Origin: Siphonodentalium dalli | Lineage: Eukaryota; Mollusca; Scaphopoda; Gadilida; Siphonodentaliidae | Direction: 5' to 3' | Length of the DNA: 64,000 nucleotides | Assembly: GCA_032622095.1 (NCBI GenBank) | Contig: CP136061.1 | Coordinates: forward strand, 234,420,944 to 234,484,943 | Part shown: one piece after another, positions 1 to 64,000 of the stretch | Layout: each line of letters starts with the position of its first letter | Numbering within the stretch: the first letter of the stretch is position 1 | Notes under the pieces: model-generated | Databases searched by the model: none | Told to the model about the DNA's origin: nothing | What the model saw: the letters and a program-made list of their open reading frames with translations, nothing else | Program-made: the position numbers and the translations under genes

Positions 1-717
1 ACAGCCTATTATATAGAACTTATATTTACAAATGAAGAAGACATTATCAGTGACAAACAACACCTACCACCATTAGTACGCAGTGATCATATGGTCCTAT
101 CGTTCCCCTTTAATTGTTATCCAATACACAGCAAGATGAAATCCCTAAACCTCAGTACCATAAGGCTGATCTCAGTGAAATAAATGAGTACCTCACAAAT
201 GTTGACTGGAACGAGATTCATACGAGAGATTGTAATGGAGCCTGGAACTTCTTCAATAAAGAACTTCTATATGTTCGTGATAAATATTTACCAAAAAAGA
301 GAAGAGGAAAACACCGGAACAAACCATGGTTAAATATATATGCAATAGATGCTGTTAAGAAAAAGAAGTCAAGTTGGAAAAGATATACATCAGTAAAACC
401 ACAGCAAACTACGAGAAATATACAACTGTGAGAAATGAATCAACATCAGCATGTATAATAGCACACCTAGAACATGAGAGAAAACTTACATAAAACTTTA
501 AGACAGACAAATCTTTTTGGAGCTACGTTAGATAGAAGACACAAGTAAAAATGGGAATCGCAGACCTTGAAGATAAAAACGGAAACATAGTTAGTGACAA
601 CAAAGACAAAGCAGAGACACTGAATAACTTTTTCACCAGCGTATTCACAAAAGAGGACAAGAATCAGCACCAACATTAGAGCCGAGACAAGTCAAAGAGG
701 AGTTAACGTGCTTAGTA

Positions 718-936
718 GTGACCCCTGAACTAGTAGAGAAAAAGTTGCTCCTTATAGACCCGACTAAGGCTCCCGGAGAAGATGGCATACATCCAGCAAT
801 ACTAAGGGCATCCACTTACACTCTTATGAATCCTCTCAGCAATATTTTCAACAAATCGCTGCAAGAAGGCTGTCTACCAGCTGCATGGAAAAGTGCGACA
901 GTTGTCCCTACATTCAAAAAAATGCAAGAGATGTGA
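718..936 (+). pseudogene. LINE reverse transcriptase finger fragment
   Basis: This 72-codon frame holds the KAPGEDGIHPAILR and LPAAWKSATVVP blocks that open the RT domain of CR1-type LINEs. The frame stops at a TGA, but the next bases in a shifted frame still read RPVSLTSKSCKILEQ, so the stop is a decay mutation and not the end of a gene. It belongs with the linker upstream and the FADDT frame downstream. Confidence 0.8.
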
Positions 937-1046
937 TCCCGGAAATTAAAGACCAGTTAGTTTGACCAGCAAATCATGTAAAATTTTGGAACAAATATGG
1001 ACTCAGTATACCTAGACTTTAAAAAAGAGAGTGTACCTCATGTAAA

Positions 1047-1402
1047 CACATCGATATGGGTTCGCAGCGCGTCGCCGGTCACTGAGTCTCCACACAGCAG
1101 TGGCTTGACCGCTTTGAGCGACGTGCAATTGTCGGATTGCTCGCTGTTTCAAAACCCGCGCCAAGTTGTGACCCTTGAGCAAGGTCGCTCGTTCTGTGTC
1201 GGCTTCACATCACTCATGCGTTAAAAGAGAACCAGTCAGCTTGTCATACTGATGAGTATCAGAGCGTGTTCTGATCAAATTAGAGCAGCGCCTGCAATGG
1301 CTGCAGCCGGTTCATTGGTTGGCTTGTACACATGACTGGGGTAATATTGTACCAAGCGTGTTAGAGCAAGTAATTGGTTAATCGCTGTATAAAACTGGTC
1401 AT
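1047..1402. mobile_element. Short insertion inside LINE palm region
   Basis: LINE coding similarity stops after SVPH at about 1044 and resumes at about 1403 with RLLNKLHAYGVQGEILKW. In intact relatives these two blocks are adjacent. The 355 bases between them are richer in G+C at their left end and match no LINE motif. I see no clear target-site duplication, so the class is unknown; a SINE or MITE would fit the length. Confidence 0.55.
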
Positions 1403-1468
1403 TATTATTAAGACTGCTGAACAAACTACATGCATATGGTGTACAGGGAGAGATATTAAAATGAATCC

Positions 1469-2166
1469 GTGACTTCCTATCAAATAGTTCGCAATCAGTC
1501 AGAGTGGGAAACATCACGTCAAGCAAAAAACCAGTCACGAGCGGTATACCACAAGGCTGTAAGCAGTAACATCAAAATATTTGCTGATGACACCAACATA
1601 GACAGATCTGTTAATAAACAAGAAGACGCACAGGGGCTGCAAGATGATCTGGAGCAACTATCAACATGGTCAGACAAATGGCTACCAAGATTCAATACTA
1701 TAGTAAGTGTAAAGTGATGCATATGGGGAACAATAACGACCACACAAAGTATACATTAACAGAACATGGGATAGCCAAAGACATAACACCAACGAATGAT
1801 GAGAAAGACCTAGGAGTGACGTTCGACAGCAAGGTGTCATTCAGAACTCACATAAACAAAATTGTCAGCAAAGCTAACCAAAAATTGGAACATTCACATA
1901 CATGGACAAGGATATGTTTCTGCCACTATATAAATCCTTTATCAGACCAACACTCGAATATGGCTCTTCAATATGGTCACCTACTTGAAAGACATAACAT
2001 AACACCATTTTGGGATTACCTACACCAGAATACCGTAGAGAAAGGAGCAATGTATAAAAGCATTCATAAAACAGATGAGGTGTCATTACCATCACTACAA
2101 ATAATAGAGGACTCCCATACAACAGGAAATAATAAAAAGATACAAAAGAAACATTGTATGTTATAA
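1469..2166 (+). pseudogene. LINE RT palm/thumb fragment with FADDT motif
   Basis: Two overlapping frames (1469-1717 and 1666-2166) cover the catalytic FADDT box, the LQDDLEQLSTWSDKW helix and the DLGVTFDSKVSFRTHI thumb block. The switch between frames near 1690 is a frameshift: the phrase that normally reads KCKVMHMG continues directly. A further shift near 2010 puts the GLPTPEYRRER segment in another frame. Confidence 0.8.
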
Positions 2167-2410
2167 CACAAGGAAAGGCAGAAACAACATTGTTTCTAGA
2201 TGCACCAATAACTGGAACAAGCGAACACATGAATGTGTTTTAGCGGGCGCCTTAAATGATTTTAAATCAAACCTAAATGACTCTTGGAGAAACAAGCCAA
2301 ATAAATCTCAAAGGAGGGTGAGCGCACAACCATCAAAACAAATAAACATTTACTCACGAAGACGACACAATTGGCCGAAGATCAAAGGTAAATCAAAGAT
2401 AAATAAATTA

Positions 2411-5400
2411 TGATCATGCATGGTAGCTTAGAAGATTGTTGTTATGTCTCAGACACATGGTCGGAATAATGGTGTTGGCAAGAAACCACTCGCTGTACCA
2501 ACGTGTGTTGAACTGATTGTAAGATATCATCACAGCAACACTACTCTAGCTGCTCGTAGCGTTGAAGATGTCATTTAGATTGTCTTTAACTATACCTACC
2601 ACTACCCAGCGCGGGGATGATAACAACGGTTACCTCCTTTCTTTCTTTGGATGACATATCACCAAACTATCAAAGCCATTGTCTTAAAGACTACACACCT
2701 GGTCCAGTTGGTTCAGAAAGGCTTCCAAACGGGCGTGGAAATACAAGCTTAGCACACGAAGAAAGCGCGCATGAGATCCTGCATACCTGTAAATGAAATA
2801 TACTCCTGGTGTATAAGGGCGGTGCAGTTCATGGTCCCATTTCATTTCCACTTCCATGGTCCCATTTCATTTCCACTTTCATATAGCAACGCATGTATTG
2901 TTCTTTGTAAAATATTCCCCGTGACGACGATTCTATTTCTAATCACCACTACTGAGTGAATTGGTCTCTACCTCTAACATTAATATGTCTGTTGTCGAGT
3001 TCCATAAAATGAAACAATGTACCATTTATAGCTACATTAAACAGTTTTCTGGTTTAAGATATTTACAATAACATTGCTGATTCTATGTTAGTAACACTAG
3101 TTTCTCGAAAGCATTTATGTTGTGCATCTTAAGCAGGTGTTAATAACAAATGTGCAGGAAGGTATGCCGGGGTGGGTGGGTTGCCCGAAAGACAAAAACA
3201 CGTTTTTACAAAGTTATGCAAAAGTTATACTAAAGACCTTCTGTGCCCATATTTGACATTTGTAACCGTTTAAAACATATTATAAGAATTTATTATGGAA
3301 TGGTGTGTATCCTGCACAATGACCTAGGTTTACAGATGATCAGCAATTTATAAAAAAAAATTCAATTAAAACAGGTTCTGAAACAGGTTAAACTGTTATT
3401 TGAACTAAATGAGATAATTTCCCAGTCATATGGGTGATACCAGTAGAGTTGTAGGTGGTTTTTGTCCAAATTTAATGAAATTTGGGGAGTGGGTGTCAAA
3501 AAATTGTGAGTAAAACATTTTCTTTTTTTGCAGGTTTGGGGTGGTGGGTCCCCGAAAATGCAAGATGCATGTCAATGATCACGCGCTGATCATACGCGAA
3601 TAAAACGAGAGCTTTTTAGACCAGGATAGAGGTGTGGGGATCTCCATATGAGTACACTTACATGATGTAGTTCTATATTTACTGGTTTCGAAATGTTACC
3701 CTCGTTGGTAACAAGTGATTTGCGGCCCGCCGTTTGACGCATCTTCAACCAATCAGAAGAGAGGATGACGGATAACAATTTTTCACGTCGTGTTCGTGCT
3801 ACGGTCTGTGTTTTATTGGGTAGGAAAACGAGTGACCCATTTGGCAGTTGATCAACCACCGAACCCGATTTAGTGTAACACAGGCGGGCTATATGTAAAT
3901 ATTTCGAAAACAATTCTCTGTTCATGCACTAACACCCTTCAGATTAAATGCCATCAAATACACATTTCTCTCAGATTTTACAATGATACAATAAGACATT
4001 GTCTGAGAGCGGTCTTTCTGCAATGCGACACATATAATTGTATCGTCTCGATGCACCGAGGATATGGCATACTAATGAGGTATTTCTACCTACCTGGGTT
4101 AAATGCACGCTCTGGCATGAATTACAGAATAGCATCTAGCAACATTCACCGTTGGAACGTATGTTGATCTTAACAAAATTACTTGATTATTGGTCGACGA
4201 GCGCGAGTTCAGAATTATGTAGGCCTCCACACAGGGACATAGCAATGCGTAGGTACCGAACGTGGCCAAAACGAAAAACAATATACCAGTGTCTGAAGTT
4301 GTTTTTAAACCAAACCCCCATCTGGTAGAAAAATAGGTTGTATCCTACTAATAAATATGTTCTGCATTGTCACAGGCGCTTCATAGCCAACCAAATTTTA
4401 ATTTTAAACTGAGTATCTACTTACTCTTTTAAGCGAGATATCATGGAGATGTTAACTAATTACTCCTATTATTTATAAGGAGATTAAAAATCGTTCGTTC
4501 ACAGTTTATTATCCATCTGTAAAACATTGTTGGTGTGTGGTTTATACCGAGTTGTTCTATTACATAAAACAGGACACGCTCAAAATTTAAGATTTCCTTA
4601 ATAAATTAGTTAATGGGAGGTTTGTAATCATGCTCATTTCTATGTTTGACGTTTTCAGTATAGCGTATATGCCCAGGAACTGTGTTGTGGAAGGAATAAT
4701 TTTAATGACCTTGCATTGTGTTTCTCCTCATATCTGAGGCAATTATCTGGCAGTGTACGGTAGACTGTTTTGGGGAAACTGTATCATAACCATGCCAGAT
4801 ATGATAGTATGGGTTCAACTTTAAAGTGGATAGTTTAGTCTGATTAGCATAGGGTAGATAAACCGCTCTATAATTATTATTTTTTAAAGCCAAAAAAATA
4901 AGTCAATATTTATAGACGTACACGCGGGCGTGTTGACGAGCTCGAAATAAACAAACTGGTATTATCGTGCTTATACTGATGTGTAATGATATGAGTCATA
5001 TTTTGAACCAATTAGTTTTTACCTGCAATTTGCCGTACACTAACAAATCAAGCAAGTTGCATTTGTGCGACAGCAGTCCTGCAATTTGCCGTACACAAGA
5101 TAAATATCTCTTTCGGTAATAATTTTAACAAACAGCCGAGAAACTCATGTTTGGCGCTATATACGTCATTATTGACCTGGCGTGTGTGTGCCGTGTGTAT
5201 ATGTATAGCAATGCCCAAATATTGATATGTTGCAGGTATAATATATTTGATAGTTGAAAGACCAAGTTGCACCGATCTTTGGAATTTGACATAATAATCG
5301 TGATTTCCCAATATGTACTTTATCTTCAGGTTTTATAGCTAGTATATATTAGAAGTATATTATACTCATCAATCATTCAAAGTGATTCGTGAACTTGTCC

Positions 5401-5635
5401 TCATGTTTAGATATCATCAATATTATGTACAATGTATCGAAATTTAAAGGCACGGATGGCTTTTGTTATATTTATAGGTTATAATTTAGAAATAACTGTT
5501 TCCAAATTATGAATAGTTCCTCAATAATATAGTAATAGAATAGTATAATGATAGAATGAATGCGATATTCCTCAAAACGCACGTTGTGTGAGCCGATCGT
5601 TTGCTTATATAGAGTACATGCGCTTATATAGAGCA
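2411..5635. other. Non-coding stretch without recognised features
   Basis: No reading frame here resembles a known family. Visible small structures are a 24-bp unit repeated twice at 2830-2877, and two G-rich patches near 3165 and 3540 built around GGTGGGT. Short GTG- or ATG-started frames have no motif support. Confidence 0.6.
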
Positions 5636-5800
5636 CAGGCCCCTGGGGAAAATTACTAAAATATCAATATAGACTCTACTAGTGTAAAGGTTCCAATGAT
5701 CTATTTTGGATAAATACCACACCAACTATCAAAACTCTACTAAATTCTAGAAATCGATAATTGCAGCCAAAATATCATCAGATGTGTCGTGCAACTAAGA
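5636..5800 (+). repeat. Dispersed repeat, copy 1 (partner near 39.5 kb)
   Basis: This block, which opens with ACAGGCCCC and contains ACCACACCAACTA and TTCTAGAAATCGAT, recurs in the same orientation at 39500-39665 with point changes and small indels. It has no coding content. It is probably a fragment of an interspersed element. Confidence 0.6.
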
Positions 5801-6940
5801 GTCCTGTAACGATTTTATCATGCTTTCCATGTGAGAATTTCAACTACTTGTACGAAGTTCATTAGCTGCCAGTAAGTTAAATGTGTCGTCGATGGCCATC
5901 AACTTATGTAACGTCACAGTTACGCGCCATGGCAGTTGAACGTCAACGCATTGAGTCAATGGTCAATCATCAGAAGCAGGACAACAAGTTGAGTTGCATA
6001 GTTATTTATGAGTGTTTAGAATTCCTCAAATATATAACATGCAGGTTTTTGGTACATGGTACTATGTCTTTAAATTCGCAGAACATGCTTTCGACAGATA
6101 TCCCTTTTCTTGGCGCCAAAAACACACCGAAAATATACCCGAGGCGACAGAGTTCCAAGAAAAACAAGATGGCGTCTATCGACCCCATATGAATCCATAT
6201 ACCCCCTGGGGCTTTCAATATATGAACCTAATATGCCTTCATCTCATGTCAGTACATCTCCATTCTCATTGATCAGTCTAATACGTGAGCATGATAAATG
6301 CTCATATATGTTCTGCAAGTCATTCCGAAGCCAACCATACCTTTTTTATTTCATCCGATGTGTTTGTGCCCAATTTTTCAACTATATTTGTCAAACGAAT
6401 TCCAGAAACAAGACGTATCTGCGAATGGAAGTAAATATTGAAAGCGAATGTAAAACAAGGCCATGTGCACGTGGAATTCTCAGAATTTTATTATTGTATC
6501 AAAGGAAATTCCAATTATTTAACTATAATTTCTAGTTCACTTCTGTTTTTAAATCAGATAAACTTCTTGGCACAGAGACAATTAATAATTCAAGTGTTTC
6601 TTCAATACTCGATCAGATATCTATGCATGTTTATTTTTTAAAGCCATCATTTGTGAACTTTACTCTCGATTATTGTCAATCAATAAGCAAGCCGGTCAAA
6701 ATTTGCTGCCAGTCATAAGTCATCATTTGGGTTTCAATAAGTTCAACAGATGGCCTCGTATCTGAAAAATTTCCACCAATGGATAGGAAACCTGCTGCAA
6801 ATGTATTATCCGACGTCTGTTAATTTTTTCCGATCACATCCCCCCCACAATTAATAATAGATCAATCCAATATACAATCTGTAAATGGGCGGAACAGTCC
6901 AGTTTGTAAATAAAGTTCAACTGCATTTCGTTATTTTCAG

Positions 6941-7149
6941 CTGACACTTGGGTGGATGGAGAGAAAGCAAGCACTACGTCGCCATGGTTACGTTGGGACG
7001 GCAGGGATGTTTCATATTGGCCACAGTATTTTGAGATAACTGACCCTGGCACAGAGTGGTGTTTCAGGATGGTGCCATATGGTTACATGGACATGAGATG
7101 TGAAGTCGTGTTTCATTATGCCTGCCAAAGGGGCTCCATGTTTCCTTGA
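6941..7149 (+). CDS. Terminal exon of a C-type lectin-like (CTLD) protein
   Basis: A splice acceptor with a pyrimidine-rich tract ends in TTATTTTCAG at 6940. The exon opens at codon position 2 and reads about 68 residues to a TGA at 7147-7149. Visible features are TWVDG, the WLRWDG core (compare the W.W.DG of CTLDs), VSYW, then WCFRM, MDMRC and the final YACQ that carries the last disulphide cysteine. There is no EPN or QPD sugar-binding triplet, so calcium-dependent sugar binding is not predicted. The entry phase equals that of the minus-strand CTLD exons at 38.5 and 45 kb. I cannot find the matching first-half exon upstream, so this is either the last exon of a gene beginning before the window, one with an unrecognised exon, or an orphan exon. 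Confidence 0.7.
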
Positions 7150-7419
7150 CTCTCTCATTTGGAAGGACATCTGAGTTTTTGTTATAATCTGACTCATCGA
7201 TTTTGATCATCAAACAGGTTCTACCGTGACTGCCACTTATCAAAATGGCGTCATTTCGTTTATAAGTTGTAATATAATTTCAAGTGGGCGCGACATAAAG
7301 TTAACGTCCAACATTATAAGTTGCTGTTAAATCGAATCTAGTTTGGGCAAATTAACCCTATCGTGATTTGAGCTGTGCTGGTGCAGCATCATATGTCATG
7401 TGCCAGTGTATTCTATATA

Positions 7420-8020
7420 TATGCTCGATTCGAATTTTTTTGGAAATGTGGCAAATGACCCAAAATTCGTAAAGTGGCCATTTGGGCGGAATATTTTGGG
7501 CGAAACTTTCTTGAGTCGAGTTTGAAAAAAGTGGTCCGAAAAAGACTCGACCCTGTGCTCGGTCCGAATTTTTTTGGAAAATGTGGCAAATGACCACGGG
7601 ACGTACTTTGTAAAAAAAAAAACATTTGGTCCTAAATTTGGGTCAAAAAGTCCGAAAATGCCTCGAAATAAGCAAAGTCTGAAAATGAAGGGAAATTGGC
7701 TCGAATGAGTTCGGAATCGTAAGTGGCAAGCTGGGCGGAACATTTTGGTATAAATTTTTTTTGGGTCGAGTTTGAAAAGGTGGTTTGAAAAACACTCGAC
7801 CATGTGCTCGGCTCGAAATTTTTCGAAAATGTGGCAAATGACACGAAATTCGTAAGTGGCCAGGTATAGACTAACACGGGACGGGCGAAACATTTGAGGC
7901 CGAACAAGTTTTAGGTCGAGTTTTAAAAAGAAGTCCGAATATGATTAACGCGTACTTAGTAAAAAAACAACACAAATTTGGGCCTAAACAAATTTGGGTC
8001 AAAAAGTCCGAAATTGAACA
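7420..8020. repeat. Degenerate tandem repeat, three imperfect units
   Basis: Three blocks share phrases such as TGTGCTCG.TCGAA, GAAAATGTGGCAAATGAC, GGGCGGAACATTTTGG and GGGTCGAGTTTGAAAA. They begin near 7421, 7555 and 7804 and differ by insertions, so unit length runs from about 135 to 250 bp. Overlapping minus-strand frames across this block (for example one reading RAEHMVECFSNH) are by-products of the repeat and are not genes. Confidence 0.75.
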
Positions 8021-8168
8021 TTACGAATACAGAATGGCCACCAAATGATACAAATTTTGACAAGAATATAGCTTCTATATCCTTATAACTATTGCAAATA
8101 ATCCCGCTAACTATTAACAAATGGATTCATCGTTCTTTAACGTCCAAACCATAACTAACAATTCACGA

Positions 8169-9744
8169 ACTACCACCCAGTCTCTGGCGAATAATGCATC
8201 GGGGATTCGTGTATACACCCTTTAATAGACACCTTTAGCACAACGAACTACGACAGAAAACTGTTACGAATAGCTGATTGTAGTCGTAATTTTGTTCAGT
8301 GTCCAAACACATTTTCGCAGAATTGACGACAGTCACTACTAGCCCGTTTGTGAGAAAACCGTACCTCTCAAACTTCGTAACACTTGCAGTAAGCTGATAT
8401 TGTTCTTTGTGTCGTGTTTGTTTGTTTCATTGGTGGACCCCCACACGGATCAATTAAAGCATGGTCCCAGGAGGGTTAGTTTCTGAACATTGTTCAATTC
8501 ATATAGCATGTTGATGCTGCGTACACAGGCATAAAACTGATACACAGAATAAGGTCAAAGTGTATGTTGAGCAACCAATGTGAAGGGTTAGTGTTGGAAG
8601 TTGGAAATGGGAACATGAATAACATCTCAGATATATTCCGCATAGAAAGAAATGAAAAACCAAAGATTAAGAGACCAAGACTTAAGTTCACTAAACATCA
8701 ATATTTACAAACAGCACGAAGGAGTAAATTGTGAGTTTGTTAATAATTACCATCCCAATTTATTTAGAATATAAAATACCCATATTTGTCGTGTATAAAT
8801 AAATGAAAACGATGTTATATAACATGTTACACGCCTATAAAAACAAACAGCTCGAATGGTTCATGCGTAAATTAAATTTCTTATACCATTCTCAAATCCC
8901 CATGCAACATATATAATATTATATAGCATTCCGATTTATGTCGCGTGAAAATAAATGAAAGATTTCCAATTAACAATGCAATAAAACAGGTTAAACAATA
9001 ATAGAAACACACACACAGCGTACAGTGTACTAACGCGGAAATTACCGTTCCAATAACTCGGCGCCAACTTCTGCATTCGTATGAAAAACAGAACGCGGTT
9101 AACAAGCCATGGTTCAATAAAGCAGGTCGAGACGCACACCGGGATAACCGCAAAGCGATACACGAATATACATCGCGACGATATGCTCCCTCTGAAATAG
9201 AAACAAGTACGCAAATATCAAAGTACGTGTTTATTCACATTAATATTACTCCAAAGTTCCATTGGCAAGCCAAAAACAGCCTGAAAAAATAAACCCTGCC
9301 GAGGGCGTAACAAACCCTGCGTGTGGGGGCTCCTGGTGAGATGTCAGTACATATCTAACGATTTGGACGTGATTTAACATAACGTAACGCAACTATACCG
9401 TCTGAGGTAAAAGTCTCTCTGAAAGTGGAACAGAAACGTCAACTATTGTGTGCCAATGTGATGTCGTGATGTGAGCATTGGCTTAAATTGATGAAAACCC
9501 CAATGAAACAAATAAACACGGCAAAAAGAACCAACTCAGCTTACTGCAAGTGGTACGAAGTTTGAGCGATTCGATGTTCTCACAAAAGGGCAAGTAGTCG
9601 TCAATTCTGTGAAAATGTGTTTGGACACTGAAAAAAATTACGACTACAATTAGCTATTCGTAAGAGTTATCTGTCGTAGTTCATTATGCGAAATGTGCAT
9701 ACACGAATCCACGATGCAATGTTCGCCAGAGACGGAGTGGTAGT
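8169..9744. mobile_element. TIR element, about 1.58 kb, non-autonomous
   Basis: The first about 270 bases (8169-8440) recur inverted at 9490-9744, starting ACTACCAC and sharing GTCTCTGGCGAA and TGTCCAAACACATTTTC. The 1.05-kb centre shows no transposase-like frame. The bases just outside the arms do not match, so I cannot define a target-site duplication. A fragment with the phrase GTCGTCA.TTCTGT.AAAATGTGTTT also appears near 22690-22725. Confidence 0.75.
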
Positions 9745-10416
9745 CAGGGTCTGCACTGGGCCGAAATTTACTTTTGCCAAATAATTTGCCAAATGAAAAT
9801 ATTTTTTGCCAAATTATTTTAGCAATTGCCAAATCCCGATAATATTATTTTCCGCAATCTTAGGTCTTATATTTCGACACTCGCGGTTTGAACGACTTTT
9901 GACATCGATAGAAAAGCAGTTAATTATACTCGAATCTCTATTGTGGTTTATTGTACACTGTTTAACAATAAGTCAATCACCGAACAATACAATGGTAGAA
10001 GGGTTTCTCCACCAGAAAGGCACATCACAGGAGGATTAGTAATCCCTCCAACCATCAGTACTAATGCTATGAGATTAACAGCATCTTATTAGAGGTGTTA
10101 ACTTTCCCTAAACTTTATAAAACACCCCTTATATAATTATGTTGTAAGAGTTTCCTGAAATTAATGGTATTGATTGGCCAGTATTTTCAAATTGCTTGAG
10201 GAATTAAATATTGACTTCCCAAAACTTTTGCCAAATGAAAATATATTTTGCCAAATGTGAATTATTTTTGCCATTGGCAAATATTGCAAGTGGCAGCGCG
10301 AACCTGATGTCAAATGTGTACATGGCTGTTGTTTTTATGGGTCCTTACACTCCCAAACATCACGTGGTCGAAAAGCATGATGCCTTCCGATCAGTCGATT
10401 ACAAAATTGTCCCGCG
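9745..10416. other. Non-coding segment with TTGCCAAAT iterations
   Basis: TTGCCAAA or a close variant recurs at 9770-9835 and again at 10215-10285, which brackets about 400 bp of unremarkable sequence. No coding signal is visible. Confidence 0.5.
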
Positions 10417-10551
10417 GTCGGTGAGTCAACCTCCTCATTCACAAGAGATTTTTTAAGCAACAGTAAACCAGGCCCGATTTGACATACAATCCGGGCCTGG
10501 TTTACTGTTGCTTAAAAAATCTCTTGTGAATGAGGAGGTTGACTCACCGAC
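10417..10551. repeat. Perfect 60-bp inverted repeat with 15-nt loop
   Basis: Bases 10417-10476 and 10492-10551 are exact reverse complements over all 60 positions, separated by 15 nt (10477-10491). The arms start GTCGGTGAGTC and end AGGCCCG at the loop. Nothing else in the window is an inverted repeat this exact, so it is either very young or kept intact. No gene is visible around it. Confidence 0.95.
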
Positions 10552-11570
10552 TTTAAATTACCAGATGAGTCATGTTTGATGGTAAATGTCCGATGATAAT
10601 ACTGTCGAGTAGTAACGATTCAGTAATAGCGAGGTTTCGAATATAGTTACGACGTTTAGCGTATAGCGTTATCAACTTAGTGCGACCAAATTTTAGATCG
10701 TAGGTGGGGAAATAACTGGTGGAGCACCCACTACGCATGCTCACAACAAGACCGCAGCAATATAGTAGCGATCAAGCAATGCTTGATTTTTACCAGAAAA
10801 ATCATGGCATGTCCTTGGCAACACGAGCAACCAACAAATTCAACCCATTGGACATCTTCAGGGGAGACACTTTTTATTGAGTTGAGGCAGGAAAAGGGGT
10901 GTTTAGTAGATAATGTTTGATAAGGTCTTCATATCTCTTTATTAAAAGATTATATAATGTTATGTGTTTGACAGTTCGACCATGTGTGCATGTGGTATTT
11001 ACTAGTACATGTACGCAGAGTGTGAATAGTTTAAATTTGACAAATGTTACCAGGTGTACTTGGTTCATTGTGTACATAATGACTGGGGTACAAGTAGTGC
11101 CCATTGTTATATGGTATCCAAGGAAATGAAAAAGATTTGATGTTATCATATTCACGAAAATGAGACCAGTTAATTATGAGAAATTATGCATTATGCAGAT
11201 GTGTTAAATAATCTCAGAGCAAGTACTCTGCTGATTAGTAGTTTTGATTTGAACAATATGTTGGTTAATTAAACAAAAGTTGTTTAATGAGTACTCAGTC
11301 AGTTTGTTTGTCTCCGTATGATCAATAAAGTGCCTTGCTTTCAAACAAGTTTGATTCAGTTAAAACTTTTCACAGTAAAAAATTGTCACAGAGTTTAAGT
11401 TATGTACATGTAACCTCAGTTCGAAGTTCTGGCCAGTTGGTACAACTTGTAGGATGTGGGTCCGCAAAGAACCAGAATTCTGAAATAATTATACCAGTAT
11501 ATGCTTGATTGTTGACTGTCATACCATTCTTCAATGTAATGATTCCTGAGTCATTTCTTCTGTTCTAGAG
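10552..11570. other. Non-coding stretch before LINE; possible LINE 5' leader
   Basis: No family-level similarity is visible. Frames at 10874-11155 (minus) and 10917-11129 (plus) overlap on opposite strands and carry no motif. The last few hundred bases may be the 5' leader of the LINE that starts at 11571, but I see no clear ORF1. Confidence 0.45.
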
Positions 11571-12605
11571 ATGTCTAATGTGCGAAATCTATGTATATTA
11601 TTATTGTTTGTATTCATATGCAATTTCCGTATACGAAATCAATGCCGTGCTAGCTCATCGTATCCCACCAAGTTTAAATATATGGAGAACATAACATTAA
11701 ATTTCCTTACCTGGAATTGTACGGGAATTATGTCATCGGGTGCATATATCACAGAATTAATGAGAAATGATCATTATGACATTATGGGTCTAAGTGAACA
11801 TTGGTTATACCAAAACAATGCAGATTTTCTCGGAATGCTGGGGTCAAATTATGAATATCATGCTGTCTGCGATTATAGCCAACAAGTTCCCATCCATACA
11901 ATAAAGCCAGGTAGACCCAAGGGCGGAGTGGCACTGATGTGGCACACCAGGCTTTCACACTGTATATGTCCACTTGATATTGCAGATGATCGCATCATCG
12001 GGATTCAATTAAAGATACCAGGTGGGAGTTATCTGTATATCTTTCAAGTTTACCTACCATCCACGAATTATCCCACTGAAGAATATATAGCATATATAAA
12101 TAAACTTAGAGATATATGCGATATATATAAAGTACACGGTAACCTCATCATAATGGGCGATCTGAATGTAAATTTCGATAAATCAGATAAGCGAAACTCA
12201 GCATTCATTAAATTTGTTAAAGGCCTTGAATTGAAATCCGCCAATTACGAGATATCGCCTCAATCTACATGTTTACCTTTTGGTCAGAGAGGCGACAATA
12301 TCGGCACAATAATTGACCATATATTGATACCCGATATATTCATACATTTTGTACGCAGTATTAAGATAATGGACGATAACTCTATAGATGTATCGAATCA
12401 TCGTCCAATATCCGCAAATATTTCTTTGCCCGAAAGTGATCCCACCATCGGAGGGCCAGATGCAAATGCTGATGGTGGGATCGACTGGAAGCGAGTGAGA
12501 TTTCACCCAGAAATCATCGAAGAGTATCAGAGATATCTTGATATTGAAATTATCAAAATAAAAAAAAACCGAGATCCCAATTTGTATCGCATTGACGCTG
12601 TATTA
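11571..12605 (+). pseudogene. AP-type endonuclease half of LINE ORF2
   Basis: The frame opens with ATG after a stop-rich leader and reads about 345 LINE residues before the insertion. Exonuclease/endonuclease/phosphatase-fold motifs appear in order: WNCTG at residues 48-52, SEHWL at 75-79 with the metal-binding Glu, GGVALMW at 118-124, MGDLNVNF at 195-202, IDHILIP at 248-254, and SNHRP at 275-279. The last motif is normally SDH; here the Asp is Asn, which should impair catalysis. The frame carries on for 25 codons into the inserted element before stopping at 12680, so the C-terminal tail of that frame is not LINE protein. The enzyme would nick target DNA to prime reverse transcription. Confidence 0.88.
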
Positions 12606-13739
12606 GTGGAGCGGACGGAACCGATTTCAGAAAGTTTAGTCCATCGGGACCACACACAAGCTTGTAATACATCATTTTGAAGGTTATGACATTTCGCATC
12701 GGGTAGGACCCGGTGTGAAATATACAGATGATGCAAAAGATGATTTTTAGCTGATTAAGTGCCAAAATTCAGCAAAAATCCCTGTTTTTGTAAAATTTGG
12801 CAAAATGAGAAATAAAAGTATAGAAACGCGAACATTTTGCGCTAAAATATTGTAGTCTACATACCTCTAGATATTTACTATGATAGTGGTACGATTTCTC
12901 TGATATAACGAAGATTGTTTTTAGATTTATTGTAAAAATAGACAAAACAGCGCAAATTTTCAATTTTTTTTGCCTCACTTAATGGGCGATAGATCAATAT
13001 TGTTTTAACCACTGTGTAGGAACTGTTACATCGGAAGTCGTTCTATCGCCGGTATTGTGATGGTTCTTGCCTGATTTGTTACGGTTCCTGATGATTGAAA
13101 ATAATCATTTTTGTGACAAAATCACGCATAATTATAGATATCTTGAATATATTAAACTTTCCTGAATGAACAGAGGCTGCAGAAGTGCCGTGTTATCGAA
13201 AATAACTCGGTATTAGCGAGTTAACGCGTAAATATCAACATGTTATCACTGAAAATCAAGCCAAGTGGACGCAATTTCTTTGTTTTTCGTGGCGTATAAA
13301 ATATGAAACGCATTCTGAAGACAAACACTGACTATAAAGTGTACCCGTGTTATTCTTTTGTAAAATAGCTGAGAAAGTATCCCGATAGGGGTTGATAATT
13401 GGGAGCTGTGACCTCGTAATCAACACGGGTGCGTGTTACGGTTCTATTTCAAACCGATCATGGCTGTGACAGTTCTGTCCATGATATTTATTCGAACGAT
13501 TTCTGCACTTGGGTCTGAAAATCGTCTTGTGTATCTGACATTTTAAAACAGATAATGACTGTAGCTTATGTAATTTGCATAATAGAACAGGTATATTAAG
13601 AAATAACACAATAAATACCTAATACGAGAGATTAAGTGACATTAATAGGCAGAAATACAATATTGAAAGTCCCGATGAGTATAGTATCATAATCATGCCC
13701 GCCTATATAAATGACCAATGGTAATACAAATCTACTCCC

Positions 13740-14810
13740 AGGACTGAGAATATAAGATGGTATATTCATTTACTGCCTGAGGGACATTTACTGCCTGAGG
13801 GACATTTACACATGTTTGTCGCCCAGACATGAATATAACTTATGAAATCACGTTCAACTGAATCATTGATAGGTTATGGCGTGATTGGGGTGGTTGGGGA
13901 CTTGGGGAGTGGGTGCTTAATTGGTGTCTATCCCTAACTTTGGTCAAAATGTTCAACAGTTACAAATTTCTTATCTTACAATAGATTGGTTTGAAAATTA
14001 ACACCAACAATATGTTGAAATTGTTCTCTTAATTTGATTTGACAACAATTTAATAGTGGGGATTTTGTCGTTTTTAGACTAACATTTGCATACTTTCCTA
14101 CACGTTAAACATGTAATCAACCATATTTGACATATACAAATGGACACCTCTTCTTTAGAGTTGATCAAAATCTCATGATGGGTGGACATGAAGTAGGGAG
14201 CATGTGTGATCTAGTTTTCTATATCACATTTACCCCCCCCCACCAATTGGCAAGAAACTGGTTTAATGGACAAATAATCTAATTCCATTTAATTAATATG
14301 CTTTGTATTAAATAATGTATGCTCTTTTGCAAAATAAATCATCTCTCTATCCATCTGTTGGGAACATTTCCAATATTGTGGGGGTGGGGGCGCCAGGTTG
14401 GAAACTTCCAACACTTGGGAATCTTGAAGCCAGTCTAGATGTTTTTTTTCAATTTTCAGGTTCAGATATCCACATTTTCTCACTGGGCCCATGTATCCTG
14501 AGTTTCTCCCCCGGTTTGCATGGTGGCCAATCAAAGGCTACTGATCAATTCACTTCAGAATGGTATATAATCTAGAGCTATAATGTGTCATGCAGTTGGG
14601 GAAAACCAAAGCCCAGGCCTTGTGCATGAGTTTGGTCTGTTTCAAGGGGATGGTGCCGTTGGAAATTCCAAGGTTGAGGCCCCAACATTGGATACCCTCC
14701 AACCCACGTCCCTGCTCACTTGACACGTTAGTATCGAGGAATAATAATGTGCCTTATAATAGCCAGGTTCAGACACCCATAACACTAATTTTTAATGATT
14801 CATTTGTATG
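13740..14810. other. Non-coding interior of nested TIR element
   Basis: The phrase TTTACTGCCTGAGGGACA is duplicated in tandem near 13768-13806. Around 14340-14680 there are GTTGGAAA...TTCCAA phrases that resemble the tandem repeat at 40.3-41.1 kb. Short open frames here (14289-14534 minus, 14315-14575 plus) face each other and carry no motif. Confidence 0.5.
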
Positions 14811-14836
14811 AATGTTTAGCTAATAATTATAACAAT

Positions 14837-15125
14837 CTGTTACTGCACGTTGAATTTAATAGCTGAGCATTCCTACAAATGAATCAATAGTATCCAAGTC
14901 GCTGCTCTTTATAGCACATTTAGTCACCAACGGATTAACATCCATATAATAATATTTGTAACTGCATGATTCTTTTCTCTTTTTTTTATATGTTACTGCT
15001 TGTTGAACTTAATAGCTAAGCATTCCTACAAATAAGATTCAAGTCAATTCTCATTACAGCGCATTTAGTAACCAAAGGTTTAACATCCATATAATAATAT
15101 TCGTAACTGTAGGATTCTTAGCTTT
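14837..15125. repeat. Two-unit tandem duplication (about 150 bp)
   Basis: Two consecutive units share TGTTACTGC.CGTTGAA, AGCATTCCTACAAAT, TTTAACATCCATATAATAATATT and GTAACTG. They start near 14837 and 14990. They lie inside the nested TIR element and show no coding potential. Confidence 0.75.
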
Positions 15126-15386
15126 TTTATATCTTCTATTAAAAAATCAGAGATCCCTAGTCAGTCTAAAATATGATTGAATGGAAGATTATCGTGCTAG
15201 TATATGCTTTAATAGCTGCATATTCTAGAATTCTAGAATTTAACATAGATAAGCATCCAGAAAACGGATGCCCGACATAAACTTCATAAACTGCGTAATC
15301 AGAACATTGTACTGGTGTCAACGAACTTTTAACGTCTTATTTTTGGCTTTTTGTTGAGTAAAATACGTCTACGAAAATAGACAACA

Positions 15387-15917
15387 CTAGCCGATGTGCC
15401 CCCTCTTCGCCCGGGCTATTTAGGGATTTTTTTGTGATCGTCTCCGCCTGGGAAAACTATTGTTCGATCGGCCCGGAAACATGCCTATATGAGCGAATAT
15501 GGTCAAGGTCAAGGACATGGTCGCACGTGAAATTGGACCCACACATATTGTTCCCGGGATCAAAGTAGGCCTACATTATATAGAAACATGCATATATGAG
15601 CGTATATGAGCGAGGTCAAGGTCAAGGACACGATCGCAAGTGAAATTGGACCCACCCATATTGTTCCCGTGATCAAAGTAGAACCAGCTACCAAATTTGA
15701 GTGGGATCGGTCGAGGTCCAGAAACATGCCTATATGAGCGCATTTGAGCGAGGTCAAGGTCAAGGACACGGACGAACGTGAAATTGGAACCGCCCATATT
15801 GTTCCCCGGATCAAAGTAGGCCTACATACCAAATTTGAGTCCGATCGGTCGAGCAGTTTTTCGAGTCTATAACACAAATACATACATACAGACAGAAGTT
15901 CCAAAATATATAATAGA
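15387..15917 (-). mobile_element. Non-autonomous Helitron, array copy 1 of 4
   Basis: Read on the minus strand, the element starts TC (15917) and ends CTAG (15387), flanked on the outside by T as Helitrons require. The GC-rich 3' hairpin is degenerate in this copy. The interior has about three units of a roughly 120-bp repeat with AAGGTCAAGG and GTGAAATTGGACCC. It abuts the next copy with no intervening base. Confidence 0.72.
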
Positions 15918-16821
15918 CTAGCCGATGAGCCCGACGTTGTCCGGGCTATTCAAAAACCAAATTTCAAGTCGATAGCTCTACCCAGCCCGACGTTGTCCGG
16001 GCTATTCGAAAACCAAATTTCAAGTCGATAGCTCTACCCGTTTCCGAGATCTGGTCTGCGCATGCGCAAAGTTGGCGTCGCACGGGCTCGGCGACCCGAT
16101 AAAATTCGTATCCGGGGCAAGATACATTCACATACCAAATTTCAAGTCGATAGCTCCACACGTTTCCGAGATATATATATTGCCCAATGTCATTTGCGTT
16201 TACCTCGGCCGGTGATGAGTTAACGCGACATCGGGCGGTTAAGAGTTAAACGCGATCACGTCACGATCTCTCGACGGCGTAATATATTTACGGAATGTTT
16301 TTCGATCACTGAAGCGTGGTCCTGCGTTCTTCCCAATAATTAAGGTCGAAACTTTAAACGGACACAGGCGTGTGATACATCGTTGGAAAGAGGAAGCGCC
16401 ACAGATTCTAATCGTGCAAACTATATGACTGGCAATTTATTATTCGCGCTATATCGAATCGATTTGTGAGCACCGAACTGAAATATATTAGCGCAAAACG
16501 GCGTAAAAACAGATTTGACCTCGGCACGTGAAAAGTTGATCTCGGATCTGAAATCTGATAAGCTCATATTGACCGCCTGCTCAAACTACATACACGTACC
16601 AAGTTTCGTCCAGATCGGTCGAGAATCTTCCGAGATCTGGTCTGCGCATGCGCGAAGCTGGCGTCGCACAGTCTCGCCAATACGACAACATCCACCGCCT
16701 GGTCAAACTACATACAAGTACCAAGTTTCGTCCCGATCGGTCGAGAATCGTAGATTTGTATCAATGACAGACAGACAAACATACAAACATACAAACAGAG
16801 GTCTTCAAAATATATATGAGA
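15918..16821 (-). mobile_element. Non-autonomous Helitron, array copy 2 of 4
   Basis: On the minus strand it begins TCTCATATATATTTTGAAG, followed by a (CTGT)-type tetranucleotide run, and ends with the hairpin CCCGGACAACGTCGGG, a 7-nt spacer and CTAG. The body includes the phrases AAATTTGGTATGTGAATG and GCGCATGCGCAGACC. The same body appears in the 27.6-28.3 kb and 29.5-30.4 kb copies in the opposite orientation. Confidence 0.82.
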
Positions 16822-17618
16822 CTAGCCGATGAGCCCAACGTTGTCCGGGCTATTCAAAAACCAAATTTCAAGTCGATAGCTCTACCCAACCCGACGTTGT
16901 CCGGGCTATTCAAAAACCAAATTTCAAGTCGATAGCTCCACCCGTTTCCGAGATCTGGTCTGCACATGCGCGAAGCTGGCGTCGCACGGGCTCGCCAATA
17001 CGACAACGTCGACCGCCTGGTCAAACTACAGAGACGTGCCAAGTTTCGTCCCGACCGACACAATTGGTATCCGGGGCAAGATACATTCACATACCAAATT
17101 TCAAGTCGATAGCTCCACCCGTTTCCGAGATCTCGTCTGCGCATGCGGGAAGCTGGCGTCGCACGGGCTCGGCGACCCGATAAATTCGTATCCGGGGCAA
17201 GATACATTCACATACCAAATTTCAAGTCGATAGCTCCACCCGTTTCCGAGATCTCGTCTGCGCATGCGCGAAGCTGGCGTCGCACGGGCTCGCCAATACG
17301 ACAACGTCGACCGCCTGGTCAAACTACAGAGACGTGCCAAGTTTCGTCCCGACCGACACAATTGGTATCCGGGGCAAGATACATTCACATACCAAATTTC
17401 AAGTCGATAGCTCCACCCGTTTCCGAGATCTCGTCTGCGCATGCGGGAAACTGGCGTCGCACGGGCTCGCCAATACGACAATGACCACCGTCTGGTCAAA
17501 CTACACACACGTACCAAGTTTCGTCCCGATCGGTCGAGAATCGTAGATTTGTATTAATGTCAGACACACAGACAAACAGACAGACAGACATACAGAGGTC
17601 TTCAAAATATATATGAGA
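16822..17618 (-). mobile_element. Non-autonomous Helitron, array copy 3 of 4
   Basis: It has the same terminal structure as its neighbours: TC at 17618, hairpin and CTAG at 16822-16825 on the minus strand. Internally a unit of roughly 150-190 bp built on the GCGCATGCGC and CTTGAAATTTGGTATGTG phrases repeats several times. Overlapping frames across it on both strands are repeat artefacts. Confidence 0.82.
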
Positions 17619-18116
17619 CTAGCCGATGAGCCCGACGTTGTCCGGGCTATTCAAAAACCAAATTTCAAGTCGATAGCCCTACCCGTTTCCGAGATCTGGT
17701 CTGCGCATGCACGAAGCTGGCGTCGCATGGGCTCGGCGACCCGATAAAATTCGTATCCGGGGCAAGATACATTCACATACCAAATTTCAAGTCGATAGCT
17801 CCACCCTTTTCCGAGATCTCGTCTGCGCATGCGCGAAGCTGGCGTCGCACGGGCTCGGCGACCCGATAAAATTCGTATACGGGGCAAGATACATTCACAT
17901 AGCAAATTTCAAGTCGATAGCTCCACCCGTTTCCGAGATCTCGTCTGCGCATGCGCGAAGCGGGCGCCGCACGGGCTCGCCAATACGACAACGCCGACCG
18001 CCTGGTCAAACTACACGCACGTACTAAGTTTCGTCCCGATCGGTCGAGAATCGTAGATTTGTATAAATGACAGACAGACAAACATACAAACAGAGGTCTT
18101 CAAAATATATATGAGA
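17619..18116 (-). mobile_element. Non-autonomous Helitron, array copy 4 of 4
   Basis: This copy is the 5'-most of the array in element orientation. Its TC end at 18116 is followed on the plus strand by T, i.e. A on the element strand, so the whole array sits in a single A/T target. The 3' hairpin and CTAG at 17619-17622 join directly to copy 3. Confidence 0.82.
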
Positions 18117-18672
18117 TAAAATACAAGACAGATAACTCTATATATCACGTCTACGCTCACGCTTTACGAAGTCCAGCGCAATGAAATTTCACTATTGTAA
18201 CCGGCTGTTGACTCATGGAAATGTCGGGCCTTCAAAACGCGTTATTATTCAAACTAGCTGGCGACTTTGTGAATTTTGATAGGCGTAGCACAGCTTATTG
18301 GATAAGCATAGAAAGGCAGTGTAATTCATCGAAATTAATGACAAGTGGTGCAAATTTCAACTTAATGCATAGTTTGTTGTGTTTATCTTTGTATACTTTC
18401 ACAAAATTGGCAGTTTGAACCATGTACCATGGCAAATATTAGCCATATTTTTACCCGTATAGAACGATTAAATGGGGAGAGAACCGACTCGATCAGGAGA
18501 GAACCCAAACAATTATCAAAATTCGCTGTTTTTGTCGTTGTTATGACTCGCACAATGAAAGTTTCGTTATTAACACGCTCATTGGTGCCACATATTGTGA
18601 TGGGATCGAAAATAACCAATCCAATTATCACCTAGATGCCTCAAAATTGCGTTTTAACAAGTCGTGAAAATG
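18117..18672. other. Non-coding interior of nested element, right side
   Basis: About 550 bp between the Helitron array and the right TIR. Two opposing short frames (18383-18631 minus and 18429-18635 plus) overlap and carry no motif. I see nothing else. Confidence 0.5.
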
Positions 18673-18775
18673 TATAATTTCGATCAGCAAGAACCGTCAC
18701 AAATCAGTCAAGAACCATCACAAACCGGCGATAGAACGACTTCCGATGTAACAGTTCCTACACGGTGGTTTTAAC

Positions 18776-20092
18776 CAAGGATATCGTATATAGTCTAGAA
18801 AAGTGCGGATATATATACCGCATACGACAGTATGCTGAATATGTCATCATATTTAATACGTGATTTGTTATGTAAGATTATTTCACCCCTCACCCCAAAA
18901 TTCAGCAAAAAGTCACTGTTTTAGTGAAATTCGGCACAAATGAATACAAAAGCACAGGTATTCGGGTAAGTTTGTGCTACGATATAGCAGGTTACACACT
19001 TATAAATACAAAGTAATGAAATGTCATGATTGCGGTGATAGATGTAAAACTTTCTTAAATTTTCGTGGAAAATAGACAAAAAATAATTCATTTTCAGTTG
19101 TTTCGCCCCTCTTAATAGGCGAATATTCAGTATTGCATTGAATGGAGATCCCGTATATAATATAGAAACTTGTGGAAATATACACTGCATATGACTATAA
19201 GATAAGGGTGTCATTCTTTGCCAAATATGATATGTGGTGGTAGATTGTGTCACCCCACCCCAAAATTCAGAAGAAACAAAATCAGTTTTAGAAATTTCGT
19301 TATCGCAGAATACAAAAGCACAACTCCGATTATTTTGTGCTATTATATTGAAGTCTACCCACTTCGAGATATACATTATGATAACGTCATGGTATCATTT
19401 ACAGATGGCAACATTTCGGAGTTTTCTGATGAAAGTAGACCGAAAATCGTGAAATATAAACTTGTTTTGTCCCTCTACATGGGTGATAATTCAATTCCAA
19501 TTTGAACAATAATCCAGGATAAACTCTCAAGAGTTGACGAGACACATAACGCATATGAATGTTTTCGGATTGTATCATCTTCTGTCGCATTTGTTTGGTT
19601 ACGTTATTGCACCCATCTCCCAACAATACAATACATTAAAAGAGGAGACAAACACGGAATATTTCTATACACATTTATGCATTATACACATATCTTATCA
19701 AGCTGAGGCGTTTGATAGTTACTTCAGTTGAAAAAATTACACCATTGTATATGTTTACTTCGCATAATATAGCTTCACAGTTGTATAACATTATACGTAT
19801 TGGGAGGTTTAGTGATTGTTAATAAACAGGTTCAGCCACAGTACATGTAACTTGTAACGTGTGTTGCCATTACCAACGAAATCATCTGACTCACATGACC
19901 ATTCGGCTTGCGCGTACACCATCAACCAACCGTTCAGACGTTTTGTGTCAAATGTGCAGCATTGCGAAATGTGCATCAGAGGGGTGTCCAATCTTTATAT
20001 CAATCGACGAACATGTGCTTAGTGAACTTTTGTTAAATTCTTCAGCAGCGGTGACCACGCCGTTAATTTTCCCAAATGGGTTGTTGGTACGA
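18776..20092 (+). repeat. Left arm (inner part) of the long-TIR element
   Basis: This segment is the reverse complement of 22806-24125, with mainly point differences and small indels. Shared landmarks are the TATATATACCGCATACGA block, CACCCCAAAATTCAG repeated twice, and AAATGGGTTGTTGGTACGA at the inner edge. Paired open frames of similar sequence on the two arms (for example 19218-19505 plus and 23386-23664 minus) simply reflect the duplication. Confidence 0.88.
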
Positions 20093-20900
20093 CTTCCTTT
20101 ACATACCATAGGTCGTCTGCACCATGGAACCGATGGAAGCCAAAGTTTGTTTGTATCTGGGTGCAGAAATGTTCTCAAATGCGGTCGCATAGCCGACTCT
20201 TCTTCGATACACATATAGGGTTTTTAGCGACCAATGGGCATGAACTACACACGAGACGGCACAGCCATTAAGGTGAGCTGGCGATCTCACCACATATATT
20301 CGTGGCTCAATCCTGCAAGTTGAGCCAAGGGATCGTGTTTGGAATGAACCCGCAGCCACAAGGGACTTGATGTTCCCCCATGGCTGACACTTCCCTTTAA
20401 TCATATAATAGAATATTTGTTTTACATCAACAGTACTGTACAAACAGTATATAAACTGTATTTATGTGGCTCTCCTATCTGGTAGTCATCATCCACGACT
20501 TTGCCCTATGGGGACCTTCCCACAATATTTGGGGTTTTAATGCGTCACGACATTCCTGGTCACAGCCATCAAATCATCAAACCTTGTCATCAACCTTGCG
20601 ATGTTCTTTAATTCTATCTATCGTCCTTGAACCCCCCTTGGGGTACCATGGCGCCGTTTCTGGGTTGGGCCATATCTCTTGGAATATGATGAGGAACAGA
20701 TTCTGTAATATCTCCAAGGCCTTGGTCATTACATGTCGAATTTCTCTGACCATGTATGTCTGCCAATGTGTCAGGAAGAATATATTTCTCCTGTGCATTT
20801 GGTTTCACTTCAGGATAGGGTGGTTTTTGTTCAGCTCTTTGAAACTCATCCCCATTGTTTGTGGTAGCAGAAACTACTGCTGTATTGCCATGTGATCATA
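20093..20900. other. Core of long-TIR element, unassigned part
   Basis: Frames on the minus strand (20577-20808) read segments such as QEKYILPDTLADIHGQRN but match nothing I can name. They may be the decayed continuation of the gypsy element next door. No LTR pair is visible. Confidence 0.45.
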
Positions 20901-21189
20901 GAGACCCATAATATTCGTGAATATCCAGACCTTCCAGGAGTCACATATGGCATATTCTGCCAATATATGTGTTCTCTTCCATAGCTGGTGCCTGATCCGT
21001 GCTGCTTATCGCGGTATAAGTGGGCTCGTGATCCTCAGTTTCAATAGTTCCAATTCCTTCTGGGGAATTTGTGTTGGTGTGCTCTGACAAGTGACGAGAA
21101 GATACTATCTCTGGCAGAGTTTCCGATGAGTTAGATGATACACCTCGGTATGCCTTATTCGTTTCGTTGGACTCAATGATCAGCAGGTC

Positions 21190-22310
21190 ATCATTTATGT
21201 AGCATATGGTGTTTATCTTCCGATAAGTAGTCATACAGTTTCTTTGAGAGCATGGAAACTGTTGACCCAGTACCAAGCAGAAACATCACTGGCTGCCCAC
21301 AGAGATTGCAATCTAAATACAGCCCCCTCTTCAGAAGAGCTGTATCTAACAAACTCGTTGGAGTTACGATGTCCACTTGTGTTCTGCTCGTCTCCCCTAC
21401 CACGGTAGGCATTATGACACATGTCGCGTGGATTGTGAGAAGTTCTGCATCTGGTGCGTTCTTTGTATTCGTTTGTGTTATAATCAGGATTATCATTATA
21501 ATTATGTCTCCACTGTCTATCGTCACGACAGTCCCTCCAGGACTCATTTGTGTTACTCTTTTTCTCCTTGTTTTGGTTCTCCAAGTTTGTCATTCTTTGT
21601 TAATCTCCCCTTTACACCTCTTCACATCAGTCAATATTTGTTTTATCTCCTTCATCTCAGAGATGGACTGTGATGTCTGGGACGGTTGTGAGCTATTTTG
21701 AGTTTTCCCATTAGAACCTCTTTGGGGCTTCAGTTCATCTCTTATCTTTTTGAGTTCTTCAAACTCTATAGTTTTGCTTTGTGTTGGGTCTGCTTCATTT
21801 ACTGCCCTAGCATAGTGTTTAGCCCTATGTTTTTCAGACTTGACAAAAGCCTCTAATTCAACTGTATGTCTTATGCTCTCACCAAGAGATAGCCCAGTCG
21901 TGCTTGTTGTACCATGAGCCGTATATCTGGATCATACAACCCACCAATGAATTGGTCCTTTGCCAAGGTGTCTCTCAATTCATGTGTTGCAGTATGATAT
22001 AACATATTGGTCAGACGTCGGTAACTCCCCCCTGCCCTTTGTCGTCGTGCACGCAATTGTACGATCTGGTCAGTCTGGTTTTTTGGCAGCAAATCGGCCT
22101 TCTATCGCACCAACAAGAACTGTGTATTCTTCCTCTCGTCCTGGGAGTAGGTCACCGAGTGTTCCTTGCGCTAATTATCTCAAGGATGCGCCTAGATAAA
22201 GGCCCATGTCATCAATTTCCAATCCATTTATATTGGAACAAATTTCAAAGTGTGCTTGGTAATCTAACCATGATCTTGTGCCATCATAGCTATCTGGTGT
22301 GACAAATTGT
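21190..22310 (-). pseudogene. Ty3/gypsy gag-protease remnant
   Basis: On the minus strand from about 22310 the translation reads PDSYDGTRSWLDYQAHFEIC, the conserved start of a gypsy Gag core, then DMGLYLGASLR, a stop codon, REEEYTVLVGAIEGRF, LRARRQRAGGSYRRLT and LAKDQFIGGLYDPDIRLMVQ. A Lys/Glu-rich linker follows. The retropepsin region near 21270-21310 reads CGQPVMFLLGTGSTVSML; the active-site DTG is GTG, so the protease is dead. No reverse transcriptase or integrase follows, and no LTRs are seen. It lies in the centre of the long-TIR element, either captured or inserted. Confidence 0.82.
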
Positions 22311-22805
22311 TTCCAGAAAAAATTCGGTTCGGGTGGTATTTAGTGCAATGCATTACAATGCATGCATACCGTAAATTATTATTTGCTGTGTTGGCAATTG
22401 ACAGCTTACGCATAATAACCTATTGCATGCATGAATTACGCATATGGTGCTACAGGTACATCACTAGAATATGTGTTCTTTCAATCAGTTGTCGATTTCA
22501 ATAGCTGTAGTTACCATTACGGATTCGAGAAACCCAAGTATATGGGCACGCGAGTTTTGCACGCATTCATCTAGTGTACAACTAACAATATTTATCATGT
22601 AAACAACAAAATTAAATACAAACATAACTATATCACAATACTGTGCGTGGCAAGAAGGTTGAATGCAATGAACGGCACTATTTTCTCCCAAATGGACTCG
22701 CAGTCGTCACTTCTGTAAAAATGTGTTTAGACCGCACGAAACACATACGCTTACTATAAGCTATACTTGTAATTCTTATATGTATAGTACTACTATAATA
22801 GTAGT
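22311..22805. other. Core of long-TIR element, right non-coding part
   Basis: About 500 bp of AT-rich sequence with direct and inverted copies of TGCATGCAT near 22345-22430. The phrase at 22690-22725 resembles the arm of the 8169-9744 TIR element. A small palindrome TAGTACTACTATAATAGTA sits at 22784-22803, against the arm boundary. Confidence 0.5.
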
Positions 22806-24535
22806 TCGTACCAACAACCCATTTGGGAAAAGTAACGGCGTGGTCACCGCTGCTGAATAATTTAACAAACGTTCACTAAGCACAGGTTCGTCGATTGATA
22901 TAAAAATTGGACACCCCTCTGATACACATTTCACAATGCTGCACATTTGACACAAAACGTCTAAACGGTTGTTTGATGGTGTACGTGTAAGCGGAATGGT
23001 CATGTGAGTCAGGTGGTTTCGTTGGTAATGGCAACACACGTTACAAGTTACATGTACTGTGGCTGAACCTGGTTATTAACAATCACTAAACCTCCCAATA
23101 CGTATAATGTTATACAACTGTGAAGCTATATTATGCGAAGTAAACATTTACAATGATGTAATTTCTTCAACTCAAGTAACTATCAAACGCCCAGCTTGAT
23201 AAGGTATGTGTATAATGCATAAATGTGTAGAGGAATATTCCGTGTTGATCTAATCTTGCAATGTATTGTATTGTTGGGGCGATGGGTGCAATAACGCAAC
23301 CAAACAAATGTGACAGAAGATGATACAATCCGAAAACATTCATATGCATTATGTGTCTCCTCAACTCTTGAGAGTTTGTCCTGGATTATTGTTCAAAATG
23401 GAATTGAATTGTCACCCATGTAGAGGGGCAAACAAGTTTATATTTCACGATTTTCGGTCTACTTTCATCATAAAACTCCGAACTGTTGCCATCTGTAAAT
23501 GATACCATGGCGTTATCATAATGTATATCTCGAAGTGGGTAGAGTTCAATATAATAGCACAAAATAATCGGAGTTGTGCTTTTGTATTCTGCCATAACGA
23601 AATTTCTAAAACTGATTTTGTCTCTTCTGAATTTTGGGGTGGGGGTGACACAATCTACCACCACATATCATATATGGCAAAGAATGACATCCTTATCCTA
23701 AAAACATATGCAGTATATATTTCCACAAGTTTCTATATTATATACGGGATCTCCGTTCAATGCAATACTGAATAAACGCCTATTAAGAGGGGCGAAACAA
23801 CTGAAAATGAATTATTTTTTGTCTATTTTCCACGTAAATTTAAGAAAGTTTTACATCTATCACCGCAATCATGGCATTTCATTACTTTGTATTTGTAAGT
23901 GTGTAACCTGCTATATCGTAGCACGAACATATCCCGAATACCTGTGGTTTTGTATTCATTTGTGCCGAATTTCCCTAAAACGGTGACTTTTTGCTGAATT
24001 TTGGGGTGAGGGGTGAAATAATCTTACATAACACGTCACGTGTTAAATGTGATGACATATTCAGCATACTATCGTATGCGGTATATATATCCGCACTTTT
24101 CTAGACTATATACGATATCTTGGTCAAAAAATATTGATCTATCGCCCATTAAGTGAGGCAAAAAAATTGTAAAATTACGCTGTTTTGTCTATTTTTACAA
24201 TAAATCTAAAACAAATCTTCGTTATATCAGAGAAATCGTACCACTATCATAGTAAATATCTACAGGTATATAGACTACAATATGTTAGCGCAAAATGTTC
24301 GCGTTTTTATACTTTTATTTCTCATTTTGCCGAATTTTACAAAAACAGGGATTTTTGCTGAATTTTGGCATTTAATCAGCTAAAAATCATGTTTTGCTTC
24401 ATTGGTATATTTCACACCGGGTCCTACCCGATGCGGAATGTCATAACCTTCAAAATGATGTATCACAAGCCCGTGTGTGGTGCCGATGGACTAAACTCCT
24501 ACTTCTAGTGAGCTTTTTGAGTTTGTCCGCTCTAC
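22806..24535 (-). repeat. Right arm of the long-TIR element
   Basis: This uninterrupted arm gives the original order: inner part 22806-24125 pairs with 18776-20092, and the outer part 24125-24535 pairs with 12606-13009. It shows the pre-insertion state of the site where the 5.76-kb element landed in the left arm (ATTTTTTGACCAAGATATC here versus the GTTTTAAC duplication there). Confidence 0.88.
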
Positions 24536-24537
24536 TA

Positions 24538-27110
24538 TATGTAGATACGCAGAAATCGTACAGGCTATTGCAAACGCATCGGCTGCGTGTCTTCCTCGTA
24601 AACGTTTCAAACGTAATCATAAACCCTTCTGGAATGATGAGTTAAAAGCGTTACACGAACAAATGCGGGCATATCGGAGAAAATGGATAGAGTCGATTTC
24701 GGAACTTATGTTGAATATAAAGAAGCCAAATGCAATTTTCGTAGGCTCTATAGGAGAGCATCCCATAACCACATGAGAGAAGTGGTAAACGAAATAGATG
24801 AACGCGCTGAGGTGGATCAAGATTACATTTTCCGCATGTTAAACGCGGAACAAAAAAATTTACTCGCTAACAAAAATCCATTTTTCGTGCACAATGGAAC
24901 TGTTCTTCGTGAGGAATCGGAAATAACTGAAGGTTGGGCGAAATACTTCGAAAATCTGTACTCGCCGTTATATCAACCGAGCTTTGACTCAGAACAATTT
25001 AACCGTATTAATTTTTTTGTTGACCGAGAAGTGACCAATACAAGTGAAAGTAAAATTGACAAGAATATCATATTCCCGAACAGAGAGCGAACTGGGTGAT
25101 GTTTGTCGAAATCTTGATCGCGGTAAAGCTGCAGGGTGGGATCTCATCGCAAACGAACATATTATATATGGTGGCCCTGTGTTAATCCATGCGGTGTCAG
25201 ACCTGCTTACTGATGTTATTACAGAACAAACAGTCCCTGATCGTATGAAGCACGGTGTTATTATCACTTTATATAAAGGAGGCTCCAAACCAAAAACAGA
25301 TTACGACAGTTATAGAGCCATCACTTTGATGCCTGTACTTTACAAAATACTTGAAAAAATAATCCAGATTCGATTAGAGCGATATACACCATACTTACTC
25401 GAAGTTAACCCATTGCAGCACGGATTCCAAAAAGGAATAAGTGCTAACATGACCTCCTACTTGATGAGAGAATGCATTTCATACGTATCCGAAAGCTAAA
25501 CAAATTTGTATTCGTGTTTCCTTGATGTTTGAAGGCCTTTGACACCGTCTGGGTAAATGGTCTATTGTATAAACTTTACGAACGCGGGGTGCAGGGACAT
25601 TTGTTCATATTATTATACAACCTTTTGACAAATGTATCATGTTCAGTTCGATACCAACATACTTCATCTCAGTGGTTTAATGTATTACAGGGAGCTAGAC
25701 AAGGAATATATACTGTCGCCGTTTTACTATATGATTTACGTAGATGAATTGATCAACCAATTAGCCAGCGCATGATATGGACTACAAATGTTGGGCATAA
25801 ATTGCACCAGCCCAACACACGCGGACGATATGGTGTTACTGTCTCTCAGTAAAAAGGGTTTACAAAAACTTTGTGAAATATGCGTATCTTACAGCAACAC
25901 ATGGAGGTACAGATATAACCCAAATAAATGCTGTATAATTGTTTTTAATGAGAAAAAAGTAAATTATACTCGTCAAAATCGCGCATGGAATCTAGGGGAA
26001 TCTCAGATCAGGGAGGATACGCGAACAACTCATTTGGGGTTACCACTCGATAAATACGATTGCAACGGTGCCTTCGTTGAAAATATTTGCGAAAAAAATA
26101 AAAGTACGTTTATGATGCTCACAAATGCTGGTGTTCATCCGGGTGGTATAACTCCAAAGAGCTGTTCGATTATCTACTCGTCTGTGGTACTTCCGAGGGG
26201 GTTGTACGGTTCTGAATTACTTTGGAATTTGTCTCAGAATAACCGTGATCGTCTGGAAAGAACACATCGATTTTGCGTTAAATTTGTCCAGGGTCTATAT
26301 ACACGCACAAAGACAGAAATAGCACTTGGGCTAGTCGGTCTTCCTCCACTCATGTCTTTAATCGATAAACGCACACTCTCATTATTTGGCTCGCTTTGTA
26401 ATCTGTCGCTAAACAAAACTGTTAAAGCTGTTTTCTTAACCCGTTTGTGTCAATATGTCGTGGGGTGTTCAGAGATAAGCGATAAAACATTCATAGCTGA
26501 CATTATTACAACACTCCAGAAATATAACATGGTCGACTACCTGATCACTTTTATTGATTTACACGAATTCCCGAATAAACTAGCATGGCAAAATGTATTG
26601 AAAGACAAATGGAAAATCGGGTGTTCTGAAGAGTGGACAGCAATTATAAATGGCGACAATAGACTTGCTCGGTTCGCTGCCATACAACCAGAATTAACCA
26701 TGTCTCACCTTTGGGGAAAATGTCGATGCTTCCCAAAATATTAATCATCGTACACGCTTGTTGCCCGCCTTATGGCTATGTTACCTGGTGAGAAACAGGT
26801 ATGTCCTCTCTGCGGCCACGAACACAGCGACGTTGTTAAACATACCATATGCGAATGCACGTCAATAACGTCGGAGAGGAACCTTGTAGAATTCGACATT
26901 TTGAACATATTTGATATAGAATTCTACCTAAAGTTTGACAAACTGAGTCCAGAATCTAAAACTCGAATTTTTCTTTCTGGATTATCAGATTTCATGACGA
27001 TTCCACTTGAATATACGGAGGACCCAATTAATTTTGTTGTTAAAAAGTCTGCTGATCTATGGAAACGCTACGTTGACCTAATAACTTTATCTGAGAATGC
27101 GACGAATTAA
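24538..27110 (+). pseudogene. Linker, reverse transcriptase and zinc motif of LINE ORF2
   Basis: The reading sense resumes with CRYAEIVQAIANAS and PRKRFKRNHKPFWNDELK, a typical endonuclease-RT linker. RT blocks follow in several frames: GKAAGWD (about 25125), PDRMKHGVIITLYKGG and YRAITLMPVLYKILEK (25240-25360), FLDV then, after a frameshift with stop, KAFDTVW near 25535, the RQG box at about 25695, and the catalytic HADDMVLLS at about 25820. Thumb sequence runs to 26744. After one more shift, CPLCGHEHSDVVKHTICEC (about 26800-26860) gives a C-terminal zinc motif. Frame breaks near 25090, 25499, 25747 and 26744 show it is dead. Confidence 0.87.
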
Positions 27111-27605
27111 GAAACATCAGCTCCAGCAGATCAGTAAAGGTTGACATATTTCAATATATAAGTAAAGGAAATATACATACATGTAACAGCTATGGCAAAA
27201 TGGTCGCTGACAATTGAGCTTGTTTTCTGCGATACATTTACCCGATAATGCTTGGAATACATTTACATTGAAAAACATTTTATGTCTATGTACATGTAGA
27301 TAATGCATTGTAGGTTCGTATAAGCTCACTTGGTGCATGCATGGATGATGTGTATGTAATAGCTTATGACCGTGCCAATGTTCTACTTGCATTGAATCTA
27401 TAATATATGTGTGTAAAATCCAGAATCTGATTATGTATGTCTTACACTTTGCTTCCGCTCCGATTGGAGATATCCGAATATGATATCATCTTGGCATCTT
27501 GACCAAAACTGTGCTAGATCGGAGTAGCATCCATGTTCGTGTAGTATTATTCGTTGACTCTGCGTATGTGAGGGAGGGAGGATATGTGTAAGTGTTGACG
27601 AGATA
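27111..27605. other. LINE 3' flank, non-coding
   Basis: This AT-rich interval follows the LINE stop codon and may contain its 3' UTR. No poly-A tail or target duplication is obvious. It ends at the A/TC start of the first plus-oriented Helitron. Confidence 0.5.
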
Positions 27606-28297
27606 TCTATTATATATTTTGGAAGATCTGTCTGTGTATCTGTGGTCTGTGTATCTGTGGTCTGTGTGTTCGCGATGAACTCGAAAACGGCCGACCCGAT
27701 TTCGATGAAACTTCTTATGTGAGGGTACAATCGGTCGGGAAGTGGCATAGGCATATTAATTTTCAGATCCGATGTCAACTTTTCACGTGCCGAGGTCAAA
27801 TCTGTTTTTACGCCGTTTTGCGCTAATATATTTAAGTTCGGTGCCGGTCATATAATTTGCACGGTTAGAATCTGTGGCGCTTCATCTTTCCAATGATGTA
27901 TCACACGCCTGTGTACGTTTAAAGTTTCTACCTTAATTATCGGGAAGAACGCAGGACCATGCTTCGCTCATCGAAAAACATTCAGTAAATATATTACGCC
28001 GTCAACAGATCGTGACATGATCGCGTTTAACTCTTAACCGGCCGATGTCGCGTTAACTCATCACCGACCGAGGTATCCGCAAATGACATTGGGCTATATA
28101 TCTCGGAAACTGGTGGAGCTATCGACTTGAAATTTGGTATGTGAATGTATCTTGCCCCGGATACGAATTTTATCGGGTCGCCGAGCACGTGCGACGCCAG
28201 CTTCGCGCATGCGCAGACCAGATCTCGAAAACGGGTGGAGCTATCGACTTGAAATTTGGTTTTTGAATAGCCCGGACGAAGTCGGGTCACCTTCTAG
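27606..28297 (+). mobile_element. Non-autonomous Helitron, plus array copy 1 of 3
   Basis: The element starts A/TCTATTATATATTTTGGAAG, has a (CTGTGT)-type microsatellite, and ends with the bulged hairpin CCCGGACGAAGTCGGG, TCACCTT and CTAG at 28294-28297. Hairpin plus 11-nt terminal segment, TC start and CTRR end are the Helitron hallmarks. The interior matches the body of minus-array copy 2. Confidence 0.85.
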
Positions 28298-28749
28298 TCT
28301 ATTATATATTTTGGAAGATCTGTGTGTGTGTGTGTCTGTGTGTCTGTCTGTAATCGATGGACTCGAAAACGGCCTAGCCGATTTCGATGAAACTTGGTAT
28401 GTGGGTGTATTTTCGGCCAGGGAGTGACATGGGCCTATTAATTTGCCCGTGCGACGTGACCTTGACCTTGAAATCGGGTAATTTCAAGGTCAAACGCCCG
28501 AATATCACGGGATTTCGATGAAACTTGGTATGTGGGGGTATCTTCGGCCGGGGAGTGGCATAAACCTATTAATTTGCCCGTGCGACGTGGCCTTGACCTT
28601 GAAATCGGGTCATTTCAAGGTCAAACGCTTGTCGGGTACTTTTGTCCGGGCAGTGTTTTGGACTGGTCAAATCGTGACCCCACTTGACCTTGACCTTCAA
28701 AATGGACAATTCAAGGTCAAAGCCCGGACGATGTCGGGTCACCTTCTAG
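28298..28749 (+). mobile_element. Non-autonomous Helitron, plus array copy 2 of 3
   Basis: It begins TCTATTATATATTTTGG immediately after the CTAG of copy 1 and ends with hairpin, TCACCTT and CTAG at 28746-28749. The interior differs: it is built of units with GATGAAACTTGGTATGTGGG and inverted pairs of TGACCTTGA and TCAAGGTCA. So the family shares ends but swaps its cargo. Confidence 0.85.
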
Positions 28750-29335
28750 TCTATTATATATTTTTGGAAGATCTGTCTGTCTGTGTGTCTGTGTGTTCGC
28801 GATGAACTCGAAAACGGCCGGGCCGATTTCGATGAAACTTGGTATTTGAGGGTATTTTCGGCCGGGAACGGGCATAGGCCTATTAATTTGCCCGTGCGAC
28901 GTGACATTGACCTTGAAATCGGGTCATTTCAAGGTCAAACGCCCGAATATCACGGGATTTCGATGAAACTTGGTATGTGGGGGTACTTTGGTATGGGGAG
29001 TCTCATAAGCATATTCATTTGCCCGTGCGACGTGACCTTGACCTTGAAATCTGGTCACTTCAAGGTCAAATCGCCAATTTTGATGAGATTTTGACGAAAT
29101 TTTATACATAGGGTTACTTTTGTTCACTGGGTGTTTTGGACGGGTCAAATCGTGACCCCGACCTGATCTTGACCTTCAAAATGATAAATTCAAGGTCAAA
29201 TTGGGTAAAACGGATGGATTTCGACGGGCACGTTTGTCCGGTACTTTTGTCCGGGCAGTGTTTTGGACTGGTCAAATCGTGACCCCATTTTGACCTTGAC
29301 CTTCAAAATGGACAATTCAAGGTCAAAGCCCGGAC
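28444..29335. promoter_or_regulatory. Cluster of TCAAGGTCA extended nuclear-receptor half-sites
   Basis: At least a dozen TCAAGGTCA or TGACCTTGA nonamers lie in about 900 bp, many as facing pairs separated by about 10 nt. TCAAGGTCA is the known extended half-site for ERR, SF-1/FTZ-F1 type receptors. The sites come with the Helitron interior. Whether any receptor binds here is inference. Confidence 0.45.
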
Positions 29336-29355
29336 GAAGTCGGGTCACCTTCTAG
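28750..29355 (+). mobile_element. Non-autonomous Helitron, plus array copy 3 of 3
   Basis: It joins directly to copy 2 and ends CTAG at 29352-29355, followed by T, which closes a single A/T target for the three-copy array. The interior carries further TGACCTTGA/TCAAGGTCA pairs. The frame at 28783-29094 is an effect of these repeats and has no motif. Confidence 0.85.
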
Positions 29356-29432
29356 TATGTATATATATATAGCTATATATATGTATATATGTGTATATGT
29401 GTGTATGTATATGTGTGTATGTGTGTGTATGC

Positions 29433-29483
<51 letters not shown>

Positions 29484-29495
29484 TGTGTGTGTGTG

Positions 29496-29527
<32 letters not shown>
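29356..29527. repeat. (TA)n / (TATG)n microsatellite
   Basis: About 170 bp of alternating purine-pyrimidine repeats, chiefly AT with TGTA and TGTG interruptions. It separates the three-copy Helitron array from the next copy. Frames rich in Tyr and Ile across it are artefacts. Confidence 0.95.
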
Positions 29528-29528
<1 letters not shown>

Positions 29529-30371
29529 CTATTATATATTTTGAAAGATCTGTGTGTGTGTGTGTTTGAAATCGATGGACTCCAAAACGACTAAGCCAAT
29601 TTCGATGAAATTTGGTATTTTAGGGTATTTTCGGCCGGAGACGAACATAGGCATATTTATTTGTCCGTGCGAGGTCAACTTTTCACGTGCGGAGGTCAAA
29701 TCTATTTTTACGCCGTTTTTGCGCTAATATATTTCAGTTCGGTGCTCACAAATCGATTCGATATAGCGCGAATAATAAATTGCCAGTCATATAATTTGCA
29801 CGGTTAGAATCTGTGTGGCTTCATCTTTCCAACGATATATAATATGTATGTATCCGTTTTAGTTATCTGCCTCAATTATTAGGTACAAGTGGTACGATGC
29901 TTTTATCAGGATAAAATCAATGCGTAATTTCTATGACGTCGTCAGAGGTCATAAAGTTAGATTACGTTAACTCTCACCCTGCCGATGCATTTGACTGTGT
30001 CGCGTTAACTCATCACCGGCCGAGGTATCCGCAAATGACATTGGGCTATATATCTCTGAAACGGGTGTAGCTATCGACTTGAAATTTGGTATGTGAATGT
30101 ATCTTGCCCCGGATACGAATTTTATCGGGTCGCCGAGCACGTGCGACGCCAGCTTCGCGCATGCGCAGACGAGATCTCGGAAACGGGTTGAGATATTGAC
30201 TTTAAATTTGGTATGTGAATGTATCTTGCCCCGGATACGAATTTTATCGGGTCGCCGAGCACGTGCGACACCAGCTTCGCGCATGCGCAGACCAGATCTA
30301 GGAAACGGGTGGAGCAATCGACTTGAAATTTGGTTTTTTAATAGCCCGGACGAAGTCGGGTCACCTTCTAG
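29528..30371 (+). mobile_element. Non-autonomous Helitron, single plus copy
   Basis: It starts A/TCTATTATATATTTTGAAAG within the TA microsatellite and ends with the CCCGGACGAAGTCGGG hairpin and CTAG at 30368-30371, followed by T. The body has two tandem copies of the AAATTTGGTATGTGAATG-GCGCATGCGC unit. It is longer than the 27606 copy but clearly homologous. Confidence 0.85.
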
Positions 30372-30728
30372 TATATATATATATATGTATAGAGAGAGAA
30401 GGCGAAGGAAGAGGGGGAGATGCTATGTACGGGTGCGTGTGTGATGCTTTGAAGTGAGAATGTATCGACTTACAGTATTGCTATATTCTTATTATCTCAT
30501 TGTGGTTGTTTGTAGGATCTTGTCAAGTTAATCAGTATGGTTATAACGTTTCAGATTTTGAACAAATCGTAAGGTTGATCAGGGTTGACAAGTCCGTTAT
30601 TAATGCTTTTGTATTTAACGAGTTATGATATTCCAGTTTCACTTGACGAATTTCCTCAGCATTCTAACTTGTCATATGGTATATGCATATACAAATATAT
30701 GCTTCGTGACAGGTTCAACAAAAGGTAG
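30372..30728. other. Spacer with TA and purine-rich microsatellite
   Basis: A short TA run followed by a GA-rich stretch (30390-30420), then unremarkable non-coding sequence up to the first foldback element. Confidence 0.6.
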
Positions 30729-33700
30729 TAGTCTGGTCGATAAACTCAAATTTTAGGGTCAACCTATAAAAAATTCGGACTAAGTTGGTTTTTATACCAT
30801 TTTGAAGAGGAAGCTCTCCTCTATAACATATCCAAAATCCGCTAAAATTCCGCTTTATAAGTCAGTTTGATGCAATTTTTGTGAGAACATCTTGTCATAT
30901 GTATACATATGTAGATATTTTTGTGAAGCTAAGACATAACGCCACCTTTTTGTGTCAAAATTGGAACTCCCCGTCCAAGATGGCCGCCAAAATGGCGACC
31001 GGAAGTGAACATTTTACGTTTTTTAATAATATCTTTAAGATAAGTTTCTGTGGTTTGGAACTGATTGAGAATTGTGACTTTATTTTGTATTTATCATATT
31101 ATCTGACCATTGGAGCAACGAAATATGCTGTTCGTTGGGTCCACACCCCTTCCGATCACTCAAAAATTCGATATTACGAAACGCGGTATAACATTCCACA
31201 AAAGATCCCCATTGGGTTTCTAGTCATATTTCACCAAGAAGTTGGAAGAACTGTGCAATGTAAGTGATGCATTCTATATCTTATTGATATTCGAACTCAA
31301 TGGTACCTAAATTGTCACTTTGGCCGCCAAAATATGGAAAATGGTAATTATTATCCCAGCGTGCCATGCAACCGCTTACAAGTTGTGGTGATGCACACAA
31401 TTGACTATTATGTCTTATATACATTGAATTCCAACATTTCTTATGCAACTTGATTAATTTTTACTATTTACTATTATGAAATTACCAGAATTATGGGATT
31501 GTTCTATCACAAACAGCATCAAACTCGGCAAAAAATAACTTTTCATGTTTGGACCATTTAAAACAAAAGGAAAATGGAACTCTCTTTGGTATCAAAGGTT
31601 TTTTTTTTTTTTTGTTGATATGCATTACATGTGTGATAGTGTGGTGTTTTCGACAATATTACTCAAGATGACTTTCAAAATGGCAACCAAATTTGGTAAA
31701 AAGGTTATATTCCGAACATTATTCTCTGCTGTTCCGAAATGGTGGCAAATTGTAACTCACTTGGTTATTAAACATGCTACTTAATCAACTGACAATTAAA
31801 TCTTATATTCTGGTTGTCCCAGCACCTTATGAGGCACGACAAATTCATTTTAACACCTCTTTTGGGATTATGTCCATGTTTTTATCGGAAACGGACAGAA
31901 CGTTGAAACTGAATTGAAAGGGATCATATTATGTGGCTACTCTGGCCCACGAGCATCAAAATTGATTAACTATTTTGTTAGGAAAACCGTTTTCATCCCG
32001 TTGCATATAAGACGCAATTAATGTGGAGAACACTCTGATATTACCTCTATCGATTAGCATATCCTTGAGTTATTGTGGAAAGCAATAGTCACCCAAAGGT
32101 GCACCAGTACAAATCACACATGAGCATGCAGTCACTCCATATATACATTGAGACCACATAAATGGCCAAGTGCCACTCGCTGTATAGGCATACACCTCAC
32201 CCATTACCACACAGCCACACTTGTGTTTACCCATACACCAACACATGGCCCTATAACCGTGAATAACCATGCAAACACACCAGGTATACTCCTACACCTC
32301 ACACAACATGTATACATATTCACTACATACATGAACACAAAGTAACATCTTGTATACCTATTCGCCTCACCATGTGCCATACAGTCGTTACTCTATGTAT
32401 ATGTATTTGCCATTTGCATAGCTATATAGCCACTAAAGATATACATATAAACCCCACCGATGACCATACAGTCACTCCTGGTATACCTGTTCGCTACATC
32501 CATGATCATAGATCACTTCTTGTATACCTATTTGCCTAACCAGTGGTCATACAGTCTCACTCCATGTATATATATATATACATATTTACGACACCCGTGG
32601 TCATATAGCTACTCAAGACATACACATACACCCAACCCAAAACCATAGAGTCACCCCAGGTATATACATATAGACCTCACCAATGGACTTACAGCCCTTC
32701 TAGATATATCAATGTCCCGTACCGCGCACACGGCCATTCATACACTCCAGACTTGCATATACACCTGACCCATGACAATTCAGCCTCTCGCTGTATACGC
32801 ATAAACCACATTCGTGATCATAGTCACTCCTTGTATATCAATTCACCCCACAATTAATGTTGCCATACTGTCAATCCCTATATACAAATTGGCCGTGGCA
32901 TGGCATATAGTCACTCATGATATACATATACACCTCACTCTCGACCACAGCGTCACTCCAGGTGTTTATATATACCTCATTAATGGCCATAAGGCCCTTC
33001 TAGATATACCAATACCCCGCACACACGGCCATTCGTACACTTCAGACTTGCATATACAGCTCAACCGTGACAATTCAGCCACTCGCTGTATACTTAAACA
33101 CCGTCTCCATGAGCATTCAGCTATTCACTGTATGTTTGTACACACCACCAATGGCAATACAATAGGCCATACATATAAACATATACATCCCACCCATCAC
33201 CATGATGTCACTCTCTATATACACTAGCCGCCAGTGGCCATCAAAGTGTACTCCATGTATGCATATACATTTCAGCAATGACCGTGCAGTCATTCCATGT
33301 AAACATATACACATTGCCCATAACCATACAACCACACCATATTTATACATACACCCACCCATTACCATGCATCCAACACATGTATACATATACACCCACC
33401 CATGACAATACAGCCACTCAATGTACACATGTACAGCCCACCCCTGACCACACAGTCATTCCATATCTACATAGAGGACAGTGTAGCTGCCCTCGTTATG
33501 CACATACACCACTTCAATTATCAGACAGCCAATCACTGTAAACATGTTCACATCACACTTCACCATATATGCATCTCACCATGGACACCCCATCCATGCC
33601 CACATAGCCACACATTGTATAACTATTCACATCATTCATGAATACAATAGCTACATGTATACATACTCACATCGCCTATGACCATACAGTCAATAGACAT

Positions 33701-35006
33701 ACACACTGTATTAAGTTGATTACTGTTGATGATAATGGGCCAGAATAGCCACATAATATGATCACTCACAGTTCCGTTTCAACGTTCTGTCCATTTCCGT
33801 TCAAAAACAAGGACGTTTTTGGCAAAATACATATTGCATTCCTCAAAATGAACTTGTCATGCCTCGTAGGGTATCGGGACAACCAGAATAGAACATTTAG
33901 TTGATTAAGTAGCATGTGAGTCACAATTGATTATGCATACATATACACCACGTATATACACATATGTATATGTATATAATAATGTTTACCAAATTTTGTT
34001 GCCATTTTGGAAGCCATCTTGAGTAATTTGTCTAAAACACCTCAGTGTGACACATCATGTAACACATATCAAAACAATAAACATCTTGTGTTACCAAACA
34101 TAGTTCCATTTTACTTTTAAACAATGGCTCAAACCTGAACAGCGATTTTTTGCCGATTTTGATTTCAGGTTTGTGACAGAAAATTCCGAATAATTTTGGC
34201 AATTTCAGTGGTTGAAATAGTAACACATACCCAATGTGCATCAGAAATGTTAGTAGTCAAGCTATATAAGACAGAATTGTCAATTGTGTGCATCACCACA
34301 ACTTGTAAGCGGTTGCATGGCACGCTGGGATAACAATTAACATTTCCCATATTTTTGGCGGCCATTTTGACAGCCATTTTGAGCCAAAGTGACAATTTTG
34401 GTACCATTGAGTTCGAATATCAATAAGATATAGAATGCATCACTTACACTGCACAGTTCTTACAACTTCTTGATGAAATGTGACTAGAAACCCAATGGGG
34501 ATCTTTTCTAAAATGTTATACCGCGTTTTGTAAAATCGAATTGTTGAGTGATCGGAAGGGGTGTGGACCCCACGAATAGCATATTTCATTGCTTCAATGG
34601 TCAGTTAACATGCTAAATACAAAATAAAGTCACAATTCTCAACCAGTTCCAAACCACAGAAACTTATCTTAAAATATATTAGTAAACAAACTTTAAAACA
34701 CCACTTCCGGTCGCCATTTTGGCGGCCATCTTGGACGGGGGGTTTCAAAGGTGGCATTATGTCTTAGCTTCACAAAAATGTATACATGTGTATACATATG
34801 ACAATATGTTCTCACTATAATTGCTTCAAGCTGACTTATAGAAAAATGGCAGCCATCTTGGACGCTATCTTGAATTTCAAAAAATGCTCAAAGCAGATTT
34901 TAGCGGATTTTGGATATGTTATAGAGGATATATTCCTCGTCAAAATGGTATACAAACCAACTTAGTCCAAATTTGTTCTAGGTCAAACCTTTTATCGACC
35001 AGACTA
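30729..35006. mobile_element. Foldback element 1 (4.28 kb) with minisatellite core
   Basis: The left end TAGTCTGGTCGATAAA (30729) recurs inverted at the right end (35006). Arms of about 1.25 kb (30729-31975 and 33727-35006) match along their length with small insertions. They are non-coding and repeat an AAGATGGCCGCCAAAATGGC-type motif. The core (31976-33726) is mostly minisatellite. Flanks read TAG on the left and TAA on the right, so a TA or 3-bp duplication is possible. It is homologous to the element at 51367-55697. No transposase is seen. Confidence 0.85.
32090..33720. repeat. Minisatellite core of foldback element 1
   Basis: The array is made of 40-60-bp units that vary around TATACATATACACCTCACC followed by CATGACCATACAGTCACTCC. 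A higher-order period is visible: the block GCCCTTCTAGATATA...CACGGCCATTC occurs at 32693 and again at 32993, 300 bp apart. Frames across it are His/Tyr/Thr-rich artefacts. Confidence 0.88.
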
Positions 35007-35666
35007 TAATGCTTTATCGAATAATCAAATCAGTGTGTAACCACACAAACGATGTGCCATAATAAAATATATTATGAGTTGCCCTTGAGAGTCTGAAACT
35101 TAACTCGACACAGGGTAGCCAATGCACGCACCTCAATGTAATTACTATATAGTTGTCAATGACCGAGTTTTTTTCATGATATTCAGTGAATCATAGGATT
35201 CTGAGGTCCCGTTAGATAATTAGTTTGAGTGAACTTAGAATTTAATGTAAAACTCTGGTGTCCAATGATAAAATTTATTAGTGATTTATACAACAATAGA
35301 TTGGTTTTTGCTCTCTATATAAGGCAGTCATACCGGGAAACGCAAATGCCATAAATATTTAGTGATTCAATAATTCATATTTAAATTTTTTGAAAGGAAG
35401 GCAGTGTTCATTTAGTGATCATTTACATTACATCATGTTATTAGGAAAATTTAAATGGTTTGCATATTATATACATTTTTAAAAACAAAGAAATCAATGT
35501 GCATTTGAACTCATTTTCCCCAACTTGTGGTTGTGGCCTCGAGTCGTAAAATTATACTATAACGAGAAGCGGTTATTAACACCCATCGGGTGTTTACTTG
35601 TGGGCAAATTTTAGATCGCTGTATGTCTGTGGACGTTTTATAAATAGATAATCGTTTGTTCCGGTT
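35007..35666. other. Non-coding stretch
   Basis: AT-rich sequence without recognisable motifs or long frames. Confidence 0.5.
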
Positions 35667-35667
35667 T

Positions 35668-36275
35668 TGACAATTCGCAGTAGGTCCCTATTTGCGGAAG
35701 TCCCCGAATTCGCGGAGTTCCCCATAAATTGTCGAAATATGTTGATTTTAATGAGGGAACGGGTGCGTATATGTCAATTGATACGTATTTTAAACAAATA
35801 ACGACACGATCATTATAATAGTGGTTTGTTCTATCAATAATATGATCAGCATCATCACCATCATCATCATCATCATTATCATCATCATCATACGGAACAA
35901 GTCTTGCGACTTTTTCGTCCCAATAATATTATTGGCAATGCTTGTTTACAAATATATGTATCGTCATTCGATATTTACTTGTTTACTTTAGTAAAAAGGG
36001 AAATAGTATTCAACCAACTGATAGCCTGAAAATAATTTATAACCCATTGGGAACCCGTTGTGACAATTCGCAGTAGATCCCTATTTGCGGAGGTCTATTT
36101 GCGGAGTTCCCCGAATTCGCGGAGTTCCCCTAAAATTGTCGAAATATGTTGATTTTAACGAGGGAACGGGTGGGTATATGTCAATTGATACGTATTTTAA
36201 ACAAATAACGACACGGTCGTCATAATAGTGGTTTGTTCTATCAATCATATAATCATCATCATCATCACCATAGTA
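35668..36275 (+). repeat. Two-copy direct repeat with ATC microsatellite
   Basis: A block of about 220 bp starting GACAATTCGCAGTAG occurs at 35668 and 36061 (393 bp apart). Both contain CCCGAATTCGCGGAGTTCCCC, GTCGAAATATGTTGATTTTAA and AACAAATAACGACACG, and both end in a (ATC)n run (35850-35892 and 36248-36268). No coding function is visible. Confidence 0.85.
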
Positions 36276-36568
36276 CGTACTGAGGCAAAGCAGTGTTGGA
36301 ACATATGCCAATAGCAAATGGGAGAGGGGGTACTCATAAGTGAGTCAGCACTTGTCCTCCAATCCCATTGTCTATAAAAATGTATGTGTCATTTCCTATA
36401 TGTGTTATTGAAATTAGACAAATAAATATGTTTAAACCAGATCATCGTCAAAAATAAACGTCAAGTTTGAACTTCAATCAACTTTCGTCATGAGGCATAT
36501 TATGACTACTCATCCTTCTTGTATATATAGTACAATGCAACTAGTATTTATATTGTAGCTGGCGGATT

Positions 36569-36640
36569 GCGCTCCAAAATGCGCGCAATAATATTCGCTT
36601 TTGAATTTTCTTCGGTATCGAAATAGGTCGATAAATACTT
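36569..36640 (-). repeat. Dispersed repeat fragment (partner at 47.6 kb)
   Basis: On the minus strand this 72-bp segment matches 47571-47640 on the plus strand, sharing TATTTATCGAC, TATTTCGATACCG, AATTCAAAAGC and ATTTTGGAG.GC. The origin is unknown. Confidence 0.65.
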
Positions 36641-37170
36641 GACTACCATTCTACGAGCATTATATGCCCAGAAAGACGTATGTAAGTCATATTACAAATA
36701 CAACTTTGAACATGATGTCTGAATTCAAGACAAAAAGCACCCGTTCGCATGGCATGTATCAGAAAAGAACGTTCCGTGTTATTCTATTCCTGATATGGTA
36801 GACATGAAGCGTTTATTTCACTTCTGTGAGAAAAATTGAAAACAGCTGAAAAATGGCTATGACCATCGACAGTATATGAAGCCAGGATATCAATATTTCG
36901 TGTATTTGTCAATCTATCTTTTATCTGCTTCCAAATTACGTTAACAGAATATGGAAACTCGAATGAGCCATGTCCGTTTAAGTCGGCTAAAAAAACGATA
37001 ATTACGTGCATGTGTGCATCACGGAGGCGGATCGTTTTAAATATTCACCACAGAAGCGGACCGTTGACATATTCGTTGTTACTCTTGGCAACAACGTCAA
37101 CTCGAAGTGTTTTAGGTTTGTATTCCACTTGCGGTATACACAGATAGGTATTACTGAAATTGTGCAAAAT

Positions 37171-37680
37171 CCTGTGCCAATGCATTATCTTATATATGCG
37201 AGTCGACCATAGGTCGCCTCGCATATATAAGAAATGCATTGGCCTAAAATTATATATTTTTTTAAATTGTTAAAGAATGTATGAAAAACTGAAAAAAATA
37301 TTAAAAAATTGTCAAAGAATGTAATAAATAATGATAACAAATTTTTAAAACTAAGAAAAAATTAAACAAATTGATAAAGAATGTAAAAAACTAAGAAACA
37401 ATTAAAAAAATTGATAAAGAATGTAAAAAAATATATAAAAATGTTAAAAATTGATAAAGAATATTGGAAAAAATGATAACCATTGTTATAGAATGTAAGA
37501 AAAAATGTTAAAAATTGTTAAAGAATGTAAGAAAAAATGATAAAAAAAAATGATAAAAATTGTTAAAGAATGCAAGAAAAAATTATTTAAAAAAATGGTT
37601 AATTAGGCCAATGCATTCTCTTATATATGCGAGGCGACCTATGGTCGACTCGCATATGTAAGAGAATGCACTGGCACAGG
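37171..37680. mobile_element. MITE with self-palindromic TIRs and AT tandem core
   Basis: The ends CCTGTGCCAATGCATT (37171) and its inverse (37680) begin TIRs of about 78 bp. Each TIR contains its own hairpin: CTTATATATGCGAG, a 15-nt loop, then its complement. The core (about 37250-37600) repeats GTTAAAGAATGTAAGAAAAA in degenerate 30-40-bp units. Around the element, a 50-bp block starting GCAACAACGTCAAC occurs before (37089) and after (37727). No target duplication is clear. Confidence 0.82.
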
Positions 37681-37770
37681 TTTCTTTAATGTTGGGCCAG
37701 CCCAGCTCCCACCATGAAAGGGTTAAGCAACAACGTCAACGCGAAGTAGTCCCGGCTTGCATTCCACTTG

Positions 37771-38261
37771 TGAATCTCTACTCTGGCTAACGCTCGTAGA
37801 GATCATAATCCACCAGTACAAAACCTGGGAACTTTTTGAAGTTTTGACAGGGAACCTTATAAAGTCGAAAAAATAACGCGGGGAATATATTTCTTAGTTA
37901 TTTTCTGTTACTAAATAATACACTTCGCTGTATGTGAAGGTCCCATCTCGAAATTGCATGCTTTTCCATGACTTTTGTGAGCAGATATCACAATAAACAT
38001 TGAATTAATTACCCAGGAGAAATTCCGTATTTGTAAGCGACGCGAAGCAAAATCACTCATAGTCACTTAAATCGTGAAATTTCGAGTTGGGACAATCACC
38101 TACAGTGTATTACATTATTAATACACAGATAATAACTAAGTATATATTCCCCGCGTTATTCTTTTGACTGTTTTAGGTTCCCTATCAAAACTTCAAAAAG
38201 TTCCCAGGTTTTGTACTGGTGGAATATGATATCTACGGGCGTTAGCCAGAGTAGAGATTCA
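37771..38261. mobile_element. Palindromic MITE, family member 1
   Basis: The element begins TGAATCTCTACTCTGGCTAA and ends with its inverse. Arms of about 200 bp share GTACAAAACCTGGGAACTTT and AATAACGCGGGGAATATAT. Related copies lie at 62241-62683 and 63618-63695. It lies 210 bp beyond the stop codon of the minus-strand CTLD gene, possibly in its 3' flank. Confidence 0.85.
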
Positions 38262-38471
38262 TGGCATGATCTACACTGGTGATTGAAAACATTATGTATT
38301 CAACGCTGCAATGTATTCCGTTGAATACATTACCATACGTCAACAGGACTGGTGTGGCATAAAGTACTCGCTGCATGCATGGTAATATTAATAGCAGTGG
38401 GATTAAATTAAATATAATACTGGCAGTATAATGCAAATGAGTCAATGTGCATTTGCTTGTGTATAAGTCTT

Positions 38472-38707
38472 TCAGATGTCTAATTGGCAGATGGAACCAA
38501 GATGGGCCACGTAGTCGTAGCATGGAATGTCGGTCCACGTGTAACCGTAGGGTGGGTCCATCGTGTTACAGTTATCAGGGTTCACATTGTTGGGCTCTCC
38601 TGGCGTCCATTTTGTGAACGCCATCAAGTTCCCAGCATGCAGTTTCCAGACGCCTTCTGTTGTGACATCAGTTCCGTCAATCGCCCACACCCTCGGTCCA
38701 ATGTTCT
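38472..38707 (-). CDS. C-type lectin-like gene, terminal exon (EPN type)
   Basis: On the minus strand an acceptor ATTATTATAG opens the exon at 38707, at codon position 2, and it ends with TGA at 38474-38472. The about 78 residues are the second half of a CTLD: VWAIDGTD (the WIGL-equivalent strand), EGVWKL, WTPGEPNNVNPDNC with the EPN triplet linked to mannose-type sugars, YTWTDIPC in the place of the calcium-binding WND motif, and the final ICQL cysteine. Asn in WND is Thr here, so calcium binding may be weaker. The phase fits the exon at 45041-45229 exactly; together they give one complete domain. The protein probably acts as a secreted or membrane lectin in recognition of glycans. It shows no frame damage. 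Confidence 0.88.
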
Positions 38708-38992
38708 CTATAATAATACAATACATACATATAATAAAAGCACATTTATATAGGGCTTATTTAAGTCTCTAATCTCCGGACATGAATACAGCATACATAT
38801 TATAAAGACCTGTATCAATATATAAGATTAGTGCGGAACGGTTATTGCTTTTCAGTGGGCCAGGCCCGACTGGAATTTATTGATGTCAACTGTCAACGCA
38901 CGTACTAGCCCAAATTTCCTTCGAAGTAAACCAGCGAGTGAAATCGGTTGGGACAATGCTGGTTTACGTCGAAGCCCTGTGTTTAGAGGTTA

Positions 38993-39170
38993 TTACTTGG
39001 TTGGTTTGATATTAGGCCCGATATCAGCCCGAGGTAACCTTATATCAGCCTGAGGCCGAAGGCTGGTATGAGGTTACCGAGGGCTGATTATATGGATCAC
39101 ATATAGAAGTTAATACTTACTCTCGGTGGATCACATAAGTTGTAGTACTAATATCAAACTAACCAAGTAA
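38993..39170. mobile_element. 180-bp near-palindromic MITE, TA target
   Basis: The left end TTACTTGGTTGGTTTGATAT and its inverse on the right differ by one base over about 23 bp, and TA flanks both sides (38991-38992, 39171-39172). The middle is itself nearly palindromic around GAGGCCGAAGGCT. The TA target fits a Tc1/mariner-type or similar mobiliser. Confidence 0.82.
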
Positions 39171-39499
39171 TATACTATTTATTAATTATAGCTCGCCTCT
39201 TAATAAAGTGTAATATCGACATTTTCTTTCAAATGAGTGACGTCACAAAAATCTATGTCTACACACTATTTATCACAATCGGAACCCACTTTGTCACCTA
39301 ATTCGAAGTTGAAATGTTCTATTTCGACGCGCGTTTGCCGGTTGTATTCAGCGGTGCATGAGGTGGAGTTGCAACATGTCGTAAAACCGTATTACTCAGA
39401 TTTGTGATGTCGTAAAAATATTACTCGGATTGGTGGTGTCGTAAAATGATAGTACTCGGTTTGAAGGGAAATTGAAGTAATATTCACCTAGTTCGATAC

Positions 39500-39665
39500 A
39501 CAGGCCCCATGTGAAAAAATACTAAAACACCGATATATACTCTATTCAGTGACAAGGTTAAAAATCGATTTTGGCTAAAACCACACCAACTACCAAAAAC
39601 CCTAATCAATTCTAGAAATCGATCTTTTCAGCCAAAATAACCACCGGTGTGGCTTATTGGCCATA
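39500..39665 (+). repeat. Dispersed repeat, copy 2 (partner at 5636-5800)
   Basis: It has the same orientation and order of landmarks as the 5.6-kb copy: ACAGGCCCC, CGATATATACTCTA, ACCACACCAACTACCAAAA, TTCTAGAAATCGAT, CAGCCAAAATA. It has no coding capacity. Confidence 0.6.
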
Positions 39666-40264
39666 CAGTTTCCTTTCATTTGGCATCTAACTCGGCGAAA
39701 TCGAACGAAGGGAAGTCGAGATAATTATCGTATCGGAAACTACCGAAATCTACCGAAGAAATCGGGTCGTCAGACTCCCTGTCCGCTCAGAGGCATTTGA
39801 CCTAGTTATAAAATCGAGCAATAATTTTTCGCGAACGTGTACTTTAACAGGAAGACATGTCATATAAACGGTCATACATGTATTATAATCATGACAGCAA
39901 CATACACAAACCGAGTCTGTGCTTGTATATTACCGTGTCCCATGTAGTACTTATCAATTAAGTGTACCATTACAGGAGACCAGCATGACCAAATAAAACG
40001 CGGACAAACTCGTGCTAAATGTTTCAATGGTTTCGAGAAAGACGGTACGTCTGGCGCCAGGGACGTGGCCAGAGGGTCTCCGTTGGGGGTTGTCCACCTT
40101 GAGAAATTCCAACTGCACCCCCCCCCCCTTGAATCAGATTTGGACCAAACACAAGTTTTGCATAATTCCATTTGCACCCTTGCACCTCAGTGCTCTCAGG
40201 CCTAATATCCTATATATTCATAAACCATGTTTCTAAATTCCCGTTATGAAAACATTCAGATATT

Positions 40265-41110
40265 TTAACCTGAAAAATTGCATAAATCCTAACATCTAGT
40301 GGTCTAACTCCAGACAAATACACACGGCTACGGGCCAGAGACCAGGACACTCCGGGCTAACCATGGTTGTTCCGCCCGGTGTGAGAAAATTTTGAAAAGT
40401 ATACAAGAAAATCGCAAATCCTAGCATCTAGACTGGCCTCAACTCAAGTTTTCATATAGTGTTGGAAATTTCAAACATAATACTCCCCCTCAGGTTGGAA
40501 AATTCTCCAACTGATGACCATTTCAGTCCACAAGATTGACCAAATGTAGTAACATATTGTTTTGTTAAACTACTTGGCAGTTTTTTATTGGCCACGGTGA
40601 TAATGACACACCGGGCCGACCATCGTTCGGCCCGGTGTGCGAAAATTTTGAAATCTTAACAAGAAAATCGCAAAATCCTACCATCTAGACTAGCATCAAG
40701 CCTTCATAGAGTTGGAAATTTCCAACCTGACATCCCCACTTAGGTTGGAAAATTTCCAACTGATGACAATGCTGACCAAATGTATGACAATATTGTTTTC
40801 TTAAATTAACTAGCAGTTTTTGACTGGCCACGGGGGAGGGACCAGGACACAAGCTTTCCAAGTGTTGGAAATTTAACCTGTCACCCCCCTAAGGTTGGAA
40901 AATTTCCAACTGATGACAATTTCATTCCAAACTTTTGACCAAAAATAGGAAAATATGCAAATATTGGTCCAAAAACAATTAATTCCCCCCAATAAATTGT
41001 TTGAAAATCAAACTACAAGAACATTTTCAACCTATTGTTGGTGTGAAATTTCCAACTAATGTTTTGGCAGGTATGAAATTTCCAACTGTTGAAATTTTTG
41101 ACCAAAGTTG
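40265..41110. repeat. About 270-bp tandem repeat, roughly three units
   Basis: Units contain ACAAGAAAATCGCAAA.TCCTA, CATCTAGACT, GTTGGAAATTT, AGGTTGGAAAATTTCCAACTGATGAC and TGGCCACGG. Two full units (about 40330-40600 and 40600-40850) are followed by a shorter one. The second unit holds the hairpin CACACCGGGCCGA/TCGGCCCGGTGTG (40607-40639, 13-bp arms, 7-nt loop). A related fragment lies inverted at 63335-63430. Confidence 0.78.
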
Positions 41111-41178
41111 GGGGCGTGAGACACCCCAACCCCCCCCCCCCCTGTCGCCACGTCTCTGTCTGGCTCAGATTCCAAAAT

Positions 41179-44149
41179 CACACGGCACAATCGTTTCGAC
41201 GATTCTACGACAAATGCCACGATTCTGCGGCTTGACAACCACGGTGCTACGGCGGTTTAACGATTCTGCGACCAGGCTGATGCGATAAACACGAAAAAAA
41301 CATTGAGAAATGAATAATTCCAGAAATACGGACAGGAATGTACCATATATTATATTTCTATTAGGTACGGCGATCTTCGATTCGATAATCTGTAAAGAGT
41401 TCAGCACTAGACAGTTAGCACAACAATACATAATCTTTGACATAAATAGACCGGTTGTTTTGGTTTTACACACATCACTGTGTGAAATTCGTCTTTAGAG
41501 TTGAGAAAAAATATATAACGTCCTATAAAATTGAGTGGAAACCAAATAATAACATAGCCATTAGCCATACGACTTTGGGTGATTTTTCACAACTAATGTT
41601 CACCTCAGTTCTGTGATTGATGGCGCTGTGTCCATATTTGCGAGGGAATCATCGCACTCCATTGACAACGCCGAGTAGTCAACTATGACAACGACGATTG
41701 TGCGACCAGCAATTGAAATTTCATTGACTTGTGCTCACGAGAAGTCGCTTTCTAGTGAATGTCATGCTCGCTATTTATAATAGACATGAATACGCATATG
41801 AGTCACATCAAGGCTACGAGATTAAGACTCTTTTATTTGGAGCCAGCTGAGGAAAATAAAGTAATGTCGAATCGTATATTGCTATACTGTACAGGTTTAA
41901 TTTCCATATGTGTACCACACATTACATGATTTAAATTGCCTTTCCGCCTATCCAACTTCCATTCCGTCTGTCTGTACGCCTAACTAGCAGCCGACTCACA
42001 AATCCTCGGTATTTTCTTATCGTCAACATGTCTTATTCTCAGTTGCGTTGTGGTATCGATGTTGGGGAAGGGTCGCCTTAGAAATTAACTCCACATTTAA
42101 AATAATTTTGTTTTGAGTATAATTCCATATTTTGACATTCAGGTATCGGAGATGATAATATATACATATATGTATATATAGAGGGAGAGAGAGAGGGTGA
42201 GATGGGATGGAAGGGTAAGAGGGGGAGGGAGGAAGGGGGAGAGAGGGGAGGGAGGATAGATAATATCTAATGAGTTTATTCGAGCTGATCTTAGCGAGGT
42301 TTGAACCGACTTTAATGGACGAGGTTAATACATTGCATATATATAATTGGGACGAATTTGAAATCCACTTGATCACATAACCACATTTTAACAAGGAAAA
42401 CGAGCTAAAAAAAACTGCGATTAAAAAAAATAATATTGATTTCCTTACCACAACACAAGAGGGAGTAAAGACACATTCGAGACAAAATAATGTTCCATTT
42501 TAAAAGTGTCTTTTCATTTTGGCAAAATTGTATATATTGTATCATTAAAAGAGCCATTGCATATTTCCGTATATCCACTAAATGGCTAATAGGTGCGTGC
42601 TTCCCGAAGAGCCTCGCATGACACCAACACTAGATATTATATATGCAAATTTTTGTCCAACTTCTTTGCATTGACGAAAATAGATACAAAAACAAAGAGG
42701 CAAATTGTAAGACTATATTTTTTCGTCGCCAGCCAGTGTGTGCTATACTGTCATATACGTTTGGGAAGCGTCTCGGCCGACGCCGTAAATATATCCATTC
42801 TGCATGCATTTTCAGCTTCTTTTAAGGATTTTGATATTTTAAAAAAAGGTATAAACACAGTTAATAAACTCGTTTTATAAAATGTTATATCCCAACATAA
42901 CTCGTTGGGGATCCTCTATATAAATCATTATTATCTGTCCTTAATTACCACTATATAGTTTCCGTGAACGCGGGCATGTATTTCATGAATATTCAAAAAT
43001 CCATATATGGAATGCACCTCCAGAACTTTGACATGTAGACTAAAACCGCAATTTTTCTGTTATCTATCACTTTAATTTTTTTTTTTTTAAAGTGTTGCTC
43101 ATTATTTTTCAGTTTCTGATAACCACACCTCTTTCGAAGAATTTTAACTAATACTTTCATACAAACACCTTTATAAAAGTAACTAAACGATCAATAATTT
43201 TTTCGAGGACATCTTTACGTGTAGGGCCTACCTGCTAATCAGAATATGACTAAAATAACTCATGTTATGGTAGGCTAAGTGGTGACATTTTCGTATGAAC
43301 AAGTCAACTTTACAGAAATTACAAAACCGCTGGGTGCACTAAGTAGGAAAATGTTCAGGTAGGCCTACATGTAAGTTGGGCATTTTGTCATGTTCTAATC
43401 TAAGAATGCTCGTTTAGCGACAAATATCTTATGTGACTTGGTATCTATCTTCACATGTGGGGACCAGTAAATACACAGTACTGTATTGAATCCAGGACAT
43501 ATGCATTGTATAACGAAGGCACGGTTTCAAACATTATTGATGCATCATAATGGGCTTACACGCATAACTAAGCAGCCCGATTAGTGACATATATATGTCG
43601 TATATAAATGAAAATTACCGAGTCGCATTATCGTCGTTGTCATGGTCGAAGCGGGGCGTTGCCAAATAGTTGACATTTTTACTGCATTTCTGTATTTAGT
43701 TTAATCGAATATTGCGTCAACAGATGTACGAATTTATTTGACAAATAATACATTTTTGCTTATCAAAGCTTACGTTGGATGTTAATTTTCGCACTGTTAA
43801 GGTCCCTTTGTAGCCCAAGAAATGACTTTTTGCGATCAGTTCGCGGTTTTATCTGAGTATCCAGATTTGACCGAGCCGATTATGACTCACTTTATGTATA
43901 GATCTCATCTCCGTATGTATTCCGTGAGTCAACCTGGTGGACCTGCAAAGTCTACTCTACACGACGAGTACAAGAAGAAGCCCACTTTTATCGTCCCAAT
44001 TCAGTAAAAAGCCATAAAAGTCATAAAAAAGTCATACAATATCACGTATAATAAGGTCGCAGAATCGTTAAACTGCCGTAGCACCGTGGTTGTCAAGCCG
44101 CAGAATCGTGGAATTGGTCGTAGAATCGTCGAAACGATTGTGCCGTGTG
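41179..44149. mobile_element. 2.97-kb TIR element with 5-bp TSD, in CTLD intron
   Basis: Inverted ends of about 95 bp (41179-41273 and 44056-44149) begin CACACGGCACAATCGTTTCG. AAAAT stands directly outside both (41174-41178 and 44150-44154), a perfect 5-bp duplication. No transposase-like frame occurs inside; a polypurine run sits at 42181-42259. The superfamily is not assigned; a 5-bp duplication is seen in Transib and a few others. Confidence 0.85.
42181..42259. repeat. Polypurine (GA/GGGA) tract
   Basis: About 80 bp of nearly unbroken purines on the plus strand, made of GAGA and GGGAGG units. Mirror-symmetric tracts like this can form triplex DNA; none is demonstrated here. Confidence 0.9.
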
Positions 44150-44396
44150 AAAATATCCGTGTTCGGTCGGGATAGGAACGACAGCATGATAAGAGGGAGT
44201 GAGAGTGAGGTCGGAATTGAGTGCCGCGAACAGTATTCTATCTCGCATTTTTCGCGAACCTGTCTGTTTCATTCACTTTTCGATGGAAATAATCCTAATT
44301 TACTCCGGCTGAGTCCTATCGCGATTTGTTGGCTGATACAGTGACACTGACACTGTCGTAAACATTTTTTAAAGTTTCGGGATTCCCAGTCTCAGT

Positions 44397-44880
44397 TAAC
44401 TATACATACCCACATATAAATTGTGGTATACAGACCCACATATAAATAGTGACACAGACTCACATATAAATAGTGGCAGCGACCCACATATAAATAGTGA
44501 CACAGACTCACATATTATTATTGGTACAGACCCGTGCACGTATAAATAGTGGCACATACCCACATATAAATATTGACACAGTCCCACATACAAAAGGTTT
44601 GGTACAGACCTACATATAAATAGTGGTACAAACCCACATATAAATAGTGGCCCTGACCCTCATATAAATAGTGTGGTACAGAGCCACCTATAAGTAGTGG
44701 TACATACCCATATATAAATAGTGGCACAGACCCATTGCACATATGCATGGTGTGGTACAGACCCACATATAAATAGTCGCACAGACCCACATATAAATAG
44801 TGGTATAAAAAGAGTGTAAAAAAGAGTGTAAAGACCCACATATAAAAGGTGTGGTACAGACCCACATCTAAATTGTGTAT
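44397..44880. repeat. Minisatellite, 21-27-bp units
   Basis: About twenty units of the form ACCCACATATAAATAGTGG plus a short CACAG or TACAG linker run tandemly. On the minus strand they translate as repeats of LYVGLYHYLYVG, which explains the long frame at 44518-44925. The array lies near the 5' end of the CTLD intron, about 160 bp from the donor. Confidence 0.92.
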
Positions 44881-45040
44881 CTGACTACTTGTCGTATACT
44901 TTATTTCACAACCGCAGGACTCCACGTCAGTAGCGCCAGTCAGAACTCATTAGTAGCCCCAAGATCATAGCGTCCAATTATAAATTTCCCGAGAAGGTAT
45001 GTTGTAGGAGAGATAGCTATGTGGAATTTCGGAAGCATAC

Positions 45041-45229
45041 CTGGTTTTGACAGCTCATATGTGAACCAGTCTTGTGTGTCTTGATCTGTGATCATCAGGA
45101 GATGCCCCCCTTCATTTAAACAGAATGACTGGTGATCGTCCCATCCCCCGTCCGTCTGGTTCAATTTGTAGCAAATGTTGAGCTCCTTTTGCAGAATGTA
45201 GCCCATCTCTGTGAGACAAATCTTTGACC
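45041..45229 (-). CDS. C-type lectin-like gene, first-half CTLD exon
   Basis: On the minus strand the acceptor TTGCTCTAACAG opens the exon at 45229 and the donor CAG/GTATGC closes it at 45041. It is 189 bp long and enters and leaves at the same phase. The 63 residues give the first half of a CTLD: ICYKLN with a conserved Cys, GGWDDHQSFCLNEGGHLLMI (the W..H...C...GG.L..I helix signature) and DWFTYEL. Joined to 38472-38707 in phase, they form a whole domain of usual length. The longer frame running to 44940 reads into the intron. The exon with the signal peptide should lie upstream on the minus strand, but I could not identify it. Confidence 0.86.
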
Positions 45230-45524
45230 CTGTTAGAGCAAGAAGCAAAATAGTGACTTGTTAAATGACGTGCACTACATGATAAACATGGAGCTTAGAC
45301 TTGGCGTCAATCATTGACCTTGTTTTAATGTATATTCATTGACACGTCGTTCCTTTAGGAAATTTTCAGATAATAATTATGTTAACATAGCGAAAGTTAT
45401 TTCCAGTCATAAAGTATAGAAAACGACTTTAATTTAAATGAAACTGCAGCTCAAGTTGGGAAGGAGTTAATTTATTTGCTGAGCATTGAATATAATGATA
45501 AAGAAGACAAGAATGTAAACCTGA

Positions 45525-47080
45525 GGTCACCCCGAAGATCTATATGAAGTTTGGCGATTATCGGATGAGGGATATGGTCTGTAGGGCGCGCCAAATGATT
45601 TAGTCATACAAACAATAAATTTCAAAATGGCCTCTGGCGGCCATGTGTTTCAACTGTTTTCAATTTTTCCAATCTACAGGTGATCACAATCGTGCCTGCA
45701 AATTTTTGTTATTCGAATATTGTTCAAATGTGATAGCTCCCACCTAGAGGTGATTCTAAACATGCCTGTAAATTGCCAAATCAATTCTACAATACATTCG
45801 GGTTGCGGGGTGTGCCGATGGAATTGTAGAAAGGATGACCTTCTGATCCTAGCTTTAGCTAGTGCTAGTTACTTAATTTCACCAGCAGAGACCAATGGAA
45901 TCAAATCTGAAATCCAAGATGGTTGCCGGTGGCCATGTTTTTTTCAAAAACAAATTTCGTTCAAAATAGGAGGCACCCATCTAGAGGTCACCCGAACATG
46001 TTGTATACAGGAGTTGCAACACAGGAGTGTGATGGCCGAGTGGTTAGCGTGTTCGACTACCGGCCAGAGGTTTCGCTTGGACCCCGGATCGATTCACCTC
46101 GATCCTCGACAAAACAAAAGTCGGGAGCTCCGAGCGTACCTATATAAAGAACCGTGAATGTCTGGCTGAGGTGTCGTTAAGCGGTAATCCTCTCCGCCCG
46201 GTGTCATGTACAGGGATGACACTGGTTTGATCACGCCGTCACATCGGGTGGGGACGAAAATGGCTGTCCCGTGTACAACCATGTGTGCACGATAAAGAAC
46301 CCTACTGTGGGCAACGATCCACGGGTTAATGGCAAAATTTCCTGTCAAATTTCCTCCCTTCGGGGCGCAAGTTGGTAGACATTTCAGGTGATGGTGTTAT
46401 CTCTCTTCGGTGTTGGTGGTGGAACACATTCAGCTGTGGTATGTATATGGTGTATATATGCGGTGGTGAGGTTGAAAAGGACTTTCAGATATTGTGTGGT
46501 GTGGTGTGGTGGTAGAATACATGGGATTACCTGGTTACCCCTAAAGGAGGTTGCTCATATATGTGGGCGTAAAGAAAAAGAAGTAAGGAAGTACATCCAT
46601 ATGAAGTTTGGTGACGATCGGATGTGGGCTGTCGGGTGTGCCAAAGGATTTAGTCATCCAAACATTAATTCCAAAATGGCCGCTGGTGGCCATGCTTTTC
46701 AACAAATTTCGGTCAAAATAGGTGAATCTCATCTAGAGATCACCCCGAAGATCCATATTAAGTTTGGTGAAGATCGGGTGAAGGGTGTGGTCTGTAGGGT
46801 GTGCCCAAGGGTTTTGTCATGCAAAGAGTAAATTCCAAGATGGCTACAGGCGGATATTTTTTCATCAAAAATCGTTCAAGTATGATAGCTCCCATCTACA
46901 GGATATCACAATCTTGCTGCAAAATTTAAAAATGATCCGGCCATAAATACGGACTGTAGTGTGTGCCCATGGATTCAAATTTAAAATCCGAGATGGCTGG
47001 TGGCGGTCATGTTTTTCATCGAAATTCGGACAAATATTAAGTTAAGTGAAGATCGGATGGGGCCTGTATGACGGGCCGAA
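45525..47080. repeat. About 200-bp degenerate tandem repeat with embedded SINE
   Basis: Units repeat the order GAGGTCACCCCGAAGATC, ATGAAGTTTGG.GA..ATCGGATG, GGTCTGTAGGG.GTGCC, TTCCAAAATGGCC.CTGG.GGCCATG and CAACAAATTTCGGTCAAAATAG. At least four partial units are present, starting near 45525, 45720, 46590 and 46735. A SINE splits the array at about 46020-46390. The frames at 45720-46157 and 46388-46831 are repeat artefacts. Confidence 0.8.
46025..46388 (+). mobile_element. tRNA-derived SINE
   Basis: The head GTGTGATGGCCGAGTGGTTA holds a pol III A box (TGGCCGAGTGG), and GGATCGATTC about 55 nt further on is a slightly mutated B box. Between them the sequence resembles a Ser/Leu-type tRNA with a long variable arm. 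The body includes GTGTGCACGATAAAGAACCC, a phrase common in metazoan tRNA-SINEs, and the tail ends near GCGCAAGTTGGTAGACATTT. It is not a functional tRNA gene. Confidence 0.87.
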
Positions 47081-49103
47081 TGAAATTGTTGACGCACGCA
47101 CACACCCACGTACGACAGACGCCAACCCATGGCAACAGATGGAACTTCACTTTGTACTATAAAATGATGGCGGTCCATACAATTTAAAAAATATTTTTTC
47201 CAGATAAAATTTTACGAATTTCGTTTTAGATTTGTTTAAACTGAAATAATGTTATTATTTCGTGAATTGTTATTTGGGGTATTAAATTGGTATCCGACAA
47301 TAATTATTTATCGCTTTTAGTGATAATATGTGGGAACCTTATCTTTAGCGGACGACTAATTTCTCGCAATTTGAAAGTGGTTCGAAATTCGAAATTTTGT
47401 GTACGTATTGTGCGAAATTATTTGGCATTAATTAAGGAATATTAATTCATTAAAAATAATTATCGACTTGATTAACCATATAATAGATAAAAACACTATG
47501 GTGTTTTGAGTGAATCCCATATTATTTCATTCGTGACTAACGGTGGAAATATCAAATTTAAACTCGCGACCTATTTATCGACGTATTTCGATACCGTGGG
47601 CAATTCAAAAGCAAATATTATTTTGAGTATTTTGGAGTGCTAAATGCATGTCTTTAAAGATACGGGCGGTGTTGGCGTGGATATGCTGTTAAAATATTCA
47701 TCTCCGTCAAAAACCGCCATAAACGGAAAGAATAGTAAAATATAGACATACCTTGTTCTTATACCAATCAGAAATATGGCATAGGCAGTATGTTTATTGT
47801 CAATTGTTTTTCCTTTGTTATGTAAACAAAAGCAAAAAACGTTACGTTATCTGGCTTTTGTTTAGATCCGGATATGGTAAACATAAAGAGCGATATGTGT
47901 TACTGTTGTCCTGACATGGAAATAATAAAGAGCGTTTATATCATTTGTGTGTGATTAACCAATAGAATTGCACTGTGTTATGTAAACAGAAGCACAACTT
48001 CTGTAATACGAGCAGGCTCTTGTTTACATACACCATCGTACGTCTTGACGACAGTATACTATTTAACGCGCTGATTATGTTTGGCATATGAACAAAACTA
48101 TATATATTTTATCTTCAAAATGCACAACTACCTTATGTGTGTCTTATATCTAGCGACGTGACAGAAGAGACTTGCTATCTGATTGTCCAGACAATGTAAA
48201 TTAGGCATCACGCATGGGTTATGTGTCTAACCATGACGAACATTGAGCACTTGTTGGTTAAATTCGGTAATTATCGTTGCCCTATTGTTGCTATAAGTAG
48301 GTTATATAATGGGGATTGTCACTTACTCGATATAGACACTCGTGGATATTTCCCGTGTACGCGTATACATACCACTATAATATACATGTACCCCACAGTT
48401 ATTTGTGGAGTGTTGGTGTATGACGTTTTTGCGCGTTCGTTTGATTAACTTAAACAAATTGTATTCACAGTGACTGAAATAATTAAATAGTAGTAAACAG
48501 TCGACATGAGTGATGAGCGTAAATGAATTGGCCAATGCGATTTTGTTATGCGCTGTGATCAGTCATACAATGATAGTGCGCAGATCATTCTTGCCTTAGC
48601 CTTCGCCAGACCTAGATTGCTAACTTATTTATACTGCTCGTTTTAAACTCAAGGCTAGCCAGTCTTCAGTGCGGCCAAGTATGGGAGTTACTCAAACACA
48701 ATTACAAGATACAGCGATTGGACAGAACCAAATACATAGCTACACAGACTGCTGTTAATTGGACAGTTAAACGTTCACAAAATACCCTTTGACAGCTGTG
48801 AAGAGTCTGTTGACCACAGAGAATTTATCTCTGAAGAAAACTATAAGTGCAACTTAAATGGAAATCTCAACAGAGCAGATGTGTAAAATTGACAGTTTAA
48901 AAGAAACTCAACAAGATTTTTTAAATAAAAGATAAGTTTGCCACAAACTCTAAAGTGTTACCTAAACTATCAACCGCATGTTTTGCACTCGGTAAAGATA
49001 TTCTAAGTTTGCCAGAGAAAAGATAAAAGCAAGAGAAAAGATAAAAGAGGGTATTGATATTTTTTATTTTCGAAACAAAAATGCATGAACATAGCTGATT
49101 CTA
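47081..49103. other. Non-coding stretch
   Basis: AT-rich, without gene-like frames. A 70-bp repeat fragment shared with 36569-36640 lies at 47571-47640. The last several hundred bases could be the 5' part of the DIRS-type element that follows. Confidence 0.5.
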
Positions 49104-49547
49104 ATGAAAATTTGGCTGGGCAGTTGTTCGCGAATATATATCGAATCCTCTAGCAGAAACGAAAATCAACAAAGCAACAAAATGAAAGTAGCTAACCGAA
49201 AACTTAAAGAAAGCAAAAACAAGAAAAAGAACGTTCGTCCGCGACCTTATCCTGTGATGGAACCAAGTCACATGAATGACAGACCTTCTTCGTCATCTTC
49301 TAAAATGGAGAACATAAAGCCAGGACGGTGTCAAAATTGCCTGCAGTATGGATATTGGTTTCGTCAATGTAAGGCACCAAGGTCAGATACAAATAAGATA
49401 AGTATCAATATTTTGCAAAACACTTATCAGGGTTTTCGTATGGAAAGCATTGGAGTGTGTTATCGAGATGCGAGCGATGTCGGTGATAATAGATTGTCAC
49501 GAGGGGGTCGTCCCACTTTGCAGACACCTATTGTTTCAGTAGGTTAG
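49104..49547 (+). pseudogene. DIRS Gag-like fragment with zinc knuckle
   Basis: The frame of 147 residues starts at ATG 49104 and is Lys- and Ser-rich in its first half. C76-x2-C79-x3-G83-Y84-x4-C89 is a CCHC knuckle whose His is replaced by Tyr, so zinc binding is doubtful. Being upstream of RT, RNase H and recombinase remnants suggests a DIRS Gag. The start may be internal. Confidence 0.65.
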
Positions 49548-49641
49548 GGTAGAGGTGTGAATAATCCTCTTAATGACGAGATAGCCTCAATCGAATGCGC
49601 AATATTGTTCAGGTATCGAGTGATAAATCTGATAAGTTTGA

Positions 49642-49890
49642 ATGGGCATTGTGCGAGATGCGAAACATAGCAGTGAAGGAGCCGTAACAAGTGCGAGTTT
49701 GAATAAGGCGCGCGAATTTAGAAGCGCAGACCCAATAGTCACAAATCTATATTATCCGGTTGCTCGTCTGTTCAAAAACATACACCATTGGAAATTGATA
49801 ACCGAAAATCAAAATGTGCTTGAAGTAATACAAAACGGTTATAAGTTACTGTTTAAAACTATTCCAGAAATAAAATATTGCTATAGCTGA
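49642..49890 (+). pseudogene. DIRS reverse transcriptase N-terminal fragment
   Basis: The segment HHWKLITENQNVLEVIQNGYKLLF resembles the opening of DIRS-type RT domains, where a W..IT....VL..I..GY...F pattern precedes the fingers. The frame ends in a stop and the palm with the catalytic Asp pair is absent; the RNase H start follows within 250 bp, so the middle has been deleted. Confidence 0.65.
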
Positions 49891-50124
49891 AACAAAATGG
49901 CACATTTTTGTTTAATTGGCTGGCATAGCGACACATATCATCTCAGGTGTGATCATATTAGAGGACAAAGGTAGATTGTTCACACTTTATATGTATTTCG
50001 CTTTGGGCGGAAGTGCTGGATGGGAATCAAATGTTCCGATGACGTCGTTTGTGTTCGATGATTTTTGTTTGGGGAAATATCGAAAGTTTGAATGAAATTG
50101 GAGTAGATATGCAAATAACGCATG

Positions 50125-50385
50125 AAATGCAGTTTGATTTCGCAGGGTGGAGCGATGCTTCCAATGTTGGATATATTTAATATGGCGGATTTATTAAAGA
50201 TCCGACGAGTTATTGGTATATCACATGTAGTAATGTGACTCCCTCAGATGGTCTGATATCTGGTTCCATTTTGAACGAATAACAAAACATCACTTGCGCT
50301 GGTGTAAATCCATCAGATGGTGTGATATATTGTTCAGTTTTGAACTGATAAAAAAACATCAATTGTGCTGGTGTAAATCCCTCTG
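50125..50385 (+). pseudogene. DIRS RNase H, first part
   Basis: The translation from about 50135 reads FDFAGWSDASNVGYI, a stop, then YGGFIKDP. SDASNVGYGGY with the first catalytic Asp is a typical RNase H start in DIRS elements. After it a 70-bp stretch is duplicated in tandem (50230-50385), and the coding sense is lost at a run of 13 G. Confidence 0.65.
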
Positions 50386-51366
50386 ATAGCGGGGGGGGGG
50401 GGGGGCGTTCACGTGTTCCATACAGTAGGCCGGGGTGGGTGGGTGGTTCAGCCGCGAAAAAGGTAACTTTTTTCCAAGTGGTCACAATTTTTTCCTCCTA
50501 CAACATTTCTGCAATATAATTGCCTCAAAGCGTTCAGCATCATTGTTAAGTTGTGTATGACACGTAGGGCAGTGCTTAGGGGGGGGGGGGGGGTAGTTAG
50601 TGTGGATATAGGCATGATGCTTCTCAGAAATCCAGATTACGAACCAATTCTCAGGAATATGCCTTTTACATCCGATCAAATTGCCATGTACCAATGCTAT
50701 TGGTTCCAGGTGAAAATGGACAGTTATGTAGCACATGGATAAACTTTAATGTAAATAAAATGAAAAAAGCTATTCATTCATAGCATTAATATTAACGCGA
50801 CCTCATGAACCAGTCAAAATTGTATCGGAACTCGGGCATGGGACTGTAGACTGTAACAATGCATATCACTGAGATAACAATCTTGAGATGGTGGGACCGA
50901 GACAAAAGATTGGGCGAGCATACATAGAACTTGAATGTGTAGATATGGAGAAGGCTGCTAAGTGGAATAAACAGAATAAGAACAGACGAGTGAAAAGAAG
51001 GGAGAGAAAATTAATATAACTTAATATATATGCAAGTCTAAAAATAATGTGCTGGTCATCAGCAAAATGATCGAGGTGTGCAGAGGGCGAATTTGTCGAT
51101 ATCACCCGGCATAGCATCAACAAATTCAACCTCTGACGACCTCATTCTATTTTGGTCGCGACCAACCATGGATAATTAGCTACAGAATGAGGGTCACATA
51201 TGGTGAATTTGGTAATGCTATAGCCCACTATGCTGGGTAGCATCAATAAACTCACCCTCATTGGAGCTTATTCTACAGACTGCATATGACCGTCTTATTT
51301 ACAAGTTTCTATGTACACGTACATGTACATGTATGTATCTGAATGCTTGACCTGGGTCTGGCCTTA
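50386..51366. other. Non-coding flank with two poly-G tracts
   Basis: Runs of 13 G (50393-50405) and 15 G (50579-50593) stand 170 bp apart. Both may affect assembly and could form G-quadruplexes. The GGGTGGGTGGGTGG phrase near 50435 resembles the patch near 3165. No gene is visible. Confidence 0.6.
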
Positions 51367-54300
51367 TAGTCCGGCCGCCAGGTCACGATGCGTGTTTTGG
51401 CGTATAAAGTTTTTTTCTCTGCGGATTTTGTAAATTCAGGTATCCGACATCAAGATTTTATCGGCTGGCCATCTGTCAGCCTTGAGCAATTTTTGTTATA
51501 GTGCCCTAAAAAGTATACCCCCCCCCCAATTTTTTTCACAGACGTAAAACCAGTTACTTGGAATTTATTGCAAACTCACATGACTAATCTAGTAAAATAT
51601 ATATATTTTCATGAAGCTATGGTATAATGACACTATTTTGGCCCAAAATTGAAACTCACCATTCAAGATGGCCACCAAAATGGCCGCCGGAATTTGAAAA
51701 TATGACATTTTTTCACAAATATCTTCTAGATCAGTTCATGATGTTTGGAACTGGTTGAGTAATATGACGTTATTTTGTATTTTGTATATTAACTGATCAT
51801 TGGAGCAATTATATATGCCATTATTGGGGTCCTATCCCCTTGTATTCCCTCAAAAATTCGATTTTACAGAACGCGGTATAAAATTTCACAAAACAATCAC
51901 AACTGGGATTCTAGTCATATTTCAACAAGACACGAACAGAAGGTTGCAAATAAGTGAGGCATACCATTACCTATGAATATTCCAACTCACTGGAACCAAA
52001 ATTCTTACTTTGGCTCAAAATGGCTGCAAAAAAGGCCGCAAAAATATGGAAAATGATAAATATTGACCTGGGGTGTCCTGCAATCGCTTACAAGCTGTAG
52101 TTGATGTACACAATTGGCTATTATGCCTTCTATACATTGAACACTAACATGTCTGCTGCACCATGGTTAATTGTTACTGTTATCACCACTGACATCACCA
52201 AAAATATTGGACTTTTCTCTCAAAAACTTGACATAAATATCTGCAAAAATTTACTTTTCAGGTTTGGATCATTTTTTCTAGTAATATGTATCTATCTTTA
52301 GATTGAAAGGTGTTTATTGTACTGGTCTATCTTAAATGTGTCACACTACGGTGTTTATAGACCAAATTGCTCAAGATGGCTTCCAAAATGGCAACCAAAT
52401 TGGTAAAAGTAATTTTTTTTACATATATCATTATAACATTATATAATATAAAATTATTCTCTGCGTTATCCGAAAATGTAGCAAATTGTGACTCACTTGG
52501 TTATTATACGTGTTAGTTAATTAACTGACAACTAAATGTTCTATTATGGTTGTCCCAGTTCCGAATGGGGCATGACAAATTCATTTTAAAGTATGGAAAT
52601 GTGCGGAGAACCTCTTTTGTGATTCTGACCATATTATTGAAAGGAAATGGGCAGAACTTTGAGACGGAACTGAGATGAACCATAATATGTGGCTCTTCTG
52701 GTCCATTATGATAAACCAATATCAACTGGATACAGGATGGTTGCCAAGATGGTAGCCAGGGAGTTACTCTATGTGAAGTGGATAGGTATACATGGAGTTA
52801 ATGTATGTCATGAATGATGTGAATATGTATACAATGAGTGACTATCTGGTTATGAGTGTGTTGTCCATAGCGAGATGTATGGGTATACGGGGAGAGGTCA
52901 TGGTCATGTGTGGGGTGAATCGGTATGAATTGAGTGACTGTATGATGTATGGTTGTATGTATCCTGTACTGGTGCACCTTGTGTGCCTGTATGGACATTG
53001 ATGTGGTGTATGGATGTAGCTACATGGTCATCTATTTATTGATTATGTATATATGGAGTGACTGTAAGGTCATGGGTGGGATGTACATGTGTTTCTGTAT
53101 GCTCACGAATGGGGTGTGTGGATAAATAGTGAGTGATTTTATGGTTAGGGGTAATGTGTATGGTATACATATTCACCTCACCATTGGCCATATCACTCAC
53201 TGTATCCTTATTTGTCACACCATAGCCGAACAGCCACTAAAGATATACTAATACACCCCAGCCATGTCAGTATAGTCACTCCATGTGAGCATATGCAGAT
53301 CATCCATGGTCATATAGCCACTGGCTATATACACATACACCTCGCCCATGACCATATAGCAACACGATTGTATATCCGCATAACCTACACATGACCATAC
53401 TTCCACGAGTCGCCAAGCAGGAACACCAGGTATACTCACACACCTGACACATGACCATTTAGTCACTTCCTGCATAGATATTCATTACATTGATGACATA
53501 CAGTCACTCCTTGTATACCTACTCATCTCACCATTGACCATACAGTCACTACATGTATACATATTCCACACACAGTCATATAACCACTCGATATATACAT
53601 ATGAAGCTCATCCTAGACCATAGAGTCACTCCAGGTATACATATGCACCTCACCACTGGCCATTCAGTCCTTCCAGATATACAAAAACCCGCACACACGA
53701 CCACTCATACCATCCATACTTGCATATACACCTAACACATGATAATTCAGCAACGCACTATATAACCATACACGCCATCCATGATCATACAGCTAATCCC
53801 TACACACCCACCAATGATAATACATCCACGATATATATACATATACATCCCATCCGTTACTACAAGGACACTTCCTATATACCCACACGATAATGTCCAC
53901 CAGCTTATTCCAGGTATGCATATAGACGTCAATCATGACAGTACAGTCATTCCGTGTATACCACACACATTACCCGTAACCATAAAATTACTCACTATTT
54001 ATCCACACACCCCATACATGATCATACAGAAAACACATGTACATCCCACCATGACCTTACAGTCACTCCATATATACATAATCAATACATAGATGACCAT
54101 GTAGCTATATCCATACACCACATCAATGTCCACACAGGCACACCGGATGCACCCTTACGGGATAGACACAACCATACACCATACAGTGACTCCATGCATA
54201 CCGATACACCCCACACATGACCATGACCTCTCCCTGTATACCTATAAATATCACTATGGACAACACAAGCATAACCATATAGTCACTCATTGTATACATA

Positions 54301-55697
54301 TTCACATCATTCGTGACATACACTAACTCCATGTATACCTATTCACCTCACCTATGATCATAGAGTAACTCCCTGTCTACCATCTCAGTTCCGTCTCAAA
54401 GTTCTGCCCATTTCCTTTCAATAATATGGTCAGAATCACAAAAGAGGTTCTCCGCAAATTGCCATACTTAAAATGAATTTGTCATGCCCCATACGGAACT
54501 GGGACAACCCTAATAGAACATTTAGTTGTCAGTTAATTACCTAACACGTATAATGACCAAGTGAGTCACAATTTGCTACATTTCGGATAACGCAGAGAAT
54601 AATGTTATATATATAATGTTATAATGATATATGTAAAAAAATAACTTTTACCAATTTGGTTGCCATTTTGGAAGCCATCTTGAGCAATTTGGTCTATAAA
54701 CACCATAGTGTGACACATTTAAGATAAACCAATACAATAAACACCTTTCAATCCAAAGATAGATACATATTACAAGACAAAATGGTCCAAACCTGAAAAG
54801 TTAATTTTTGCCGATATTTATGTCAAGTTTTTGAGAGAAAAGTCCAATATTTTTGGTGATGTCAGTGGTGGCAACAGTAACAATTAACCATGGTGCAGCA
54901 GACATGTTAGTATTCAATGTATAGAAGGCATAATAGCTAATTTTGTACATCAACCACAACTTGTAAGCGATTGCAGGACACCCTAGGGCAATATTTATCA
55001 TTTTCCATATTTTTGCGGCCATTTTGGCAGCAATTTTGAGCCAAAGTAAGAATTTTGGTTCCAGTGAGTTGGAATATTCATAGGTAATGGTATGCCTCAC
55101 TTATTTGCAACCTTCTGTTCGTGTCTTGTTGAAATATGACTAGAATCCCAGTTGTGATTTTTTGTAAAATTTTATACCGCATTCTGTAAAATCGAATTTT
55201 TGAGGGATCACAAGCGGATAGGACCCCAATAATTGCATATTTAATTGCTCCAATGATCAGTTAATATACAAAATACAAAATAAAGTCATATTACTCAACT
55301 AGTTCCAAACAGCATGAACTGATCTAGAAGATATTTGAGAAAAAATGTCATATTTTCAACTTCCGGCGGCCATTTTGGTGGCCATCATGGATGGTGAGTT
55401 TCAATTTTGGCCCAAAATAGTGTCATTATGTCTTAGCTTCATGAAAATATATACATTTTACTAGATTAGTCATGTGAATTTGCAACAAATTTCAAGTAAC
55501 TGGTTTTACGTCTGGGGAAATCTGGGGGGTGGGGGTATACTTTTTAGGGCGCTATAAAAAAAATTGCTCAAGGCTGACAGATGGCCAGCCGATAAAATCT
55601 TGATGTCGGATACCTGAATTTACAAAATCCGCAGAGAAAAAAACTTTATACGGGAAAACAAGCATTCGTGAATTCCGGGTGTTTGGCGACCGGACTA
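51367..55697. mobile_element. Foldback element 2 (4.33 kb) inside the DIRS element
   Basis: The left end TAGTCCGGCCGCC (51367) recurs inverted at 55697, with TTA directly outside both ends (51364-51366 and 55698-55700), a likely 3-bp duplication. Arms run to about 53165 and from about 53945, so each is about 1.8 kb including part of the minisatellite. Their outer 1.3 kb match the arms of foldback element 1. No transposase-like frame is found. Confidence 0.85.
52790..54380. repeat. Inverted minisatellite core of foldback element 2
   Basis: The same minisatellite as at 32090-33720, but in two orientations: 52790-53165 is the reverse complement of about 53945-54330, around a 780-bp centre (53165-53945) in a single orientation. 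Blocks such as CTTCCAGATATAC...CACACGACCA recur in element 1, so whole higher-order units are shared between the two elements. Confidence 0.85.
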
Positions 55698-56290
55698 TTA
55701 GTACAGTACCTAGCCCAAGAACTCAGCTCATGGATACACGGTGGATTTCAGCTGAATACCTGCATTGTCTGGTATTGTTGTAGAGTTAATTGCCAGGTGA
55801 TGTTGCCATAATATTTTTTCAAAAATCATAATTGTCATAAATTCATGTGATACTATGGGACACATCTAAAGTTACACTTGCTGTGATGAAAATAAGGTAC
55901 ACTAATGCTTTTATACTTGTTTACATGTATAATGAGCTACCTCAGACAATATTTGGGGACGAAACAATCAATAATTTACTGATCAGCACATGTATTATGT
56001 GTCTTATTTTGGGTTTTTCCAGGTATTTTTTTAGATCACTTCCTGTGTCGTGTTATTACAAAAGTTGGAATGACTTAGAAGAACCAGAAACGGAAATAAG
56101 GTAACTGTAATACTGACCATCAAGCTTAAATGGTGTGAGACTACATATTTGGAGGTAAAAAGGGGGTGGGTACCCCGCATGAAATTGGAAAACATATTTT
56201 GTCCTTCAAATATGGGGGTGGTTGGTACCCAAGAGCCGGAAAAAAGTTCTTTCAGCCTACAGTCATGTAACTTTTTTCCGACCCCGCTGC
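55698..56290. other. Non-coding flank right of foldback element 2
   Basis: Includes G-rich patches near 56160-56225 (GGGGGTGGGTACCC and GGGGGTGGTTGGTACC) that resemble those near 50430. A short frame at 55847-56104 shows no motif. Confidence 0.5.
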
Positions 56291-56396
56291 AAATAGTGTG
56301 ATATATGGTCCGAACGGATGTGAAACAATCACTTGTGTTGATGTAAATCGTTCAAATTGCTTGGTATCTGAATCCTTTTTGAAGGATATCGTGTGA

Positions 56397-56648
56397 ATGT
56401 CAATCACTTTGACTTATACACGATACGGAAGTGTTTTGGCACATGGATATCAGATGAAATGGCTCTCAGTTCGACTTGGAGAGAACTGGATGGAAGCGGT
56501 GCGCCGCGTTTTGAACGATTGTTCCACGTGTACGAGCATGCAAGGTGTCTCCATCGAATGGGCTACCGATAACATGATTGTCAAAAATATCTTGAAGTCA
56601 GGTAGAAAGAGGCCGTTGTTATATGGCATTGCTTTGAAATGTTTGTAA
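56397..56648 (+). pseudogene. DIRS RNase H, second part
   Basis: The frame reads ENWMEAVRRVLNDC, then GVSIEWATDNMIVKNILKSG and PLLYGIALKC. DIRS RNase H domains carry WRE...VL in the helix with the catalytic Glu and a .W.TDN..V..I...G.. block with the catalytic Asp. It ends at a stop; further decayed sequence leads into the recombinase. Confidence 0.72.
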
Positions 56649-56879
56649 TGCACATGAAATGGAAATGAAATGAAGCACTCTGATTATTCCCGAATGGAAG
56701 TCAGCGCCATGTTAGCATCTGTTAAGAGAGAGAGATGGAAATTTCAAATAGTGTGTTTATGGCAGGCAGAGGGAATAACGATGTGTTTGGGAAGATGCAA
56801 TTGCCTTTTAGAATGTTAGCATTGAGAATTATTTTCAAGAAATAAATATTTGTGTATCGGTTGAATTATTTGATATGTT

Positions 56880-57775
56880 TCTTGCAGGTCTGAACATTGA
56901 GTCTGATAGTGCACGTGACTGTTCGGATGCCGAAAAGTTCTTGATCAGCAAGATGAGAACTTTTCTTATGGGATCAAAGAATGACGCTACAGCATAGACT
57001 TATTTCGCTGCATTCAAGCCATGCATGGTTAAAGTTTGTCGGTGAGATGAACTATGACGCATTACCAGCAATGCCAAAATACACATTGATCTGTACATAA
57101 CTTATTTGTTACAACACGGTGCGTCATATAATATACTGTTGTATCTGCTTAGTGTTCTATATCCAGTGCGCACATGTAATCAATAATCTTGCTAATCCAA
57201 CTGATAATGGGTATGTCATAAATTTAGTAGTCGGCTAAAAGAAACTGGTATAAACAAGTTCAGCGAAAAGATCCTGTTACAGCAGAAATGGTTATTCAAT
57301 TGTGTGAGAAGTTCAAAAATTCAAAAGATTTCTTTAATACACGTGATTTGGCAATGATTTGCATTTAGCGGATGTTTGAGGTTTGATGAATTATCTTCTC
57401 TAAAAAAATGATGTTGAAATTCATGATAGATTTTTGAAAGTTATTATTCGTGGTAGTGAATGTATATATAAGCAAGATTTTCATTGAAACGTGTGGATAT
57501 GAGACATTGTCATCATTCGCCATGTTATCATTAAGTTATTACGACATTTACCGGGAATACACTATTGGTTGGATGTTCTGATCAAACTATCTTTGGCTGA
57601 CTCACTGATATTGATACTACATGTAAGTATTGTGATACCAGTACACAGTTTGATGCATCATGCTGTAAAATTTCATGGAAAATGTGTGACTACAGGAGAA
57701 CATTGTCGCCAAGTCAGCATTGCGCACAGTTATTATGGGATCTGCTGTTGTCTTGAAGGTTCCAATCCCAACTAG
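56880..57775 (+). pseudogene. DIRS tyrosine recombinase remnant
   Basis: Shifting frames give a SAM-like core-binding part near 57060-57240 (LPAMPKYTIDLYITYLLQHG, then NLANPTDNGYV) and the catalytic-domain start GCLRFDELSSLKK at about 57370-57408, which carries the first Arg of the R-H-R-Y set. Later catalytic boxes are not readable. Tyrosine recombinases integrate the circular DIRS DNA without leaving a target duplication. Many stops and frameshifts show it is dead. Confidence 0.75.
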
Positions 57776-57789
57776 CTGTTATTGATATA

Positions 57790-58296
57790 CAGTACCCGTC
57801 AAAAGAAGTGGTATATTAAGCGCGCTATTTTTGCGCCCAATATCGCAATAATATTGCAAGTGGAAACGCTTATAAGCATGTCGCTTGTGATATTATTTGC
57901 AATGTTTTGCGCTTAATATCTCAATATTTTGCACTTAATATTGCGACATCTTGCGCTCAAAATTGTGACATTTAAATCAAATTATTGCTTCTTCTATATT
58001 GTTTATTGTATAAATAGAGACAATGTTTTTGATATGTGTATAATTATAGTTGTAAATGCTATATGTACACTATATGTACACTATATGAACAGTATTTATC
58101 TAATATAAATATAACACTATCGGGTCTGTATGAAATTTAGCGCGCTTAGTATCGCAACATTTTGCGTTCAATATTGCAATAATAAGCGCGACAGATTTTT
58201 GGTATTGTGCTATAATCACGCCTTTTTCTAAATTAAGCACGCTCAATATCGCAATAAAGGTGCGCCTAAAAATACCACTTCTTCTGACTGGTACTG
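57790..58296. mobile_element. Tc1/mariner-type MITE with TA duplication
   Basis: The ends CAGTACCCGTCAAAAGAAGT and, inverted, CAGTACCAGTCAGAAGAAGT are flanked by TA on both sides (57788-57789 and 58297-58298). CAGT.CC.GTCAAAAG is a common Tc1-like terminus. The 507-bp body has no transposase; it repeats CGCAATATT and GCGCTTAATAT phrases. Confidence 0.88.
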
Positions 58297-60289
58297 TATT
58301 GTCATGATGTACGGATTCACCTGTTAAAACAAAAACTGTGTTTACAAGACTTTAGTGACTAGACAATTCCACGTCTTACATGTTACCAAAAAGTATGCCA
58401 TTAAGATATTTTACTTTTACATGTACATAAATTTGAGTTTTAACTGTGAAACATGTAGCTTTGTTCTTTTTATGGCTGAAAAGAGCATGCCGATTCATGT
58501 TCTGGAATGGTCTAAATTAGTATTACTCATAACTGAATAGTGATGGGTTGGCTCATCAGCTATTAGGGTGGATACACACATGCATGTAATGTATGTATGT
58601 AAAATACATGCATTTTACATGGCCACACCAATAATTGACAAAATTAATCACCTGCCGGCGAGAGGTCAATTTCACCAGTGAGTAGTTATAAGCCATTATC
58701 AAACAAACTGCCATCAAGAAACTTCAGGCCAGTCATAAACATGTCTTCTTTCATGGATGCCGAAATGAGTAATTCTTGTCTGATATATGTTGCTGTTTTT
58801 CACGAGTTATAATTCATTTCGAAAAGTGAATTAGAGCCGGTCGATTTTATACTTGATTTGTTTCTGTCATTTCTTGGAAACAGGGTCATCCAAAACAAAA
58901 ATAAAATATGCAGAATTCTTTTATAGGATGATACCGACTTGTTGAGATTTCTCTGGTAATTTAAGAGCGAGCTCATGTGATAACATTAATTCAATTGGGA
59001 TTGCAAATATTCATTATAGCGCCAAAAAATAATGCAGGTACAGCGTTGAAATTAAAAAGAGTGACACCCCCCCCCCCCATTGATATCTATGTTTCTCAAG
59101 CCAAAGGTTGAGCAAGCTCCTAACTGTCACAATCTTGAATTATAACATTTTCGACCATAATCCATGATTGGGGGAGGGGCTGGTTATCGAAAGCTTCCAA
59201 TAACTAAGGGAGTTAATTGAATGTATCAGCCGGGATATCTGGGCAAGAATTACAATATAATGTTTTACTTAAATATTCCATAGTTGTAAATTTTGCGTAT
59301 ACATGTATAACTGTATAACACAAGAGAGGAAAGGTGACGTAGTTGGGAACTCGTAGCTAGGCAACCCTTTCGCCGAATGAAGACAAACAGCAACACCATG
59401 CATTCAAATTTAAAGCTGTATAATATATTCATAATTTTATGAATAGCATAAATTGCTGTATATTAGATTAATCACTCGTAGAAAACAGACACGACAGACA
59501 TGACTACGATATTTATAAAGCAGGGTGTCAGGACTCAGGGTGCTGCATGCACACCCCCGTCGAGGAAATATGCAATGGTGAATTCGGTAGCTTCTGGGAT
59601 AATATAGCTCCCTGTGCATGTTGGGGGTCATAGCCCCCTGCGTTGGGGAAGAGGCGATCACTGGTATTAACATCAATAGAAGACTGACAATGATTTAAAC
59701 AGAACGTCGACCATTTGAGTTATCGCGCGAATAATTATTTTAAGCGGCCTGACTACTTCGTCCCAGTCAACGGCTCTTCAGCGGTTCAGAGTTTAACTCA
59801 CTGTGGTCAAACACAGTCGCAATGATTGGGTTGTCAGCGGACACATATTACAGGGTGTGTATGATCCATGTAAAACGCCAAATACACGATATTTACAGAG
59901 ATTACATGCATGTGTGTATCCACCCTTACTAGATTCGTTTTTTGTATTTACAGCCATATTATTACAGTAGTTCGTGAAAGGCGAACACATTACGCGTGCA
60001 CAGCCTTTTTCCGGATTAAATTCTACGAGGCATATAACAAGCTTGATCCTCTGCAAACTGCAAAGTTTCATAAGTATTGTCTATCACTTTATGCATTGAG
60101 GATTTACATTTCATCAAAACTATGATCGTAACATAAGAACTAAGATGTATTTTTCAGTTACGAATAATACTAGTTTCGACCATTCAAAAACATATGAATC
60201 GTAATGCCTACCGGGAAATCATATTGTCACCATGGGAACCTGGCTAATTCTATGGTAAATTAGCAAATTAAGAGCAAACAATTGGTGTT
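58297..60289. other. Non-coding stretch
   Basis: Contains a palindromic ATGTATGTAAAATACATGCAT region near 58590-58615 and a 12-13-base poly-C tract near 59070-59080. No frame with a known motif is visible. Confidence 0.5.
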
Positions 60290-60535
60290 GACCCATGAAA
60301 AATACCATTGGTCTGACCTTTATTAGTTACGGTCTTGATATTAATTAAACTATGCTGAACCGTAAAAAATACAACGGTCTGACAGTTACTGGTTACGGTC
60401 TGCCAGTTACTTAAACGGTTTTATACCGTGAAACATGATACGGCCTGACCGTATGTTTAACGGTCAAAGGTTGGCAGCGATGTTACGCGGTCTCAGACCG
60501 TTAAAGCGACGGTATTTTTCTAACAGTGTAATTTG
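60290..60535. repeat. Short-motif array GGTCTGAC/ACGGT
   Basis: ACGGTCTGAC, ACGGTCTGCC, ACGGCCTGACCGT and GTCTCAGACCGTTAAA recur in both orientations over about 250 bp, ending GTATTTTTCTAACAGTGTA. It looks like a degenerate palindromic transposon end or MITE, but its borders are unclear. Confidence 0.55.
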
Positions 60536-60910
60536 AAAATAAATTGACTACTGAGACTGCACCGGTTTGGTAGCAGCCCGAAAAAAAGGTAAGACTACAA
60601 ACGTGTATGGTTTATTATTACGGACAGCGCTGAACATTCCGGAATGTAACTACTATTTATACCGCAAGGATATGCATTTCAGTTTCTGCGTTACATTCAA
60701 TAATTAATCATCATGCCGAATGAAACTACCACGCCGTGTGTAGTGAAACATTACTTCGTGTGTTGCATGCCCGAAATTATTATTTTTGTGACCGATTGTA
60801 AACAGAAAACCCGAACTTTTTAAGACGTAAACCATTGGGTCTGACGTGCGTTGCAGTGACCGATCAATCCTCCAGATGGATCTGTTTTAATGATCTGTGT
60901 ACCTTTAAAG

Positions 60911-61001
60911 ATGTTTAAGAACATACTTGTATATTACCAATACGTATTTTTCCTACTATGTGGTTGTGCAATATGTTGCTTTCGTCGTGCCATGGCTTGG
61001 G
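60911..61001 (+). CDS. Possible signal-peptide exon of secreted protein
   Basis: From ATG at 60911 the frame reads MFKNILVYYQYVFFLLCGCA, a basic start plus a hydrophobic core typical of signal peptides, then ICCFRRAMAW. A possible but weak donor G/GTTGGG at 61001 would leave the right phase to join the exon at 62988. Without splicing, the frame stops after about 46 residues. The link to the downstream exon is an inference. Confidence 0.22.
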
Positions 61002-61229
61002 GTTGGGGCCATTCCGACAGCCATTTCTTGGCCGAGATTGTATTATTCTGACCTTGTCACTATATTCGCTCTCGTACTAATATTTCACATAAACTGGTAT
61101 AACCGCGTAATTCATATGACTAGATTAAACAAAATAGCAAAGAAAAATGTGACCAGGTCGTTGAGAACCAGTTTTTGGGGTAGCGTTAATTATGTTTTTT
61201 ATAAGTTTGATATGCGTGCTCGCTAATTC

Positions 61230-61400
61230 TGCCTACACTGTAAAAAGGACTGTGTGGCAGCGTCCACACAATGGCTGTGTGGAGGCATTATCTGAACATA
61301 AATGTGTACATAATACACACATATGTGTGTATCACCCAATATCCACACATATATGTGTACATCACCACACATATTTGTGTGTGACGTCGGTTTTTTAAAT
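61230..61400. repeat. CACACATATGTGTG palindrome cluster
   Basis: ACACACATATGTGTGTAT, CACACATATATGTGTACA and CACACATATTTGTGTGTGA lie within 80 bp, after CTGTGTGGCAGCGTCCACACA and TGGCTGTGTGGAG. The stretch can form several small hairpins. It may be a MITE, starting ACACTGTAAAAAGG at 61235. Confidence 0.6.
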
Positions 61401-61849
61401 TTCACGTGGTGGTCACGCGCGCGTCGTTGTTTCGTACAGGCTCACAGGCTGCCGTACAGTGTACACATGGAATCTTGTTGATTGTGGTGGATCTCGAAAT
61501 TCGATATATTGGGCGGTCTCTTCGATTATTTCTATAGTTAAGGTAAGATTATATTTAAATTGGCAAGATATTCACCTTTGTGAGAATGTCCGTATCTATA
61601 TGCATGAACATCACCAACTTCAACTGGGGAACTTCAATCTTATCCTAAGTCTCAACAGAATGATGTCCCCGGACGGTGAATTTGATGAGGCTAGCCCGAT
61701 GTACATTCATCACCTGGGGATCTCATTCTGCAAATGACAGACACCATTGGCTTGCACTGCATTCATGTGTAATACATCCCTATATATATATATTGTCCCC
61801 CGTCATTCCATCGGAGGGCTATATAGTCATGACCATGCACCGTCCGTCT

Positions 61850-62170
61850 ATGTGTAAGTCGGTGTGTAAGTCGAACTTTGTCCAAGCATGTATTCTGTCA
61901 TTTTCTGGTAAATTTCTTTTTAACTTGGCACAAATATCAATCAGCATGTGAACCTGCGCATCTGATATTTTGAGTTCGGTCGGACTTATTTTGGCGGAGT
62001 TATTGCCTTTTTTTTCGACATAGAATCTTACATCCTGGGACGCATCTTTTGTCCGAGGTAGTATTCCCAGTAAATTAAAAAAAAAATTCGCACAGATGTC
62101 AACCAGCATGGAAACTTGCGACCCTTTGAGTTCAGTCGGATTCACTCTGGTGGATTTATTGTCATTTTAC
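61850..62170. repeat. Two-unit tandem repeat, about 180 bp
   Basis: Two units share GCACA.AT.TCAA.CAGCATG, GAAAC or GAACCTGCG, TTTGAGTTC.GTCGGA and TTATTG.C.TTTT. On the minus strand both translate alike (SAKISPTELK...MLIDICAKL), which explains the frame at 61819-62145. The unit may be a fragment of an interspersed repeat. Confidence 0.7.
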
Positions 62171-62240
62171 GACATAAAATATTCAATGTTTTTTATTTTA
62201 GTGCTGTTGGCCCTTTCTCGACACATTATAGATCATGTCA

Positions 62241-62683
62241 TGAATCTCTACTATTAGCTATACGCACGTAGAGATCATATTCCACCAGTACAAAACCTTG
62301 GAACTTTTTGAAGTTTTGACAGGGAACCTTATAAAGTCGAAAAGATAACGCGGGGAATATATTTCTTAGTTATTACCTGTTCCTTCATAGTGTACTTCAC
62401 TGTATAGGTGAAGGTCCAAACTCGAAATTTCACGATTTAAATGAATTTGTGAGCGATTTTGCTTTGCGTCGTGTACAATTATGGAATTTCTCCTCGGTAA
62501 TTAATTCAATGTTTATTGCGATATCAGCTCACAAAAGTCACAGAAAAACATTCAATTTCTAGTTGGGATTTTCACATGCAGTGAAGTATATTATTAAGGA
62601 ACAGATGATAACTAAGAAATATATTCCCCTGAGTTATGTGTTCGACTTTATGTCAAAACGTCAAAAAGTTCCCAGGTTTTCAG
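62241..62683. mobile_element. Palindromic MITE, family member 2
   Basis: Same family as 37771-38261: TGAATCTCTACT start, GTACAAAACCTTGGAACTTT, ATAACGCGGGGAATATATTTC, and the inverse half ending near GTTCCCAGGTTTT. The last about 50 bp of the right arm are missing. Confidence 0.85.
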
Positions 62684-62987
62684 CGACTTTTTATTTATTT
62701 TGTTTCATCAGATGGTGAAATCGCTCCCGGCTTGATGCGCATATATTTTTTTCGAACTATGTTCTAGGTTTAACGATATATTGACCATGCACATTAGAAC
62801 AATGCAACACACAATTTACATTAATTATACTGGAAGCAGTTTAATTAAACCCCCGAGTGCGTCGCGGCTAAAGGAACAATACGAGAAACTCGGAGGATAC
62901 CAATCTTATTTTTACCATCGATTTACATATAAATAAATAATTCGGAGTTTCTCTGCATGATAATTTTCCACCTTTGCTTGTTTTCAG

Positions 62988-63226
62988 GAAATTTGGATCA
63001 ATTTGATGAAGTTTTTATCAATGGAGAACAAACTATTGCACCAGTGCGTCGGCCCGTAGGCTGTCCGATCAATATCAGTCGAGGAGAATGTTTGTGGCAT
63101 TTCAGTACGATATATACACGGGAGATTAACCGTACTTGTTGCGGCTTCAACGGTCAGCTTTTACTCAGTAATTTTAATATTTTGTTAAATGAGATGAAAT
63201 TCTGCGAACCTGTGGGTTTGGTCTGA
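62988..63226 (+). CDS. Exon of cysteine-rich secreted protein, possibly IL-17-like
   Basis: A strong acceptor (CTTTGCTTGTTTTCAG, ending 62987) opens an exon at codon position 2 that reads about 80 residues to a TGA. It has ISRGECLWHF, then REINR, a CC pair, and FCEPV near the end. In IL-17 cytokines a C-[PL]-W-x-[YF] block is followed by an NR-type turn, a C.C pair and a late C.PV block; the spacing here is similar but the middle is short. Two N-glycosylation sites (NIS, NRT) suit a secreted protein. IL-17-like is a tentative call; another cystine-knot factor or a decayed exon is possible. The first exon may be at 60911-61001. Confidence 0.38.
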
Positions 63227-63334
63227 TCCAAGGGTGGGGTGGAGTGCAGTAAATACATGAGACACTGCAATACGGACTGTATATGGTACCAGAAAGATTC
63301 ATTAAAGTCATATAATCTGTATTTTCTTCAACTC

Positions 63335-63430
63335 AATGTTGTGGCGACAGGGGAGGGGAGTCGAGTGGGGGTCTCAACCCCTCTCCCCAACTTGGCCAAA
63401 ATATTCAACATTTGGAAATTTCATGTCTGA
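63335..63430 (-). repeat. Fragment of the 40-41 kb repeat family
   Basis: On the minus strand the order TGAAATTTCCAA, ATATTTTGGCCAAGTTGGGG, GAGACCCCC and CTGTCGCCACAACA parallels 41060-41150. It lies just after the cysteine-rich exon. Confidence 0.6.
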
Positions 63431-63617
63431 CACAACATTTTTTTCAGACCAAAAGCTGGTTGTAGTTTGTACTATATATATCATAGATTTGTTATTCCAA
63501 CCGTATTTAGTGTGCAATTTGTTGTTTTCAGAGACAAATATTGTCCTGGGGCGAGTAAAATATTGTCCTGGGGGTGTTTCAAATGTTTCTTCAAGGGGAG
63601 GTTGGTAGATCATGACA

Positions 63618-63695
63618 TGAATCTCTACTCTAGCTACGCACCTAGATCATATTCCACCACTACAAAATATGGGTGGGAACTTTTTGATGTTTTGT
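63618..63695 (+). mobile_element. Palindromic MITE family, short fragment
   Basis: TGAATCTCTACTCTAGCTACG, ATCATATTCCACCA.TACAAAA and GGGAACTTTTTGATGTTTTG match the left end of the 37771-38261 element. The rest is absent. Confidence 0.7.
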
Positions 63696-64000
63696 TTAGT
63701 TATATATAGTTATATACCCTACCGGCACATATTGTCCATGTTATTAAATTACTTCTAGATCATTTTGAGGTTTAACCCTTTCGGTGCCAAGTCCGTTTGT
63801 ATGTAGCCACCGTTTGTGTCCAAAACTTTAAATTGTGAAGAATATTATGTGATTCAATAAATGTCATAATAGCAAATAATAAACTTATAAATAATCTAAA
63901 ATTATAAATACTGCAGAATAGTGAGATGTGTCATTAAAGTATTATTAGCATTTGGATTAAGTGACGTAAATGGTGAAGAGTTATCGTTTATACTATAAAA
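63696..64000. other. Non-coding window end
   Basis: AT-rich sequence with no recognised feature. Confidence 0.5.

Follow-up and report, generated by a model that had tools for sequence, protein, structure and literature searches.

Head-to-tail arrays of Helitron-like elements in this genome grow serially, in the reading that we favour and to which we give a probability of roughly 0.6, with each element inserted at the 5' end of a resident one and in a fixed orientation. The joints within these arrays are exact to the base, the units that they connect are unlike, the orientation is fixed in the counted set, and units of one subfamily, which we call type A, usually precede those of another, type B. 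We describe these features for the window, by which we mean the whole stretch of 64,000 nucleotides that was analysed, and then for the genome as a whole, before we weigh the mechanisms that could account for them.

The first array lies on the minus strand at 15387-18116, where four units (in the 5' to 3' order E4, E3, E2 and E1; Table 1), each starting with TC and ending with CTAG, follow one another with zero bases between them. All three internal joints read CTAG/TC, and the outer bases on this strand are an A at 18117 and a T at 15386. A preliminary description of this DNA had reported an exact, gapless head-to-tail array of TC/CTAG elements with a single outer A/T pair around the four units, and both statements are confirmed. 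The same description spoke of four copies, which alignment of the units does not support: their lengths and interiors differ and one of them is of another subfamily. E2, E3 and E4 have common ends, TCTCATATAT...CTCATCGGCTAG, which define type A, and different interiors, and both the 5' end and the interior of E1 are unlike theirs. Array 1 is thus four elements and not four copies of one. When the window was searched with the joint pattern CTAGTCTNNTATATATTTTG, allowing up to 3 mismatches, six matches were found against 0.11 expected, a number that none of 100 shuffles reached. Five of these are true joints (three in array 1 and two in the second array described below), and the sixth, at 18101-18120, is the outer boundary of array 1 and not a joint.

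Table 1. Elements of the two arrays, the lone copy and the transposon that surrounds array 1
Feature	Positions	Strand	Description	Basis
E4	17619..18116	-	type A Helitron-like element, 498 bp, 5'-most in array 1	ends and joints
E3	16822..17618	-	type A element, 797 bp	ends and joints
E2	15918..16821	-	type A element, 904 bp	ends and joints
E1	15387..15917	-	element of another subfamily, 5' TCTATTATAT, 3' CACATCGGCTAG, 531 bp, 3'-most in array 1	
M1	27606..28297	+	type B element, 692 bp, first in array 2	
M2	28298..28749	+	type B element, 452 bp	
M3	28750..29355	+	type B element, 606 bp, last in array 2	
S5	29528..30371	+	lone type B element, 844 bp, within (TA)n run	
hAT-like element	13010..18767	.	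holds array 1, 5,758 bp	inverted ends and 8-bp duplication
Duplication, left copy	13002..13009	.	8 bp, GTTTTAAC	
Duplication, right copy	18768..18775	.	8 bp, GTTTTAAC	

A second exact head-to-tail array, absent from the preliminary description, occupies 27606-29355 on the plus strand and consists of three unlike units. These units, M1, M2 and M3, and the lone copy S5 carry the type B ends TCTATTATAT...TCACCTTCTAG, and the outer boundaries of array 2 and of S5 are again A and T. Over its 3' 75 bp, M1 matches the separate copy S5 at 71 of 75 positions, compared with 44 of 70 for its neighbour M2 and 46 of 70 for M3. Canonical Helitron ends (5' TC, 3' CTRR) are found in all eight units of the window, each with both ends present as TC...CTAG, and the Helitron-like ends proposed earlier are thereby borne out. 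Array 1, array 2 and S5 each lie between an A and a T with no target duplication, as is canonical for Helitron insertion; the sites at these three outer boundaries are filled ones, and no empty site was found. When the last 35 nt of each of the eight units were folded as DNA, a 3' hairpin with a 6-bp stem was obtained in E2-E4, modestly better than in shuffles (z -1.0 to -1.9), whereas the 4-bp stems were no better than shuffles in E1 (z +0.37) or in M1-M3 and S5 (z -0.07 to -0.34). Judged from their sequence, the elements of the window conform to what is canonical for Helitrons in ends and target site.

Searching the genome (2.23 Gb in 9 contigs) for CTAG/TC junctions, a check that the preliminary description had called for, showed that such joints are abundant. 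The exact 24-base type A 5' end occurs in 16,033 copies, and a 31-base form in which CTAG directly precedes this end occurs 7,828 times, so that about half of all exact type A 5' ends stand right behind a CTAG; control patterns for both searches gave 0 matches. In a hand count of the bases before the type A 5' match at 30 loci, some of them overlapping, we found a host A in 17 cases, CTAG in nine, CTA in three and T in one. A variant joint, CTA/TC, in which the final G is missing, recurs at L035 (3906 and 4532), L039 (4008, minus strand) and L057 (1810 and 3239), and such joints follow A-type as well as B-type 3' ends. Joints can also be dense: within about 21 kb at G000:C1:31736875-31757840 there are at least 23 CTAG/TCTC joints on one strand, with partly repeated spacing patterns. 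In viral_contigs, neither of two 5'-end patterns had a match. A bacterial record (L001) gave one match of 20 bases, which was taken as chance since the elements match there over only 15-17 bases.

The orientation of neighbours was equally uniform. Head-to-head joints, whether between two type A ends or between A and B, numbered 0 genome-wide, although the patterns used for them were shorter and less strict than the joint pattern. The weight of these zeros is lessened by the fact that inverted joints, A/B joints included, are near-palindromes and may be unstable or misassembled. Among the first 100 listed 5' ends, neighbours less than 2 kb apart lay on the same strand in 35 of 35 pairs, whereas pairs more than 50 kb apart were divided into 29 on the same and 18 on opposite strands.

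Under random order, transitions from A to B and from B to A are expected to be equal. Genome-wide, TCTATT starts stand behind type A 3' ends in 3,038 cases, and type A starts stand behind the 3' ends of B or C in 485; both are raw counts in which repeated blocks were left in, with the first 100 places of each listed. The B/C 3' pattern, CACCTK, matches 16 of 20 listed TCTATT-start units, a coverage that would lower the B-before-A count about 1.25-fold and not sixfold. Since the two kinds of transition can differ by at most one within any array of two types, the excess of 3,038 over 485 implies that A units are as a rule the upstream ones. A hand tally of the joints in sampled loci, which had been chosen because they carry the type A 5' end in its exact form and are therefore not random for other types, gave A followed by non-A at 14 loci and a non-A end followed by A at five joints, namely in L031, L049 and L057 and twice in L055, in units with an A-type 5' end. 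Taken by itself, this bias in the sampled loci is not significant (p 0.06). For this tally, most of the 309 rows were false matches inside units and were set aside by eye, the repeated blocks of L034 were counted once, and TCTCCT-like starts in otherwise A-like units were scored as A.

How closely the units of an array are related was assessed on 57 units of type A, taken from the window and from 27 fetched loci, which makes 28 sources. For 43 of them the source also holds a further type A unit, and the best match over the full length lay inside the unit's own source in only five of these cases and elsewhere in 38. With permuted labels the mean was 1.8 same-source matches, and five or more were reached in 116 of 2000 permutations; two of the five observed cases are identical 427-bp units of L034, which belong to a block repeated at 2405 bp. 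Array neighbours are thus little or no closer kin than units from other loci. Likewise, where an A unit is followed by a TCTATT-start unit, the pair of lengths differs at all 10 loci at which it could be measured (the window, L029, L032-L034, L036, L040, L042, L045 and L055), which argues that the arrays are not one composite that was multiplied. Divergence from the reference, determined over about 117 terminal or near-terminal bases in 33 units of 10 arrays, rose downstream in 9 of 23 adjacent A/A pairs, fell in 5 and was tied in 9 (9 vs 5, p 0.42), which falls short of the clear downstream rise that layered growth would lead one to expect. The ends of B units were not more degraded than those of A units, with means of 0.08 of 29 nt (n=12) and 0.45 of 30 nt (n=47), respectively, in sets that are both biased to good ends, since the annotator asks for conserved ends, and of which the B set counts the L034 block more than once. 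The A-before-B order could therefore reflect targeting and not age, and a one-way targeting preference could also produce it.

The gapless joint itself is compatible with separate insertion events. The preliminary description had reasoned that every insertion, if independent, requires an A/T site of its own, an argument that fails because a resident element, which begins with T, forms a new A/T site together with the host A before it, as set out for maize in PMC2267711. Insertion at this front end yields a gapless CTAG/TC joint, and a single outer A/T pair consequently does not exclude independent insertion. PMC2267711 deals with the maize r1 region, where unlike Helitrons adjoin, and lists canonical insertion at the host A plus the resident 5' T as one option; it also reports the opposite argument from work on bats, by which elements inserted independently ought to be separated by an A, and this is the argument that the preliminary description makes. 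Whether tandem Helitrons form as rolling-circle copies or by consecutive insertion is disputed (PMC2267711, PMC5876387, PMC5148889).

Serial insertion, the most economical reading, could proceed as follows. A resident Helitron keeps the host A before its TC, so its 5' boundary is again an A/T site. A presumed rolling-circle transposase that starts at the 5' end, as in the published model in which rolling-circle replication begins there (PMC12628747), would use the resident 5' end as a landing site and place the newcomer between A and TC on the same strand, giving a gapless CTAG/TC joint in fixed orientation. The newest unit would then stand at the 5' end of the array, if the serial order in time that we infer is right. 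The landing site is probably the transposase's own strand-specific nick at A/TC, of which the expected footprints are seen. As the A/T dinucleotide is symmetric, a lock on orientation would not be expected from it, but such a nick would provide one. The evidence for serial insertion is the unlike lengths or subfamilies of units in both arrays of the window, the greater similarity of M1 to S5 than to its neighbours, the joints at 7,828 of 16,033 type A ends, the uniform orientation, the A-before-B order, the length pairs that differ between loci, the kinship of most array members to units elsewhere, and the failure of simulated random insertion to build such arrays. An intermediate, that is, the same site with and without an upstream unit, was not seen among the loci examined. 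Also against it are the B-before-A joints, the variant joint CTA/TC and the five same-source best matches, a number above the permuted mean of 1.8. A broader version, in which each resident Helitron presents its front end as a preferred strand-specific landing site to other Helitrons, probably through the transposase nick at A/TC, is offered tentatively, and we consider it somewhat doubtful. If it were true, the place of a unit in the layers of an array would tell when it arrived relative to the others, and the history of subfamily activity could be read from thousands of loci.

A different possibility, which we regard as unlikely, is that during transposition the 3' end of one element becomes linked in trans, by the transposase, to the 5' end of a different element, so that a mixed multimer arises and enters an A/T site in a single insertion. 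Mixed multimers would account for the exact joints, the single orientation, the unlike units and the one outer A/T pair, but on their own they do not predict the order of 3,038 vs 485, unless one end is the better acceptor.

Arrays, once formed, might also move or multiply as units, either because a transposition that begins at the first 5' end passes over inner 3' ends or because unequal crossing-over multiplies blocks. The identical units and the repeated block of L034 favour this process. So do units at 853-2842 of L055 that have an A-type 5' end and different, other-type 3' ends (GGCTAAACTGCTAG, GGCTAACCTGCTAG), as expected if inner 3' ends are skipped. Regular series of B/C-before-A joints point the same way: at G000:C1:188850288-188868830 there are at least 17 of them, with spacings mostly of about 1.06 and 1.19 kb, and another series lies at C2:103714342-103747259, both apparently satellite-like higher-order arrays built from Helitron units. 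Spread of this kind cannot create unlike arrays in the first place, however, and the length pairs of A and B/C units differ at 10 of 10 loci. We consequently judge it improbable as an explanation in its own right and treat it as a secondary process that adds numbers in places, an addition to serial insertion rather than a full alternative.

Rolling-circle read-through, in which a circle made from a single template is copied repeatedly and the concatemer is inserted once, was the first of two origins suggested in the preliminary description and is how the tandem Helitrons of bats and plants have been interpreted (PMC2267711, PMC5876387). It would give gapless, exact joints and one outer A/T pair. 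A single-template concatemer requires near-identical units, though, and the units found here are unlike in length and subfamily, with the closest kin in the same locus for only 5 of 43 and elsewhere for the rest; even for E2-E4 alone, which belong to a common subfamily, a large later change of the interiors would be needed. On the strength of the unit differences and the kin test we reject it, and give it very little credence. Of the earlier interpretation as a whole, then, the ends, the joining, the outer A/T site and the nesting have held, whereas the argument from separate A/T sites and the read-through have not. Chance, that is, unbiased A/T insertion with some sites falling at element boundaries, can formally produce a CTAG/TC joint (PMC2267711), but it predicts both orientations, of which the inverted one was found in 0 cases (A/A, A/B), and it is rejected as next to impossible because none of 400 simulated runs under any of four nulls, including nulls that restricted insertion to the inside of existing elements or to within 10 bp of them, reached five head-to-tail joints (maximum 2).

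Head-to-tail Helitrons, unlike pairs included, are already known (PMC2267711, PMC5876387, PMC5148889, PMC12628747). The maize r1 pair likewise has a gapless CTAG/TC joint between unlike Helitrons, yet it is one pair, whereas the present genome offers thousands of joints together with counts of orientation and order. The maize line data in PMC2267711 left the order open; some lines have the left element only, for which the 5'-insertion option would need a later excision of the other element. In Myotis lucifugus, tandem Helitrons have similarly perfect head-to-tail joints (Pritham and Feschotte, via PMC2267711) and were taken as tandem repeats, unlike the dissimilar units in biased order seen here. 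Tandem arrays of truncated Helitrons are known from plants (Xiong et al. 2016, via PMC12628747), but many of those have several 5' ends and one 3' end, whereas all eight units of our window are two-ended. Metarhizium acridum, with three tandem copies, is a single fungal case (PMC5148889). Insertion of Helitrons near other Helitrons (Yang and Bennetzen 2009, cited in PMC12477314) and the formation of transposon dimers through insertion-site preference (McGurk and Barbash, cited in PMC12628747) resemble serial insertion in that self-targeting is the source of neighbours or tandems, but the accessible parts of PMC12477314 and PMC12628747 contain no mention of base-exact, orientation-locked joining at 5' ends as found here.

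Less ordinary in the present genome are the extent of joining, in which roughly every second exact type A end takes part, the zero counts for inverted joints, and the order. A search of titles and abstract openings, a weak one given that subscription literature lay mostly outside it, found no genome-wide counts of orientation or order of Helitron joints. A genome in which a single 5' end sequence takes part in 7,828 exact joints, with none found inverted and a strong order bias, makes the question of how such arrays form countable. If serial polar insertion is true, gapless head-to-tail joints alone are no proof of rolling-circle concatemers, the order within arrays would serve as a relative clock for transposon families, and dispersed transposons would have a simple way of turning into satellite-like arrays.

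Array 1 is itself nested in another transposon, a claim of the preliminary description that holds: the element at 13010-18767 has inverted repeats and is flanked by the duplication GTTTTAAC. Its inverted arms of about 100 nt, within 13002-13111 and 18667-18775, are 94% and 86% complementary, and with an 8-bp target duplication as well as terminal inverted repeats, both of which are hAT features, the element looks like a hAT transposon by its sequence. It interrupts the left arm of a larger element at about 12930-24200, as is apparent from flanks on both sides that continue in the other arm. This larger element, the ends of which are given only as far as they could be read, has inverted arms of more than 1 kb (18899-20092 vs 22806-24000). 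Elsewhere in the window, a piece of a non-LTR retrotransposon with an endonuclease domain lies at 11550-12680, and another at 24641-27110 has reverse transcriptase matches, under the curated cut-off, in two ORFs. These come from a Pfam comparison of 7 of the 30 listed ORFs, all 7 of which lie outside 13010-18767. A near-perfect inverted repeat of 65 nt with a 5-nt spacer is present at 10417-10551.
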